Below, piece after piece: positions 1-44,430 of a stretch of DNA of 44,430 nt; position 1 is the stretch's first letter; each line of letters opens with the position of its first letter. The notes below the pieces were generated by a model that made no database searches, had not been told where the DNA came from, and saw nothing but the letters and a program-made list of their open reading frames with translations. The stretch spans positions 1-44,430 of IMG/VR virus record IMGVR_UViG_3300008221_000011; one strand, given 5' to 3'. The position numbers and the translations under genes are program-made. This DNA comes from a virus.

Positions 1-17
1 CTATCTTTATCATTCAT
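1..17 (-). CDS. 5' end of a gene running off the left edge
   Basis: Only the first codons (MNDKD) are inside the window. The ATG overlaps the TGA of the upstream small membrane protein in an ATGA arrangement, as at most junctions in this operon, which is the only support. Product cannot be named. It is downstream of the PolB fragment in the same operon, so the missing PolB C-terminal part could lie in or beyond it. Confidence 0.3.
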
Positions 18-145
18 AATATCACCGTTACTATTGTTATAATGGTTGCTATGTTTACGATATTTACCATCATCAATATCTTGTTACTCTTTGCTATCAT
101 AGCCAGCAATTCTTCTAATAATTCATTCGTCTTGTCCATCATCAT
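14..145 (-). CDS. small predicted membrane protein, 43 aa
   Basis: Starts with three consecutive Met codons; residues 4-22 are charged and helical (DKTNELLEELLAMIAKSNK) and residues 23-43 are an uninterrupted hydrophobic stretch ending the protein, so a single C-terminal transmembrane segment or tail anchor is likely. It overlaps its upstream neighbour by 23 bases in another frame and ends in ATGA with the next start. A lysis or membrane-remodelling role is possible for a viral tail-anchored miniprotein but nothing in the sequence shows it. Confidence 0.5.
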   Translation of the reverse strand: MMMDKTNELLEELLAMIAKSNKILMMVNIVNIATIITIVTVIL

Positions 146-296
146 TTATATTCACTCCTTGTTCAGTGCTGACGATAACAGCGTTTCTTGATAAGTTATT
201 CATCATTTGGAGTATTTCCTTTACTTCTTGTAAAGTAATCTCCCAAGTTGCTTCTGTATCATATGATACTTTCACTGTTACATATTTAGTCTTCAT
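123..296 (-). CDS. hypothetical protein, 57 aa
   Basis: Begins MKTKYVTVKVSYDTEATWEI, a beta-rich start followed by one helix (LQEVKEILQMMNNL) and an acidic tail ending NDDGQDE. The start overlaps the end of the preceding wHTH-like gene by 11 bases, in keeping with the translational coupling of the whole block. Family not recognised. Confidence 0.5.
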   Translation of the reverse strand: MKTKYVTVKVSYDTEATWEITLQEVKEILQMMNNLSRNAVIVSTEQGVNINDDGQDE

Positions 297-513
297 TATC
301 TTTCCTCCAATATAAATTTTTCTTTCCTACTTTTTCTTTTTTGCAAATTATATTTAGATACATACCAACAGAATACACATTTGTAATATAATGACTATTA
401 TTTGGTCTTGCATCTAACACAGCATAGAATATATCTCTTGAAGTAAAAGGTTCGGGGCAATCTTCAACCGCTTCCCTAATCCATTTTTTCATAAATGTAT
501 TTAACTTAGTCAT
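286..513 (-). CDS. small winged-helix-like protein, 75 aa
   Basis: Paralogue of the gene just upstream (506-709): both have a helix of the form W-I-x-E-A followed by EPFT, an I-x-D/E-I helix, and a C-terminal strand with K-V-x-x-x-x-Y-x-R. The pattern of short helices followed by a hairpin of basic residues fits a winged helix-turn-helix DNA-binding fold, though this is inferred by eye. It starts with an SD (AGGAGGAAT) and lies directly after the PolB fragment, so it may act in replication or regulate the operon. Confidence 0.55.
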   Translation of the reverse strand: MTKLNTFMKKWIREAVEDCPEPFTSRDIFYAVLDARPNNSHYITNVYSVGMYLNIICKKEKVGKKNLYWRKDNED

Positions 514-709
514 GCTTATTCCTCCTGTAAGTGCTTCTCGAAACCTTATATCCGTATCTTCTGCAATATGCTGCTATTTGAGTATCGCTTCCAATAAAGT
601 TACTTTTTCCTTTTTTAGAAATAATACTGTCTCTAATTTCACTAATTGTAAATGGCTCAACAAGTTCTTGCATAGCCTCAAATATCCATCTTTCTAATAG
701 TTTCATCAT
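506..709 (-). CDS. small winged-helix-like protein, 67 aa
   Basis: Shares with the 286-513 product the core R/K-W-I-x-E-A, EPFT and a C-terminal basic strand (VSRSTYRRNKHD), so the two are tandem duplicates that have diverged. Start MMKLLERW overlaps the PolB stop (ATGATG). The very basic tail would suit DNA binding. No enzymatic motif. It separates the PolB N-terminal part from whatever follows. Confidence 0.55.
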   Translation of the reverse strand: MMKLLERWIFEAMQELVEPFTISEIRDSIISKKGKSNFIGSDTQIAAYCRRYGYKVSRSTYRRNKHD

Positions 710-2340
710 TCCATCTCCTTAGCCTTGAACGCCGCTAATCTAATTGCTTCTCTAGCACTAGCAGTAATACTAGCCGCTAAATTAACATCTGCCCAACCAA
801 ACCCTTGAAAAGCAACAATGCCATAAAAAGAAGCCATTAAACGCTTTACAGCCATTTGGTTGTTATGCCACTTGATATGCTCTTTATCATTCCCTTCTTC
901 TCTTGCACTACGCATAAGTCGCTTATATTCGTTCCGCAAATCTTTCAATTCAAGAACGGCTCTCGGCAACAAACCTAATTTATCAGTTTTGTAATAAAGC
1001 ATGTGCTTTCTTTCTACTTCGCTAAAGTCTCTTGGAGTTGCGATATTAACACCAAACTCCGTAGGTTCTGCGCTTTTAGTTTCCCATGAAATGTTTCGAG
1101 AAATCATCATACTAGGATAAAGACCAGCAAAATCAAAAGCCGCTACATTGAGATGCAACCCTTGTGTTTGTTCACTTGACGGATTATAAATCATAGCACC
1201 TTCGTATTCTTCTCTTTTGTCTACCTTGCTACCTGTCTTGCATTTCCAATCAGCATTACGCATGAAATATATTGAACCCATATGACTAGCATAAAAACAT
1301 GCTTCAAATGGGGCAGACAATAATCGTTGTAATGAGATAATAGACTCACTACAATAATTCATTTCATCTATCTCTACAATCAATTCTACATCTTTCAAAG
1401 CATAATCAAGATATGTTTTAGTATCTTCCAACCATGCTCTTCTATAAAATTCATTTGTGTCGGGAAACTTCTCACTGACTAGTTTATTCTTATTAAGAAT
1501 AACTTCCGAGATATAATTTAATGACATAGAAGGTAGTGTTCCTCTTTGTGAATCATTCCATTGACGCTCAAAAGCAAGGTCTAAAGAGAGGGTTATGCGC
1601 CCCCCAATAGGCTGTTGAATGGGAGAGAACCCACTTTCACCTTTAGTAAAAACAAGTCCATCTCCCTTCTTTTTAACGCCTTCTATGCGGTTAATTGGAG
1701 ACATGAGCATAGGGTTGATACCCAATACACAGCACCTTTCAATCAATTTAGGTAAATCGGCAAAGTGGCCGAACCACGCTATTAACATATCTGGGTCTTT
1801 TTCAACCATACATTGAATAAAAGACTCAAGCATTTCTTTTTCATTATCAAAGAACAATTCTTGTTCTCCTTCATAATTAGGAAACCAAGCCCACTGATAG
1901 TATTGTTTATCATAGTTATCATACATTACAATAACAGTAATCTTATCATGGTGTTCTCCACCTTGTTGCCATTCCATATCCCAATACCATTTCTTTAATT
2001 CATATTCAGGTAATGAATCTAATTTATCAATAGCATATCTAAAGCCAAAAGAAACATCAGCCTCATAAGTTTTATTCCACATCTTACGAGCAGGGTAAAT
2101 GTCTGTTGCTTTTTCAACAATGACTTTCTTTAGAGGTAAACCCTTAAGAGAAAGCCAATCTCCTTTTTCATACTTAAAGTTACGAGCAATATAAGTATTA
2201 ACCTTATATTCAGTGAATTGAAACTCACTGTCTTCAATAAAGAAATATGGTTCAAACGCTTCTAGTTTGAACTTTCGTTCTCCATCTTCCCTCCATGCTG
2301 TATAAATATGTTTTTCGTCAATACATTTACTAATTATCAT
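706..2340 (-). CDS. polB: family B DNA polymerase, exonuclease plus palm/fingers part (split, no motif C)
   Basis: Replicative polymerase fragment of 544 aa. 3'-5' exonuclease motifs: Exo I D121-M-E123, Exo II around HFAD195, Exo III Y313-ALK-D317. Polymerase motif A is DFAGLYPS (Asp403, YPS 408-410) and motif B KRLMASFYG (Lys499, Tyr506-Gly507). The protein ends about 37 residues after motif B with a clean stop, so the YxDTDS motif C carrying the second catalytic Asp, and the thumb, are missing. Full-length archaeal PolB is usually about 770-800 aa. No motif C is found in the two genes that follow, so the second part must lie left of the window or elsewhere. The split site resembles that of the Methanothermobacter two-gene PolB (known from the family). 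SD GGAGG precedes the ATG; PCNA lies immediately upstream. Confidence 0.92.
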   Translation of the reverse strand: MIISKCIDEKHIYTAWREDGERKFKLEAFEPYFFIEDSEFQFTEYKVNTYIARNFKYEKGDWLSLKGLPLKKVIVEKATDIYPARKMWNKTYEADVSFGFRYAIDKLDSLPEYELKKWYWDMEWQQGGEHHDKITVIVMYDNYDKQYYQWAWFPNYEGEQELFFDNEKEMLESFIQCMVEKDPDMLIAWFGHFADLPKLIERCCVLGINPMLMSPINRIEGVKKKGDGLVFTKGESGFSPIQQPIGGRITLSLDLAFERQWNDSQRGTLPSMSLNYISEVILNKNKLVSEKFPDTNEFYRRAWLEDTKTYLDYALKDVELIVEIDEMNYCSESIISLQRLLSAPFEACFYASHMGSIYFMRNADWKCKTGSKVDKREEYEGAMIYNPSSEQTQGLHLNVAAFDFAGLYPSMMISRNISWETKSAEPTEFGVNIATPRDFSEVERKHMLYYKTDKLGLLPRAVLELKDLRNEYKRLMRSAREEGNDKEHIKWHNNQMAVKRLMASFYGIVAFQGFGWADVNLAASITASAREAIRLAAFKAKEME

Positions 2341-2341
2341 T

Positions 2342-3112
2342 TCAATTTCCTCCTGCGTTATATGGTGCTTTTAATATCTTTCTATCTGCCCCTACAATAA
2401 GCAGGGGAAATTCGTCTTTCACATAAAAGTTCAATGGCTGTAATGGCTCAAAGAAATTATGTAATGGCCCCGAATACTCAAGGGTTGCGGATTCACCAAT
2501 ATGAGAACTTACTTCAATTGATTGCTCATACTTATTAGATGCGGTTGCTGTGCTTGAAAAGGTAAGCACTCCTTTGTCATAGTTTAGTTTATACACTCCA
2601 CTTTTAACTAATTCACAAAGACCAATGGCCTCTTTGAATACAGTAGAGTTTATCATAAAAGCCCCTTCAAACTTAGAAGAGCCAAAAGACCAAAGTTTTT
2701 CAATGTTCTCTTGATATGAGATATGCTTAATCATTTCTCGAATGCGTGTTATTGCATCCATATTAGGATGATTAATCACCATTGGCAAAGAAGCCTTACG
2801 ACTACCCGAAGTTAATCGCAAGTAATCATCGCTTTCAAACAATACATCATCACCAAACTTTTTCAAGTAAGGAATTACTAATTGTGCATCACCAATAAAA
2901 GAACCATTCCTAACACCTGTTACAGCAATAGTAATGTTCATACCAAAAGTAGCATCTCCATTCCAAACATCCAAAGTATTATCAGTTAAAGTCATATAGA
3001 AATATGACCCCATTTTAGATGATGATAAACCACCATTACCTAAATACTTTCCTTTACCTTGAATGTCTGTTAATGCTTTCTCCATTTGTTTATTATTCAC
3101 TACGAATTTCAT
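2342..3112 (-). CDS. pcn: PCNA-like sliding clamp
   Basis: 256 aa, the usual length of an archaeal PCNA (about 245-250). The C-terminal stretch NFYVKDEFPLLIVGAD followed by KILKAPY matches the end of PCNA, where a strand, the loop before P-L and an L-A-P-type terminus hold the partner-binding pocket. The rest is weakly conserved but strand-rich as expected of two clamp domains. It tethers PolB, the ligase and the clamp loader to DNA. The gene sits between PolB and a RecA-like ATPase and has an SD (GGAGAG) before ATG; its first 20 bases overlap the upstream gene. Confidence 0.8.
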   Translation of the reverse strand: MKFVVNNKQMEKALTDIQGKGKYLGNGGLSSSKMGSYFYMTLTDNTLDVWNGDATFGMNITIAVTGVRNGSFIGDAQLVIPYLKKFGDDVLFESDDYLRLTSGSRKASLPMVINHPNMDAITRIREMIKHISYQENIEKLWSFGSSKFEGAFMINSTVFKEAIGLCELVKSGVYKLNYDKGVLTFSSTATASNKYEQSIEVSSHIGESATLEYSGPLHNFFEPLQPLNFYVKDEFPLLIVGADRKILKAPYNAGGN

Positions 3113-3749
3113 TTATTTCTCTCCTAAGTTGTTTAATCTGATTTTCATGCGTTTCAATTTCTTTTTCCTTTTGATAAACAATAAAAGTTTCTTTAGATTC
3201 TTTTACTATGGCTTGCATTAAATATGGGAATGTTCTATTTAAAGTAAGACAAATAGACCTAAGTTTCTCAATATCTTTTTCTGCTTTAATAACAGTTTCA
3301 TACCCCACATGTTCAACATATTGTTGAACAGTGTTTTTCTTAACAGATTTTTCTAATCTTGATTCCCTTTGTTTTTTTCTCTTTAGTTTAGTTTCCGGAG
3401 TATTATACCATTCCTTGTATTTTTTCTTTACTTCCGGCCTATTTCTATATTCTTTAGATTGAACTTTGGCCTTTGCTTTTATTTCAGGCTTACTTCGATG
3501 TTCTTCATCGTATAATTTTTTATTTAGTTGATTAAACCTTTTTCCTCTATTAAAAGTCGCCCCATATTTATTTGAGCAACCCTCACAATCACAGTGCTGA
3601 TAGCACATATCTTGTTTTGGATTCACACACACCTCTAATTGAGAATAACTAACTCCTTTTTGGCATCTTGGCGTTTTAATTCGATTAAAGCGAGAGGTTT
3701 CATTACCTTTACGAACAATTCCGCAACATTGATTATTGTATTGCGTCAA
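3093..3749 (-). CDS. Cys-rich N-terminus with basic coiled-coil, unknown function, 218 aa
   Basis: The first 60 residues carry Cys at CCGI, TPRCQKG, EVCVN and the cluster CYQHCDCEGC, likely a zinc-binding module. The remainder is a long, Lys/Arg-rich helical region ending in a heptad-like segment (EKEIETHENQIKQLRREINEI). It starts with TTG overlapping the upstream TGA (TTGA), supported by SD GGGAGGG. Position between the ATPase and PCNA suggests a DNA-handling accessory factor, but no family is recognised. Confidence 0.65.
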   Translation of the reverse strand: MTQYNNQCCGIVRKGNETSRFNRIKTPRCQKGVSYSQLEVCVNPKQDMCYQHCDCEGCSNKYGATFNRGKRFNQLNKKLYDEEHRSKPEIKAKAKVQSKEYRNRPEVKKKYKEWYNTPETKLKRKKQRESRLEKSVKKNTVQQYVEHVGYETVIKAEKDIEKLRSICLTLNRTFPYLMQAIVKESKETFIVYQKEKEIETHENQIKQLRREINEIRSE

Positions 3750-4510
3750 ATCTTTCCCTCCCGCAATTCAGGAACACCGTTCCATTGAATCTTAGGGGGA
3801 GTTCCTTCACGGACAGTCCATTTAGTTCCGACTAAATTACCATTAGTCCTAGAACCAATTAATTCAGCATGAAAGTGCAATTCACCTTTAACTTTCTTTT
3901 TACAACAGTAAATCTCTTGTTCAAGTTTTCCTCCCCAATCTTTCCATTGTGGCTGAACACCAACAGGTGTGCCTTCAACATACTTTTCAATTTCGTGGGT
4001 AATGTAAATAACATCACAATTCAATTGATAAATTGCTTCTAATAGAAAGTAGAAAGTCTTATTCCTTGAACCATACATAAACGGCATAATCTTAGTAACT
4101 ACTCTTGGGTTAGGATTAACCTTTAACATACAAGCATCCAACCAAGTATCTACACCATCAATAATAAACACTACATCTTCCCCTGCTTCAATTTGTTCTT
4201 TAGCAAAGTTAATGAAGTCAAGTGAATTTTGTTCACTCTTATCAATATCCATGATGTTGTCCGGTCGCATAACAATAGGACAATATACATTAATTCGGTC
4301 AGTTGCGTCGTGATGTTCAAACCAAGTTGATTCGACACCTCTATCCCAATCTAAAACATAAATGTTCTTATTTGGGAAATCCAATGCAATTCCAGTCTTT
4401 CCGGTTTTGGGTTCTCCCCAAATACCTAATACCATTCTTGCTTTTCGCTCGGCTCTTTTCTGAGCCATTAATTCTTTAAAGTTTGTTTTTTCTTTCTTAG
4501 TTTTTATCAA
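3746..4510 (-). CDS. RecA/Sak4-like P-loop ATPase
   Basis: About 254 aa. Walker A is GEPKTGKTG near residue 37, followed by the strand IYVLDWDRG; Walker B is VVFIIDG near 118, and a polar strand DVIYITHE follows. This order (short RecA fold, D-x-D after helix 1) is that of the phage Sak4/RadA-like single-strand annealing ATPases and magrovirus 'RadA-like' proteins. Likely role: recombination or replication-fork repair together with the SSB-like protein upstream. The start is uncertain: no ATG fits. TTG at 4510 has SD AGGTGA; GTG at 4519 is possible. Confidence 0.75.
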   Translation of the reverse strand: MIKTKKEKTNFKELMAQKRAERKARMVLGIWGEPKTGKTGIALDFPNKNIYVLDWDRGVESTWFEHHDATDRINVYCPIVMRPDNIMDIDKSEQNSLDFINFAKEQIEAGEDVVFIIDGVDTWLDACMLKVNPNPRVVTKIMPFMYGSRNKTFYFLLEAIYQLNCDVIYITHEIEKYVEGTPVGVQPQWKDWGGKLEQEIYCCKKKVKGELHFHAELIGSRTNGNLVGTKWTVREGTPPKIQWNGVPELREGKI

Positions 4511-4763
4511 GCCAATCACCTACATCATTTTCATTTATATCTATATCTTTACCATTAGCAATACACCATGATTTAATTATTCCTATTAATTCTGGTTTAC
4601 TTGAACAAATAAACCTTGCCTCTTTCGCACCGATATGAAATTTCATAAAGTATGTCCCTTTTATTTTATCGTTTTCATTCCAAGTTAAGAAGTCCACTTT
4701 TGCTAAATCAGCAATATAACTTTCCCCCTTTAGAATAAATCTATTTTCTATAATATCATTCAT
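4497..4763 (-). CDS. hypothetical protein, 88 aa
   Basis: Start chosen at MNDIIENRF because GGAG lies 8 bases upstream; an earlier in-frame ATG has no SD. Alternating strands (YIADLAKVDFLTW, GTYFMKFHI, EARFICS) and one helix (PELIGIIKSWCIANG) suggest a small alpha/beta fold, with an acidic end DINENDVGDWLDKN. It lies between the SSB-like protein and the Sak4-like ATPase, so a role in single-strand handling is likely but unproven. Confidence 0.55.
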   Translation of the reverse strand: MNDIIENRFILKGESYIADLAKVDFLTWNENDKIKGTYFMKFHIGAKEARFICSSKPELIGIIKSWCIANGKDIDINENDVGDWLDKN

Positions 4764-4852
4764 TTTTAAATCTCCTTTTGTGTATAGGCTTTGCACCTAT
4801 TTGACCTACATTCATTGGAATTAGATTACACACGCACATAAATAGTTTAGTT

Positions 4853-6076
4853 TCAGAACCAATCAAATGATTCTTCAACGGGCGTATCAACCTCAACAGG
4901 TGAACCACGCTTTTCTGTTACTAGAATTGAAGCAACATTGATAGTTACTGGGTCAGCAACTCCATCAATCAATCGTTGAGATGTTCGACCAACTACAACA
5001 ATAGTAGAACCAATACCGAAATCAATACCAAGATGTTCTGGAATCCAACAAGTAGTCATATTAGATTCATTGTCATAATCAAACTCGGCATTCAAGTCAG
5101 TAATGTTTAGAATACGATTACCGTTTGAAGTAGGCATCATATTCATATTACAAACTGTTCCGCTAGTAATAACGAATCGGTCTTTAGCAGGTAAGGTTTG
5201 ACGAGTAATGTGCGCTCGGTCAATCTCAACCAATTCAACCATATGACTTTCAAAGTTTAGGTTCAATTGTTCGACAAAATCAACTTCGCCCATATCTCGA
5301 TAGTCGGAGTTTTCTGGGTCTAAGTCATCATTACGAATCAAACTGTTCTTTGTTGTCATTGTCATACCATATAGACTTCCACCATCTTCGGAGGGAATAC
5401 CTACAAAGTGAACAAAGTCATAACAAGCAGGAGTAAATTCAATTCCACCTTGATTCTTATAAGAGAATTGATAAGGCTTCATATCAGCACCATCAACACT
5501 ACCATAGAATACACCACTTCGGCGGAATTGTTCCACAGGCAAAGGCTTTCCATAGTTTCGGTTTTCTCCACCGTTCATGTATGTTTTAGTATTATCCAAA
5601 GGAATAACCATTACACCATCATGTGCTTCTTCTGCACCTGCGGGTAATTCAGCAACCATTCGCTCTTGATATTCTCCATCGTGATAACGACTAATCATCC
5701 ACTTACCTAAAGCATTTTCAGTCGCAACGGCTACATGTCCTTCATTAAGTCCATTATCAGCATCACGGTTGTATTCTTCCTTTGCTCGGTTACGGTTCCA
5801 AGACATCATATCTCTTGGTGCTTCTAAAGCAACAAAGAAACCAAAACACTTCTTAACAAGAGAATTACTTCCAGTGCTTTGAGTTGTTTCTGTTTGTTTT
5901 GAACGACGCATGATTTGAGCCGCTAGGTTTCGCCAAAGGCCCAAACCTGCACTATCACTTAGTTCAATATTGTTTTCGGCACAAATAGCCGTATATTTTT
6001 CTGTTGCTTCCTCCACAGTCATATTCATGTGTTGTGCGCTCTTTTCTATTTCTTTTTGCATATTTTCGTTTAACAT
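4853..6076 (-). CDS. probable single-stranded DNA-binding protein (RPA/SSB-like)
   Basis: 407 aa. After a helical N-terminus with a predicted UBA-like or oligomerising helix pair (residues 1-55), the protein is strand-rich, with a C-terminal OB-like segment (GIDFGIGSTIVVVGRTSQ) and a final acidic tail ending EESFDWF. An acidic tail closed by aromatic or hydrophobic residues is the partner-docking signature of SSBs, and the place next to RFC, Sak4-like ATPase and PCNA fits. No direct family signature is visible, so this is inference. Confidence 0.5.
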   Translation of the reverse strand: MLNENMQKEIEKSAQHMNMTVEEATEKYTAICAENNIELSDSAGLGLWRNLAAQIMRRSKQTETTQSTGSNSLVKKCFGFFVALEAPRDMMSWNRNRAKEEYNRDADNGLNEGHVAVATENALGKWMISRYHDGEYQERMVAELPAGAEEAHDGVMVIPLDNTKTYMNGGENRNYGKPLPVEQFRRSGVFYGSVDGADMKPYQFSYKNQGGIEFTPACYDFVHFVGIPSEDGGSLYGMTMTTKNSLIRNDDLDPENSDYRDMGEVDFVEQLNLNFESHMVELVEIDRAHITRQTLPAKDRFVITSGTVCNMNMMPTSNGNRILNITDLNAEFDYDNESNMTTCWIPEHLGIDFGIGSTIVVVGRTSQRLIDGVADPVTINVASILVTEKRGSPVEVDTPVEESFDWF

Positions 6077-6092
6077 ATTTTCACTTCCTTCT

Positions 6093-7007
6093 TCATATTA
6101 GTTGTCCAACCATCCATGATAGTAATACCTTTGGGGTCATGGTTGTTGAACGATATTCGCTTTCCCCGACTGTTCTTAACAGTTTATACTTGGTAGTATT
6201 GTCCAAGCCATCCGAAGCAATAATAGCGTTGTGCAAACCTAAACAGATTTGTTTAACGCTACGCCCTTCATAAATAATTTTATGCAAGTCTTTCAATGCT
6301 TTGTTTGGATTTTTATTTAGTATTTCAATTAGTATCTCATTGTATTCTTTGTGAGAAGATTCTATTTGTCTCGATAATGAAAAACCAGATGACTTTGCCG
6401 CCTGTAATTCAGTAATCGCCCTGCGTAAGTCTCCATCTAACTCATATATAAAGGCTGTTAAGTCATCATCTCCGAATGAGGTTATACTCTCTCTTTGAAG
6501 TATTGCTTTGATTACTTCAAGGATGACCTCATTAGAGAGAGGCTTAAAATGATAATTAGCACACCTACTTTGAAGTGGGTGGATAATCTTACTACGGTCA
6601 TTACAAGTAATAATGAAACGAATATTACTAGAATAGCGTTCCATAATTCGCTTTAGTGCATTTTGAGCATCTACTGTCATTCCTCCTAATTCATCTAAAA
6701 GACAAATACGGAAAGGCACATCTCCAATTGTTCCGCTTTGGGCGATGTTTTTAATTGTAGTTCTTACAACTTCAAGTCGCCTATCATCAGAAGCATTCAC
6801 TTCAACAAAGTTATCACTAAAGTTATCCTTTAGAAGATTCTTTGCTAATGCTATTCCTGCCGCAGTTTTACCTGTTCCTGCATTACCAAACAATAATACA
6901 TTTGGCATGTTACCTTCACCTATCCAACTTTGGGCATCCATTACAAAATGCTCTTGTCCTACAATATCTCCTATTTTATCCGGTCTGTATTTTTCTGTCC
7001 ATAACAT
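6093..7007 (-). CDS. rfcS: replication factor C small subunit (clamp loader)
   Basis: 304 aa from MLWTEKYRP, the canonical RFC-S start; GAGAGGAAT is the SD, and an upstream ATG lacks one. Walker A GNAGTGKT, Walker B ICLLDELGG, sensor 1 FIITCNDRSKI and the SRC motif (LQSRCANYHF, arginine finger) are all present, followed by the helical collar region. It would load the PCNA-like clamp encoded 3 kb downstream. Pairs with the PIP-box AAA+ protein at 7378-8229, the likely large subunit. Confidence 0.95.
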   Translation of the reverse strand: MLWTEKYRPDKIGDIVGQEHFVMDAQSWIGEGNMPNVLLFGNAGTGKTAAGIALAKNLLKDNFSDNFVEVNASDDRRLEVVRTTIKNIAQSGTIGDVPFRICLLDELGGMTVDAQNALKRIMERYSSNIRFIITCNDRSKIIHPLQSRCANYHFKPLSNEVILEVIKAILQRESITSFGDDDLTAFIYELDGDLRRAITELQAAKSSGFSLSRQIESSHKEYNEILIEILNKNPNKALKDLHKIIYEGRSVKQICLGLHNAIIASDGLDNTTKYKLLRTVGESEYRSTTMTPKVLLSWMVGQLI

Positions 7008-7009
7008 AT

Positions 7010-7276
7010 TTATTCCTCTCTTGCTATCCAAAGCGTTTGTTTTGCTTTAAAATCAAAACCTGACTTCTTGGCTTCTACTGGTAAAATAGCACTCAACTGT
7101 CTTAGTGTTGGTGGACATGCTTTAGAACGCCGTTTAGAATTAACTACTCCACCCTTAGATGAAGTTACCGTTTGTATGTCTATCATTCTATCAAGTATTT
7201 GACTACTGCTTAATTCTTCACCAGTAGATAACACTTGTTTAATTTTCTTTCTAATTCTTTGATTTCTTTTATTCAT
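7010..7276 (-). CDS. small basic DNA-binding-like protein, 88 aa
   Basis: Very basic N-terminus (NKRNQRIRKKIKQVL), then a helix-turn-helix-like segment (LSSSQILDRMID) and another basic stretch ending in a hydrophobic strand (QTLWIAREE). The arrangement resembles the two wHTH-like proteins at 286-709. SD AAGGAGG precedes the ATG. The start of the gene is 19 bases 3' of the tRNA-Arg end, so it is the first ORF after the tRNA. Confidence 0.55.
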   Translation of the reverse strand: MNKRNQRIRKKIKQVLSTGEELSSSQILDRMIDIQTVTSSKGGVVNSKRRSKACPPTLRQLSAILPVEAKKSGFDFKAKQTLWIAREE

Positions 7277-7294
7277 TTAAATTCCTCCTTTTGA

Positions 7295-7369
7295 TGGCGG
7301 GCGTAACAGGAGTCGAACCCGTATCACCGGCTTAGAAGGCCAGTATGCTATCCATTACACCATACACCC
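7295..7369 (-). tRNA. tRNA-Arg (anticodon UCU)
   Basis: 75 bases with encoded CCA. Acceptor GGGTGTA pairs with TACGCCC (one G-U); anticodon stem CTGGC/GCCGG with loop CTTCTAA gives anticodon TCT; T arm ACGGG-TTCGACT-CCTGT. It reads AGA, the most frequent Arg codon in this AT-rich virus. It sits between two protein genes in the same direction, so it is probably processed from the operon transcript. Confidence 0.95.
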
Positions 7370-7377
7370 ATTAACCA

Positions 7378-8229
7378 TCATAGATAATCTCCCAATGTCT
7401 TTTGTTGGGGGATTATCGGGTCTGTCTTTCTTCGTCTTTTCTTTTCTCCAAGACTAAGAATACGACAATCACCATTGTTTAGTTTTGTCTTTGCATAAAT
7501 TACAAAGTCTTCGTCTTTCTTAAATTGCTGAAAAATTCTATTTTCTCCAGTCTTAATACCTAAACGCTTTATTAGTTTAGGTTTTTGTGAATACTTCCCA
7601 CGCATAGGCATAGATACTCGCCCTAAAGTCTTACCGCTATGTGAGTAGGCTAGTAACTCATAAAAATAACTACTAGACCAACGGCGTTTAACTACACCAT
7701 CTACGAACAATAACTTATTCGGGTGTAGGTTTTCTACCAACCAAGATAAAATTTGAGTATCTGATGGCTTATTATATTTCAATATCTTAGCAACTAAATC
7801 TCTATCTGTTTCTTTAAGAAACATAGATACTAAACTATATGTGTCTTGCTCAATTGAGAAAGGTTCTTGTGCGTGGGGTGCTATTTCTTTAATATTGTCA
7901 TACAAGTATCTATTTGACCCTGCTCTTTTAATTTGACACATTGCTTTAATGTCACTAGGGACACTCTTTTCATCAATAGAAGTTATTACTATTTGACCCT
8001 TATAGTTTCTAATAACATTCAAAATTTCATCCTTCTTAGGTTTAATATGAATGTCTTCTATAATGATTCCATTATCCTTTGACATAGAACCCAAGTCTTT
8101 GACTTCCATTTCATTAGCATAATACACTTGGGCTTCGGGAACAATAGTCTTGGCTTTAGTTGATTTACCTGTTCCTGTTTTGCCGGTCAATAGTATTGGT
8201 CTAAGTGCAACCATAGTAGTAAAGCCCAT
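7378..8229 (-). CDS. AAA+ ATPase with C-terminal PIP box, probable clamp-loader large subunit
   Basis: 283 aa. Walker A GKTGTGKST near residue 16, Walker B GIIIEDIH, sensor 1-like IVITSIDEKS, followed by a helical C-terminal part. The last residues, QQKTLGDYL, form a PCNA-interacting (PIP) box, Q-x-x-L-x-x-Y-L, at the extreme C-terminus exactly where archaeal RFC large subunits carry theirs. Much shorter than a cellular RFC-L (about 480 aa). With RFC-S nearby it would complete the viral clamp loader. The ATG at 8229 overlaps the upstream TGA (TGATG). Confidence 0.78.
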   Translation of the reverse strand: MGFTTMVALRPILLTGKTGTGKSTKAKTIVPEAQVYYANEMEVKDLGSMSKDNGIIIEDIHIKPKKDEILNVIRNYKGQIVITSIDEKSVPSDIKAMCQIKRAGSNRYLYDNIKEIAPHAQEPFSIEQDTYSLVSMFLKETDRDLVAKILKYNKPSDTQILSWLVENLHPNKLLFVDGVVKRRWSSSYFYELLAYSHSGKTLGRVSMPMRGKYSQKPKLIKRLGIKTGENRIFQQFKKDEDFVIYAKTKLNNGDCRILSLGEKKRRRKTDPIIPQQKTLGDYL

Positions 8230-8627
8230 CAATTAACACCCTTTAATCTAAACAATTCTTCAAGTCCTTCCAATTGCAAATGTCTATCATTACCTACAAT
8301 ATCCACCGCTTCTCTAAATACTAACCATTCTTCGTTTGCATCTGGTAAATCTTCAGGTATTAACTGACATAACTTATATAGGTTTTTAATCCCACCTATT
8401 CTTAGGATAGGTCTTGGCCTACTCTTATGTTCTTTTTCTTTATATGTAGTTTCTATTTGGTGTTGTTCAAGACTTCTTGCTACTCCTTGTAAAAAGGTAG
8501 AAGAAGCACGAAGGTTAATTCTTAGCCTAACTCTATATCCTATCTGTGACTTATCGTTCTTATCTAAATGGATGTCTGCTTTTGACATACCTAGTATAAT
8601 CCCAATTAACATATCTTTACTAAACAT
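8229..8627 (-). CDS. LAGLIDADG-fold protein, probably without nuclease activity
   Basis: 132 aa, the size of a single LAGLIDADG unit. The pattern GYRVRLRINLRASSTFL, then LQGVARSLEQHQI, then PILRIGGIKNLYKL is the beta-beta-alpha-beta-beta-alpha order of LAGLIDADG proteins, and similar free-standing archaeal proteins are known. The first helix reads IGIILGMSKAD, without the acidic residue that normally ends the motif and binds metal, so a DNA-binding role is more likely than cutting. SD GGAGGAAT precedes the start. Confidence 0.55.
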   Translation of the reverse strand: MFSKDMLIGIILGMSKADIHLDKNDKSQIGYRVRLRINLRASSTFLQGVARSLEQHQIETTYKEKEHKSRPRPILRIGGIKNLYKLCQLIPEDLPDANEEWLVFREAVDIVGNDRHLQLEGLEELFRLKGVN

Positions 8628-8629
8628 AC

Positions 8630-9079
8630 TTATTCCTCCTTCTTGACATAATCAATGTTTTCAGGCCAATAGCCTTCTACTTGCATATTAGTTTCCATCC
8701 AAAATACATGTGCGGCATTGATTGTTTTACTACCTTTGGTGAGTGCATTTTGCTGTGCATTGATAATCATATTTCGTAGTGCAGTATTGCACCACTCGGA
8801 TAACAAACGAACTGTTGAATTACTAATTGGCATCTCTACTTCTTCCTTGATAATGTTTTTAATATTCAACCTAGTTTTAATTCTGTAAATCTCAACAGGT
8901 TCGGGTTCGGGTTTGATAAACTTTCCATCTTTAAAATAAGGAACTAAATGTGATTTCATTTTCTTTGGCCTACCTTGTGCAGTAGTTACATCTTTTAGAT
9001 GTGCCATTCCCTCATCATCAATCTCAAGACAAGTGTATGTCTTAAAGTCAATTACAGTTAATCCTCCTACTTCAATCAT
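8630..9079 (-). CDS. protein with possible C-terminal histone fold, 149 aa
   Basis: N-terminal part (residues 10-60) is strand-rich with a basic Gly-Arg-Pro-Lys-Lys-Met-Lys stretch. Residues 83-133 run MPISNSTVRLLSEWC, a long helix NTALRNMIINAQQNAL, then GSKTINAAHVFWME, which follows the helix-loop-long helix-loop-helix order of archaeal histones and TAFs, including a K-T-x-x-x-x-H/D-V end. The fold call is by pattern only. ATG at 9079 chosen because AGGAG is 8 bases upstream. It could package viral DNA or modify host chromatin. Confidence 0.5.
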   Translation of the reverse strand: MIEVGGLTVIDFKTYTCLEIDDEGMAHLKDVTTAQGRPKKMKSHLVPYFKDGKFIKPEPEPVEIYRIKTRLNIKNIIKEEVEMPISNSTVRLLSEWCNTALRNMIINAQQNALTKGSKTINAAHVFWMETNMQVEGYWPENIDYVKKEE

Positions 9080-9443
9080 TATTATCACTCCTGTTCTGTT
9101 TTAAAATTTTTAATACTAAATCTAATTCTGCACCATTCTCTAATTGAATTACGGCTAGTGCTAGAACCGCTTCCAATCGGTCTGCTCTTTCATTACCTAC
9201 ATTATGGTTGTTAAGACCAACGCATTTTAGTATTTTCTTATTGGTGTCTGTCATTGTAGCGAATTCAGTTTCTTTACACCGCAATACATATAAACGCTCA
9301 TGTAATAACTTAAGTGTTCTTGCTTCTGCTCTAAGATTAGAATAACAATCTCTAATTGCAGTTCCATTAGCCTTCTTATTTAATTCACTGATTTTATAAA
9401 TTACACCACTGTTCAGTTTAATATATCCTATTTTTGCTTCCAT
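9072..9443 (-). CDS. hypothetical helical protein, 123 aa
   Basis: Mostly alpha-helical, with a Leu-rich region (EARTLKLLHERLYVLRCKETEF) and a second one (ERADRLEAVLALAVIQLENGAELDLVLKIL) that could form a coiled-coil dimer. Ends NRSDNND, overlapping the following start by 8 bases. Located between ligase and the possible histone-fold protein. Family not recognised. Confidence 0.55.
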   Translation of the reverse strand: MEAKIGYIKLNSGVIYKISELNKKANGTAIRDCYSNLRAEARTLKLLHERLYVLRCKETEFATMTDTNKKILKCVGLNNHNVGNERADRLEAVLALAVIQLENGAELDLVLKILKQNRSDNND

Positions 9444-9444
9444 T

Positions 9445-10974
9445 TTAAATCATCTCCGTTACATCTTTAATTGTATTTATATCTGAAACAAACTTGTCGT
9501 CTCTAATTCTCTTCATTCTAGGAAACCTAAGTCCTATGTTACCCTTTGCATCATGGCTAACTAAATCAGCCTTTACTTCTAAAACTATTCTAGGTAGAAA
9601 CACATAGCGGTTGTCTTTGTAAGTTTCTACTATTGTTCTTAATCTAGTTGTTAGACTAATTAAATCACTATCAGTAAATCCAGTTCCAATAGAACCAATG
9701 TTTGTGAATCCTGTTTCGGACTTAACACCAATCTCAAAGGTTCCAAATACATTAGACCTTCGGCCTTCTCCATAAGAAGCCGCAAGAATAACTACATCTA
9801 ATTCAATTTGTGGTGGTTTGTATTTAGCCCAACCTGTGCTTCTTTTACCTGCTTCATATGGTAATGTTGTATCTTTAACAATGACACCTTCAAAGCCATC
9901 ATTAATAGCATTGTTGTAGAATGCCATAATGTCTCCGCCTTCTTTCATTCGGTGCGCTTGGTCTGGATTAGATTTAAATTTATCTAATCTATCTGCATAA
10001 GAAAGATTCATAATAGTTTCATTTTCCCACATCAAACAATCGAATATAACCCATCGAACCGGCACTCTATTCATAGCCTCGGCATGGTCTTTAGAGTGGA
10101 CTCTCGTTCCCATTTTCTTGTGTTCATCGGGGCTTCCGTCTTCCTTTATCGGGTAGATTTCGCCGTCGAATATGGCTTCTATAACCTCGTATTCTCGGAC
10201 TAGTTGTGCAACATCAACAAATTGAGGGGTAACGACATTACCTTTACGATTAAAAATAATTACATTACCGCCACTCTTATGTATTTGATAACGATTACCG
10301 TCATACTTATAATCAACAATAGGATTACTAGGCCATTTCTTCATAGGTATTTCTTTAGCAAGCATAGGGGAAATAAACTTACCATGTTCTAAATTACATG
10401 GTGGTTCTTCATTACGACCATAATACCATACGACTTGATAAATTGAATTAAAATTACAATGCTTTTTGACATCGGTAATTTTCTTATCGAAGTGTTTCGC
10501 AATAATCTTTTTAACTACACCATCACGCAAACCATTACGAGTAGTCTTTAACCAATAACGAATAAACCACTTTGCCTCTAAAGCAGACAAATCTGCTAAG
10601 AAAGAATCAATAGTTCGATAAGCAGTAGAATCTACTCCGCCACAATCTAAAGAAATTATTCTTTCAAAAGTTTCAAGGCTGTGTTCTACTTGATTAGTTG
10701 CAGATGGGTCAAGGTAATAAATAGCATCACCTAAATCATTATGTGCATTATATTCTTGCTCAATCTCATCATCAAAACAATTATACATTCTAGCCAACCA
10801 TTTCTTAGCCTTAGCCAAACCAATGTTATTGGCTGTGTATTCCTGTGCTAGTATAGCAAAGAAGGTTGGCTTGTCCTCAAATTCATTTAGTTCCCTTGAA
10901 ATTAAGGTTACTTGTTTGGTTGGGGTCAAAAATTCGGTTGCTTCCAGTAGTCTGCTCATTTTTATCATTGTCAT
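9445..10974 (-). CDS. lig: ATP-dependent DNA ligase
   Basis: 509 aa. Motif I VDYKYDGNRYQIH holds the Lys that is adenylated; motif III AIFDGEIYPI, motif IIIa VRWVIFDCLM, motif IV EGVIVKD and motif V GWAKYKPP are all present, and an N-terminal DNA-binding helical domain precedes them, with the OB domain at the end (LPRIVLEVKAD). Seals nicks at Okazaki junctions, probably with PCNA. The start is uncertain among closely spaced ATGs at 10974, 10968 and 10959. Its first 92 bases overlap the end of the upstream gene, the longest overlap in the block. Confidence 0.95.
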   Translation of the reverse strand: MTMIKMSRLLEATEFLTPTKQVTLISRELNEFEDKPTFFAILAQEYTANNIGLAKAKKWLARMYNCFDDEIEQEYNAHNDLGDAIYYLDPSATNQVEHSLETFERIISLDCGGVDSTAYRTIDSFLADLSALEAKWFIRYWLKTTRNGLRDGVVKKIIAKHFDKKITDVKKHCNFNSIYQVVWYYGRNEEPPCNLEHGKFISPMLAKEIPMKKWPSNPIVDYKYDGNRYQIHKSGGNVIIFNRKGNVVTPQFVDVAQLVREYEVIEAIFDGEIYPIKEDGSPDEHKKMGTRVHSKDHAEAMNRVPVRWVIFDCLMWENETIMNLSYADRLDKFKSNPDQAHRMKEGGDIMAFYNNAINDGFEGVIVKDTTLPYEAGKRSTGWAKYKPPQIELDVVILAASYGEGRRSNVFGTFEIGVKSETGFTNIGSIGTGFTDSDLISLTTRLRTIVETYKDNRYVFLPRIVLEVKADLVSHDAKGNIGLRFPRMKRIRDDKFVSDINTIKDVTEMI

Positions 10975-11101
10975 CTATAATCACTTTTCCTTCATATGTT
11001 TTTATAACCAGTTCTTTTAGAAGGTCGCTTATCTTTCCTTCATGTTTTTCTGAAAATTCCCACATGGCTTTCGCCAAATAGTCCCAATCATTCCTCTTCA
11101 T
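10883..11101 (-). CDS. hypothetical protein, 72 aa, overlapping the ligase gene
   Basis: N-terminal 40 residues (RNDWDYLAKAMWEFSEKHEG, LKELVIKTYEGKVII) look folded; the last 30 are polar and low in hydrophobic residues (DDNDKNEQTTGSNR), and are the part read in another frame across the ligase start. The ATG lies 10 bases inside the end of the upstream gene. The long overlap suggests the tail was gained by reading through into ligase. No family recognised. Confidence 0.5.
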   Translation of the reverse strand: MKRNDWDYLAKAMWEFSEKHEGKISDLLKELVIKTYEGKVIIDDNDKNEQTTGSNRIFDPNQTSNLNFKGTK

Positions 11102-11423
11102 CTAAACCACCAATTAATCTACTAAAATTAATGTTCATCGTATGAACAGCATTGGCTTCTTGCATTTTATTTATGTGTAAAAACTTATCAGCCATAGTCA
11201 TTAAAGTTGCTTGGCTAATGTATATTGCATACTTAGATAAATTATCATCTGTTTGTATTTCCCAATAGATAACAAATGTTGCTTTAATATAATGATTGGC
11301 TTTAGGCATCTGTGCAAATTGCTGACTAAACAAATCAAGGTATCTTCCCTCTAATTGTTTTCTAATTCCTTTAGCCCAAATGTTCATTGATTTTTCTGTT
11401 GCCCAGTATTTTTCGTAATTCAT
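11088..11423 (-). CDS. hypothetical protein, 111 aa
   Basis: Strand-helix protein with the segment HYIKATFVIYWEI and later ISQATLMTMADKFLHI. Ends GGLDEEE; the Glu run is encoded by the Shine-Dalgarno-like GAAGAGGAA for the next gene, so it is probably not functional as such. ATGA-type overlap upstream (11420-11423). No family recognised. Confidence 0.55.
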   Translation of the reverse strand: MNYEKYWATEKSMNIWAKGIRKQLEGRYLDLFSQQFAQMPKANHYIKATFVIYWEIQTDDNLSKYAIYISQATLMTMADKFLHINKMQEANAVHTMNINFSRLIGGLDEEE

Positions 11424-11725
11424 TCTTCTTCCTCCATTAGTGTTCTTCTATTTATTGCTTTTTCTACAGCGACTTGTTTCTCTAAATCTTTCATATGGTT
11501 TTCTATACGCATAAAGGCTACATCTATATGTAGGGTTTGAACTCTACATCCATGTCCTGTATTTGGTTCTTGAGCCATTGTATCTTCAACGATATTTGCA
11601 AACATATCTATAAGTATTCCTGCTTTTGTTTTAAACCTAGATACAGCACCATCACCATATTGTCTTTTACTATTGGCTTCTCTCAAAGCAATTCTCGCTT
11701 GTTTTTCTGTCATTCTATTATTCAT
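11420..11725 (-). CDS. possible histone-fold protein, 101 aa
   Basis: Residues 5-80 read as a short helix (EKQARIALREANSKR), loop, a long helix from AVSRFKTKAGILIDM to EDTMA, a loop with HGCR, and a third helix VQTLHIDVAFMRIE. The end resembles the K-T-V-x-x-x-D-V-x-x-A-L signature of histone H4 and archaeal histones. If real it is the second histone-like gene in 3 kb (other at 8630). Evidence is pattern only. Ends MEEEE because of the SD of the next gene. Confidence 0.45.
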   Translation of the reverse strand: MNNRMTEKQARIALREANSKRQYGDGAVSRFKTKAGILIDMFANIVEDTMAQEPNTGHGCRVQTLHIDVAFMRIENHMKDLEKQVAVEKAINRRTLMEEEE

Positions 11726-11921
11726 TTACAACCCTCTTTAGTATACTTAGTAGTGTCTTTGCTTCTTCCATATTCAAACGAATACCTTTTCTTGATGGTT
11801 TACCATTGGTGTGCCATCTAATATCCAAGACTTTGATATTATAATACTCTCCTGTTTTAACAAGAACCTCATTTGTTGAGTCTCTTGCTATTGTTCCTAC
11901 TGTTTCAAAATCATCACTCAT
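11718..11921 (-). CDS. PC4-like transcription coactivator / ssDNA-binding protein
   Basis: 67 aa. The segment NIKVLDIRWHTNGKPSRKGI followed by RLNMEEAKTLLSIL matches the core of the PC4/Sub1 domain: the V-D-I-R strand, the P-x-x-K-G-I turn and the closing helix. The family binds single-stranded or melted DNA as a dimer and acts in transcription and replication. Here it may assist the viral TFIIB in promoter opening or protect ssDNA. Overlaps both neighbours by 8 bases. Confidence 0.78.
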   Translation of the reverse strand: MSDDFETVGTIARDSTNEVLVKTGEYYNIKVLDIRWHTNGKPSRKGIRLNMEEAKTLLSILKRVVNE

Positions 11922-12315
11922 TAAACCACCCCTGCTTAAATTTATCTAATTCTTTCCTTGAAGTATAATACTTAGGAGATTCTATCTCATCTAAACGATT
12001 TACAATCCAACAAGCACCTCCCAAAGAAGATACTTGAACTATTTCATATTGCCCATCATTTATATTAATTACTTCAATTGTGTTAAATTCAGGAACAAGC
12101 CCATATAACTTAGTTATTTCCTTTGCTACTTCATGGATATTATCCACGACATACTTAATGATGTGCGCTCTTTGAATGGGTATCTTGGGTGCAACTTTAA
12201 TTGAAAGTTTTCCTGTCATTTTACAAACCTTACATTTATTTCCTTCACAGATTGGACAAGGTATTTCCGCACTATGGGGTGCAGGAAGCACTACTGTTAC
12301 TGCTCTCTTTTTCAA
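11914..12315 (-). CDS. DnaJ-type zinc-finger protein, 133 aa
   Basis: Residues 19-36 are CPICEGNKCKVCKMTG, a CxxCxGx..CxxCxxxG zinc site of the DnaJ central-domain type; the rest is an alpha/beta domain without a J domain. It starts with TTG, positioned by the SD GGAGGAATAATT, 3 bases after the GroEL stop. Adjacency to GroEL suggests a folding co-factor, but such zinc sites also occur in unrelated viral proteins. Confidence 0.55.
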   Translation of the reverse strand: MKKRAVTVVLPAPHSAEIPCPICEGNKCKVCKMTGKLSIKVAPKIPIQRAHIIKYVVDNIHEVAKEITKLYGLVPEFNTIEVININDGQYEIVQVSSLGGACWIVNRLDEIESPKYYTSRKELDKFKQGWFNE

Positions 12316-12317
12316 AA

Positions 12318-13823
12318 TTATTCCTCCAATAACACAGCAACTTCTGTTGTTAAGAACAATGAAGCAATTGAGATTGCCGCATTGAAACTTCCTTTTGTTA
12401 CCTTTACAGGGTCAAAGACACCTGCTTCAAACAAATCTTCATAATTTTCAGTAAGAGCGTTATAGCCGTAATTAGGATTACTGTTGTGGAAGTTCCTTTG
12501 GCTAGGCTTACCACTATTACTTAATAAAGCAAGAACGGGTTCGGCTAAGGCATCATAAACAATTTTATGTCCGGTATATTCAACTTGAAGATTCTTACGA
12601 GCATTCAATAAACCAAGACCGCCACCCGTAATAATACCTTCTGCTAATGCCGCTTTCGTTGCATTCAAAGCATCATCCAACCTTTCTTTCTTTTCACGCA
12701 TTTCCATAGAAGAAGAAGCACCAATTTGAATAGTAGCAATTCCTCCGCTTAAACGAGAGATGCGCTTCTTAACTCTTTGCTTATCAAACTCATCATCTAA
12801 TGTTTCATAGACAGACTTTAGAGTGTTGATTCTATCATCGGCAGACTTTCCACCAATAATAGTAGTAGATTCCTTAGTAATGATAATCTTATCACACTCA
12901 CCATATTCGGAAGAAGTAATCAATTCAGGGTCATCCTTGCTTTCATCAGTATAGAGGCGACCTCCAACAATAGAAACAATGTCTCCTAACTCATCTAATT
13001 GTGCATCTCCAAAATTAGGTGCTGTAACTACTGCAACTTCAATTGTCTTTTGAAGAACATTCATAATAATATTATTCAATGCACTACCATCCATGCCTTT
13101 TACAAACAACACGATTGGCCGTTTCTGAGTGGCTGAATATTCAAGCATAGGAAGTATTTCAGAAAAATTCTTTAATGCTAAATTAGAAGTAAAAATAAGA
13201 GGGTTATTAAATTGAACCTTACCATCTTCACCATTAGCCATCAAATGACTCAAGTAGCCTTCACTAATCTCTAATCCTTTACGGACTACTAGATTAGTTT
13301 TGTGACTATTAGATTCTTCTACTGTAATAATACCATCACGACCAACATCTTGTAGAGCCGCATAAATAAGCCTACCTAAATAACTATCATTGTTTGCCGC
13401 AATAGTAGCAACAGAAGCAATATCGGCGTCTCCAACATCACATGCCATCATTTCAAGACTTTCAATAACAATATTCTGTGCTTGTTCTAATTCTTTACGA
13501 AGAGTATGTAGGTTTGAAACATCTGCTTTATTGATTTGTTCACATAATGCTCTCGCAATAATACAAGCAGTTGTTGTTCCATCACCGGAATTATCCTGTG
13601 CTTTACTCGCTAGGTTTTGAACCATTTGAACACCCATTTGAACATAAGGGTCTTCATGTGATACATACTTAGTAATGGTAACACCATCGTTAATAATAAC
13701 TGGCGGGTTCCCTTGAAGAATTACCGTCTTGGCTTGTGGGCCAAGTGTCGGTAATACTGTATCGGCTACTAAATTAATTCCTTGTAATAGTTTTTCTTTT
13801 ACTTCTTTTCCATGTATAATCAT
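12318..13823 (-). CDS. groEL: GroEL-like group I chaperonin
   Basis: 501 aa, slightly shorter than cellular GroEL (about 545). The ATP-binding segments are clear: TLGPQAKTVIL, NDGVTITKYV, SGDGTTTACIIARAL, later RLSGGIATIQIGA and GIITGGGLGLLNARK. Absence of the Gly-Gly-Met tail and a shortened C-terminal region account for the size difference. This is group I (bacterial type), not the thermosome expected of an archaeal host. It would fold viral capsid or replication proteins. The gene overlaps its upstream neighbour by 4 bases (ATGA). Confidence 0.96.
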   Translation of the reverse strand: MIIHGKEVKEKLLQGINLVADTVLPTLGPQAKTVILQGNPPVIINDGVTITKYVSHEDPYVQMGVQMVQNLASKAQDNSGDGTTTACIIARALCEQINKADVSNLHTLRKELEQAQNIVIESLEMMACDVGDADIASVATIAANNDSYLGRLIYAALQDVGRDGIITVEESNSHKTNLVVRKGLEISEGYLSHLMANGEDGKVQFNNPLIFTSNLALKNFSEILPMLEYSATQKRPIVLFVKGMDGSALNNIIMNVLQKTIEVAVVTAPNFGDAQLDELGDIVSIVGGRLYTDESKDDPELITSSEYGECDKIIITKESTTIIGGKSADDRINTLKSVYETLDDEFDKQRVKKRISRLSGGIATIQIGASSSMEMREKKERLDDALNATKAALAEGIITGGGLGLLNARKNLQVEYTGHKIVYDALAEPVLALLSNSGKPSQRNFHNSNPNYGYNALTENYEDLFEAGVFDPVKVTKGSFNAAISIASLFLTTEVAVLLEE

Positions 13824-13963
13824 TTCAATTGCCCCTTAAAAAATTTCTCGTATTTTTCCATTATTTGCCTTGACCGTAATGGCGGCCCTTCATTCATCTC
13901 TTTGTGAAATAACTTAATTAAACTAATTAAGTATTCCGCATCATCATTATGTTTATCAGTCAT
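13820..13963 (-). CDS. hypothetical protein, 47 aa
   Basis: Short ORF bridging the MazG-like gene and GroEL, with a TAATG overlap upstream and ATGA overlap downstream, which is the main evidence that it is translated. Sequence is two short amphipathic helices (DDAEYLISLIKLFHKEM and SRQIMEKYEKFF). Function unknown. Confidence 0.55.
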   Translation of the reverse strand: MTDKHNDDAEYLISLIKLFHKEMNEGPPLRSRQIMEKYEKFFKGQLK

Positions 13964-14289
13964 TAGAAAGACTTCCCATGCATATATTCTCGATTCTTAT
14001 TATACTCAATCTTTGCCATGATAGCACTACTAATATCCAAATCCTTACCAAAGGAATAATCCATAATACGAATTACTACATCTGCTAATTCTTCTTCAAG
14101 ACTACTAAATTCAATAATCTTATTAGATGAAGGATTCCCGTTCCGAAGGGCTTCTAATGCTTCACTTACTTCCGCATGAATCAAAGCCATGCGTTCACCA
14201 TCATTAGGTTCTTCTTTCCAAAACCCATGATTAACTGCATTAGTATAAACCTTTTTTGATATTCTATTCCATTCTTTTTCAAATTTCAT
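13963..14289 (-). CDS. MazG-like nucleotide pyrophosphohydrolase
   Basis: 108 aa, the size of a single MazG unit. LIHAEVSEALEAL carries an E-x-x-E metal site and EEELADVVIRIMDY the second E-x-x-D site of the all-alpha NTP pyrophosphatase fold; the end (NKNREYMHGKSF) is typical as well. It may remove non-canonical or host-signal nucleotides (dUTP, ppGpp-like) or balance the dNTP pool beside ribonucleotide reductase. Substrate cannot be told from sequence. Confidence 0.85.
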   Translation of the reverse strand: MKFEKEWNRISKKVYTNAVNHGFWKEEPNDGERMALIHAEVSEALEALRNGNPSSNKIIEFSSLEEELADVVIRIMDYSFGKDLDISSAIMAKIEYNKNREYMHGKSF

Positions 14290-14486
14290 TTAATCCTCTC
14301 CAAACTATAATAGCCTTCTTCTTTTACGGGAACACCAATATAAATTGCATAGCATACTTCACTACAAAAATAGCGAAGCCCTACTGCTGTATTACATTTA
14401 TACATTATTTTGTTCCTACAATCATCAGCCCAACTCATGCCGCAATTGTTATTCCAATCAATCCTTGTGATTCCAAAAAAACTCAA
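14286..14486 (-). CDS. small Cys-rich protein, 66 aa
   Basis: Cys at CGMSW, DDCRNK, KCNTAV and the pair FCSEVCY suggest a zinc site. Start is TTG overlapping the stop of the upstream gene (TTGA), with no ATG available. Located between the MazG-like and GroES-like genes. No family recognised. Confidence 0.5.
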   Translation of the reverse strand: MSFFGITRIDWNNNCGMSWADDCRNKIMYKCNTAVGLRYFCSEVCYAIYIGVPVKEEGYYSLERIK

Positions 14487-14710
14487 GAAACCACCTCATA
14501 ACAATAAATACGAACAAAAGGAACAACGGTTAAGTCTCCAACCTTTTGATACTGTGTTCCTGTATTGTCAAAATAAACAATAGCATCAATTAAATTGCTG
14601 TGTTCTTCCGAAGCAGAAACACAAACTCCTTTATTATCAGACTTACTGATAATACCTAAACTACTTGTTTGTTCTGTTTGGATTAAAACCCAATCTCCAC
14701 AAGCAATCAT
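14483..14710 (-). CDS. possible minimal GroES-like co-chaperonin, 75 aa
   Basis: All-beta protein. GDWVLIQTEQTSSLGIISK, then NKGVCVSASEE, DAIVYFDNTG and VVPFVRIYCYEVV follow the order of the GroES barrel: D-x-V-x-V, G-I-x-x-x, G-x-V, D-x-V-x-F-x-x-x-G and the closing strand that in GroES reads DILAIVE. It is shorter than GroES (about 97 aa) and T4 gp31 (111 aa), and the mobile loop would be short. The GroEL gene is 660 bases downstream in the same operon. Inference from fold pattern and context. Confidence 0.4.
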   Translation of the reverse strand: MIACGDWVLIQTEQTSSLGIISKSDNKGVCVSASEEHSNLIDAIVYFDNTGTQYQKVGDLTVVPFVRIYCYEVVS

Positions 14711-14874
14711 TCTTCTTCCCCCATATTTTTTACCAAGTCACTAATTACTTCTACTTCAAGATTCGCTTTCATTCGCATTTGATAGGCCACCATGTTTTTA
14801 ATGATTGTAATTAGTTCATCCCTGTCTTTGGTTTCTAACAAAGCGAGTATGCTTTCTTCATTGATTATGTTCAT
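14707..14874 (-). CDS. hypothetical helical protein, 55 aa
   Basis: Start at MNIINEESIL because GGAGGAAGA lies just upstream and it makes the usual ATGA overlap with the preceding gene; a longer reading frame exists but lacks an SD. Entirely helical (ESILALLETKDRDELITIIK, MRMKANLEVEVISDLVK) and ends NMGEEE, the tail again encoded by an SD. Unknown. Confidence 0.5.
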   Translation of the reverse strand: MNIINEESILALLETKDRDELITIIKNMVAYQMRMKANLEVEVISDLVKNMGEEE

Positions 14875-15143
14875 TCTTCTTCCTCCCCAAATCCTGCGAC
14901 TCTTACCCAAGCCTTGTTCATATCTTTATCAATAAAGGTATAAACATGTTGCTTATAAAACTCATGAAGTTTCTTTGTTCTCTTTCCGGCAATAGTCCAA
15001 GTAACTTTTCGATTCTTGGGTTTGCCGAAATCGTTAGGGTGCAATAACTTATGCGCTCTATATCGGTCGGCTGTTTGCATTCGCTCTTTATTCTCCATAG
15101 GAATTCCTTTTCTCTTGTATGTAGTGCTGTCTCCGCCTTTCAT
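14871..15143 (-). CDS. small basic protein, 90 aa
   Basis: Basic N-terminal two thirds (YKRKGIP, DRYRAHKLLHP, KNRKVTWTIAGKRTKKL) followed by a strand-rich end (HVYTFIDKDMNKAWVRVAGF). Ends EEEE from the downstream SD. It follows the JAMM peptidase with an ATGA overlap. May bind nucleic acid; no family recognised. Internal start at MENKERMQ is a weaker alternative. Confidence 0.5.
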   Translation of the reverse strand: MKGGDSTTYKRKGIPMENKERMQTADRYRAHKLLHPNDFGKPKNRKVTWTIAGKRTKKLHEFYKQHVYTFIDKDMNKAWVRVAGFGEEEE

Positions 15144-15586
15144 TCTTCTTCATCTCCTTTGTATTGGTGCTGTAATGTATATAATCCGTCTTTGTGAATA
15201 CATAAAACATTAGGTTCTTGATTGTTCCAATGTCCGAAATGGTCTTCGCCACCTAAAACATATGCTTCTTTCATTAATGGTTGCCAAATGTTTACAGTTC
15301 GCCAATCAGTGCCGCTAAAATAAGCCGCACCAAAAGGGTGTGTATGAATCCAACACTTAACAGGTAGTTTCATTCCTTCGGGAATTGTTTTAAAATCAAC
15401 AAAACCTGCTGTTCCATATGAAATATATAATTCGTTCTTTGCATCTATTACCACTTGAACTTCTAGTCCATTTAGAATTACGGTTGATGCGTTCCAAATA
15501 GCAGAATGAAATGATTCATCACTAAAATCTTTAGAATTATTAAATGCTTTATGTATTTCAGTTTCAATTGCTTCTTGATTATTCAT
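15140..15586 (-). CDS. JAMM/MPN+ (JAB) isopeptidase-like metalloprotease
   Basis: 148 aa. The zinc-binding motif H81-T-H83-P followed by S91-G-T-D94 is the complete JAMM signature H-x-H-x(7)-S-x-x-D, with a candidate catalytic Glu in the N-terminal half. JAMM enzymes remove ubiquitin or ubiquitin-like proteins; in tailed phages a related domain is fused to tail protein K. Here it is free-standing and lies 1 kb from an E1-like gene, and a Ubl-like protein with terminal GG is encoded 6.4 kb upstream, which favours the Ubl-processing role. Confidence 0.85.
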   Translation of the reverse strand: MNNQEAIETEIHKAFNNSKDFSDESFHSAIWNASTVILNGLEVQVVIDAKNELYISYGTAGFVDFKTIPEGMKLPVKCWIHTHPFGAAYFSGTDWRTVNIWQPLMKEAYVLGGEDHFGHWNNQEPNVLCIHKDGLYTLQHQYKGDEEE

Positions 15587-16625
15587 TGGCTACACCCCGT
15601 AGTTTGTCTAGTCTCGCTTGTAGTCTATTCGTCTTTCGTGCCTTTCTTGCTATCTTACGACGCTCACGGCGACTCATATTAGCAATACGGTATTCTTCAT
15701 CCTTTCGCTCTTTAGTTACTCTAGCGGCCTCCATAAGCAAGTCGCTGTGGTGAGGTTCTTTCAAATCGTGAATGTTCTCTAAAACCTTTGCTATTGCCCA
15801 AAAAGGAGCATTAAACTGTTCTCGCAATTCATCAATTGATTTCTCATAGAAAGCCAAAAGAACTTCCATTTCATTCAAATCATATGCTTCATTTGTAGAA
15901 TCATCTAAGGTTTTCATTCTTTTATCAACACTCTTGAGTAAGGTAACATCATCCTTTGATAGATGACGGGTAATTGGATTACCATGCTTTTCAATTAAAT
16001 CCTCTAATGCAGAATCAATCTTTACTGTCTTCGGCTTTGCGACGAATTCACCTTCTACTCGCATATATCGTTCTTTTCGCAACTTAAGGTATCGTTGATA
16101 GGTAGAGGATGCTGTTCGACTTGGTAATAGTTCCTTAATTAAATGGAAATCCCCTTTAAATTGATAATTAGATTGTAGAATTGTATCTTCCTCTTCTTTA
16201 GTCCAATTAGAACTAGTTCGGGTTTTGCTTTTCTTAGAGGTAGGTTTCTTTGTAGTAGAAACTTGAAGTTTTGTTATTTTCTCTAATTGTTCAATTTGCA
16301 AGGAAGCCGATTCTTTCGTCAGGCTACCATTAACACATTTAACATACAGTGCGTCTTCTAAGTTTTTTCGTTGTTTCTTATTACCTTCAGATAGAGATAA
16401 TCCTGCAATATACTTGCATTGTTTTCGTGTAGCGGGTTCTGTTTTCCAATTCATATTTTCACTTTCCTTTGCTGTTATTTGTTTAAACCTATTATATAGA
16501 TTCTGGTTTGTTGTTTTAATACCATACTGTGTTTGAACAAGCCTGTTTATTTTAGGATAGGTAAGTCCTTCTTCTCTTTTTTTAGCAATAAATTCTATTA
16601 CTTCGTCTGTCCATTTATTACTCAT
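15579..16625 (-). CDS. Myb/SANT-like DNA-binding protein, 348 aa
   Basis: Residues 1-50 (KWTDEVIEFIAKKREEGLTY onward) and about 138-185 (NWTKEEEDTILQSN, then ELLPSRTASSTYQRYLKL) both look like Myb/SANT repeats, with the W-T-x-E-E-E/D start and a recognition helix of S-R-T-x-x-x-x-x-x-R-Y type. A Lys/Ser/Thr-rich linker (TTKKPTSKKSKTRTSS) joins them. The C-terminal third is helical and ends in a very basic helix (SRRERRKIARKARKTNRLQ). Probably a viral transcription regulator or DNA-organising factor. It separates the E1-like and JAMM genes, overlapping both. Confidence 0.6.
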   Translation of the reverse strand: MSNKWTDEVIEFIAKKREEGLTYPKINRLVQTQYGIKTTNQNLYNRFKQITAKESENMNWKTEPATRKQCKYIAGLSLSEGNKKQRKNLEDALYVKCVNGSLTKESASLQIEQLEKITKLQVSTTKKPTSKKSKTRTSSNWTKEEEDTILQSNYQFKGDFHLIKELLPSRTASSTYQRYLKLRKERYMRVEGEFVAKPKTVKIDSALEDLIEKHGNPITRHLSKDDVTLLKSVDKRMKTLDDSTNEAYDLNEMEVLLAFYEKSIDELREQFNAPFWAIAKVLENIHDLKEPHHSDLLMEAARVTKERKDEEYRIANMSRRERRKIARKARKTNRLQARLDKLRGVANE

Positions 16626-17182
16626 ACATTCACAACCTTAAAATCACATACTTCTTCTTCATTCATGTATCGTTGAATCCATTGTGCGCCCATACCTGCA
16701 ATTGCGACTTGCATGAAATGAACCGCTTTGTTTGTTCCATCCCATGAATCTCCTTGACAACTAAATGAACCATCTTTACCTGCTAAAAGCATATCATACA
16801 TTTTAGGGTCGGCCTTGTGGCTCACAAGTGCGGCGTTCCTGCCCTGCGCTCGTAAGTCCAACCATTTAATACTTGTGTTGTATAAGGTGCGTCGAACACT
16901 CAAGTTATCTACGCAACAGATAACCAAATCAAATCCTTCCATTTGCTTTCCTGTAAGAATAGGAAACTTAGAATAGTGATTGACTGATTCATATGAATCC
17001 ATCATAACACTAGCCTTATTCTGCCCAACATGGGCCTTACTAAAGTTTTGATAAGTTAAGTTCTTTGTTTCAACTGAATCGGGGTCTGCAACAGTAATGT
17101 TGTATAGTCCGACCTTATCTAAATACTGCGTCAAGAATGACCCAATACCGCCTGTTCCAATTATTAATATTTTTCTATTCAT
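16622..17182 (-). CDS. ThiF/MoeB/E1-like adenylating enzyme
   Basis: 186 aa, shorter than MoeB/ThiF (about 245). Rossmann start ILIIGTGGIGS (residues 5-15), acidic D33-P-D35, the N41-L-T-Y-Q-N-F block, K56 and CCVDNLSVRR all match E1 adenylation sites that activate the C-terminal Gly of ubiquitin-like proteins. The CxxC zinc pairs of MoeB are missing; one Cys (SFSCQGDSW) could be the thioester residue. It activates presumably the Ubl-like protein at 22028-22228 and/or host SAMP-type modifiers. TFIIB lies directly upstream. Confidence 0.85.
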   Translation of the reverse strand: MNRKILIIGTGGIGSFLTQYLDKVGLYNITVADPDSVETKNLTYQNFSKAHVGQNKASVMMDSYESVNHYSKFPILTGKQMEGFDLVICCVDNLSVRRTLYNTSIKWLDLRAQGRNAALVSHKADPKMYDMLLAGKDGSFSCQGDSWDGTNKAVHFMQVAIAGMGAQWIQRYMNEEEVCDFKVVNV

Positions 17183-18044
17183 TTTTAATCTCTCCTAATT
17201 CACTTATTTGTTTGCCTTTTACTTGGGCGCAAGTCTTGTAACCTATTAAATTTAATAGGTCTTTTGTCTGCTTTTGAATCGCAGACCTTGAAGTTCCTGT
17301 TTTTTCCGAAATACTTCGCAAAGTTATTCTTGGATGAACAAAGATGTTCTTTGCTATCCAACAAATACTTTCGTAGTATGCATTTCTTTTGTTGTATTCT
17401 GATTGAATCACTACTGATTCAAATAACTCAAGTGTTTCTTGACACCTCGACACATAAACAATATCACTATCTATTTTATTTGCTGCTTTCTTTAACAAAT
17501 ATTGAGGGTCGGGTTGTAGTTGTTTGTTTCTTACACCGTAATAACTATTGATTCTTCTAATCAATCTGTTCAAACTCTTTCCCCCACAATTGAATTCCTT
17601 TGTTGCTTCTTTAATAGTTACTGGGGTTTTATTCTCTTTTAGAACAAACCAAGTTACTGCTGTTCCTCTTACTTCTAAAGTGTTTGCCGAAGTAAACACT
17701 CCTTTAGATAGTAACTCTCTATATACTTCTCCTATTCTATCCTTTAGTGAAGGGTCTTGAACACCAATACTAGAGAATACCATATTAGAGAAAAGAATAC
17801 CTTTTCTAATATGGCTGTCGTTTCCACTAAAACGCATATGTGTCATAGCCAATTTACTATGACCTGCTATTTTACTACCTAATCCTGTTTTATCAGCAGT
17901 ATGCTTCAAATCTCCATTATCAATAGATAACACTCGTTGTTCAAATAATTCAGTTACTGCGATTAACCCACATGATACACATGCAGTTTCTCCCATTACT
18001 TCATCGTATTCAAACTCACTTGTTTTGCACTCTAAGCATCTCAT
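17175..18044 (-). CDS. tfb: transcription initiation factor IIB (TFB)
   Basis: 289 aa from MRCLECK, start chosen for the SD GGAAGG 8 bases upstream; the longer frame begins inside the preceding gene. Zinc ribbon C3-L-E-C6 and C22-V-S-C25, then two cyclin-like repeats of about 90 residues (SSIGVQDPSLKDRIGEVYRE and ESICWIAKNIFVHPRI mark them). TFB recruits archaeal RNA polymerase to BRE/TATA promoters. A viral TFB could redirect host polymerase to viral promoters such as the palindrome-TATA modules at 31-34 kb. Confidence 0.9.
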   Translation of the reverse strand: MRCLECKTSEFEYDEVMGETACVSCGLIAVTELFEQRVLSIDNGDLKHTADKTGLGSKIAGHSKLAMTHMRFSGNDSHIRKGILFSNMVFSSIGVQDPSLKDRIGEVYRELLSKGVFTSANTLEVRGTAVTWFVLKENKTPVTIKEATKEFNCGGKSLNRLIRRINSYYGVRNKQLQPDPQYLLKKAANKIDSDIVYVSRCQETLELFESVVIQSEYNKRNAYYESICWIAKNIFVHPRITLRSISEKTGTSRSAIQKQTKDLLNLIGYKTCAQVKGKQISELGEIKNE

Positions 18045-19179
18045 CAAAATCCTTCCTATTTGTATTTTCAGGTGCAATTAAATATCTTTTAATTGTATTC
18101 ACCATTTTTATTGTCATTGTATCGTTTAATAAAGCAAATGCTCTTGCTGCGAATTGGTCGCCAAGAGAAGAACCTTCCGACATATTATCAATACAGATTG
18201 GCCCATGCCAAGTCCACCGACAAACTGCTAGTGGTAGTGGTTTACCTTCTTCATCGCTTTCTAAGTTGGGTTGGCAAACATAAGTGCTAACCTTTTGAAT
18301 GTCACTTTTATACTCACTGTTAGTAAGTTTCCAATCATATCCTTTACCTTTAATCAATAAGGACATTGGTATTCCATCCAACATCTCTAATTTAAGGTTA
18401 TCGGGGTGTTGGTCTTGCATCTCATGTAATAATTGAATGGCCCTGTTTTCCACAATGTCTTGTTGCCTATTCTGTTTCAAAAATTCTCGCATGAGTGTAA
18501 GTTGATGGGGGGTAGGGGTTTCTCCAAGAAGAGAAGCATAAAGCCTACTAATACCCATAAACTTATATTTACCCATTTTCTTATCACTTCGGAAGAAGGT
18601 GCAGAAACTATCTAAGTTTCTATTAGAGATAACTCCCCAAACACCATCACTTATTTCCAAAGCACATTCTTTTTCAGATATTTGCTGAACATTTAATCTT
18701 ACTTGTATCTTAGTAAAGTTATCATAGAAATGAAACGGCACTTTATTCTCTAAACAATACTTGATGTTTTCAGATAAAGATAGTGTCTTCATCAATGTTT
18801 TTAACAAAGGAACCGCACCCTTTTCCCTAATTGCTGAAAAAGAAACTCTTGCTAAAGCATTTGAAATAGTGCTTAGTGATTCACTTTTACCGTTTAATTG
18901 GTAGCGATTTCCTTTTCTTTCAATTGCAATTGGTAGTTCTTCTATAAATATAAGAATTGCCTTATTCTTCATTTGGTTTTGAATAGAATAATATCCTTTA
19001 TTAGAGAATAAGTCTTTCCAATAAGACACCAATGCATAATGCACAGGGTCTTTTGCACTCCTTGTTAAATGCAAGGTTCTGCTTCTACTACCAGTAAAAA
19101 CAGTAGACTTAATACTTACTTCCGGAAAGTAATTTTGAGTATCATCTGGTTTTTTAATTTTTAATTTTATTGTTTGCAT
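18016..19179 (-). CDS. unknown protein, 387 aa
   Basis: Alpha/beta protein with no motif I recognise. Noticeable segments are the basic strand-rich N-terminus (TIKLKIKKP, SRSRTLHLTRS), a WTWHGPICIDN segment near residue 335 and a helical end overlapping the TFB start by 29 bases. WTWHGP-type segments occur near the end of virus-encoded proteins of unknown role in the magrovirus set as far as I recall, but I cannot confirm this. Neighbouring TFB suggests a transcription-related job. Confidence 0.65.
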   Translation of the reverse strand: MQTIKLKIKKPDDTQNYFPEVSIKSTVFTGSRSRTLHLTRSAKDPVHYALVSYWKDLFSNKGYYSIQNQMKNKAILIFIEELPIAIERKGNRYQLNGKSESLSTISNALARVSFSAIREKGAVPLLKTLMKTLSLSENIKYCLENKVPFHFYDNFTKIQVRLNVQQISEKECALEISDGVWGVISNRNLDSFCTFFRSDKKMGKYKFMGISRLYASLLGETPTPHQLTLMREFLKQNRQQDIVENRAIQLLHEMQDQHPDNLKLEMLDGIPMSLLIKGKGYDWKLTNSEYKSDIQKVSTYVCQPNLESDEEGKPLPLAVCRWTWHGPICIDNMSEGSSLGDQFAARAFALLNDTMTIKMVNTIKRYLIAPENTNRKDFDEMLRVQNK

Positions 19180-19183
19180 ATTT

Positions 19184-19351
19184 TCACATCATATATATAT
19201 TGTCATTCTGTTTTAAAGCACAATTATCGTGCATTTCTTTTCTAATTTCTTCGGGTATGAGTAACTGATTACCACATATCCTGCAAGAAGTCGCTATTCT
19301 TTTTTTGTAAGTCCTGTGACTTTTTACATACTTAGGGTCTTTTTCTTTCAT
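19184..19351 (-). CDS. small zinc-finger-like protein, 55 aa
   Basis: Basic N-terminus (KEKDPKYVKSHRTYKKR) followed by S-C-R-I-C-G and later H-x-x-x-N-C, a likely C-x-x-C...H/C zinc knuckle. TAATG overlap upstream and ATG of the next gene 4 bases after its stop. Role unknown; may bind nucleic acid. Confidence 0.55.
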   Translation of the reverse strand: MKEKDPKYVKSHRTYKKRIATSCRICGNQLLIPEEIRKEMHDNCALKQNDNIYMM

Positions 19352-19683
19352 TATTTCCACCTAAATGCTTCTTTACACAGTAAACAATTCCCATCACACT
19401 CATCTTTATTTAAATCATGATAAATCAAGGCGTTGTTTCTATTAACTAGGTTGAAGGACTTCCATTCAGCAAATCCCATTTCAATTGCTTCATCGAAGTC
19501 CCACAACACACAATTAACTGTTTGTTCTAATCTGTATTTCTTTTCACTTTCATCTTCCATTTTATCACACACATCAAATGCTAAAAGAAGTCTTCTCTTT
19601 GACTCAAGTTTAAATGTATCTAAGTAAGTTAGCATCGCTCGCTTATATTCGCTATAAGATAGTTTCCTATAAGCGTGGCGCAT
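19351..19683 (-). CDS. hypothetical protein, 110 aa, with C-terminal Cys cluster
   Basis: Mostly helical, with basic start (RHAYRKLSYSEYKRA) and a final ECDGNCLLCKEAF segment that could hold a zinc ion together with nearby His. It follows the ribonucleotide reductase after 8 bases. Family not recognised. Confidence 0.55.
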   Translation of the reverse strand: MRHAYRKLSYSEYKRAMLTYLDTFKLESKRRLLLAFDVCDKMEDESEKKYRLEQTVNCVLWDFDEAIEMGFAEWKSFNLVNRNNALIYHDLNKDECDGNCLLCKEAFRWK

Positions 19684-19691
19684 ACTAACAC

Positions 19692-21560
19692 CTAGATTTC
19701 ACAAAGCCCACCGGCACAAGCAATTTCGCTTGCTAGGTCAGTATTGTCTTCATTCTCAACAACCTTAGTTAAGTCAATAGAACCTAATAAAGAATACATA
19801 TGGTTGTATTGTTCTTTTGTTATTGTTTCAAACGGTGCTTGTTTGTAAGTGCCACCATCATAAGGCAACACGGCTAATCCGTTGTAGTAGTGGCGATTAA
19901 ACCACATCCATTCAGCAACATCATCCCATTCATCTTCTTTGATTGAAATAGTTGCAGATACATTGTGGGTATTCATTCCATCAACATGTCCGTTATTAAC
20001 CCAACGAATACTAAACTGCTTTACTCTTTCAAGTAAATCAAATACGCTCTCCTTACGAGTTATTGCACCAACAGGTGCTTTTTGAGGAATACTAATTACT
20101 GCTTGTTCATCAGGATTATAGTATTCATCTTCAACAAGTTCGGGATGATTATTTAATAAGTAAGAATAGATTGCTTCATTCTTACCAACCCTAATACGAC
20201 GAATATAGTATTCGTCATGCCAAGCATGAATTCCGGAAGAAGAACCTAATACAAGAGAAGTTGTTCCTGCGGGTTTAACACAAGTTATTCTACTTGCAGG
20301 GTTAATACCAATTATCTTAGCAACCCTGTGGTTTTCTAACTTTGCTTGTAAAGAAGCCGATTCAATATCTAATTTCTCAACTATGTTTGCCGCAATCCCT
20401 GTCATAGATACTCCTAACAAAGAATCCTTTTCAGTAGTCTTTCGCCAAATATCACGCAAGTAATGAAAGTCTGTATAACCTGCTTGTAATGTTCCTAAGA
20501 ACGAAGCGGCTTTAACTCTTTCTTCTAAGTCTTTTTGACCTTCAATGTTACTTGCATTAACTTCTGTTAAGTTGCAGAATTGAAACGGTCTTAGTGCAAT
20601 TTCACAACAAGGATTAGTTCCCCAATCTTTATCGTTACTAAAGTAAATTCCGGGTTCTCCACTACCACTCAATTGAATTCGTTCCCAAACATTCATAAAG
20701 AATTCTTTATCTATTCTATGACGAAGTAATACTGCGGAATTGTTTGCTCTACCTCTTTGTGGATTATTAACATACCATTCACCTGCTTTACATGAAAGCA
20801 TTTTAGAATCATCTGCACTGAATAGACTAATCATAGCGGCACGACGAATACCTCCTGCTAATACTGCATCTGCCAAATGGCACATAATGTCGTGTGCTTG
20901 AATAGGTTCAAGTTTAGAACCATTAGGCATGTTTTGTAAGATACCTTCGACCTTTACTAAACATTCACGCAAAGGTTGAGGGCCTGGGGCTTTTCCACCA
21001 GAAGTCTTTAAAAGAGAACCTTTAGGTCTAATATCAGAATAATCAAATCTAGGACTATCTTTCTTAATACCCATGTAACATTCTAGTAAGACTCTTACTG
21101 CATCAGCCCAACCTTCAATAGAATCATTAACGAGATAGCGACGCTTTCTATTATCATTCGGTTGTTGGATTTCGGGTAATTGTTCGATATGATGTCTTTG
21201 GACAGAATAACCGACCCCCGTTCCACCGAGAAGTAAAAACATACTTTCGCCAAAAGCAATATAGGAATCAATAGGCATATAAGCACAATTGTAAACCCTG
21301 TTTGGACTAATCTCGACAGGCTTCCCGCCAAATTGCATAGAGCGCATAGAAGGAAGGACTTTTCTTGTTTTGATGTATTGTTCGTAGATTTCATTTATTT
21401 CACCACTTAATTCTGGGTAAGTCTTCTTGTGCATTTCACAATTTCTATTGACTATTTCATCCCAAGTTTCTCTTCTTTGTTCTTCAGGAATAAACCTAGC
21501 ATATTTCATATGCACAGTTATGTCCGATAGTATCTCGATTGCTTTACTTTCTTGTTTCAT
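19692..21560 (-). CDS. nrdJ: class II (B12-dependent) ribonucleotide reductase
   Basis: 622 aa from MKQESKAIEIL (SD AGGTG upstream; a GTG 9 bases earlier is possible). Single-chain reductase: the first redox Cys in RVYNCAYMP, the loop motif LGGTGVGYS, N-P-C-C-E-I-A-L holding the radical-site Cys and Glu, PAGTTSLVLGSSSGIH and the C-terminal redox pair ACAGGLC. Lack of a small-subunit gene and this layout indicate adenosylcobalamin-dependent class II. Makes dNTPs for viral replication and ties it to host cobalamin supply. Downstream gene follows closely. Confidence 0.93.
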   Translation of the reverse strand: MKQESKAIEILSDITVHMKYARFIPEEQRRETWDEIVNRNCEMHKKTYPELSGEINEIYEQYIKTRKVLPSMRSMQFGGKPVEISPNRVYNCAYMPIDSYIAFGESMFLLLGGTGVGYSVQRHHIEQLPEIQQPNDNRKRRYLVNDSIEGWADAVRVLLECYMGIKKDSPRFDYSDIRPKGSLLKTSGGKAPGPQPLRECLVKVEGILQNMPNGSKLEPIQAHDIMCHLADAVLAGGIRRAAMISLFSADDSKMLSCKAGEWYVNNPQRGRANNSAVLLRHRIDKEFFMNVWERIQLSGSGEPGIYFSNDKDWGTNPCCEIALRPFQFCNLTEVNASNIEGQKDLEERVKAASFLGTLQAGYTDFHYLRDIWRKTTEKDSLLGVSMTGIAANIVEKLDIESASLQAKLENHRVAKIIGINPASRITCVKPAGTTSLVLGSSSGIHAWHDEYYIRRIRVGKNEAIYSYLLNNHPELVEDEYYNPDEQAVISIPQKAPVGAITRKESVFDLLERVKQFSIRWVNNGHVDGMNTHNVSATISIKEDEWDDVAEWMWFNRHYYNGLAVLPYDGGTYKQAPFETITKEQYNHMYSLLGSIDLTKVVENEDNTDLASEIACAGGLCEI

Positions 21561-21562
21561 AA

Positions 21563-21940
21563 TTAACACCTATATTTACTTGCTTTGGGCAATTCTAAAA
21601 GATTAGTAAATGAATGTAGCCAATAGCCATCTTTGTAAATGACCCACTCCATTTCTTCTACAAAATCCCAATTATCAAAATCTTCAACAGCCAATACGCC
21701 ATGCTTTTCAATAATAGCATGGGGGCTATCAAAGGACTCCCCTTGATAATTTATTACAGTATTTCCAACGGCTACTATATTGCCGTATTTTCCTTGTGCT
21801 ATGATAGTAGATTCATTATAAAAATCAGGTTTAAAAACAGCCTTTTCTTGGATAACTAAAGGAATAAGAAGTTTCCATCCCTTAGTTTCAAGGAACATTT
21901 TTAATGCGTCTGCTGATATAAAGTGCCGTAAGTCTATCAT
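21563..21940 (-). CDS. hypothetical protein, 125 aa
   Basis: Begins with a helix (RHFISADALKMFLETKGW), then strands (STIIAQGKYGNIVAVGNTVINY) and the aromatic region WDFVEEMEWVIYKDGYW. Overall alpha/beta, no zinc or catalytic motif. It is the first gene after the hairpin at 21959-21993 that follows the Ubl-like gene, so could start a new transcript unit ending in the ribonucleotide reductase. Not an E2 by sequence. Confidence 0.55.
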   Translation of the reverse strand: MIDLRHFISADALKMFLETKGWKLLIPLVIQEKAVFKPDFYNESTIIAQGKYGNIVAVGNTVINYQGESFDSPHAIIEKHGVLAVEDFDNWDFVEEMEWVIYKDGYWLHSFTNLLELPKASKYRC

Positions 21941-21958
21941 ATTATCACACTTGCTAAA

Positions 21959-21993
21959 GGGGCAGGATATAGCGAAACGCTATACCCCACCCC
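21959..21993 (-). terminator. strong stem-loop after the Ubl-like gene
   Basis: GGGG-CAGGA-TATAGCG, loop AAA, CGCTATA-CCCCA-CCCC: a 16-bp stem in which the perfect 7-bp inner part is extended by GGGG/CCCC and three G-U pairs when read as RNA from the minus strand. It occupies the 87-base gap after the Ubl-like gene, an unusually long gap here. It is followed by only three T, so it may act as a processing or attenuation element rather than a full terminator. Confidence 0.6.
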
Positions 21994-22027
21994 AATTACG
22001 CAACTTGTGAACGGCTTATAGCCTTTC

Positions 22028-22228
22028 TTATCCGCCAACGATAGCAGGAACCAAATCAACTGATTGAACGGTTTCCCAATCAATACTGTTGATTTCTTCA
22101 CGCATTACCATGTCACCATCAACAAATACCCAATGTGTAGGGTGAGTGTCAATTTGCTCAATAACGCCTTCACTAACTAATTGTAAGTCAGTGTGTCCTG
22201 TTTCGTTTAATATCCGTAATTTAATCAT
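22028..22228 (-). CDS. ubiquitin-like (beta-grasp) protein with C-terminal Gly-Gly
   Basis: 66 aa. Predicted order is strand (MIKLRILNE), strand (TDLQLVSEG), helix (VIEQIDTH), strand (THWVFVDGDMV), helical turn (REEINSID) and last strand QSVDLVPAIVGG, ending exactly in Gly-Gly. This is the order and the end of MoaD/ThiS/SAMP and ubiquitin, and DLVPAIVGG is close to the PPVAGG-type end of MoaD. With the E1-like and JAMM genes in the same operon it is the likely modifier of a conjugation system. SD GGAGG precedes the ATG. Alternative: sulfur carrier. Confidence 0.6.
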   Translation of the reverse strand: MIKLRILNETGHTDLQLVSEGVIEQIDTHPTHWVFVDGDMVMREEINSIDWETVQSVDLVPAIVGG

Positions 22229-22326
22229 ACATATTCCTCCGAGTTATTCTCTCCATGACCTGCACCCTTATAAACGGATGCGGCTTGGGTTGTTTTTCCA
22301 TTTTTTTCACTTTTCATATTATTCAT
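22225..22326 (-). CDS. very small protein, 33 aa
   Basis: Reads MNNMKSEKNG, then KTTQAASVYKGAGHG and ENNSEEYV. It is polar and probably unstructured. ATGA overlap with the Ubl-like gene and the SD of that gene (GGAGGAATA) inside its last codons support translation as a coupled leader. Function unknown. Confidence 0.45.
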   Translation of the reverse strand: MNNMKSEKNGKTTQAASVYKGAGHGENNSEEYV

Positions 22327-22339
22327 TTTATTCACTTCC

Positions 22340-22612
22340 TTAAAATTCTTGTTGGTATTCCCTGTCTTCTTTCTCAAAGTTCCTTTGTTCCGAGAGATAG
22401 CCAGTTAAAATCATATCCATCTTTTCTTGTAGATTATCAATAATACCTGCAATCAACCTGCGATTAAGACTAATCCAAATACGGTGATAGGTATTAATTA
22501 CTACCTTTGGTTCATCATTCTCATCCATCGAAATTACGATAGGGGGCAATTGTGCATCATCTACTAATCTAAATTCTACTTTCTTTTTTTCTTCCATTGT
22601 ATTCATATCCAT
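22340..22612 (-). CDS. hypothetical protein, 90 aa
   Basis: Strands PPIVISMDEND and EPKVVINTYHRIWI are followed by a long helix (NRRLIAGIIDNLQEKMDMIL) and a charged tail of Gln/Glu/Arg (SEQRNFEKEDREYQQEF). No motif recognised. It overlaps its upstream gene by 10 bases. Confidence 0.55.
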   Translation of the reverse strand: MDMNTMEEKKKVEFRLVDDAQLPPIVISMDENDEPKVVINTYHRIWISLNRRLIAGIIDNLQEKMDMILTGYLSEQRNFEKEDREYQQEF

Positions 22613-23004
22613 TCCTCCATTTCAAAGTCAGGTAATTGCAATCGCACTACCTCACCGTTTTCATCGTATTGTGTTACTGATATTGATTGTAATATCAATA
22701 AAGCATTGGGATTAACCCAAAGTTTGCTTTCCTGCAAGTTACCATTATCAACCAAAGTATTAACAAACAATTCACAATCCATGTTATCTACCCATCGTCG
22801 TCTTAGTCCTCTAATGGTGCTAGTAATTATTTCCATCAACAGTGTTTCGTTTATGTCGCCAACTTCTTCATTTAATTCAAGATTACTAATTATCATATTA
22901 CCAATCTCCAATAGGGTTACTTTATTATTATTACAAAGAGTATCGAGGATTTCCCTCTCAATGTTACCTTGTAAGTAATCATAAAAATTATTCTTATCAA
23001 TCAT
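22603..23004 (-). CDS. hypothetical protein, 133 aa
   Basis: Helical N-terminal two thirds with two HTH-like segments (IEREILDTLCNNNKVTLLEIG and STIRGLRRRWVDNMDC) and a beta C-terminus with an acidic aromatic end (DFEMEEWI). May be a small DNA-binding regulator, but there is no clear signature. Confidence 0.5.
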   Translation of the reverse strand: MIDKNNFYDYLQGNIEREILDTLCNNNKVTLLEIGNMIISNLELNEEVGDINETLLMEIITSTIRGLRRRWVDNMDCELFVNTLVDNGNLQESKLWVNPNALLILQSISVTQYDENGEVVRLQLPDFEMEEWI

Positions 23005-23300
23005 GACATCACCGCCAATAGTGAAACCAAAGACTCTTTATTCTTTGTAGTAACTAAAGCATACAACCGTTCATAATCGGGGTTGTTCTCGTTGTCAATC
23101 AACGAAATAAGAGTTTCTGAAAAGATACGAGCGAGCCTCACATGAGGAACACCCATTATTACCTTTGCCATCTTAATACTCAAATCATGTTTCATTCTAT
23201 CATGTGCTAAACAATGAACGCATTGAACACGCATCATTACATCATGTTGTTGGTCTGCTACAAGAGTATATCCATCATTATTACATTCCTCACAATTCAT
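23001..23300 (-). CDS. zinc-ribbon protein, 99 aa
   Basis: C3-E-E-C6 and C27-V-H-C30 (MNCEECNNDG ... VQCVHCLAHD) form a two-knuckle zinc site near the N-terminus; the remaining helical part (LSIKMAKVIMGVPHVRLARIF) may bind a partner. One of several zinc miniproteins in this operon. TAATG overlap upstream. Confidence 0.6.
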   Translation of the reverse strand: MNCEECNNDGYTLVADQQHDVMMRVQCVHCLAHDRMKHDLSIKMAKVIMGVPHVRLARIFSETLISLIDNENNPDYERLYALVTTKNKESLVSLLAVMS

Positions 23301-23434
23301 TATCCCACCACCTTACATTCTTCAAGGATAATATATTCATCCTCTTCTAATTCTATTCGCATTTCACTAATTAGGTCATGGAACCAATCAATGTTTTTTG
23401 TTCCCATTTGTATTTTTATATCATAGTGTTTCAT
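23300..23434 (-). CDS. small acidic protein, 44 aa
   Basis: Strand MKHYDIKIQMG, helix IDWFHDLISEMRIELEEDE, strand YIILEECKVV. The ATGA overlap upstream and TAATG overlap downstream make translation likely. No family recognised. Confidence 0.5.
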   Translation of the reverse strand: MKHYDIKIQMGTKNIDWFHDLISEMRIELEEDEYIILEECKVVG

Positions 23435-23649
23435 TCTTCTTCATCTCCAAATAATTCTGCATATGAACCATCTTCTTCATATTCTGTGCGAAGGTCGGAT
23501 TCATAATCACTTAAACCACATCGGTATGCGATAGGGTCTAAGCGATATAATGCCACTGATGGCGCATATTCCAAATAACCTATTTTAATGGTCGGGTAAC
23601 ATTCATCTAGCATATCGTCGTATAATTCTGTTATTAATTTCATATTCAT
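23431..23649 (-). CDS. small acidic protein, 72 aa
   Basis: Tyr/Glu/Asp-rich (ELYDDMLDEC, LSDYESDLRTEYEEDGSY), ending LFGDEEE, whose Glu run comes from the SD of the next gene. SD AGGAGGAAT precedes ATG. The high negative charge would suit a DNA-mimic or inhibitor, but this is guesswork; function unknown. Confidence 0.5.
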   Translation of the reverse strand: MNMKLITELYDDMLDECYPTIKIGYLEYAPSVALYRLDPIAYRCGLSDYESDLRTEYEEDGSYAELFGDEEE

Positions 23650-23651
23650 AT

Positions 23652-24311
23652 TTATTCCTCCTGTAATTTAGCGTTATAAGTTTGGTTGAACGCTTCAACC
23701 TTTTTTTCCATCATGTTATCATAATGGTTTTCGGGCCACCAATCCGGTGACTTTGTTTTCCATGTAGCAAACTCCCATTTACCTTCAAGGTAATAATGTC
23801 GGTAAGAAGCAATTACAAACTCCCAATCTTTAGCATTGGGGTTACGATTGTAATACTCTTTCTCATCCAATCGGTATTTATCGAACATAGCAATAGTTAC
23901 TGGTGTCAATCCGTTATGCGGAAAGCCATGTCTGTATATCAAATCTTCATGAATGTTTACATCATTAGTTCTTGAAAAAGAACCATGCACTTTACCATAA
24001 CGATGAGTGTATTCTTGACAAAGAGCCAAGCCATGTTCAAATAACCAAACAAAGTTCTCCCTTGATTGCCTCGCCCAAATGGTTGAGGGGTGGTTTAACA
24101 TGGCGGGCTTCATCAATCTTGAGCCACACGCTACATGAAAAGCCTTAAGGTCTTTCAATTGAGGTTCTTTATCGTTGGTTTGGCGATAAGCCATGTAAAG
24201 AATGTTAGTATGAAGCATTTGACATGTTTCAGTTGGCATTTTGACTACATGCTTATCAAGCATTTCTATTGCCGATTGTCTTGGGTCTTTTGATAGTGCA
24301 AATATATTCAT
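23652..24311 (-). CDS. conserved phage-type protein of unknown function, 219 aa
   Basis: The pattern MNIFALSKDPRQSAIEMLDK-H-V-V-K-M-P-x-E-x-x-Q-M-L, then HPSTIWARQSRENFVWLFEH, EYTHRYGKVH and a C-terminal FATWK-x-K-x-P-x-WW matches a family common in tailed phages that I recognise but whose function is not established; it is sometimes labelled a pyrimidine-dimer glycosylase without good ground. The invariant His, Lys and Glu residues suggest an enzyme acting on nucleotides or DNA. ATGA overlap upstream, 2 bases to the next gene. Confidence 0.7.
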   Translation of the reverse strand: MNIFALSKDPRQSAIEMLDKHVVKMPTETCQMLHTNILYMAYRQTNDKEPQLKDLKAFHVACGSRLMKPAMLNHPSTIWARQSRENFVWLFEHGLALCQEYTHRYGKVHGSFSRTNDVNIHEDLIYRHGFPHNGLTPVTIAMFDKYRLDEKEYYNRNPNAKDWEFVIASYRHYYLEGKWEFATWKTKSPDWWPENHYDNMMEKKVEAFNQTYNAKLQEE

Positions 24312-24757
24312 TCTTCTTCATCACCTTCTCTTTCTTGTCTCCAATACTCCACGATTGATTCATTGAGCGTTTGTCTGTCAAAACTTCTTAAGCGTGACCA
24401 TATCAAATCTTCTTGTGACATACCTGCGATAGATTCTCCGTTTTCTTTGAGCCAATCCTCTTCTATCTTTACAAAATCTCCGAGTGCTTTGTGGTCTTTC
24501 ATCAAATCATATAGTTGCAATTGCAAACTCCTGTCGGAATTACCGTTGCCTGTTTCATCTATGAAGTCATCACACATTTTCTCAAATGCCACATCACAAT
24601 TATCCGACTCACATTCAATAAACGGTGTATCGCTACGATAACTACCTGTTGGTATTCCACCACAAGACGCACATAGTTCAAAGTGTTCGGCTAAAGACTT
24701 CCAATCATATTCTTCGTTTCGTATCAATTCAATTATTTTTCTTACTATCTCACTCAT
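24308..24757 (-). CDS. zinc-binding protein, 149 aa
   Basis: C29-A-S-C32-G-G and later ECESDNCD make a C-x-x-C ... C-x(4-6)-C zinc site of the Lar / restriction-alleviation type (known from phages), flanked by helices; the C-terminal half is helical (SQEDLIWSRLRSFDRQTLNE). Ends EGDEEE because of the SD of the next gene. If it is a Lar-like zinc ribbon it might counter host DNA restriction; this is inference from the Cys spacing only. Confidence 0.55.
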   Translation of the reverse strand: MSEIVRKIIELIRNEEYDWKSLAEHFELCASCGGIPTGSYRSDTPFIECESDNCDVAFEKMCDDFIDETGNGNSDRSLQLQLYDLMKDHKALGDFVKIEEDWLKENGESIAGMSQEDLIWSRLRSFDRQTLNESIVEYWRQEREGDEEE

Positions 24758-25041
24758 TCTTCTTCACCCCATTTTAATTCATTAGGTATTACCCACTCTC
24801 TACGAGCAATATCGCCACAATCTTTACATATGAACTTTTGCATTATTAAGCAACCATTACTAACTTCTTCTTGGTCTTCTTCTAAAAATTCTATTTCATC
24901 GTGGTGACAAGAAGAGACTTCAAGGGTAAATACTTTATCTTCTTTACCTTCTTGTTCAATTGTCCATTCTTCGGTAGTCTTGCCTTGATTGTTAAATTGC
25001 TTTCGCAATTCGTGTTGATTGAATACTGTTTCATCAATCAT
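24754..25041 (-). CDS. zinc-binding acidic protein, 95 aa
   Basis: Highly acidic, with a zinc candidate SSCHHDE and FICKDCGD. The middle EIEFLEEDQEEV is strongly negative. Ends LKWGEEE from the downstream SD. Overlaps both neighbours by 4 bases. No family recognised. Confidence 0.5.
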   Translation of the reverse strand: MIDETVFNQHELRKQFNNQGKTTEEWTIEQEGKEDKVFTLEVSSCHHDEIEFLEEDQEEVSNGCLIMQKFICKDCGDIARREWVIPNELKWGEEE

Positions 25042-25166
25042 TCAATCGCCCCACAATCACAAATAGACATAATGTAGCGGATTGCATCCACAAACACTAC
25101 ACTACCGTAAGCATCATCATATTCAGTCTCATTCTTTTCGCATTTACATTTTAATTTTTTCATCAT
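25038..25166 (-). CDS. zinc miniprotein, 42 aa
   Basis: Two C-x-C pairs, KCKCEKN near the start and ICDCGA near the end, likely hold one zinc ion; the middle (ETEYDDAYGSVVFVDAIRYIM) is a strand and helix. SD AGGAGG is 7 bases upstream of the ATG and the stop makes an ATGA overlap with the next gene. Function unknown. Confidence 0.55.
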   Translation of the reverse strand: MMKKLKCKCEKNETEYDDAYGSVVFVDAIRYIMSICDCGAIE

Positions 25167-25168
25167 AA

Positions 25169-25402
25169 TTATTCCTCCTTAGTTACTGGAAAGGGAATCC
25201 AGTCTTTGTTGTATTTTTGATAAATATCTGTGCTACAACCATTACACAATTTGACTAGTATTTTGTCATCTATGTCATCCATGTCTAAAGACCGGAATTC
25301 TAACAATAGATACTTAGTGGCTCTTAGACCACAAGAAGCGCATTTAGGCACTCCTTTTGTTTTTTCTTTTACTACAAAAAATTCTTTTATCCAATTAATC
25401 AT
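25169..25402 (-). CDS. zinc-binding protein, 77 aa
   Basis: Start at MINWIKEFFVV because AGGAGAAAT precedes it; the longer frame is unsupported. Residues 20-30 and 50-60 hold PKCASCGLR and KLCNGCST, a C-x-x-C pair each, which fits a single zinc ribbon. Start of this gene is downstream of a 166-base gap, so it may be the first gene of a transcript. Its M-I-N-W-I-K start resembles loosely the tag of the right-hand block but is shifted by one residue, so I do not count it. Confidence 0.6.
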   Translation of the reverse strand: MINWIKEFFVVKEKTKGVPKCASCGLRATKYLLLEFRSLDMDDIDDKILVKLCNGCSTDIYQKYNKDWIPFPVTKEE

Positions 25403-25623
25403 ATTTATTTCTCCTATGTTTGTTTGGGGGAAAGATGGCCAAGAACAAGCCGTCAAGAACCAATGAACCGTAGTGTTAATCTTTCATTACCCTATAAAAC
25501 CCAAACTGTCGTTTAAGTGACGACAATAGTTACTGGTAAAACATGCTATTTCCTTCAAACATATTCTTTACTTAGGAAACCAGCCTTTCAAGCGAGGATT
25601 TGATATTCCTCACAGGAATTTAA
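25403..25623. other. intergenic gap of 221 bases, possible minus-strand promoter
   Basis: Not coding by any start-SD combination. On the minus strand GGGTTTTATAGGG (about 25489-25501) contains a TATA-like box that could drive the leftward genes from 25402 on, and TCGTTTAAGTGACGAC (from 25509) is a short imperfect palindrome just upstream of it. No BRE or other repeats could be established. The gap interrupts the otherwise continuous overlapping array, which supports a promoter here. Confidence 0.35.
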
Positions 25624-25797
25624 TTAAGACATCACTGCCTTCTTCTTTGCTCTTACACATGACTTGTGAAAAATACTTACTTCATTTTTAATTATTACTC
25701 TCTTGCAACATTCTTTACATGTGCGCTTTTGACACTTATCACAATCAGTTACAGCAGTGTTGTTTTTACAATTAGTGCATTGATTTCTATTATACAT
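25624..25797 (-). CDS. zinc-finger miniprotein, 57 aa
   Basis: QCTNCKNN, DCDKCQKR and TCKECCKR give three C-x-x-C pairs plus HKSC, a cross-brace (B-box/RING-like) arrangement binding probably two zinc ions. A RING-like finger beside Ubl-type genes would be of note as a possible E3, but the loop lengths are short and the call is speculative. Start MYNRNQ follows SD AGGAGGTGAG; an upstream GTG in frame is less likely because it falls in the SD. Confidence 0.6.
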   Translation of the reverse strand: MYNRNQCTNCKNNTAVTDCDKCQKRTCKECCKRVIIKNEVSIFHKSCVRAKKKAVMS

Positions 25798-25798
25798 T

Positions 25799-26947
25799 TT
25801 ACTCACCTCCTAGATGTCTCTGAAGAGTCTCTAAATGATGGGGGTATAGGCTCTCCCCATCTATAATCATTTGTTTAATCAGTGAAAAACTAAACAGCAC
25901 ATTTGTTCCTTTACCTTCTATGGTATCAAGAGTAAAAGGAACAAACCCATAATAGTCACAAGCATCATCGAATACTTGTGATGGTTTCATCAATATAGCC
26001 AAAGAATCTAATCTTCGCTTTTGTTGTTGTAGTGCTGCTTTCTTAGCCAGTTGTTGTTGTTTTATTTTAGCAAGTCTTTCTCTTTCTTGTCTGCCTTCAT
26101 CCCAAATTCGTTGTTTTTCAGCCTCTCTTTCTTTACGAGCCGCTATTTGTAGTTCTTGTCGGTATAGTTGCCTATTGCGAGAATCAGTAGCCTCATTAGC
26201 CTGTTGTTTGTGGTCTTCTTCTACCTTTCTATGAGTAACATCTCTAAGAGCATAGAATAAATTCAAATCTGCCCAAAGCCTATCATTAGGATAACCATAC
26301 TTTAGAAGTTGGTTCTTGGAGTTATCTTCGTGATTCCAACGCCAAACAATAGAGGCCATTTGATAACCATAGTCACCAAACTTACCTGTTGCTCTTGTTT
26401 TCAAATCATAGTGCCAATCATAGCATCGCTCATCATTACTTTCTCCATTAAGATACATCCATTCGTTTTTATTATTAATAACAGCATCTAATTCTTTAAT
26501 CTCATCAAACATCTCATTAAAGTGTTCACCGTGTTCTTCCCACCATGCGTTGCTTTTCATAGTTTGTAGTCGCTTCTGCATCCAATCATCAATCATCTTA
26601 TCAGTGATGCTTTCCATAGTAATGCCCAATTCATTTATCATTTGTTGAACAATCAAGTATGCGCCGATATGGTCGGAACCAACACATTCACTCACACCTG
26701 TTACAGTATTGCGAATTTCAAAGTGATATACTACTCTATGCCCACATAGACAATAACCTACATGTCCATTAGTCCATTCCGGCCCATTACCCATGTGAGT
26801 ATGACGATAAACATTACCAGTGGCTTCCCACTCATTTCTTGCTTCTTCATAAGTATCACAGGAGGATAGTTCAACCATCTTGCGTTTAAGGATTTTATCC
26901 CATCTACCTTCTCCTAAGTCTCTCTTTGCTCTAATTATCTCTTCCAT
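25799..26947 (-). CDS. zinc-site plus coiled-coil protein, 382 aa, unknown function
   Basis: Residues 66-90 read C66-L-C68-G-H, strands, then N-x-x-T-G-x-x-E-C88-V-G-S-x-H-I, a C-x-C-G-H/C-V-G-S zinc motif found in phage DNA-associated proteins. A long charged coiled-coil (about 245-325: QLYRQELQIAARKEREAEKQ, then RERLAKIKQQQLAKK) and an alpha/beta end follow. It lies just downstream of the helicase, 9 bases apart, so may assist it in replication or repair. Overall family unnamed. Confidence 0.6.
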   Translation of the reverse strand: MEEIIRAKRDLGEGRWDKILKRKMVELSSCDTYEEARNEWEATGNVYRHTHMGNGPEWTNGHVGYCLCGHRVVYHFEIRNTVTGVSECVGSDHIGAYLIVQQMINELGITMESITDKMIDDWMQKRLQTMKSNAWWEEHGEHFNEMFDEIKELDAVINNKNEWMYLNGESNDERCYDWHYDLKTRATGKFGDYGYQMASIVWRWNHEDNSKNQLLKYGYPNDRLWADLNLFYALRDVTHRKVEEDHKQQANEATDSRNRQLYRQELQIAARKEREAEKQRIWDEGRQERERLAKIKQQQLAKKAALQQQKRRLDSLAILMKPSQVFDDACDYYGFVPFTLDTIEGKGTNVLFSFSLIKQMIIDGESLYPHHLETLQRHLGGE

Positions 26948-26956
26948 TTTTATTCC

Positions 26957-28402
26957 TCAGTTTTTGGGTCTTTCACCACAGTAATATAGATTCTTCTTAG
27001 CCCTTGTAATTGCAACATAACAGATGTTGCGTTCTTCTTGTGGATTAGTTGCCTTCGGGTGTGGCATTCGTTCCGGTGTTAGGATATAAACATTGTCTGC
27101 TTCTAATCCCTTAGCCTTGTGAACAGTAGAGAGCATAATATCTCCATACTGCTTTCCTTTGAATAGTCTTTCGATTTCAACAATAATCCCACCAACAGTA
27201 TCAGCACGACCAGTAAAGATACGAATACAATTAACCTTGTCTTCAAGACTATTCGCTTGGTTTTGTTTCTTAGCATTAACCAATCGCATGTATTGAGTAG
27301 TGAAATCCATTTCAAGCAAATCACTAAACTCTTTACTTGACATATTAGCGTGTGTTGTAATCTTATTCACAGCATTAACTAGTCCTTTATGCATATCTCG
27401 ACCATTGATGTATGCTGATTTGCCTTGAGTAAGTAAGTCATAGAATGCACTTACCAAAGGAGCGTTGTATCTACATAGAACTAAGTCGCCCTTTGTAGGA
27501 TTAAAGTATGCATTAACATTAACTGTTCCTTCTTCCGCAGTTTCAAGCCCATTAAAGTCTTTAACATATCGGTTCGCTTCCTTAATAACTGACTTAGGAC
27601 AACGCCATGTGAGAGTCATAGGGAAATGACGGACTTTTTTACCAAGTTTTCCTAATTGCTCGGAGAATATAGCCATTGAATTGCTATCCGCCCCTCGGAA
27701 TCCGTAAATTGCTTGGTTTTTATCACCAACAATAATACATCGGCCATTTGTCGTGCATCTAACAATCAACTCTCTTTGCATTTCATTGAAGTCTTGTGCT
27801 TCATCAACGAATAACACATCAAACTTTGGAAGTGTCCAATTAAGGACTAGTGGGAGCCAAATCATATCATCGAAATCAATGTTCTTTGTTTGTGATTTAC
27901 ACTCATCGAGTATATCGCAAATGTTTTCAAGAGCAAGAGTTTCATCAAGCATTGTTTTAAACTCTATATTATAGTAATCAATCAAACCACGAACAGCCTC
28001 TTCATTCTTACAATCAATCATAGAACCTTTAATAAGTCCAATCAATTTAACAAGTGGGTAAGTGCTAGTATAGTCTCTACCTAGATTAATATTATCATCA
28101 ATGATGTTCTTAACTTTATATTGATTAACTTTAGGCTTAACTCCGTTCTTGTAGAATGATGCCATACCTAGAGCATGGAAAGTTTTTGCATCTACTCCTT
28201 CGGGTAGTCTTTCTTGTAGTTCTTTTTGAATTGATTTATTAAAGCATAGAAATCCCATCTTCAGATATGAAGGTAGTCTACCTGACGCTTCAACGATAGT
28301 AAATGTTTTACCAGTGCCAGCACCAGCATTAACTACAATATCATCATTAGTGGTTTCAATGGCTTCCCATATCGCTTCTTGTTGTTCGGTTCCTTTTATC
28401 AT
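26957..28402 (-). CDS. UvrD/PcrA-type SF1A DNA helicase
   Basis: 481 aa, about two thirds of a cellular UvrD, with 1B/2B insertions reduced. Motif I NAGAGTGKTFT (23-33), Ia LCFNKSIQKEL, II LFVDEAQD, III DKNQAIYGFRGAD, IV LTWRCP, V LSTVHKAKGLE with DNVYIL and VI NICYVAITRAKKNLYY are all present. Unwinds DNA 3'-5' in replication, repair or recombination; it is the only helicase in the window. SD AAGGAGG precedes ATG. It is the first protein gene of the leftward operon, behind tRNA-Leu. Confidence 0.93.
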   Translation of the reverse strand: MIKGTEQQEAIWEAIETTNDDIVVNAGAGTGKTFTIVEASGRLPSYLKMGFLCFNKSIQKELQERLPEGVDAKTFHALGMASFYKNGVKPKVNQYKVKNIIDDNINLGRDYTSTYPLVKLIGLIKGSMIDCKNEEAVRGLIDYYNIEFKTMLDETLALENICDILDECKSQTKNIDFDDMIWLPLVLNWTLPKFDVLFVDEAQDFNEMQRELIVRCTTNGRCIIVGDKNQAIYGFRGADSNSMAIFSEQLGKLGKKVRHFPMTLTWRCPKSVIKEANRYVKDFNGLETAEEGTVNVNAYFNPTKGDLVLCRYNAPLVSAFYDLLTQGKSAYINGRDMHKGLVNAVNKITTHANMSSKEFSDLLEMDFTTQYMRLVNAKKQNQANSLEDKVNCIRIFTGRADTVGGIIVEIERLFKGKQYGDIMLSTVHKAKGLEADNVYILTPERMPHPKATNPQEERNICYVAITRAKKNLYYCGERPKN

Positions 28403-28439
28403 ATTTATTCCTCCTTATATTTTTATTATTTGAATAGGC

Positions 28440-28520
28440 GGGCAAATGAGATACGAATTAAGTTATCAAAGATAACTACTACTTCATGTCGCACCCGTTT
28501 CGTTTTATACTCATTTGCCC
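28440..28520 (-). other. long inverted repeat with inner hairpin, between tRNA-Leu and helicase
   Basis: GGGCAAATGAG (28440-28450) and CTCATTTGCCC (28510-28520) are perfect 11-bp inverted repeats; between them AGTTATC-AAA-GATAACT (28461-28477) is a perfect 7-bp hairpin. The right arm can also pair as CTCAT-TTGCCC-ATGAG (28510-28525) just before the tRNA 3' end. A mutually exclusive structure of this kind in the leader of the helicase operon may be a small RNA or an attenuator. No protein is coded here. Confidence 0.55.
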
Positions 28521-28525
28521 ATGAG

Positions 28526-28612
28526 TGGTGCTAAAGGCAGGATTTGAACCTGCGAATCATTAAGAACAGGAATTTAAGCCCTGCGGTTTTAACCATGCTC
28601 ACCCACTTTAGC
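28526..28612 (-). tRNA. tRNA-Leu (anticodon UAA)
   Basis: 87 bases with encoded CCA. Acceptor GCTAAAG pairs perfectly with CTTTAGC; anticodon stem CAGGG/TCCTG with loop CTTAAAT gives TAA; a long variable arm typical of Leu (TTCTTAATGATTC) and T arm GCAGG-TTCAAAT-CCTGC follow. It reads TTA, abundant in these genes. It heads the leftward operon. Confidence 0.95.
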
Positions 28613-28695
28613 GTTATTAGTTTGAAAACAACATCTATTGAAATAACAATAATGAAACATCAATCAATGTGATTTTCAGTCTCTACTGTCCCAGA

Positions 28696-28706
28696 CCCTT
28701 ATAAAG
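28696..28706 (-). promoter_or_regulatory. TATA box for tRNA-Leu / leftward operon
   Basis: CTTTATAAGGG on the minus strand, about 85 bases upstream of the tRNA-Leu 5' end, in a context free of coding sequence. The core CTTATAAAG is palindromic, so it could work in both directions. No BRE evidence could be weighed by eye. Confidence 0.45.
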
Positions 28707-28751
28707 TAGGTGGCGGTCGCCCGCCGCTAGTTTTTTTTAGAGTCAAAATGA

Positions 28752-28778
28752 ATCTATTGCATTTAATCTGCAATAGAT
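28752..28778. repeat. 10-bp inverted repeat with 7-base loop
   Basis: ATCTATTGCA-TTTAATC-TGCAATAGAT, a perfect hairpin, 50 bases upstream (on the minus strand) of the TATA box. Too AT-rich for a classical terminator and no T-run follows. It may be an operator or a protein-binding site in the promoter of the leftward operon. Confidence 0.6.
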
Positions 28779-28918
28779 GAGGAATAGGAACACAAAGGCG
28801 GGAGAATGCTTCATTAACGGGGTTGCCAATGATGGTAGCATTTTTAATTAGACAGTCGAGAACGGAGACGAAAAAAACCGCTTAAACTCCCATGTTTGTG
28901 AGTAAAAAGGGAAACAAA

Positions 28919-28934
28919 GGGAGGCGAACCTCCC
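28919..28934 (-). terminator. stem-loop terminator with UUCG loop
   Basis: On the minus strand GGGAGG-TTCG-CCTCCC, followed by TTTG and a run TTTCCCTTTTT, 60 bases after the stop of the 28993-29466 gene. A second 8-bp hairpin (CTTAATTC/GAATTAAG, 28949-28967) lies between. This matches the other UUCG/GNRA stem-T-tract terminators in the region. Confidence 0.75.
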
Positions 28935-28992
28935 AATGTTTCGGCTCTCTTAATTCAATGAATTAAGTGGTAACTTCAAAGTAAAATTAAAT

Positions 28993-29466
28993 TCACTCTT
29001 CTGTTTCTTCTGGAAGTAGTGAAGAAACACTACCATCCCAAAGGTTGTCACGGAACTTCTTAGAAAGCGAGTTTCTAATTTTCTTTGCGTGAGCATCTGC
29101 ATAATCTTCTGCATTGTCGAAAGCACCGCCACCCGACTTAATGTGCTTAAAACTCACAGCCCCAATAATAGAGTCGTGGTTGTAATAGAGCAAAGCCGCT
29201 TCGTGAACTACTCCACAAATACGGTCAATTGCGACACGAACACTTGCTGGAACGCTACTCTTTTGTCCTCGGCGGAAAGGTGTTCCGTCACGGCCTTTGA
29301 GTAGAGCCTTAAGTGCGTTTTGCGCCGCTTCTCGCTCATTCGGGTTTTCTTGTCCAACTTGGAGGTGCAATTCAACGACTTGTCGAAGTGCGGCATCTAA
29401 GTTGTCATCTGCTTCAAGGTATTCAGTAATCTCTACAACGAGAGAGTCCCATTTCATATCATCCAT
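28993..29466 (-). CDS. unknown protein, paralogue of the gene at 31437, 157 aa
   Basis: Starts MDDMKWDSLVVEITEYL. The middle (PFRRGQKSSVPASVRVAIDR) and the end (KKIRNSLSKKFRDNLWDGSV) align with PIRRGIQSSLTAEQMAAVDS and KVKRSIKKAITDKRWNGLLN of the 31437-31955 product, and both end in acidic tails (ETEE, SSEE). Helical, charged, higher GC than neighbours. The paralogues sit on opposite strands either side of the origin-like segment, so a role in replication initiation or regulation is possible. Function otherwise unknown. Confidence 0.65.
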   Translation of the reverse strand: MDDMKWDSLVVEITEYLEADDNLDAALRQVVELHLQVGQENPNEREAAQNALKALLKGRDGTPFRRGQKSSVPASVRVAIDRICGVVHEAALLYYNHDSIIGAVSFKHIKSGGGAFDNAEDYADAHAKKIRNSLSKKFRDNLWDGSVSSLLPEETEE

Positions 29467-29472
29467 ATATAA

Positions 29473-29688
29473 TCAATCCTGCCCACTTGGGGCAAACTCT
29501 CCACCTTCTACCCCTATATAAAGGGAAGCACTTTGAGCAATTGATGTAGAATAGAAACCAGTAACAATACCAACGAGCATAAAAACAAGCCGATTTTCCT
29601 TAGAAGTATATTTGCCACCCATGAATCTCTTATTATTCGATTTCTTTTCATATTGATTTTTGAAAGGGCCACCTATATTTATCACCAT
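29473..29688 (-). CDS. small membrane protein, 71 aa
   Basis: Start at MVINIGGPF, close to the palindrome TTCTCACGGTGAGAA; a longer frame from 29730 is less likely. A hydrophobic stretch (LVFMLVGIVTGFYSTSIAQS) after a basic segment (KNQYEKKSNNKRFMGGK) predicts one membrane helix. The end is followed 6 bases later by the 28993-29466 start, so they may be one unit. Weak SD, hence moderate confidence. Confidence 0.45.
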   Translation of the reverse strand: MVINIGGPFKNQYEKKSNNKRFMGGKYTSKENRLVFMLVGIVTGFYSTSIAQSASLYIGVEGGEFAPSGQD

Positions 29689-29690
29689 CT

Positions 29691-30010
29691 TTCTCACGGT
29701 GAGAATCGCAAGCATGGTTTTTTGAAGCACTTATGTTAAACAAGTCATGCTTTTTGCTTGTTTATCATTATTCTCATGTTTCTCATGGGGGGCCTAGAGG
29801 GGGGGGGTAGAGAACAAGGTAGCCCCCCCCCTCTCTCTATAAGTAGTGATAATAATGATGATAATGATAATAATATGAATATTATATACTTCTGTCAACA
29901 AGTCTCTCTTTTTGGAGGACTTACGATTCTCACACTTGAGAATAATATGAGAATAATATTTTTTGCTAGTATAGTATAGTATATCTATACGATATATGAT
30001 ATATACTCAA
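29691..30010. other. origin-like segment: TGAGAAT iterons, G9/C9 hairpin, AT-rich tract
   Basis: The 7-base word TGAGAAT or its complement, sometimes with one mismatch, occurs at about 29691-29697, 29699-29706, 29770-29777, 29780-29787, 29926-29932, 29937-29943 and 29948-29954; several are arranged as inverted pairs. AGAG followed by nine G (29796-29807) faces nine C followed by TCT (29823-29834), a perfect 12-bp inverted repeat. An AT-rich stretch of TATA, GTATAGTATAG and ATATAT units fills 29955-30015. Iterons, GC structure and AT-rich unwinding tract are the usual parts of a replication origin; experimental proof is lacking. Confidence 0.55.
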
Positions 30011-30125
30011 TAGAAAACAACCCAATCCAAATGATACTAATTCAGGGTAGAATAATTTACACCCATTATACGCATACGATTGACTATGTAGTTTGGTAGT
30101 GGTCTTTTGTGAGCGACTCCGTAGG

Positions 30126-30169
30126 AAAAAAAAAAGAGAGGGAACCAGCATTTCTGCCGATTCCCCCTC
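30126..30169 (-). terminator. stem-loop terminator of the 30197-31248 unit
   Basis: On the minus strand GAGGGGGAATCGGCA-GAAA-TGCTGGTTCCCTCTC, a 15-bp stem with G-U pairs and a GAAA tetraloop, followed by ten T. It lies 28 bases after the stop of the 30197-30379 gene and faces the origin-like segment. Confidence 0.85.
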
Positions 30170-30196
30170 AATTCTTCTCCCTACTCAATTACTCAA

Positions 30197-30379
30197 TCAA
30201 CTCTCCACTATTTCGCCATCACTGGATAGTCTCCATGCTTCAAGGATGAAATCCATATCCACTGGATTGTGCCAAAGCGGAATATCCTCTTCAAATTCCT
30301 CATATTCGTCTTCAATCGCCTTGATAGTGTGCAACTGTGCGATTTGGGCCGTCAATAGTTTGATTATCAACTCAATCAC
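30197..30379 (-). CDS. small acidic protein, 60 aa
   Basis: Helical N-terminus (MIELIIKLLTAQIAQLHTIK) followed by a stretch of DEYEEFEEDIP and a helix DFILEAWRL. ATGA overlap with the upstream gene, and a clear terminator follows it, so it is the last gene of a two-gene unit. Function unknown. Confidence 0.6.
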   Translation of the reverse strand: MIELIIKLLTAQIAQLHTIKAIEDEYEEFEEDIPLWHNPVDMDFILEAWRLSSDGEIVES

Positions 30380-31248
30380 TCAATCATCTCCATTTTCTTG
30401 GCGTTCTTTGCATCTCGCACCTGTTTAATGATGTCGGGAGTGCATTCGCTACGACTTTCACTGATAGCATCGAAATGACAATCAATTTCAACATCCTCGA
30501 AAAACTCGGAGGTGTAGTTTTCATCGCCGCTTCTTTTCATGCCCGAAAGCATGAGAGTATTCTCAAACAAGGCTTGAAAGTGTGCAATAATCGAAAGCGG
30601 GTATTGAACCAACCACTTTTCAATTTCATCCTTTCTTTGAATTGTTTTTGAATCCCATTCTACTGTAAATGCAAGAGTATTGTATTTTGGTTGTCCTCCA
30701 TCTCCTAACCTTTTGTCTTCTACTTTACATTTGATGACAATACCCTCTCCTTTGGGCATATCATTAGGAGTAATGTGCAATTCATCACAAATGTAGTTAG
30801 AGAAAGTATCATCATCATTCAAGAACTCTACATTATTTAATCGAAGGGTTGCTCCCTGCATACTTCGCCAAAACTTTTCTGTCTCATTGCTTTCTTGAGT
30901 AACTACACCAAATCGGCCAGCCCCAAATGCTCTCATTTGAATCAAATCCTCAATTATTCGCTTCTTGGTTGTTGTTGTGAATGATTCGGATATTGTTTCA
31001 TACTTGATTTTTTGTTGTCCGGTGGGTGTGTATTTAATCAATTGAATTTTAGTCCGTGACTTTGCTACTCTTTCGGATTCACCATAGGGAAAACTGCCTG
31101 TTGCATATGAAGGTTGAATGTTTATCCCGTTATTCCCCATAATAAAACAGATTTGTCCTCGACTGTTACGAGTGTTCAATGTGTTATTCAACGGAATTAC
31201 CGTATCGCTGTAAATTACCTTGTAGGTTCGTATATATTTCATGCTCAT
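30376..31248 (-). CDS. unknown protein, 290 aa
   Basis: Alpha/beta protein without recognised motif; strand-rich N-terminal half (TYKVIYSDTVIPLNN, KIQLIKYTPTGQQKIKYETI) and helical C-terminal end with SRSEC and KQVRDAKNAKKME. SD AGGAGAT precedes the ATG. It is the first gene after the palindrome-TATA module at 31288-31323, so it is probably an early gene controlled by that palindrome. Higher GC than the neighbouring operon. Confidence 0.65.
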   Translation of the reverse strand: MSMKYIRTYKVIYSDTVIPLNNTLNTRNSRGQICFIMGNNGINIQPSYATGSFPYGESERVAKSRTKIQLIKYTPTGQQKIKYETISESFTTTTKKRIIEDLIQMRAFGAGRFGVVTQESNETEKFWRSMQGATLRLNNVEFLNDDDTFSNYICDELHITPNDMPKGEGIVIKCKVEDKRLGDGGQPKYNTLAFTVEWDSKTIQRKDEIEKWLVQYPLSIIAHFQALFENTLMLSGMKRSGDENYTSEFFEDVEIDCHFDAISESRSECTPDIIKQVRDAKNAKKMEMIE

Positions 31249-31267
31249 TGTTTTCTATCTCCTGTTC

Positions 31268-31323
31268 ATACTCTACAATAATAATAGAGTATAATTAAGG
31301 TAACAAAAGCAACCATATGGTTG
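31268..31323 (-). promoter_or_regulatory. palindrome-TATA module P1 (toward 31248)
   Basis: CAACCATATGGTTG (31310-31323) is a perfect 14-bp palindrome. Reading leftwards it is followed by CTTTTGTTACCTTAATTATACT, holding a TATA box at 31288-31298. An additional inverted repeat ATACTCTA/TAGAGTAT (31268-31275 and 31285-31292) lies over the expected start site. The start codon of the 30376-31248 gene is 40 bases past the TATA box, with SD in between. Confidence 0.7.
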
Positions 31324-31436
31324 TGACTTTGTAGAGTGTAACGGCAACCTTTATAGCACCTATTAACTGTATAGATTGCTTCTTGAGCGAAGTGGTTTGA
31401 TTATTCGGTCTTTCCGAATAGGATAGGTGATAAATT

Positions 31437-31955
31437 ATGGATATGCAAAAATATGATGAAAAAGTGAGCGAAGTCTTAGAATGGCTGAAAGTGAATGATG
31501 CAGGCGCTTTAGGGCCGGTCATCCAAGCAACTTGCGAAGCAGGTTTAACCGCAACGACTGATGAAGACCGAGATAAGTTTTGGGCCAGTATTCGCTCATT
31601 GTGTGGCACTCTCCCAAAATCTCCAATTCGTCGTGGTATTCAATCAAGCCTCACGGCGGAACAAATGGCGGCTGTGGATTCTGTGGTAACTCGTATCGCA
31701 AGTGCCTTTGCTTCAATTGGTGAACAAGACCTCATTCTCGATGTCTTTTTCCCTCGACAGCGTGGTGAATCAATTGGGCCATATGGTTCAATGGATGACT
31801 TCGCCGCAGATATGGGCGCAAAAGTCAAGCGTTCTATCAAGAAGGCAATTACCGACAAGCGTTGGAACGGCCTTCTAAACGACGACATGCTTACAGGAAT
31901 GATTCCTCCTGCCTTAACTGAATCGAAGAAAACGGAGGATTCCTCCGAGGAATGA
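31437..31955 (+). CDS. unknown protein, paralogue of the gene at 28993, 172 aa
   Basis: Helical protein starting MDMQKYDEKVSEVLEWL. Shared blocks with the 28993-29466 product are PIRRGIQSSLTAEQ (there PFRRGQKSSVPAS) and the basic helix KVKRSIKKAITDKRWNGLL. Ends in a polar acidic tail (KKTEDSSEE). GC is raised compared with the flanking genes. It is divergent from 31248, sharing a 190-base promoter region (CTTTATAG at 31349-31356), and ends in a strong terminator: a single-gene unit. Function unknown. Confidence 0.7.
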   Translation: MDMQKYDEKVSEVLEWLKVNDAGALGPVIQATCEAGLTATTDEDRDKFWASIRSLCGTLPKSPIRRGIQSSLTAEQMAAVDSVVTRIASAFASIGEQDLILDVFFPRQRGESIGPYGSMDDFAADMGAKVKRSIKKAITDKRWNGLLNDDMLTGMIPPALTESKKTEDSSEE

Positions 31956-31987
31956 TTGAATAATTGACCCGTTTCGCTCAAGTCGCA

Positions 31988-32026
31988 CCCAATCCTGCCC
32001 AAATCGGGCGGGGTTGGGATTTTTTT
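31988..32026 (+). terminator. stem-loop terminator of the 31437-31955 gene
   Basis: CCCAATCCTGCCC-AAATC-GGGCGGGGTTGGG-A followed by seven T, a 13-bp stem with two G-U pairs, 33 bases after the stop codon. Classical stem and T-tract. Confidence 0.9.
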
Positions 32027-32066
32027 ATTTCAATTTCGAGATTTGGTCTAAAGACCACAAAGCCAA

Positions 32067-32111
32067 ACCATATGGTAGTATCTTTCCGTATCTACCCTAA
32101 TAGGTATAATA
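32067..32111 (+). promoter_or_regulatory. palindrome-TATA module P2 (toward 32190)
   Basis: ACCATATGGT (32067-32076) followed rightwards by AGTATCTTTCCGTATC and TACCCTAATAG, then GGTATAATAC (32103-32112) as TATA box. The spacer matches that of P3 almost base for base and has the CTTT...ACC..TAA pattern of P1 and P4 read on the opposite strand. It would drive the zinc-miniprotein unit 32190-32701. Confidence 0.65.
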
Positions 32112-32124
32112 CACTGAATATAAC

Positions 32125-32193
32125 ATGTTGAGCATAACAGCCGCAATTCTCTATGTATTGGGAATAAACGACAATGGAGATGAAGAAGAATGA
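32125..32193 (+). CDS. possible leader peptide, 22 aa
   Basis: ATG-initiated MLSITAAILYVLGINDNGDEEE; its end contains the SD (GGAGATGAAGAAG) for the next gene and overlaps that gene in ATGA. A transcription start 25 bases from the TATA box would fall close to or inside it, so it may not be translated. Coupling leader or artefact. Confidence 0.25.
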   Translation: MLSITAAILYVLGINDNGDEEE

Positions 32194-32312
32194 CCGCAAT
32201 TGATTGTGAAGTGTTTATTGGCTGTGCATTGTGCAATGCTTTCATTAGTAATTGGTCTTACCTTGAAAATCAGTATTTCTGCGTGAATTGCATTGATGAG
32301 GTGATTGAATGA
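32190..32312 (+). CDS. zinc miniprotein, 40 aa
   Basis: Contains C6, C12-A-L-C15 and C31-V-N-C34 (MTAIDCEVF, GCALCNAF, FCVNCIDEVIE), likely a single zinc ribbon. SD upstream and ATGA overlap with the next gene. First clear gene of the P2 unit. Function unknown. Confidence 0.55.
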   Translation: MTAIDCEVFIGCALCNAFISNWSYLENQYFCVNCIDEVIE

Positions 32313-32497
32313 GTGGTAATTCTTTCGTAGGCGAATGTCCTAATTGTGGCGAAGAAACTTGTTTGAATAATGTTGGTGGTAGGCCACCTTATCATAACTT
32401 AGAATGTTGGTCTTGTGGTTGGTTCAGTGTAGCGAATCAAGGATTTATGACCGATGCAGAAAAAGCCGATTTAAAAGAAGTAATGGAGGAATACTAA
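32309..32497 (+). CDS. zinc-ribbon protein, 62 aa
   Basis: ECPNCGEET and LECWSCGWF supply two C-x-x-C pairs separated by 22 residues, an archetypal zinc ribbon; an acidic helical tail (DAEKADLKEVMEEY) follows. Such ribbons occur in TFIIS-, TFIIB- and Rpb-like transcription proteins and many viral miniproteins. Overlaps the next start by 1 base. Confidence 0.65.
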   Translation: MSGNSFVGECPNCGEETCLNNVGGRPPYHNLECWSCGWFSVANQGFMTDAEKADLKEVMEEY

Positions 32498-32610
32498 TGA
32501 GATGTAAAAAACCGATAAAACATAGACCCGCCTTTGAAGGCGTGATAAACTGCAAAGCCTGTGAACGAGAATTAGCAATCGTTAAAAAACGGAGGAATCA
32601 AAGTGAGTGA
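32497..32610 (+). CDS. zinc-knuckle miniprotein, 37 aa
   Basis: MRCKKPIKHRPAF then NCKACERELAIVKKRRNQSE: C3 with His9 and the C-K-A-C pair may bind zinc; strongly basic, so nucleic acid binding is possible. Starts in TAATG overlap; its stop overlaps the GTG start of the next gene. Confidence 0.5.
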   Translation: MRCKKPIKHRPAFEGVINCKACERELAIVKKRRNQSE

Positions 32611-32701
32611 AGTCTACCGTTGTGATTGTGAACAATGGCGTGGATTGATGAACACCAAACACGGCCCTCGATGTTCCAGATGTGGAGGAATTGTTCGATA
32701 A
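32603..32701 (+). CDS. zinc miniprotein, 32 aa
   Basis: GTG start with SD GGAGGAATC. Cys in YRCDCEQW and RCSRCGGIV form a two-pair zinc site in only 32 residues. Last gene of the unit, 24 bases before the terminator. Among the smallest predicted zinc proteins here. Confidence 0.5.
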   Translation: MSEVYRCDCEQWRGLMNTKHGPRCSRCGGIVR

Positions 32702-32724
32702 GTGGTTTAATTGTCGAATGTGGT

Positions 32725-32762
32725 GGGGAATGGGGCTTAATTGCCCTGTTCCCCTTTTTTTT
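32725..32762 (+). terminator. stem-loop terminator of the zinc-miniprotein unit
   Basis: GGGGAATGGGGC-TTAATT-GCCCTGTTCCCC, 12-bp stem with two G-U pairs, then eight T. It begins 24 bases past the stop of the 32603-32701 gene. Confidence 0.9.
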
Positions 32763-32803
32763 GTTTTTTTTAGGGCCTTCGTCTTAACAAAAGAACGACT
32801 ACA

Positions 32804-32840
32804 ACCATATGGTAGTATCTTTCTGTATCTACCTTAAAAA
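32804..32840 (+). promoter_or_regulatory. palindrome module P3 (pointing right)
   Basis: ACCATATGGT (32804-32813, flanked by ACA on the left only) followed by AGTATCTTTCTGTATC and TACCTTAA, the same spacer as in P2. After it comes A-rich sequence instead of a clear TATA box. It stands at the left edge of the non-coding segment, pointing into it. Confidence 0.5.
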
Positions 32841-32849
32841 AAACATAAA

Positions 32850-33180
32850 AAAAGGTGGGAGGAAATCAATAAAAACTGCAATGCCTCCCGCATTACAATC
32901 CCGCCCAATTGGACTTTGGCCCTTCGTCACGACCAATCCATCGGTCGCTTTACAGAATAGAATGTTCTTGGTGCTTCCCCCGTTTGGCATTACCATATAG
33001 ACTTACAACGCTGATTGGAGTTACTATGACATGTTTCCTCTTCGATTGCCTCCGGAGACTCAAAGATTACTAATTGCCGTTTCATTCATTCGACCGAATT
33101 ATTGCATCCAACGGGGGAAACCGCCGTATATTCTCAAGGAGTGACTAATATCACTTGAGACAATCTATTACTCGAATGTG
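32850..33180 (-). ncRNA. candidate non-coding RNA (no ORF, GC-richer, hairpins)
   Basis: From the minus-strand promoter P4 to a CCTCCC-rich stem at 32869-32911, this 330-base stretch has no SD-supported reading frame on either strand and is clearly GC-richer than its surroundings. Hairpins include TCTCAA...TTGAGA (33132-33160), ACGGCGG-TTTC-CCCCCGT around 33110-33126 and CTCCGGAG at 33051-33058. GGGAGG and CCTCCC (32869-32911) followed by seven T could end it. An RNA on the plus strand from P3 is equally possible. RNA evidence is needed. Confidence 0.4.
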
Positions 33181-33218
33181 CCTTATAATTAAGGTAACAA
33201 AGACAACCATATGGTTGT
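33180..33218 (-). promoter_or_regulatory. palindrome-TATA module P4 (pointing left into non-coding DNA)
   Basis: ACAACCATATGGTTGT (33203-33218) is a perfect 16-bp palindrome, the best copy. On the minus strand it is followed by CTTTGTTACC and TTAATTATAAGG (TATA box at about 33183-33194). The stretch from palindrome to TATA is nearly identical to P1. No protein gene follows within 500 bases to the left, so its product would be a non-coding transcript. Confidence 0.65.
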
Positions 33219-33253
33219 AGCCTTTCTTTTGTATTGCTGCGTTCTTAAAAAAT

Positions 33254-33294
33254 AAAAAAAAAGACCCACATCCCGCCGAAGCGAGATGCAGGTC
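33254..33294 (-). terminator. stem-loop terminator of the 33340-33597 gene
   Basis: On the minus strand GACCTGCATCTCGC-TTCG-GCGGGATGTGGGTC, a 14-bp stem with G-U pairs and a CUUCGG tetraloop, followed by nine T. It begins 45 bases beyond the stop codon. Confidence 0.9.
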
Positions 33295-33339
33295 GGCTCA
33301 TGGTTGATTTCAACCAATTCATCCAATCAATTCAATTGA

Positions 33340-33597
33340 TTATCGCCAAGAGTCATTGACTTCAATGATTTCAATTACGAATCGAGGTTCTGCGATTGAT
33401 TTCACCAATTCGTTGAATTTTTGAACATTGGCTCCTCGTTTGATTCCGGTCATTTTGTTGATTTTTAGAGCAACTCCATGAGCATGACGATTCATCATCG
33501 CTTGTGCCGCTTTCTTCGCAGTAGCAATTCTGGTATACATTTCACCCACTTGTTTGTTATTTTCCGGTTCGGTATCGACTATCTTGTATATCTTCAT
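33340..33597 (-). CDS. unknown small basic protein, 85 aa
   Basis: Start at MKIYKIVD with GGAAG upstream. Helical, basic, with RIATAKKAAQAMMNRH, MTGIKRGANVQK and FVIEIIEVNDSW. The pattern of a strand followed by a helix rich in Ala/Lys suggests a compact alpha/beta fold. The only minus-strand gene in the right-hand part; it has its own palindrome promoter (P5) and terminator, so it is an independent and probably tightly regulated unit. It is a candidate for the protein that reads the palindrome. Confidence 0.6.
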   Translation of the reverse strand: MKIYKIVDTEPENNKQVGEMYTRIATAKKAAQAMMNRHAHGVALKINKMTGIKRGANVQKFNELVKSIAEPRFVIEIIEVNDSWR

Positions 33598-33631
33598 TTG
33601 GTTCACTTCCACTCTTTATCTCAATATTGCT

Positions 33632-33666
33632 GTATTAACAAGGTAGCGAAAGCAACCATATGGTTG
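33632..33666 (-). promoter_or_regulatory. palindrome-TATA module P5 (toward 33597)
   Basis: CAACCATATGGTTG (33653-33666), a perfect 14-bp palindrome, followed on the minus strand by CTTTCGCTACCTTGTTAATA, whose TTAATAC (about 33633-33640) can serve as TATA box. The ATG at 33597 is 36 bases further on. Confidence 0.65.
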
Positions 33667-33695
33667 TAGCCTTTAAATTCTAAATAGGAGTTACA

Positions 33696-33760
33696 CAACC
33701 ATATGGCTTTGTTTAATTTTTTTATTTAATGATATTATATTAAAAACAGTAGTTTAAGGC
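33696..33760 (+). promoter_or_regulatory. degenerate palindrome P6 and AT-rich promoter of the right block
   Basis: CAACCATATGG (33696-33706) followed by CTTTGTTTAATTTT; the right half-site has changed to CTTTG. It lies 30 bases from P5 and points rightwards. Further TATA-like boxes are CAATATATAA (33790-33799) and the hairpin GGTAT-ATTTA-ATACC (33811-33825). Either could start the transcript for the gene at 33857 and the large plus-strand block. Confidence 0.45.
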
Positions 33761-33856
33761 TTAATCTATCGCTATAACACACAATAGGGCAATATATAAC
33801 CCCTAAAATCGGTATATTTAATACCTGTTACCGCCACGCAATTACAAGGGAGCCTT

Positions 33857-34081
33857 ATGACTAGAGATAATGAAGTATTAAATGACTTATCTCGCATCGT
33901 TGAAATCATTACTCCTATACTAATAGATATAAGACAATCTACATCAAAGCGAGATATACAGACTACTGCGGAGAATAAGAAGGCATTACAGCAAATAGCA
34001 TTAAAGTTAAAACTATTAAAAGAAGATATTATAACACTAATGCATCCTAATAAAACTAAACAAACAAAACTATTTGATTAA
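33857..34081 (+). CDS. hypothetical helical protein, 74 aa
   Basis: Nearly all helix (EVLNDLSRIVEIITPILIDI, ENKKALQQIALKLKLLKEDI) and a polar basic end (HPNKTKQTKLFD). May form a helical bundle. GGGAG SD before ATG. First plus-strand gene of the right block; it does not carry the W tag. A gap of 132 bases to the next gene contains no clear feature. Confidence 0.5.
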   Translation: MTRDNEVLNDLSRIVEIITPILIDIRQSTSKRDIQTTAENKKALQQIALKLKLLKEDIITLMHPNKTKQTKLFD

Positions 34082-34213
34082 CTATTATTAATATAACTAA
34101 TCTTATTCTGGTAATACATAATAAAACAATTAAAAAATCGCGCTAGTGCCACTTAAATTACCCCAAATTTTTTCAAAAAGCAACATTCATTAAATTCAAT
34201 AGGGGATAATAAC

Positions 34214-34429
34214 ATGGATTGGACAAATATAATAAAAGAAGAGGATAAAAACTTAAGGTATAAAAATGCAGATGCTATGAGTGAATTTTTGCTGAACTTG
34301 AATGATTTTGCTGAATATGCTAATGGAGATTCAGGGATTCAGGGATATATGAGTCCTTCATCTACTAAAATAAAACAATTATCTAGTATGCTTAAAGAAA
34401 TGGAAGAACTATTAAAACAGGGGCGTTAA
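34214..34429 (+). CDS. W-tagged small protein 1 (MDWTNIIKE), 71 aa
   Basis: First of 15 proteins starting with the M-x-W-x-x-I-x-K tag. The rest is helical (DAMSEFLLNLNDFAEYA, KIKQLSSMLKEMEELLKQG). AGGGG SD precedes ATG. No family known for the body; the tag suggests a common destination such as the procapsid. Confidence 0.6.
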   Translation: MDWTNIIKEEDKNLRYKNADAMSEFLLNLNDFAEYANGDSGIQGYMSPSSTKIKQLSSMLKEMEELLKQGR

Positions 34430-34431
34430 TA

Positions 34432-34716
34432 ATGACTTGGAAAGATATACTTAAAACACAGAAGCCCGATTACCTTGATTTTGATAAAGACGGAGATACA
34501 GAAGAACCTATGGTTGAAGCCATCAAAGATAGGGATAGTATTGATAAATCCCCTACTAGAAAACATTACACTAAAGACGGTAAAGAATGGACAGGTAAAA
34601 CTCATAAGATGCCTAATGGGAAACTAATGAGTGAAGACCCCCATAGTGAGAAAAGCGTAAGGCTTTATCATAAGGATGAATTAGCCTCTACAAAGCGTAG
34701 CGCATTTACACGGTGA
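34432..34716 (+). CDS. W-tagged small protein 2 (MTWKDILKT), 94 aa
   Basis: Tag at residues 1-8, then a polar, charged, low-complexity body (DFDKDGDTEEP, KHYTKDGKEWTGKTHK, HSEKSVRLYHKDEL) ending TKRSAFTR. The middle and end carry KMPNGKLMSED and K/R/H-rich segments reminiscent of phage structural or prohead-associated small proteins. Two bases after the stop of protein 1; no SD except within that stop region. Confidence 0.6.
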   Translation: MTWKDILKTQKPDYLDFDKDGDTEEPMVEAIKDRDSIDKSPTRKHYTKDGKEWTGKTHKMPNGKLMSEDPHSEKSVRLYHKDELASTKRSAFTR

Positions 34717-34721
34717 TTACT

Positions 34722-34988
34722 ATGACATGGAAAAAAATAATAAAAAGAGAATTAAGCCCGAATGAAGTAGAAGATAGTCCCGATGGTGGAAGCCAACTTA
34801 CCCATGAATGTGACATATGCAAAAAGAAAATAAAAATGTCTGGTGGAAATCTTATTGACGGCAAACTGTATTGTTTTGAATGTCAGAAGAAAAAATCCAA
34901 TGAAAGACTCAATGCTTCTAATAGAGACTTAGGAAACAAAAACAGACATCCTACTTCAAACCCAAATAACCCATATGGAAGTAACTGA
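34722..34988 (+). CDS. W-tagged small protein 3 with zinc finger (MTWKKIIKR), 88 aa
   Basis: Tag, then ECDICKKKIKMSGGNLIDG and YCFECQKK: two C-x-x-C pairs give one zinc site. The segment SPNEVEDSPDGG before it recurs as NEVEDSADLSG in the 37417-38499 protein. Start at 34722 because it yields the tag and GATTACT leader seen at other tagged starts. Ends in a Asn-rich stretch. Confidence 0.65.
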   Translation: MTWKKIIKRELSPNEVEDSPDGGSQLTHECDICKKKIKMSGGNLIDGKLYCFECQKKKSNERLNASNRDLGNKNRHPTSNPNNPYGSN

Positions 34989-34989
34989 T

Positions 34990-35103
34990 ATGACACGATG
35001 TAATTCATTAGACACTTGGTTTGATGACCAATCAAAGAAAGTTAATAAGGTTGAGAAGAAAACAAAGAAAGACTTTGTAACTGGAAAGGAAGTGAAGAAA
35101 TGA
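34990..35103 (+). CDS. small basic protein, 37 aa
   Basis: MTRCNSLDTWFDDQSKKVNK, then VEKKTKKDFVTGKEVKK. Lys-rich and probably flexible. It fills the gap between two tagged genes, with ATGA overlap at its end, which is the ground for calling it. It has D-T-W-F near the start but no tag. Confidence 0.5.
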   Translation: MTRCNSLDTWFDDQSKKVNKVEKKTKKDFVTGKEVKK

Positions 35104-35795
35104 CTTGGGAATATATATTAAAAGCAGACTTTTCATTTAGAGATGTCGTTAAAAACTCAAGAGGTGTTTATGCTGGTATTTTTGACCGTATTCAAGATAC
35201 TCCCGACCTTTCAAAATTAGGCGGTGCTGTATTAGGTGATATGATTAAATCACTTGCAGATGTTGAAGGTCTTACTGTTACCGATAAAAGAAAGGCGGCA
35301 GAAGTTGTTTTGATGGAACCTATTCTTATTGGTATTGATATGATGAATGACCCTTCAATGGAGGAAGATATTAATAATTTGCGTGAAAGTAGAGTAACTA
35401 ATATTAAACAAGAGGAACAAGATGACAAAGACGCACCTTCTAATTTAACAGATGCCCAAATGCAGACATTTGATACTCTTGCTAATGCCGCAGCAAATAA
35501 AGTAATTCCTGAAATGAAAAAAATTATCACTAACAAACTTAAAGACAAACTCGATGAGGAATTAAGCGGTCAAAAGATATATAATCTCACTCAAGAACTT
35601 ATTGAAGTTGTTTCAAGTGACGATTTTATTGGGTATGTTGGAGTTATATTAAGTGCATTAATTCGTAGAATGGTTAAAGAGTCAGAAGACAAGGCAAAAG
35701 AAACAGAACCAGATATTGATATTACCGATGATAATTTCTCCGAAGCATTTCAACAAGCCAACAAAATGGATTGGTTCAGTCACTTAAAGGAGTGA
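35100..35795 (+). CDS. W-tagged protein 4 (MTWEYILKA), second tag-like end, 231 aa
   Basis: Tag at residues 1-8 and a second one, MDWFSHLKE, as the very last nine residues. The body is helical and acidic (KRKAAEVVLMEPILIGIDMM, INNLRESRVTNIKQEE, EELIEVVSSDDFIGYVG). The C-terminal tag copy may be the fused start of a lost gene or a second binding peptide. SD GGAAGTGAAG precedes ATG. Family unknown. Confidence 0.65.
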   Translation: MTWEYILKADFSFRDVVKNSRGVYAGIFDRIQDTPDLSKLGGAVLGDMIKSLADVEGLTVTDKRKAAEVVLMEPILIGIDMMNDPSMEEDINNLRESRVTNIKQEEQDDKDAPSNLTDAQMQTFDTLANAAANKVIPEMKKIITNKLKDKLDEELSGQKIYNLTQELIEVVSSDDFIGYVGVILSALIRRMVKESEDKAKETEPDIDITDDNFSEAFQQANKMDWFSHLKE

Positions 35796-35801
35796 TTCCT
35801 T

Positions 35802-36284
35802 TTGTGGTGGGATATTCTAAAGAATGCCGAGTTGGGCAGTGAATCAACAGGTTCTACTTTAGATGCCTCCAAAATTAAAGTTAATATTCAAGACGATGAA
35901 TGTAAAAAGAAAATTCGAGAGTTAATAGACTCTCCATTAAGCGAAGGATATATCGAAGAAGGCCCATTTAGTGAAATGCCCGAAGAAGTGGCTTGTGAAT
36001 TTTTAAAAGATTTAAAGGTGATAGATAAAGATATTATGGGTCTGTTACCCGAAGCCCTACATGAAAAATATGGAGATGGAAGAAAAGCACAACTGTTCAT
36101 GGGATATACAATAGTGTGGATAATTAACATATCTAGCACACATGCAAATAAATTGATAGGATATTGTGAAATTAAAGGAAAAGAAGTTTTTGCGGTTGGT
36201 GTTGAAACATACATGAAATTCTTTCCAAAAGAATGGCGTGATGAGGATTTAAAAACTTATAAAGAATGGAGGAAACTTCTATGA
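35802..36284 (+). CDS. W-tagged protein 5 (TTG start, MWWDILKN), paralogue A, 160 aa
   Basis: First of three tandem paralogues sharing GSTLDASKIKVNI and a C-x-K-x-I/L-x-E-L-I segment just after the tag, then E-x-A-C-E-F/T-L. TTG start at 35802, AAGGAG SD 8 bases upstream; it is the only codon that provides the tag. Body alpha/beta with GYTIVWIINISSTHANKLIG and a C-terminal helix (EDLKTYKEWRKLL). Unknown family. Confidence 0.65.
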   Translation: MWWDILKNAELGSESTGSTLDASKIKVNIQDDECKKKIRELIDSPLSEGYIEEGPFSEMPEEVACEFLKDLKVIDKDIMGLLPEALHEKYGDGRKAQLFMGYTIVWIINISSTHANKLIGYCEIKGKEVFAVGVETYMKFFPKEWRDEDLKTYKEWRKLL

Positions 36285-36805
36285 GTTGGTTTAGTATTCT
36301 TAAAAAACTTACAGGTAAAGCCAAAAGTAAAGGCTCTACTCTCGATACGGATAGAATTAAAATTAATATTAAAGATGACTGTAAGGAAAAATTAAGAAAA
36401 CTTATTTGGTTTAATACAACAGAACCAGCACCCGATGATATTGCTCAACAAGCCGGTAATGGAGATACTTTAATTGATACTAAAGAATTTAATAAACTTC
36501 CTGAACAAATAGCATGTGAAACATTACAAGCATTGAAATCCCTTGATTTGGACAACCCTGTGTATGTAAACTTCCCCGATACAAAGAACGGCTGGGTGCT
36601 TCAAAGAATCTATTTTGAAAAACTAGGGAAAAATTATGCGCTTTGGGTGGGGGTGGACTTTGAACCAAGTCGAAGTAAAAGAATTGATTTTATGGAGGGT
36701 GATATTATTAGAGTTTATATTATAAATAAGGATGCGGCTGGAAGGTATGTGGCTTGGGTTAGGTTTCCTTTTTCCGACATTAAAAAATGGAATGATGCTT
36801 TATGA
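36281..36805 (+). CDS. W-tagged protein 6 (MSWFSILKK), paralogue B, 174 aa
   Basis: Shares with its neighbours KGSTLDTDRIKINIKDDC and the EQIACETLQ segment. Start moved from an upstream ATG to the one overlapping the previous stop (ATGA), restoring the tag, with GGAGGAAAC as SD. The core includes YALWVGVDFEPS and ends FSDIKKWNDAL. Gene duplicate of 35802 and 36802. Confidence 0.65.
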   Translation: MSWFSILKKLTGKAKSKGSTLDTDRIKINIKDDCKEKLRKLIWFNTTEPAPDDIAQQAGNGDTLIDTKEFNKLPEQIACETLQALKSLDLDNPVYVNFPDTKNGWVLQRIYFEKLGKNYALWVGVDFEPSRSKRIDFMEGDIIRVYIINKDAAGRYVAWVRFPFSDIKKWNDAL

Positions 36806-37287
36806 ATTGGTTTAATATTCTAAAAAACCTTAAAGGTAAAAGCAAAGCCACAGGCTCTACCTTAGATGCTTCAAAGATTAAAGTTAATATTGAAGACGGC
36901 CCTTGTAAGAAAAGATTAAAAGAACTTATTATTAGAGGTGCTACTTATAGCCAAACTGCTCGCGTTACTTCACTTTATGAGTATTTATCAGAAGAAACGG
37001 CTTGCCATATATTAGAACTAATAAAAAAATACGACCGAAATATTAAGAATAAAGTAGAAGATAAAAGGCGTGGAGAAGATAAAACTGAAGAATACACAAA
37101 AGACCATGAAATACATATATTTCATAGTTTCTTTAGCAACCTGCGGAGGGGGAAGAGGCACGAATTGTATAGCATACTGGTTTTTACGAAGTTGGAAACG
37201 CCTAATAGTGCAGTTGTTGACTTCGATTTAGTAATAGAATTAGATTTAAATTATGGTGGATATGAGAAATGGAGTTATGACTTATGA
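36802..37287 (+). CDS. W-tagged protein 7 (MNWFNILKN), paralogue C, 161 aa
   Basis: After the tag, ATGSTLDASKIKVNIEDGPC, then SEETACHILE as in paralogues A and B, and an end GGYEKWSYDL that matches KKWNDAL of B. ATGA overlap on both sides. The three copies differ most in the middle, where different domains seem to be present. Unknown family. Confidence 0.65.
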   Translation: MNWFNILKNLKGKSKATGSTLDASKIKVNIEDGPCKKRLKELIIRGATYSQTARVTSLYEYLSEETACHILELIKKYDRNIKNKVEDKRRGEDKTEEYTKDHEIHIFHSFFSNLRRGKRHELYSILVFTKLETPNSAVVDFDLVIELDLNYGGYEKWSYDL

Positions 37288-37454
37288 ATTGGTGGAATAT
37301 AATTAAAAACTGCTGTGATGCTTGCGGCAACTTGAATAAGGTGGCTGGCGGTGTAGCGTTTGGGGGTCACGGTAGTGACCCTTCAAGGTTCAACATTAAG
37401 TATGGAGGTGAGAAAGATGACGAAGACGAAGAAATCGACAATAACTCTAAGTAA
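37284..37454 (+). CDS. W-tagged small protein 8 (MNWWNIIKN), 56 aa
   Basis: Tag followed by CCDACGN, possibly a zinc-binding motif, then GGVAFGGHGSDPSRF and an acidic tail (EKDDEDEEIDNN). It overlaps the next gene by 38 bases in another frame. SD within the preceding gene; TTATGA overlap. Confidence 0.6.
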   Translation: MNWWNIIKNCCDACGNLNKVAGGVAFGGHGSDPSRFNIKYGGEKDDEDEEIDNNSK

Positions 37455-38499
37455 TGGAACTCAAGTTGAATTAAACGGTCAGTATGATTTTAAGAAATCA
37501 TATACTGATTGGATGACTACTTGTAAGGGAATCTCTAGTGCTGATATTTTAAGCGTAGGAAAAGAAGGAGAACCTAAACCTGCTAATTTATATTTACAAT
37601 TAGATGAGCATGTTACTGATAATTGGGTAAGACCAAACTCAACTAACAAAGGTAAGCAACAGGGTGCATTTAAACTTCTTGCAGCAATAAACGAATCAAT
37701 GACAACTAAAAAACTTTATACTGGTAAAGACTTAAAAGAGATTCAAAAATTCATTCGTAGAGTTTTAGTATTTAAGAAAGACAATTCATACAATCCTCAA
37801 AACATTTACTTTACTAGACCAACTAAGTTTACAGGTAGTGGTAAAGATTTAGAAATAATTGATGATAAGCCTATGGAAATTTACGGGCATTATGCTGATG
37901 ATTATTTCAAAGCAAAATATCCAGATAAAAAACAAGCACCTTCTTCTTGGTATAATAAGGCCAAAAATACTTCTAAGCCTCCTTTGTTTCAAGCACTCTT
38001 TGGTGGAACTTTAGTTACAACAGGCTTACTAGATGTATTGGTTGAAGCGGAAGCACAAATTAAAAATATGAAAATTACTCACCTTAGTTTCCAACCTGCT
38101 AGAATAAGTAACCTTGCAGGTATTCCTTCATTAAGAAAGGAAGTGCTACGAATACTTAAAAATAGAGGGTTGTTCAATAAAGGAACACCTAAATATAAGG
38201 AGATTGCTAGGATATTAGAAGATGTTTCTTTTGTTGTAGGTGATAAGAAAAATTCAAATGAAGTAGAAGATAGTGCTGATTTATCCGGATTGCCAAATGA
38301 GATTGAAACCTTCTCTTTTCAAAAATTAACTTCAAGCACAGTTGGAACTCTTTTAGCAACAGTAGTAGGAAAGGAACCAAAGAAGATTGGTGAATATTAT
38401 CTTAACATTAGAGGAAAGACAGTTGTTCCTGAAACTCCAAAAGTAAAAGAACCTTCCAAAGTTAAGAAGTCTTGGATAGAACAACTTTGGAGGGATTGA
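37417..38499 (+). CDS. unknown protein, 360 aa, probably virion-associated
   Basis: Start at MTKTKKSTITLSNG, SD GGAGGTGAG; an earlier ATG in frame lacks SD. Strand-rich first 40 residues, helical middle (EIQKFIRRVLVFKK), the hydrophobic segment LFQALFGGTLVTTGLLDVLV near residue 200 and a C-terminal strand. It lacks the N-terminal tag but ends KSWIEQLWRD, a distant match at its C-terminus. The DNA sits within the tagged-gene array, which suggests a shared process. No family recognised. Confidence 0.65.
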   Translation: MTKTKKSTITLSNGTQVELNGQYDFKKSYTDWMTTCKGISSADILSVGKEGEPKPANLYLQLDEHVTDNWVRPNSTNKGKQQGAFKLLAAINESMTTKKLYTGKDLKEIQKFIRRVLVFKKDNSYNPQNIYFTRPTKFTGSGKDLEIIDDKPMEIYGHYADDYFKAKYPDKKQAPSSWYNKAKNTSKPPLFQALFGGTLVTTGLLDVLVEAEAQIKNMKITHLSFQPARISNLAGIPSLRKEVLRILKNRGLFNKGTPKYKEIARILEDVSFVVGDKKNSNEVEDSADLSGLPNEIETFSFQKLTSSTVGTLLATVVGKEPKKIGEYYLNIRGKTVVPETPKVKEPSKVKKSWIEQLWRD

Positions 38500-38500
38500 T

Positions 38501-38812
38501 GTTTGGTTCAGTATTTTAAAGAGAAAGAAATTTAATTTTCAATTAGTCAAAGAAACGATTAGAAGAATTGTAAAAGAATTAGATGGTAAAGGAATCAACA
38601 CTAGAGACTTAGATGAAAAACTAATAACAACTTATACCGAAGTAGTTAAGGAAATAGGAACTAAAGAGGAAAAAGCAGGACTCAATAAATTAAAAGGCAA
38701 GCAAGAAAGTTTAAGAGCATATTCCAAATTACTAAGAAACTATGGTTATACTACAAAAGAACTAAGTGCAAATACTAGTGATTTAAAAACAACAATGTGG
38801 GTGAAAGAATGA
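38501..38812 (+). CDS. W-tagged protein 9 with start lost by a probable 1-base change, about 103 aa
   Basis: An open frame reading WFSILKRKKFNFQLVKETIR from 38504 to the TGA at 38812 has no normal start codon. An ATG at 38499-38501 overlaps the preceding TGA (TGATG) but is in another frame; one extra T in the TTT that follows would give MFWFSILKRKK, a perfect tag. The helical body (ETIRRIVKELD, DLDEKLITTYTEVVKEIG) and ATGA overlap with the next gene suggest it is real. Either a sequencing deletion in a homopolymer or a recent frameshift. Start given is nominal. Confidence 0.5.
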   Translation, partial: VWFSILKRKKFNFQLVKETIRRIVKELDGKGINTRDLDEKLITTYTEVVKEIGTKEEKAGLNKLKGKQESLRAYSKLLRNYGYTTKELSANTSDLKTTMWVKE

Positions 38813-39465
38813 TTACAAGAAAGAGATGCTCGTTTTGCCAACATGAAGGTAGAGAAGAACTTGAAGCGGCTATTGAACAAGGTGCGGCAAGTTGTGACGA
38901 TTTAGATTCAAGAAACGGGTGGAGAAGCGGAACTACTGCACAACACCAAAGAAACCACATGGGGGAATACACTAACAGTAGTAATCCTAAATGTAAGTTA
39001 TGCACCGACCCAATGCGTAAACATTATGAGGAAGCCCTTTCCAACGGTAATATATCAAGTGATGGTATTTCTCAAGCCTTAGACCTCACAAAAACACAGG
39101 TGCAACGGCACATGAAGCACCACTTAGCACCATTGGTGCAGCAATCCGCAGCCACCATGCTAGCGAAAAAGGAAGTTAATGAGATTGATTTACTTAGTGC
39201 GAATGTTCAACGCTTAGATGATAAACTCAACGAACTGTTCTTAGACATTGACTTAGAACCAAGACAGATTGATAGCCTTACTAAACTCGCAAAAGAAGTT
39301 CGAGAGTCATTAAAGTATCTACTTGAGTTCAAAGGCAAACTTGTTCACAAGAGACAAGATACAATTATTGTCGCACAGATGCAGGTTGTTCAAGAAGTGT
39401 TAGCACAGAACAATCCTGAGATTTGGCTTGATATTAAAAAGAAAATGCAGGAGAGATTACAATGA
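38809..39465 (+). CDS. small terminase-like zinc/HTH protein, 219 aa
   Basis: Start at MITRKRCSFC, in ATGA overlap. Two similar units each have C-x-x-C, then R-x-x-x-E-x-A-x-x-x-G, a helix-turn-helix and H-x-x-x-H: CSFCQHEGREELEAAIEQGA ... QHQRNHM and CKLCTDPMRKHYEEAL ... QRHMKHH. This duplicated C-C-H-H plus HTH layout is widespread in phage proteins called terminase small subunit. C-terminal half is helical (RLDDKLNELFLDIDLEPRQID). It would bind packaging sites; no large subunit is in the window. Confidence 0.6.
   Translation: MITRKRCSFCQHEGREELEAAIEQGAASCDDLDSRNGWRSGTTAQHQRNHMGEYTNSSNPKCKLCTDPMRKHYEEALSNGNISSDGISQALDLTKTQVQRHMKHHLAPLVQQSAATMLAKKEVNEIDLLSANVQRLDDKLNELFLDIDLEPRQIDSLTKLAKEVRESLKYLLEFKGKLVHKRQDTIIVAQMQVVQEVLAQNNPEIWLDIKKKMQERLQ
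39450..39465 (+). repeat. duplicated leader repeat, copy 1 (before protein 10)
   Basis: GGAGAGATTACAATGA, the SD plus start of a tagged gene, identical in four places; preceded by ATGC so the previous gene ends MQERLQ. Copies at 39766, 40208 and 40530, with a variant before 40014. Confidence 0.8.
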
Positions 39466-39761
39466 GTTGGGAAAATATATTAAAGAAAGATGATTGGTTT
39501 AATAATTACGGAGTTTTTCCGAGTAGCGAAGATTTTTTTGATATTTTTGACACCTACCAAATAATATTAGATAACGCACACATGAGACTTCTTATGAAAG
39601 ACAAACATGGGGTTTCTCTTTCCCTAATGCAAAAAGAAAAAACCAATAACCTACTAGATGAGGCCGAACAACAATTAGGAAAATTGAAACTATTAGATGA
39701 ACTTGATGGTTCAGAAGTTCAGTTTAAAGAAACTATGGATAAAATATATAGTTATCTTTGA
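39462..39761 (+). CDS. W-tagged small protein 10 (MSWENILKK), 99 aa
   Basis: Tag, then DDWFNNYGVF, a helix-rich acidic body (EDFFDIFDTYQIILDNAHMR, NLLDEAEQQLGKLKLLDEL). SD GGAGAGATT directly before ATG is shared with the genes at 39778, 40220 and 40542. No family recognised. Confidence 0.65.
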   Translation: MSWENILKKDDWFNNYGVFPSSEDFFDIFDTYQIILDNAHMRLLMKDKHGVSLSLMQKEKTNNLLDEAEQQLGKLKLLDELDGSEVQFKETMDKIYSYL

Positions 39762-39765
39762 TACA

Positions 39766-39781
39766 GGAGAGATTACAATGA
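39766..39781 (+). repeat. duplicated leader repeat, copy 2 (before protein 11)
   Basis: GGAGAGATTACAATGA, identical to copy 1. Here it follows a stop codon and a short ATACA gap, so the preceding gene is not extended by it. Confidence 0.8.
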
Positions 39782-40008
39782 GTTGGAAAGAAGAAATTAA
39801 GAAAGGTATTGCGGATAAAGAAGTGGCTCGACTCGGTGGCGATATGGATGCTATGCTCAAATATGCCATGCTTGAAATTTTACATTTGGTAGTCGGAGAT
39901 GACCAAGCAACATATGTAAAAGCATTGAAAAACCAAAGCCTCAAAGATTCTATTAAAGAAATTATCAATGAAACTAGACTACGAATTAACAAAAAATATA
40001 AAGAGTGA
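39778..40008 (+). CDS. W-tagged small protein 11 (MSWKEEIKK), 76 aa
   Basis: Tag is the most diverged (EE in place of D/S-I), followed by ADKEVARLGGDMDAMLKYAM and a helix KNQSLKDSIKEIINETRLRI. Start at 39778 is chosen for the GGAGAGATTACA leader and the tag; a longer frame begins inside the previous gene. Unknown function. Confidence 0.6.
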   Translation: MSWKEEIKKGIADKEVARLGGDMDAMLKYAMLEILHLVVGDDQATYVKALKNQSLKDSIKEIINETRLRINKKYKE

Positions 40009-40013
40009 TTACA

Positions 40014-40223
40014 ATGAATTGGCAAGATATATTGAAAAACAAAAATAATATGAATTTTATTACTCAACAAAGAAAGTATTTAGAAAGCACAACAGCATTA
40101 ACACAGGAACAAAAAGAAAAATTAGAAGATGCTCTTGATGCTATGCGACCTTTTGTCAATAGAGAAAACTTTCATGAAAAATACATTAAACCTTATTTGG
40201 AAATGCAGGAGAGATTACAATGA
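40014..40223 (+). CDS. W-tagged small protein 12 (MNWQDILKN), 69 aa
   Basis: Tag followed by Asn-rich NKNNMNFITQ, then helix TALTQEQKEKLEDALDAMR and the end PYLEMQERLQ, whose last residues are encoded by the GCAGGAGAGATTACAA leader of the next gene. The same MQERLQ end occurs in the 38809-39465 protein. Leader at 40001-40014 is GAGTGATTACA. Unknown function. Confidence 0.6.
   Translation: MNWQDILKNKNNMNFITQQRKYLESTTALTQEQKEKLEDALDAMRPFVNRENFHEKYIKPYLEMQERLQ
40208..40223 (+). repeat. duplicated leader repeat, copy 3 (before protein 13)
   Basis: GGAGAGATTACAATGA, identical; with the preceding ATGCA it again codes the MQERLQ end of the gene before. Confidence 0.8.
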
Positions 40224-40528
40224 ATTGGCAAGACATAGTAAAAGAAGATAGAACCGATGGTGCTAGATTTGTGCCTAGAGGTAAAAAATATGACGAAAGA
40301 CTCGACAATTTAATTTATTTTGTAAATCAAAATTTTCCAGAATTAAAAGAAAATATGATACAGTTTGAAAAAGAATGGGGCAGAATTGTTCAAGAAAATA
40401 CTGAAGAATATGAAAAAGATGGAAATAATAATAAAGCCATAAGGGAATTAATTGGATTATCAAATTTATTTACACGAAAGAACGGTGTAAGAGGGGCATA
40501 CCTCGATATAATTAATAGCATTGATTGA
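40220..40528 (+). CDS. W-tagged small protein 13 (MNWQDIVKE), 102 aa
   Basis: Tag, then basic residues (RFVPRGKKYDERLDNL) and helical body (KENMIQFEKEWGRIVQENTE, KAIRELIGLSNLFTRKNG). ATGA overlap at the start with the previous gene. No family recognised. Confidence 0.65.
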   Translation: MNWQDIVKEDRTDGARFVPRGKKYDERLDNLIYFVNQNFPELKENMIQFEKEWGRIVQENTEEYEKDGNNNKAIRELIGLSNLFTRKNGVRGAYLDIINSID

Positions 40529-40529
40529 A

Positions 40530-40545
40530 GGAGAGATTACAATGA
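40530..40545 (+). repeat. duplicated leader repeat, copy 4 (before protein 14)
   Basis: GGAGAGATTACAATGA, identical; preceded by a TGA stop and AA, so the repeat is free of coding constraint from upstream yet is conserved. Confidence 0.8.
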
Positions 40546-40859
40546 GTTGGAAAAGTATATTGAAAGCCTACAAAGACGGGCAAGTAAAAGAAGCATACTT
40601 AGAACTTGATAAATACATTAGGATTTCTTGCGGAATAGTTGGTGATGATTTCGGAGAACCCGATACTTTAACTACATTTGCAGGCAGATTAAAAACTTTA
40701 AAAGAAATTATGCTCGATGGTATGCGTGGCGACTATTATGCACAACTTAGTAAAATTGAAGACTATGCTGATGAATGGCCTAAGAACATGCAATCGCAAC
40801 TTAGCAAATTATCAAATAACTTATTTAAAATGTTAGATTGGAGGGATAAGAATTCATGA
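40542..40859 (+). CDS. W-tagged small protein 14 (MSWKSILKA), 105 aa
   Basis: Tag, then YKDGQVKEAYLELDKYI, a TPR-like helix pair, and LTTFAGRLKTLKEIMLDG; the end MLDWRDKNS overlaps the next gene. Start moved to 40542, with the GGAGAGATTACA leader directly upstream. Unknown function. Confidence 0.65.
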   Translation: MSWKSILKAYKDGQVKEAYLELDKYIRISCGIVGDDFGEPDTLTTFAGRLKTLKEIMLDGMRGDYYAQLSKIEDYADEWPKNMQSQLSKLSNNLFKMLDWRDKNS

Positions 40860-41146
40860 CTTGGCAAGATATATTAAAAACAGAAACTAGTAAGTTGGCT
40901 AACTTTAGGAGATTTCAATTCAAACTTAGTAAACAAATGAAAAAGTTTGGAAACCACAGTAAAGAAGCACAGGTTGTTTGGTCGGATTTTATGAAAACAA
41001 AACCTTCGGAAAAAGAACAAAAAGAATTTATTACTTTCTTTGATGAAGAACTTGAGAGAAACAAACCACCTCTCACTCCTAAACAGAAACAGATGAAGGT
41101 AATTGCAGCAAAGCAAAAAGCGGCTAGAGAAGCATTAGGTGAGTAA
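40856..41146 (+). CDS. W-tagged small protein 15 (MTWQDILKT), 96 aa
   Basis: Tag, then a basic helical body (FRRFQFKLSKQMKKFGNHSK) and the C-terminal SEKEQKEFITFFDEELERNK plus a Lys/Gln-rich tail (LTPKQKQMKVIAAKQKAAR). Lys-rich and DNA-condensing in appearance. ATGA overlap with protein 14; the SD is GGAGGGATAAG. Unknown function. Confidence 0.65.
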   Translation: MTWQDILKTETSKLANFRRFQFKLSKQMKKFGNHSKEAQVVWSDFMKTKPSEKEQKEFITFFDEELERNKPPLTPKQKQMKVIAAKQKAAREALGE

Positions 41147-41147
41147 T

Positions 41148-43268
41148 ATGAATTTTCCTACCGAGACTAACTTAAAAGGCCGTCAATTTTTTAAGTATTT
41201 GGCTAGTGACAATCCAGCCATGATGGAACATTTGTTAAATGCACCTATTGACAAAAAAACATCCAACACTAATAGTGGCAAAAAATTAGTAGAGTCTTTT
41301 AAAGGAATCAATAGTGAAGAAGAATTTGAAGAACATCTTGCAGAAAAATTTCCTAAGATATTTGAAGAGGTAATTGATAGCATTGAAGGTGCTGTGGAAC
41401 AATCTGCCAAATTAGACAAAATGTATGCCAATTTTCAATTAGTCAGAAAGAAACTACAAGAGACTTTCTCAAGACCAAAGGAACATCTAGGAATTCGTGA
41501 GATTATTCAAAGAATTATTATTGGAGAGGGGGTTGAAGCGGATAATATACAAGACTTATATGAATTTTTGATGAAAAAAGACAGACAACAACCAAAAATG
41601 AGTAAACTTTACGATAATTCCAAAAGAACAACCTTTATTAAAGAATTAAAGAAAGAATTAGGTCTTAATAATAGGACAACTTTAGTAAAATTAAAAAATA
41701 AATTAGAAAACTACTTTAGTGGTGAAACTAAACCTAGTGTTTCTAGTTTTTTGCGAAATGAAAATCCTAATTATCATTTTGCTTATGTTAAACTTAACTT
41801 TGTTATCCCAAAAGGGGGCGAAATAAACTTTAAGGCTAAGAGAAAAGAGGGTTGGTCGCAAGATAAGGAAGAAGTTTTAGAAAAAATCATTGAAGTCACT
41901 AAAGTAGTTGAGGAATTGGACAAAATTAAGAAAGAAGAGGTGTTTGAAATTGTATTTAAGGGTGATGATAGAGAAAAGCAACCTGCGACTGTAATGCCAG
42001 TGGTTGATTTCCCTATTTTTTATGAAATTATTGTTCAATCTGATTATGTTATGAGAAATGTTGTAAGACTAAAGAGGACTGATAAATCTTCTATGAATCT
42101 TGAGGCTATTACAGTTACTAAACCCGAACAAATAGAAAATTACTTAACAATTTTAGAAATGGCAAATCAAAAAGTGAAAGTGAAAGGAACCTCTTCAAAA
42201 ACAAGAGAACAAGTAGCCGAAAGCCTGATGTTTAGTCTAAATAATCAAAATATAAAAGGATTTATTAAAAATGTTTATAATAAAAAAGGTTCTCAGTATT
42301 TTATGCTTCCTTTATACAAACAATTTTTATCAAAGGGAACAATTTCAAATCCTATTGAAAAATCTATACAATTTATTAAACATAGTTCTGCTATTGATAG
42401 AAATTCGTATTTGCAAGATTATCTTGCCGATAAAAGCATTGAAGAAAGGAAAAAAGCAAAAGCCCGAATAAATAGCGGAGAGGGTGCGGAGTTTAAAAAC
42501 TTCACAAAGGACTATGAAAGCAAAGTTGTGGATGGAAAAATAAACGCATGGGACAAACGAGGCATTGAATTGTTACTTGAGTTAGATAAAATTAAACCAG
42601 AAGAATTAGAAAGGTTTAAGTCATCATTAGTGCCAATAGGTAATTTACGATATTCAAAAGAAGAAGAATACCAAGACTTATTAAATTCTATTTATGAAGA
42701 TGAAGAATTTCAAGATTCTTTAGAAGCATTAGGTTTACCTTTAACCACTGAACAAAAGCAAATGACAGCGACAGTAGAAGTGGATAAAAGCAACTATGAT
42801 ACTTCTTTAAAGCAAGCAATTGCTCAAACAATCAATTGGGTGAAAAGAGGAAACTCTACTATGAAGGAGTATCTAAAAACCTCGGATGGCACAGTAGCGG
42901 CTCGGAAAAAACCCTTAACTTTGATGAAGGTTATATATTTGAGTAATTTTATAGGAACCCGATATATAAGCGAAACAGAAAGTGAATTGCGTAGTGCGGT
43001 GGAAAAAATTGACTCCGCTATATCGGAGGGCTTAATACTCGATGACGCAACGACTGTTCAAGCGGTGGATTCTTTTGCTACTTCCCTTGAAAATGCAGCA
43101 GTAAAGTTTAATGAAAATTTCATTAAAGAATTAAATAAAAAACTCACAGAAATCGTTACTAATAAAGAAAAATATTATAATCTATATCACTCAAAGAAAG
43201 TTGTAGATGAATTAATTGACGGCGAATTACTAAAAGAAAAGGTAGGTGATGGACTTGGAGACAGTTAA
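41148..43268 (+). CDS. large unknown protein, 706 aa, untagged
   Basis: Start at MNFPTETNLKGRQFF (a GTG 9 bases earlier is possible, but GGTGAG then would lie in the gene). Helix-rich and charged throughout, with FVIPKGGEINFKAKRKEGWS, a strand-rich region (EVFEIVFKGDD, FPIFYEIIVQSDYVMRNVVR) and helices to the end. No catalytic motif, signal peptide or transmembrane segment is visible. It ends in a 20-base overlap with the next large gene. Given position after the small terminase-like gene it may be a virion protein, but no family is recognised. Confidence 0.7.
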   Translation: MNFPTETNLKGRQFFKYLASDNPAMMEHLLNAPIDKKTSNTNSGKKLVESFKGINSEEEFEEHLAEKFPKIFEEVIDSIEGAVEQSAKLDKMYANFQLVRKKLQETFSRPKEHLGIREIIQRIIIGEGVEADNIQDLYEFLMKKDRQQPKMSKLYDNSKRTTFIKELKKELGLNNRTTLVKLKNKLENYFSGETKPSVSSFLRNENPNYHFAYVKLNFVIPKGGEINFKAKRKEGWSQDKEEVLEKIIEVTKVVEELDKIKKEEVFEIVFKGDDREKQPATVMPVVDFPIFYEIIVQSDYVMRNVVRLKRTDKSSMNLEAITVTKPEQIENYLTILEMANQKVKVKGTSSKTREQVAESLMFSLNNQNIKGFIKNVYNKKGSQYFMLPLYKQFLSKGTISNPIEKSIQFIKHSSAIDRNSYLQDYLADKSIEERKKAKARINSGEGAEFKNFTKDYESKVVDGKINAWDKRGIELLLELDKIKPEELERFKSSLVPIGNLRYSKEEEYQDLLNSIYEDEEFQDSLEALGLPLTTEQKQMTATVEVDKSNYDTSLKQAIAQTINWVKRGNSTMKEYLKTSDGTVAARKKPLTLMKVIYLSNFIGTRYISETESELRSAVEKIDSAISEGLILDDATTVQAVDSFATSLENAAVKFNENFIKELNKKLTEIVTNKEKYYNLYHSKKVVDELIDGELLKEKVGDGLGDS

Positions 43269-44430
43269 AGAATACATTCCTAACTATGAAATTGAGTTTA
43301 AACAACTTAAAGAAAACTATGCTCAACAAGTAGGTGTTGATAGTGGAGAATCTAACTTAACAGACAGGGATATAAAAAGTAAGTTTATTATTCCTTTGCT
43401 TAATCGACTAATAGATGATAAAAAATTTACATCTGATGCAGATAAAGTAAAAACATATGGCAAGTTGAATAAAGAAATTCTAATTTATCTAAAAGGTGAG
43501 GTAAAAAGTGGTGAACTAAAACCAGTAGAAGAGACTAGAACTGCTAATCAAGCAGTAATGATTTCAATAAGTAAAGTTTTAAAAGAACAAAAGAGACTAA
43601 AGTATAATGGCAAGGCTTTGTCATTTTCTGATTTAAAGGAAGACTTTGACCCATATTTAGTAAGCATTCATAATCCTCGAAAAGATAGAAACTTGACTGG
43701 TAAAGCAAGGTTCAAAATAAATGCATCTTCTCTAAAAAGACAACTTGATACTGCACTTGGCGACTATGACTTTCCTAAAATTAAAACTAACATCAATAAA
43801 CTAATAAAACAAATTAGAAGTATAAATAATGAAGCAGGAGGTAAGCCTTCTAGTTTAGGATTTAATATTAAAAATGTCAGCATGTTAAAATTATTTAATA
43901 CTCAAAAACTTGCAGACTTTACAAAAAGGAAGAAAACCTATGATTACTGGAAAAAAGTTCATGAAGAATTAAATACCCTTGTAGATGAAGTAGGGGAACT
44001 AAGGGAACTGTTAGAAGATGTTGATGAGGATGTTGATGTTACTAAATTTTTGAAAGTAACTAATGAAGGAATAGAAAAGATTAATTATGTTCAAGACTTT
44101 GATTCTCAATTAATTCCTCTATCTAAACTAAATCTTAGGGCTATGGAGTTTTTAGAATTGTTTTTCAAACAACAAGGTTATTTAGCCGAACCTACTAAAA
44201 TAAAAGATTTAGTTGCTGAAACATATTCTTATGAAGTAGAAGGAGAAAAAGATGTTAAAGCCCCAGGAATGAGTCTAGGTGAAGAGATTGTAGACGATAC
44301 TTTTGTTCCAGATAAAGAAATTAATGTTGGCGATAAATATGATATGGATGCTTTAGGAATAATGCATTTTAAGAGAAATTTAGAAAATCTTGCTCTTATT
44401 TCTAGTGAGAGTAAAGAAGAGTTAATAGAC
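43249..44430 (+). CDS. large unknown protein, start only (over 394 aa), runs off the right edge
   Basis: Reading frame open from ATG 43249 to the last base of the window, 394 codons without a stop. Start MDLETVKEYIPNYEIEFKQL overlaps the previous gene by 20 bases; GGTGAT is a weak SD. Helical, charged and acidic (ELRELLEDVDEDVDV; EGEKDVKAP), resembling the 41148-43268 protein in composition. Function unknown; a virion or scaffold component is plausible. Confidence 0.7.
   Translation, partial: MDLETVKEYIPNYEIEFKQLKENYAQQVGVDSGESNLTDRDIKSKFIIPLLNRLIDDKKFTSDADKVKTYGKLNKEILIYLKGEVKSGELKPVEETRTANQAVMISISKVLKEQKRLKYNGKALSFSDLKEDFDPYLVSIHNPRKDRNLTGKARFKINASSLKRQLDTALGDYDFPKIKTNINKLIKQIRSINNEAGGKPSSLGFNIKNVSMLKLFNTQKLADFTKRKKTYDYWKKVHEELNTLVDEVGELRELLEDVDEDVDVTKFLKVTNEGIEKINYVQDFDSQLIPLSKLNLRAMEFLELFFKQQGYLAEPTKIKDLVAETYSYEVEGEKDVKAPGMSLGEEIVDDTFVPDKEINVGDKYDMDALGIMHFKRNLENLALISSESKEELID

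Follow-up and report, generated by a model that had tools for sequence, protein, structure and literature searches.

A short peptide motif shared by late proteins and the protease/scaffold gene of magroviruses, a likely docking signal for the procapsid

Why would some fifteen small genes in one block of a viral genome begin with the same eight residues? Such a block had been described in an earlier note on the window (the whole stretch of DNA analysed, 44,430 nucleotides). When the entire window was scanned on both strands for ATG-started matches to M-x-W-x-x-[ILVM]-[ILVM]-[KR], 12 of the 15 sites were recovered, all on the + strand, and no further tag starts were found elsewhere on either strand. 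The chance expectation under a third-order Markov null is 0.135 per strand (~0.14), with a maximum of 2 in 200. All 12 also fit M-x-W-x-x-[ILV]-[ILV]-K, and the tagged genes span 34.2-40.9 kb. The remaining three sites are variants: MSWKEEIK at 39778; (M)WWDILK with a TTG start at 35802, shorter by one residue, a form that is common in relatives (MWKDILK, MWWEILK); and VWFSILK at 38501, in an open frame that has no ATG, GTG or TTG in position, although an ATG lies out of frame close by (38500). The shared tag is thus a real observation, with the count of 15 reduced to 12 exact copies and three variants, one of them without an in-frame start. The block contains the following features.

34214..34429, +, tagged gene MDWTNIIK, 71 aa, exact motif match
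34432..34716, +, tagged gene MTWKDILK, 94 aa, exact motif match
34722..34988, +, tagged gene MTWKKIIK, 88 aa, CxxC...CxxC zinc-ribbon-like body, exact motif match
35100..35795, +, tagged gene MTWEYILK, 231 aa, tagged orthologues in two relatives, exact motif match
35766..35792, +, tag-like copy MDWFSHLKE, the C-terminal end of the 35100 protein
35802..36284, +, tagged gene with TTG start and (M)WWDILK, 160 aa, paralogue of 36281 and 36802, variant
36281..36805, +, tagged gene MSWFSILK, 174 aa, paralogue of 35802 and 36802, exact motif match
36802..37287, +, tagged gene MNWFNILK, 161 aa, paralogue of 35802 and 36281, exact motif match
37284..37454, +, tagged gene MNWWNIIK, 56 aa, kept in relatives, exact motif match
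37402..38499, +, untagged conserved protein of the p484 family, in 13 of 13 genomes, looser tag-like C-terminus KSWIEQLWRD
38501..38812, +, open frame of 103 codons (VWFSILK...) that lacks an in-frame start codon at the tag, variant
38809..39465, +, untagged zinc-finger protein, conserved in 13 of 13 genomes
39462..39761, +, tagged gene MSWENILK, 99 aa, exact motif match
39778..40008, +, tagged gene MSWKEEIK, 76 aa, variant
40014..40223, +, tagged gene MNWQDILK, 69 aa, exact motif match
40220..40528, +, tagged gene MNWQDIVK, 102 aa, exact motif match
40542..40859, +, tagged gene MSWKSILK, 105 aa, tagged orthologues in two relatives, exact motif match
40856..41146, +, tagged gene MTWQDILK, 96 aa, exact motif match

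The only Pfam match of the 34722 protein was below threshold (DUF4428, E=0.003), and the zinc-finger protein at 38809 is a possible small terminase. The two untagged conserved proteins have looser C-terminal likenesses to the motif (KSWxE[IL]LR in p484, where relatives read KSWMDILRN, KSWQDILRW or KSWEEILKC, and WLDIKKKM in the zinc-finger protein), which we did not count as evidence.

The bodies behind the tag had been called unrelated. For most of them no similarity was detectable, but those of 35802, 36281 and 36802 are mutual paralogues (35-46% identity). The observation that the tag codons vary was borne out on 175 tags, which use ATA, ATT and ATC for Ile, all six Leu codons, and AAA and AAG for Lys. 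The upstream DNA GGAGAGATTACA is common to 39462, 39778, 40220, 40542 and partly 40014; therefore, recent duplication of a stretch comprising ribosome site and tag contributed to this part of the set.

The window is a 44 kb fragment of a magrovirus of ~95 kb, order Magrovirales, the viruses of Poseidoniales archaea. Their genomes are ~90-100 kb in size and have PolB, RFC, TFB, ligase, GroEL and SF1 helicase on one strand and the morphogenesis genes on the other (ICTV profile, PMC10768690). Indeed, the window has this gene set (Pfam matches to PolB, RFC, ligase, Cpn60, TFIIB zinc ribbon, RNR and UvrD) in two blocks of opposite orientation, and relatives with 55-80% helicase identity reach 96 kb. 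Relatives were gathered with UvrD helicase and MCP queries; close ones were absent from GenBank phage records, and for the 709-aa protein of the window none were found in viral contigs. The tag was present in all 20 relatives searched and in 8 more distant ones, and in 0 of 21 related-helicase records outside the magroviruses. Also, when 2.9 million viral contigs in IMG/VR were scanned blind, multi-tag loci were returned from magroviruses only. A scan of genome collections matched magrovirus contigs binned in bacterial MAGs, and those bins are therefore uninformative on the host.

Between 10 and 24 tagged proteins are encoded per genome. Thirteen genomes together gave 230 tagged late-strand genes in 149 families, which turn over fast, 106 of the clusters being confined to a single genome. 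Standard tags were found 175 times on the late strand versus once on the early strand of these genomes (Fisher p = 5e-54). The tagged share of genes was 45% from the late start to TerL, 43% from TerL to the portal, 8% from the portal to the MCP, 13% from the MCP to the GTPase, 2% in the tail module and 0.4% among early genes. The proposed clustering near terminase and capsid genes was found in every relative tested, where the tagged genes lie in the neighbourhood of terminase, portal, protease and MCP (assigned to the SU10_MCP / major head protein families).

In 123 cross-genome pairs of orthologues, the core W, I, L and K of the tag were identical in 91%, versus 51% in the bodies and 35% at the remaining tag positions. 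Moreover, representatives of 134 families align at MxWxxILK only. Since there is no conserved residue after tag position 8, no consensus cleavage site is visible. These sequence comparisons indicate that the peptide itself is under selection. The tagged proteins are small, soluble and highly charged: 0.9% are transmembrane-like, compared to 11.6% of the other late proteins, and their K+R content is 18%, compared to 13%. Searches of 134 tagged proteins against Pfam, PHROGs and PADLOC gave isolated matches only (PAP2-like phosphatase, pentapeptide repeats) and no common function.

The motif is not restricted to N-termini. Away from the N-terminus, M.W..[ILV].[KR] occurs exactly 20 times in 13 proteomes, always at the C-terminus and in two families only, the prohead protease (10 of 10 genomes) and an ~80-aa head-module protein (10 of 10 genomes); shuffling predicts 3.6 internal motifs, at random places. 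The C-terminal form is M-[DS]-W-x-[DE]-I-H-K. It ends the protease in 78 of 80 loci selected by their MCP, and the remaining two read ELDWSDIHK. Across 55 sequences the M and the W never vary, even though translation does not have to start there, and in MCP relatives of 45-65% identity, M-x-W-x-[DE]-[IL] is kept in most. After position 6, the C-terminal copies (I-H-K, I-N-x, I-D-E) diverge from the N-terminal I-L-K, and hence it is from similarity that we infer shared binding. Since the window ends before its own protease and MCP genes, the evidence on the C-terminal motif and on a nested scaffold comes from relatives.

The N-terminal domain of the protease matches Peptidase_S78 (E=6e-9) and the PHROG head maturation protease (E=7e-15). 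Behind this domain is an invariant internal Met, in frame and preceded by a ribosome-binding site (AGGTGA, GAGG, GGAAGTGA) that is kept although the encoded amino acids differ. By its sequence, the arrangement is that of a nested gene, and the internal start would yield a separate scaffold. The nested product is predicted to form a long helix followed by a final short helix on the motif. No matches came from Foldseek with this scaffold model or from sequence searches of the PDB with profiles of MCP and protease, and the AlphaFold2 model of the MCP was of low confidence (pLDDT 51), too poor for examination of a pocket.

The likely role of M-x-W-x-x-[IL]-[ILV]-K, in our view, is docking: proteins that carry this motif would be recruited into the magrovirus procapsid. 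The scaffold (the C-terminal half of the protease gene), the protease and the ~80-aa protein would present the motif at their C-termini, whereas the 10 to 24 other proteins per genome would present it N-terminally and be packed inside the head. The cargo tag would most plausibly take the scaffold's own site on the inner surface of the MCP, the putative receptor. Packed cargo may then enter the next host with the DNA, like the internal proteins of T4, and may act in early infection or counter-defence. A head-targeting signal of the T4 type had been a guess in the earlier note; the clustering with head genes, the C-terminal motif of the protease/scaffold and of a second head protein and the exclusivity to magroviruses all speak for it.

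If the tag docks instead on the portal, the terminase or the host membrane, the tagged proteins would be helpers of assembly or packaging that do not end up in the virion. Tag density does peak around TerL and the portal, several partners could be bound by a short amphipathic helix with a Trp, and the tagged proteins are candidate rather than established virion contents. However, the protease/scaffold with the same motif works inside the procapsid in all known relatives, and the fast turnover (149 families, 106 single-genome clusters) is unlike that of assembly factors but like that of T4 internal proteins. A membrane anchor in particular was judged unlikely because the tagged proteins are soluble and the scaffold has the same motif. 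We therefore regard docking outside the shell as improbable. Binding of a host factor common to late proteins, that is, a degron, a chaperone hook or a hook for the host polymerase, is another reading, but the tag stays within the head-gene stretch and is not spread over all late or early genes, and its motif is common to the prohead protease and the scaffold C-terminus, which makes such a factor very unlikely. That the tag is a translation leader with a jobless peptide, be it a favoured start context or a duplicated cassette of ribosome site and start, is hardly credible and was rejected: shared DNA does extend over the start in some copies (up to 23 nt in the window and 30 nt in one relative), but the residues are fixed while synonymous codons vary freely, Shine-Dalgarno-like sites are about equally frequent at untagged starts (0.63 against 0.70), and two proteins keep the residues, Met included, (nearly) invariant at their C-termini, away from any initiation.

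Docking in the procapsid may be more general still. We lean towards one motif serving as a universal code for admission to the magrovirus head, used C-terminally by scaffold, protease and accessory protein to build the shell and N-terminally by well over a hundred changing families that would be packed and injected, a dozen or more effectors per particle. The archaea infected by magroviruses rank among the most abundant in the surface ocean. To our knowledge, magroviruses have never been cultured, and for that reason most of their proteins have no role assigned to them. Should the tag act as a head-entry signal, it would place roughly one tenth to one fifth of the genes of each genome in a single class, virion cargo; a simple sequence test for proteins injected by an archaeal virus would be at hand, and the tag would give the search for counter-defence or host-takeover proteins a place to start. 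As a minimal peptide, it could also be used in the laboratory to load foreign proteins into a virus shell. The earlier note knew of no such tag in archaeal viruses, and we likewise found no earlier description in the literature. As far as we found, a capsid-targeting signal would be new to archaeal viruses, and the cargo here would visibly share the docking motif of the scaffold.

A capsid-targeting sequence (CTS) of T4 internal proteins was reportedly described by Mullaney and Black in 1996. The CTS puts internal proteins into the prohead core, and IPI* is injected and blocks a host nuclease (PMC3012670, PMC5694885). Here, too, a short N-terminal sequence is common to small, fast-evolving, otherwise unrelated proteins, their genes lie in the head assembly region, and there is a prohead protease. 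In contrast, the T4 CTS has another sequence and is a propeptide of 10-20 residues that is cut off by the protease, whereas the magrovirus tag shows no conserved cleavage site after it, is carried by 10-24 proteins per genome and recurs at the end of the scaffold, the protease and a third head protein. We know of no M-x-W-x-x-I-L-K motif in the T4 CTS, and at 8-20 residues homology is hardly demonstrable. The C and Nu3 genes of lambda are nested. In herpesviruses, the protease and scaffold UL26/UL26.5 are nested as well and the scaffold C-termini bind the capsid protein (PMC12474303), and interactions of Nu3 with C and E are known for lambda (PMC3224144). By analogy, the magrovirus gene would combine an N-terminal protease half with a C-terminal scaffold half, an internal start and a C-terminal segment for which binding to the capsid protein is expected. 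In neither system do we know of a cargo set whose N-termini have borrowed the C-terminal capsid-binding motif. The giant phages SPN3US and phiKZ-like phages package many ejection proteins in the head, some with shared N-terminal propeptides (PMC5694885). Many different proteins would likewise be packed in magroviruses, but the propeptides of the giant phages are mostly >100 residues long and not one short common motif. Finally, the cargo-loading peptide of encapsulins, ~10 residues long, is bound at the inner face of an HK97-fold shell, in a hydrophobic pocket (PMC7355545). It resembles the magrovirus motif in standing at the N- or C-terminus of unrelated cargo; encapsulins, however, are cellular compartments with few cargoes and another peptide sequence, whereas in magroviruses the shell would be the head of a DNA virus, in which the scaffold is proposed to compete for the same site.

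The window is an IMG/VR virus record of 44,430 bases. Its left 33 kb carries, on the minus strand, genes for a family B DNA polymerase, an RFC clamp loader, an ATP-dependent DNA ligase, a Cpn60 chaperonin, a TFIIB-type zinc ribbon protein, ribonucleotide reductase and a UvrD helicase, and the late genes begin on the plus strand at 34.2 kb. This arrangement is that of the Magrovirales, which infect archaea of the Poseidoniales (Marine Group II), as laid out in the ICTV profile (PMC10768690) and in PMC10160649. Relatives of the window helicase share 55-80% identity and lie on contigs of ≤96 kb. The minus strand also encodes a ThiF-family E1-like protein (E=6e-20 to Pfam ThiF). Two genes from it lies the gene of a 148-aa protein without a Pfam match that has an apparent JAMM metalloprotease motif (HTHPFGAAYFSGTD); the two, at 15140-15586 (-) and 16622-17182 (-), suggest a virus-borne ubiquitin-like conjugation/deconjugation pair.

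The pattern M-x-W-x-x-[ILVM]-[ILVM]-[KR] was matched by 12 plus-strand ATG starts at 34.2-40.9 kb and had no match in the rest of the window, with a chance expectation of 0.135 per strand (Markov null). The earlier note had claimed 15 tagged sites; 12 were indeed exact matches, and three are variants:

39778, plus strand: variant tag MSWKEEIK
35802, plus strand: variant tag WWDILK, with a TTG start
38501, plus strand: variant tag VWFSILK, in a frame without a start codon

It had also described the bodies behind the tag as unrelated, but the proteins starting at 35802, 36281 and 36802 (3/15) are paralogues; in the rest, no likeness was detectable beyond the tag. Five starts have the upstream DNA GGAGAGATTACA in common, and a near-identical GGAGAGATTACA-ATG-ARY-TGG spans them (39448-39474, 39764-39790, 40000-40026, 40206-40232 and 40528-40554), which suggests that new tagged genes are sometimes born by copying the ribosome-site-plus-tag stretch. 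This stretch looks like a duplicating cassette that could aid the multiplication of tagged genes. In 2 of the five starts, it also encodes the C-terminus of the upstream gene, MQERLQ.

The tag was present in 20/20 large relative records searched, typically with 7-15 standard tags per genome on the strand opposite the replication genes; reversed control patterns had no match in these records, and 21 virus records with more distant helicases gave 0 matches to the tag. The proteomes of 13 magroviruses contained 230 late-strand tagged genes in 149 families; the late strand had 175 standard tags and the early strand a single one (Fisher p = 5e-54). PHROGs and Pfam served to assign terminase, portal, S78 prohead protease and major capsid protein (MCP). 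The expected clustering near terminase and capsid genes was borne out in these relatives: tagged genes peaked between the late start and the large terminase gene TerL (45% of genes) and between TerL and portal (43%), and their share was 8% from portal to MCP, 13% from MCP to the GTPase gene, 2% in the tail module, zero past it and 0.4% on the early strand. The conserved GTPase-like protein (~220 aa; L107:10345-11004 (-) in the relative G009, and in further relatives; weak MMR_HSR1 match, below cut-off) is encoded just past MCP in ten genomes, and in several of them it has tagged genes as neighbours, on one side or on both.

When 2.9 million viral contigs were scanned blind at the DNA level for a tag pattern, 103 stretches came back. 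Of the 80 loci examined, 65 held three or more magrovirus protein families; the others were mostly short multi-tag pieces, and ~7 of 80 resembled single chance matches. Across the records searched, these data show a tag restricted to head-region genes of magroviruses. Magrovirus contigs inside GTDB MAGs labelled Maricaulis and Altibacter (L224-L227) are evidently binning errors. No published description of the tag was found in the literature searched, which excluded the Philosof 2017 magrovirus paper.

Over the 175 tags, I6, L7 and K8 were nearly constant (the constancy of M1 and W3 was imposed by the search pattern), S/T/N were preferred at position 2, K/E/Q at position 4 and D/N/E at position 5, and information dropped steeply beyond position 8. 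Leu was encoded by all six codons and the core residues were conserved beyond the bodies, in agreement with the earlier proposal that the codons vary and the peptide is under selection. Among 123 cross-genome orthologue pairs, which were picked from tag-carrying genes so that W is fixed, the core W, I, L and K were 91% identical, the bodies 51% and the variable tag positions 35%; core identity was still 92% in pairs with bodies <45% identical. Despite this choice of pairs, the core remains distinct from the bodies and from tag positions 2, 4 and 5. An alignment of 134 family representatives gave the consensus MxWxxILK and nothing beyond. As judged from these patterns, selection is acting on the tag peptide.

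The same motif was found at C-termini. Of the 193 matches to M.W..[ILV].[KR] in all proteins of the 13 genomes, 173 began at residue 1; the other 20 were all at the C-termini of the prohead protease and of the cluster 52 protein (10/10 genomes each); no other protein contained it internally, and shuffled proteins gave 3.6 matches at random places. The protease ends in EMDWSDIHKMVGG or close variants in 10/10 genomes that contain it. The cluster 52 protein, a head-module protein of 75-92 residues encoded between portal and the late ligase, ends in SMDWSDIHKMV. This second ATP-dependent DNA ligase-like protein (~830 aa; L107:16201-18687 (-) in G009; Pfam DNA_ligase_A_M, E=3e-28) is encoded on the late strand directly ahead of the prohead protease, there and in nine other genomes; it comes on top of the early ligase and is unexpected amid head genes.

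In loci picked by MCP similarity, 78/80 proteases kept the motif and the other two had ELDWSDIHK. Met and Trp of the motif were invariant in 55 scaffold sequences, even though this Met need not serve as a start. In distant relatives (MCP identity about 45-65%), proteases end in MSWDEIHDLF, MSWAEINSFV, MSWDEINELV, MDWNDINALV, MDWADIHNLV and similar, and cluster 52 homologues in MDWDELNELV, MDWKDIDELV and similar, which makes M-x-W-x-[DE]-[IL] the widely retained core; one protease (LSWGDIHNL) and one cluster 52 protein (MSFDDMAKI) deviate. From these sequences, we infer that the N-terminal tags and C-terminal copies are one functional motif. Looser tag-like ends occur in the conserved untagged family p484 (13/13 genomes), with KSWIEQLWRD in the window (38467-38496) and KSWMDILRN, KSWQDILRW and KSWEEILKC in relatives. 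A conserved zinc-finger protein (window 38809-39465; family in 13/13 genomes) ends in NPEIWLDIKKKMQERLQ, with a spacing like WSDIHKMV; this may be a chance likeness or a further docking segment.

Since the window ends short of its own protease and MCP genes, the scaffold argument was drawn from relatives. Directly past the protease domain, the protease gene has an invariant Met (MSKLEKALAELD), preceded at a near-fixed distance by a conserved ribosome-binding sequence (AGGTGA, GAGG, GGAAGTGA). The residues encoded there differ (KVK, EVK, EAK, TGEK) while the ribosome-binding sequence is kept, which argues for selection on an internal start and indicates that such a start is conserved. The predicted nested product, a putative scaffold (~226 residues; AlphaFold2, pTM 0.28), opens with a short helix and an acidic, disordered stretch, which are followed by a helix of 80 residues (pLDDT about 93-95). 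Of the two short helices at its end, the last falls on the motif (pLDDT about 75-78).

Most simply, the motif would bind the procapsid, at a site that is most likely on the inner surface of the MCP. The scaffold, the protease and the cluster 52 protein would dock through their C-terminal copies as the head assembles, and cargo proteins would become enclosed in the head through the copy at their N-terminus. The tagged proteins would then be present in virions and probably be ejected. Cargo proteins are small (bodies with a median of 107 residues), soluble and strongly charged, with few recognised domains (PAP2-like phosphatase, pentapeptide repeats and some zinc ribbons).

Lambda C/Nu3 is the phage parallel of the nested protease/scaffold gene. 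Nu3 interacts with both C and the capsid protein E (PMC3224144). The same architecture is found in herpesvirus UL26/UL26.5: the start of the scaffold gene lies within the protease gene, and the scaffold attaches to the major capsid protein through its C-terminus (PMC12474303). Encapsulin cargo-loading peptides likewise act as one peptide at either end, and their binding site is a hydrophobic pocket in a shell of the HK97 fold (PMC7355545); SPN3US is a further system for comparison with the magrovirus cargo (PMC5694885). The magrovirus tag would resemble the T4 capsid-targeting sequence in its working, without kinship between the two being implied. Two features of the magrovirus tag are unusual: it recurs at the terminus of the scaffold itself, and it extends over 149 families in 13 genomes.
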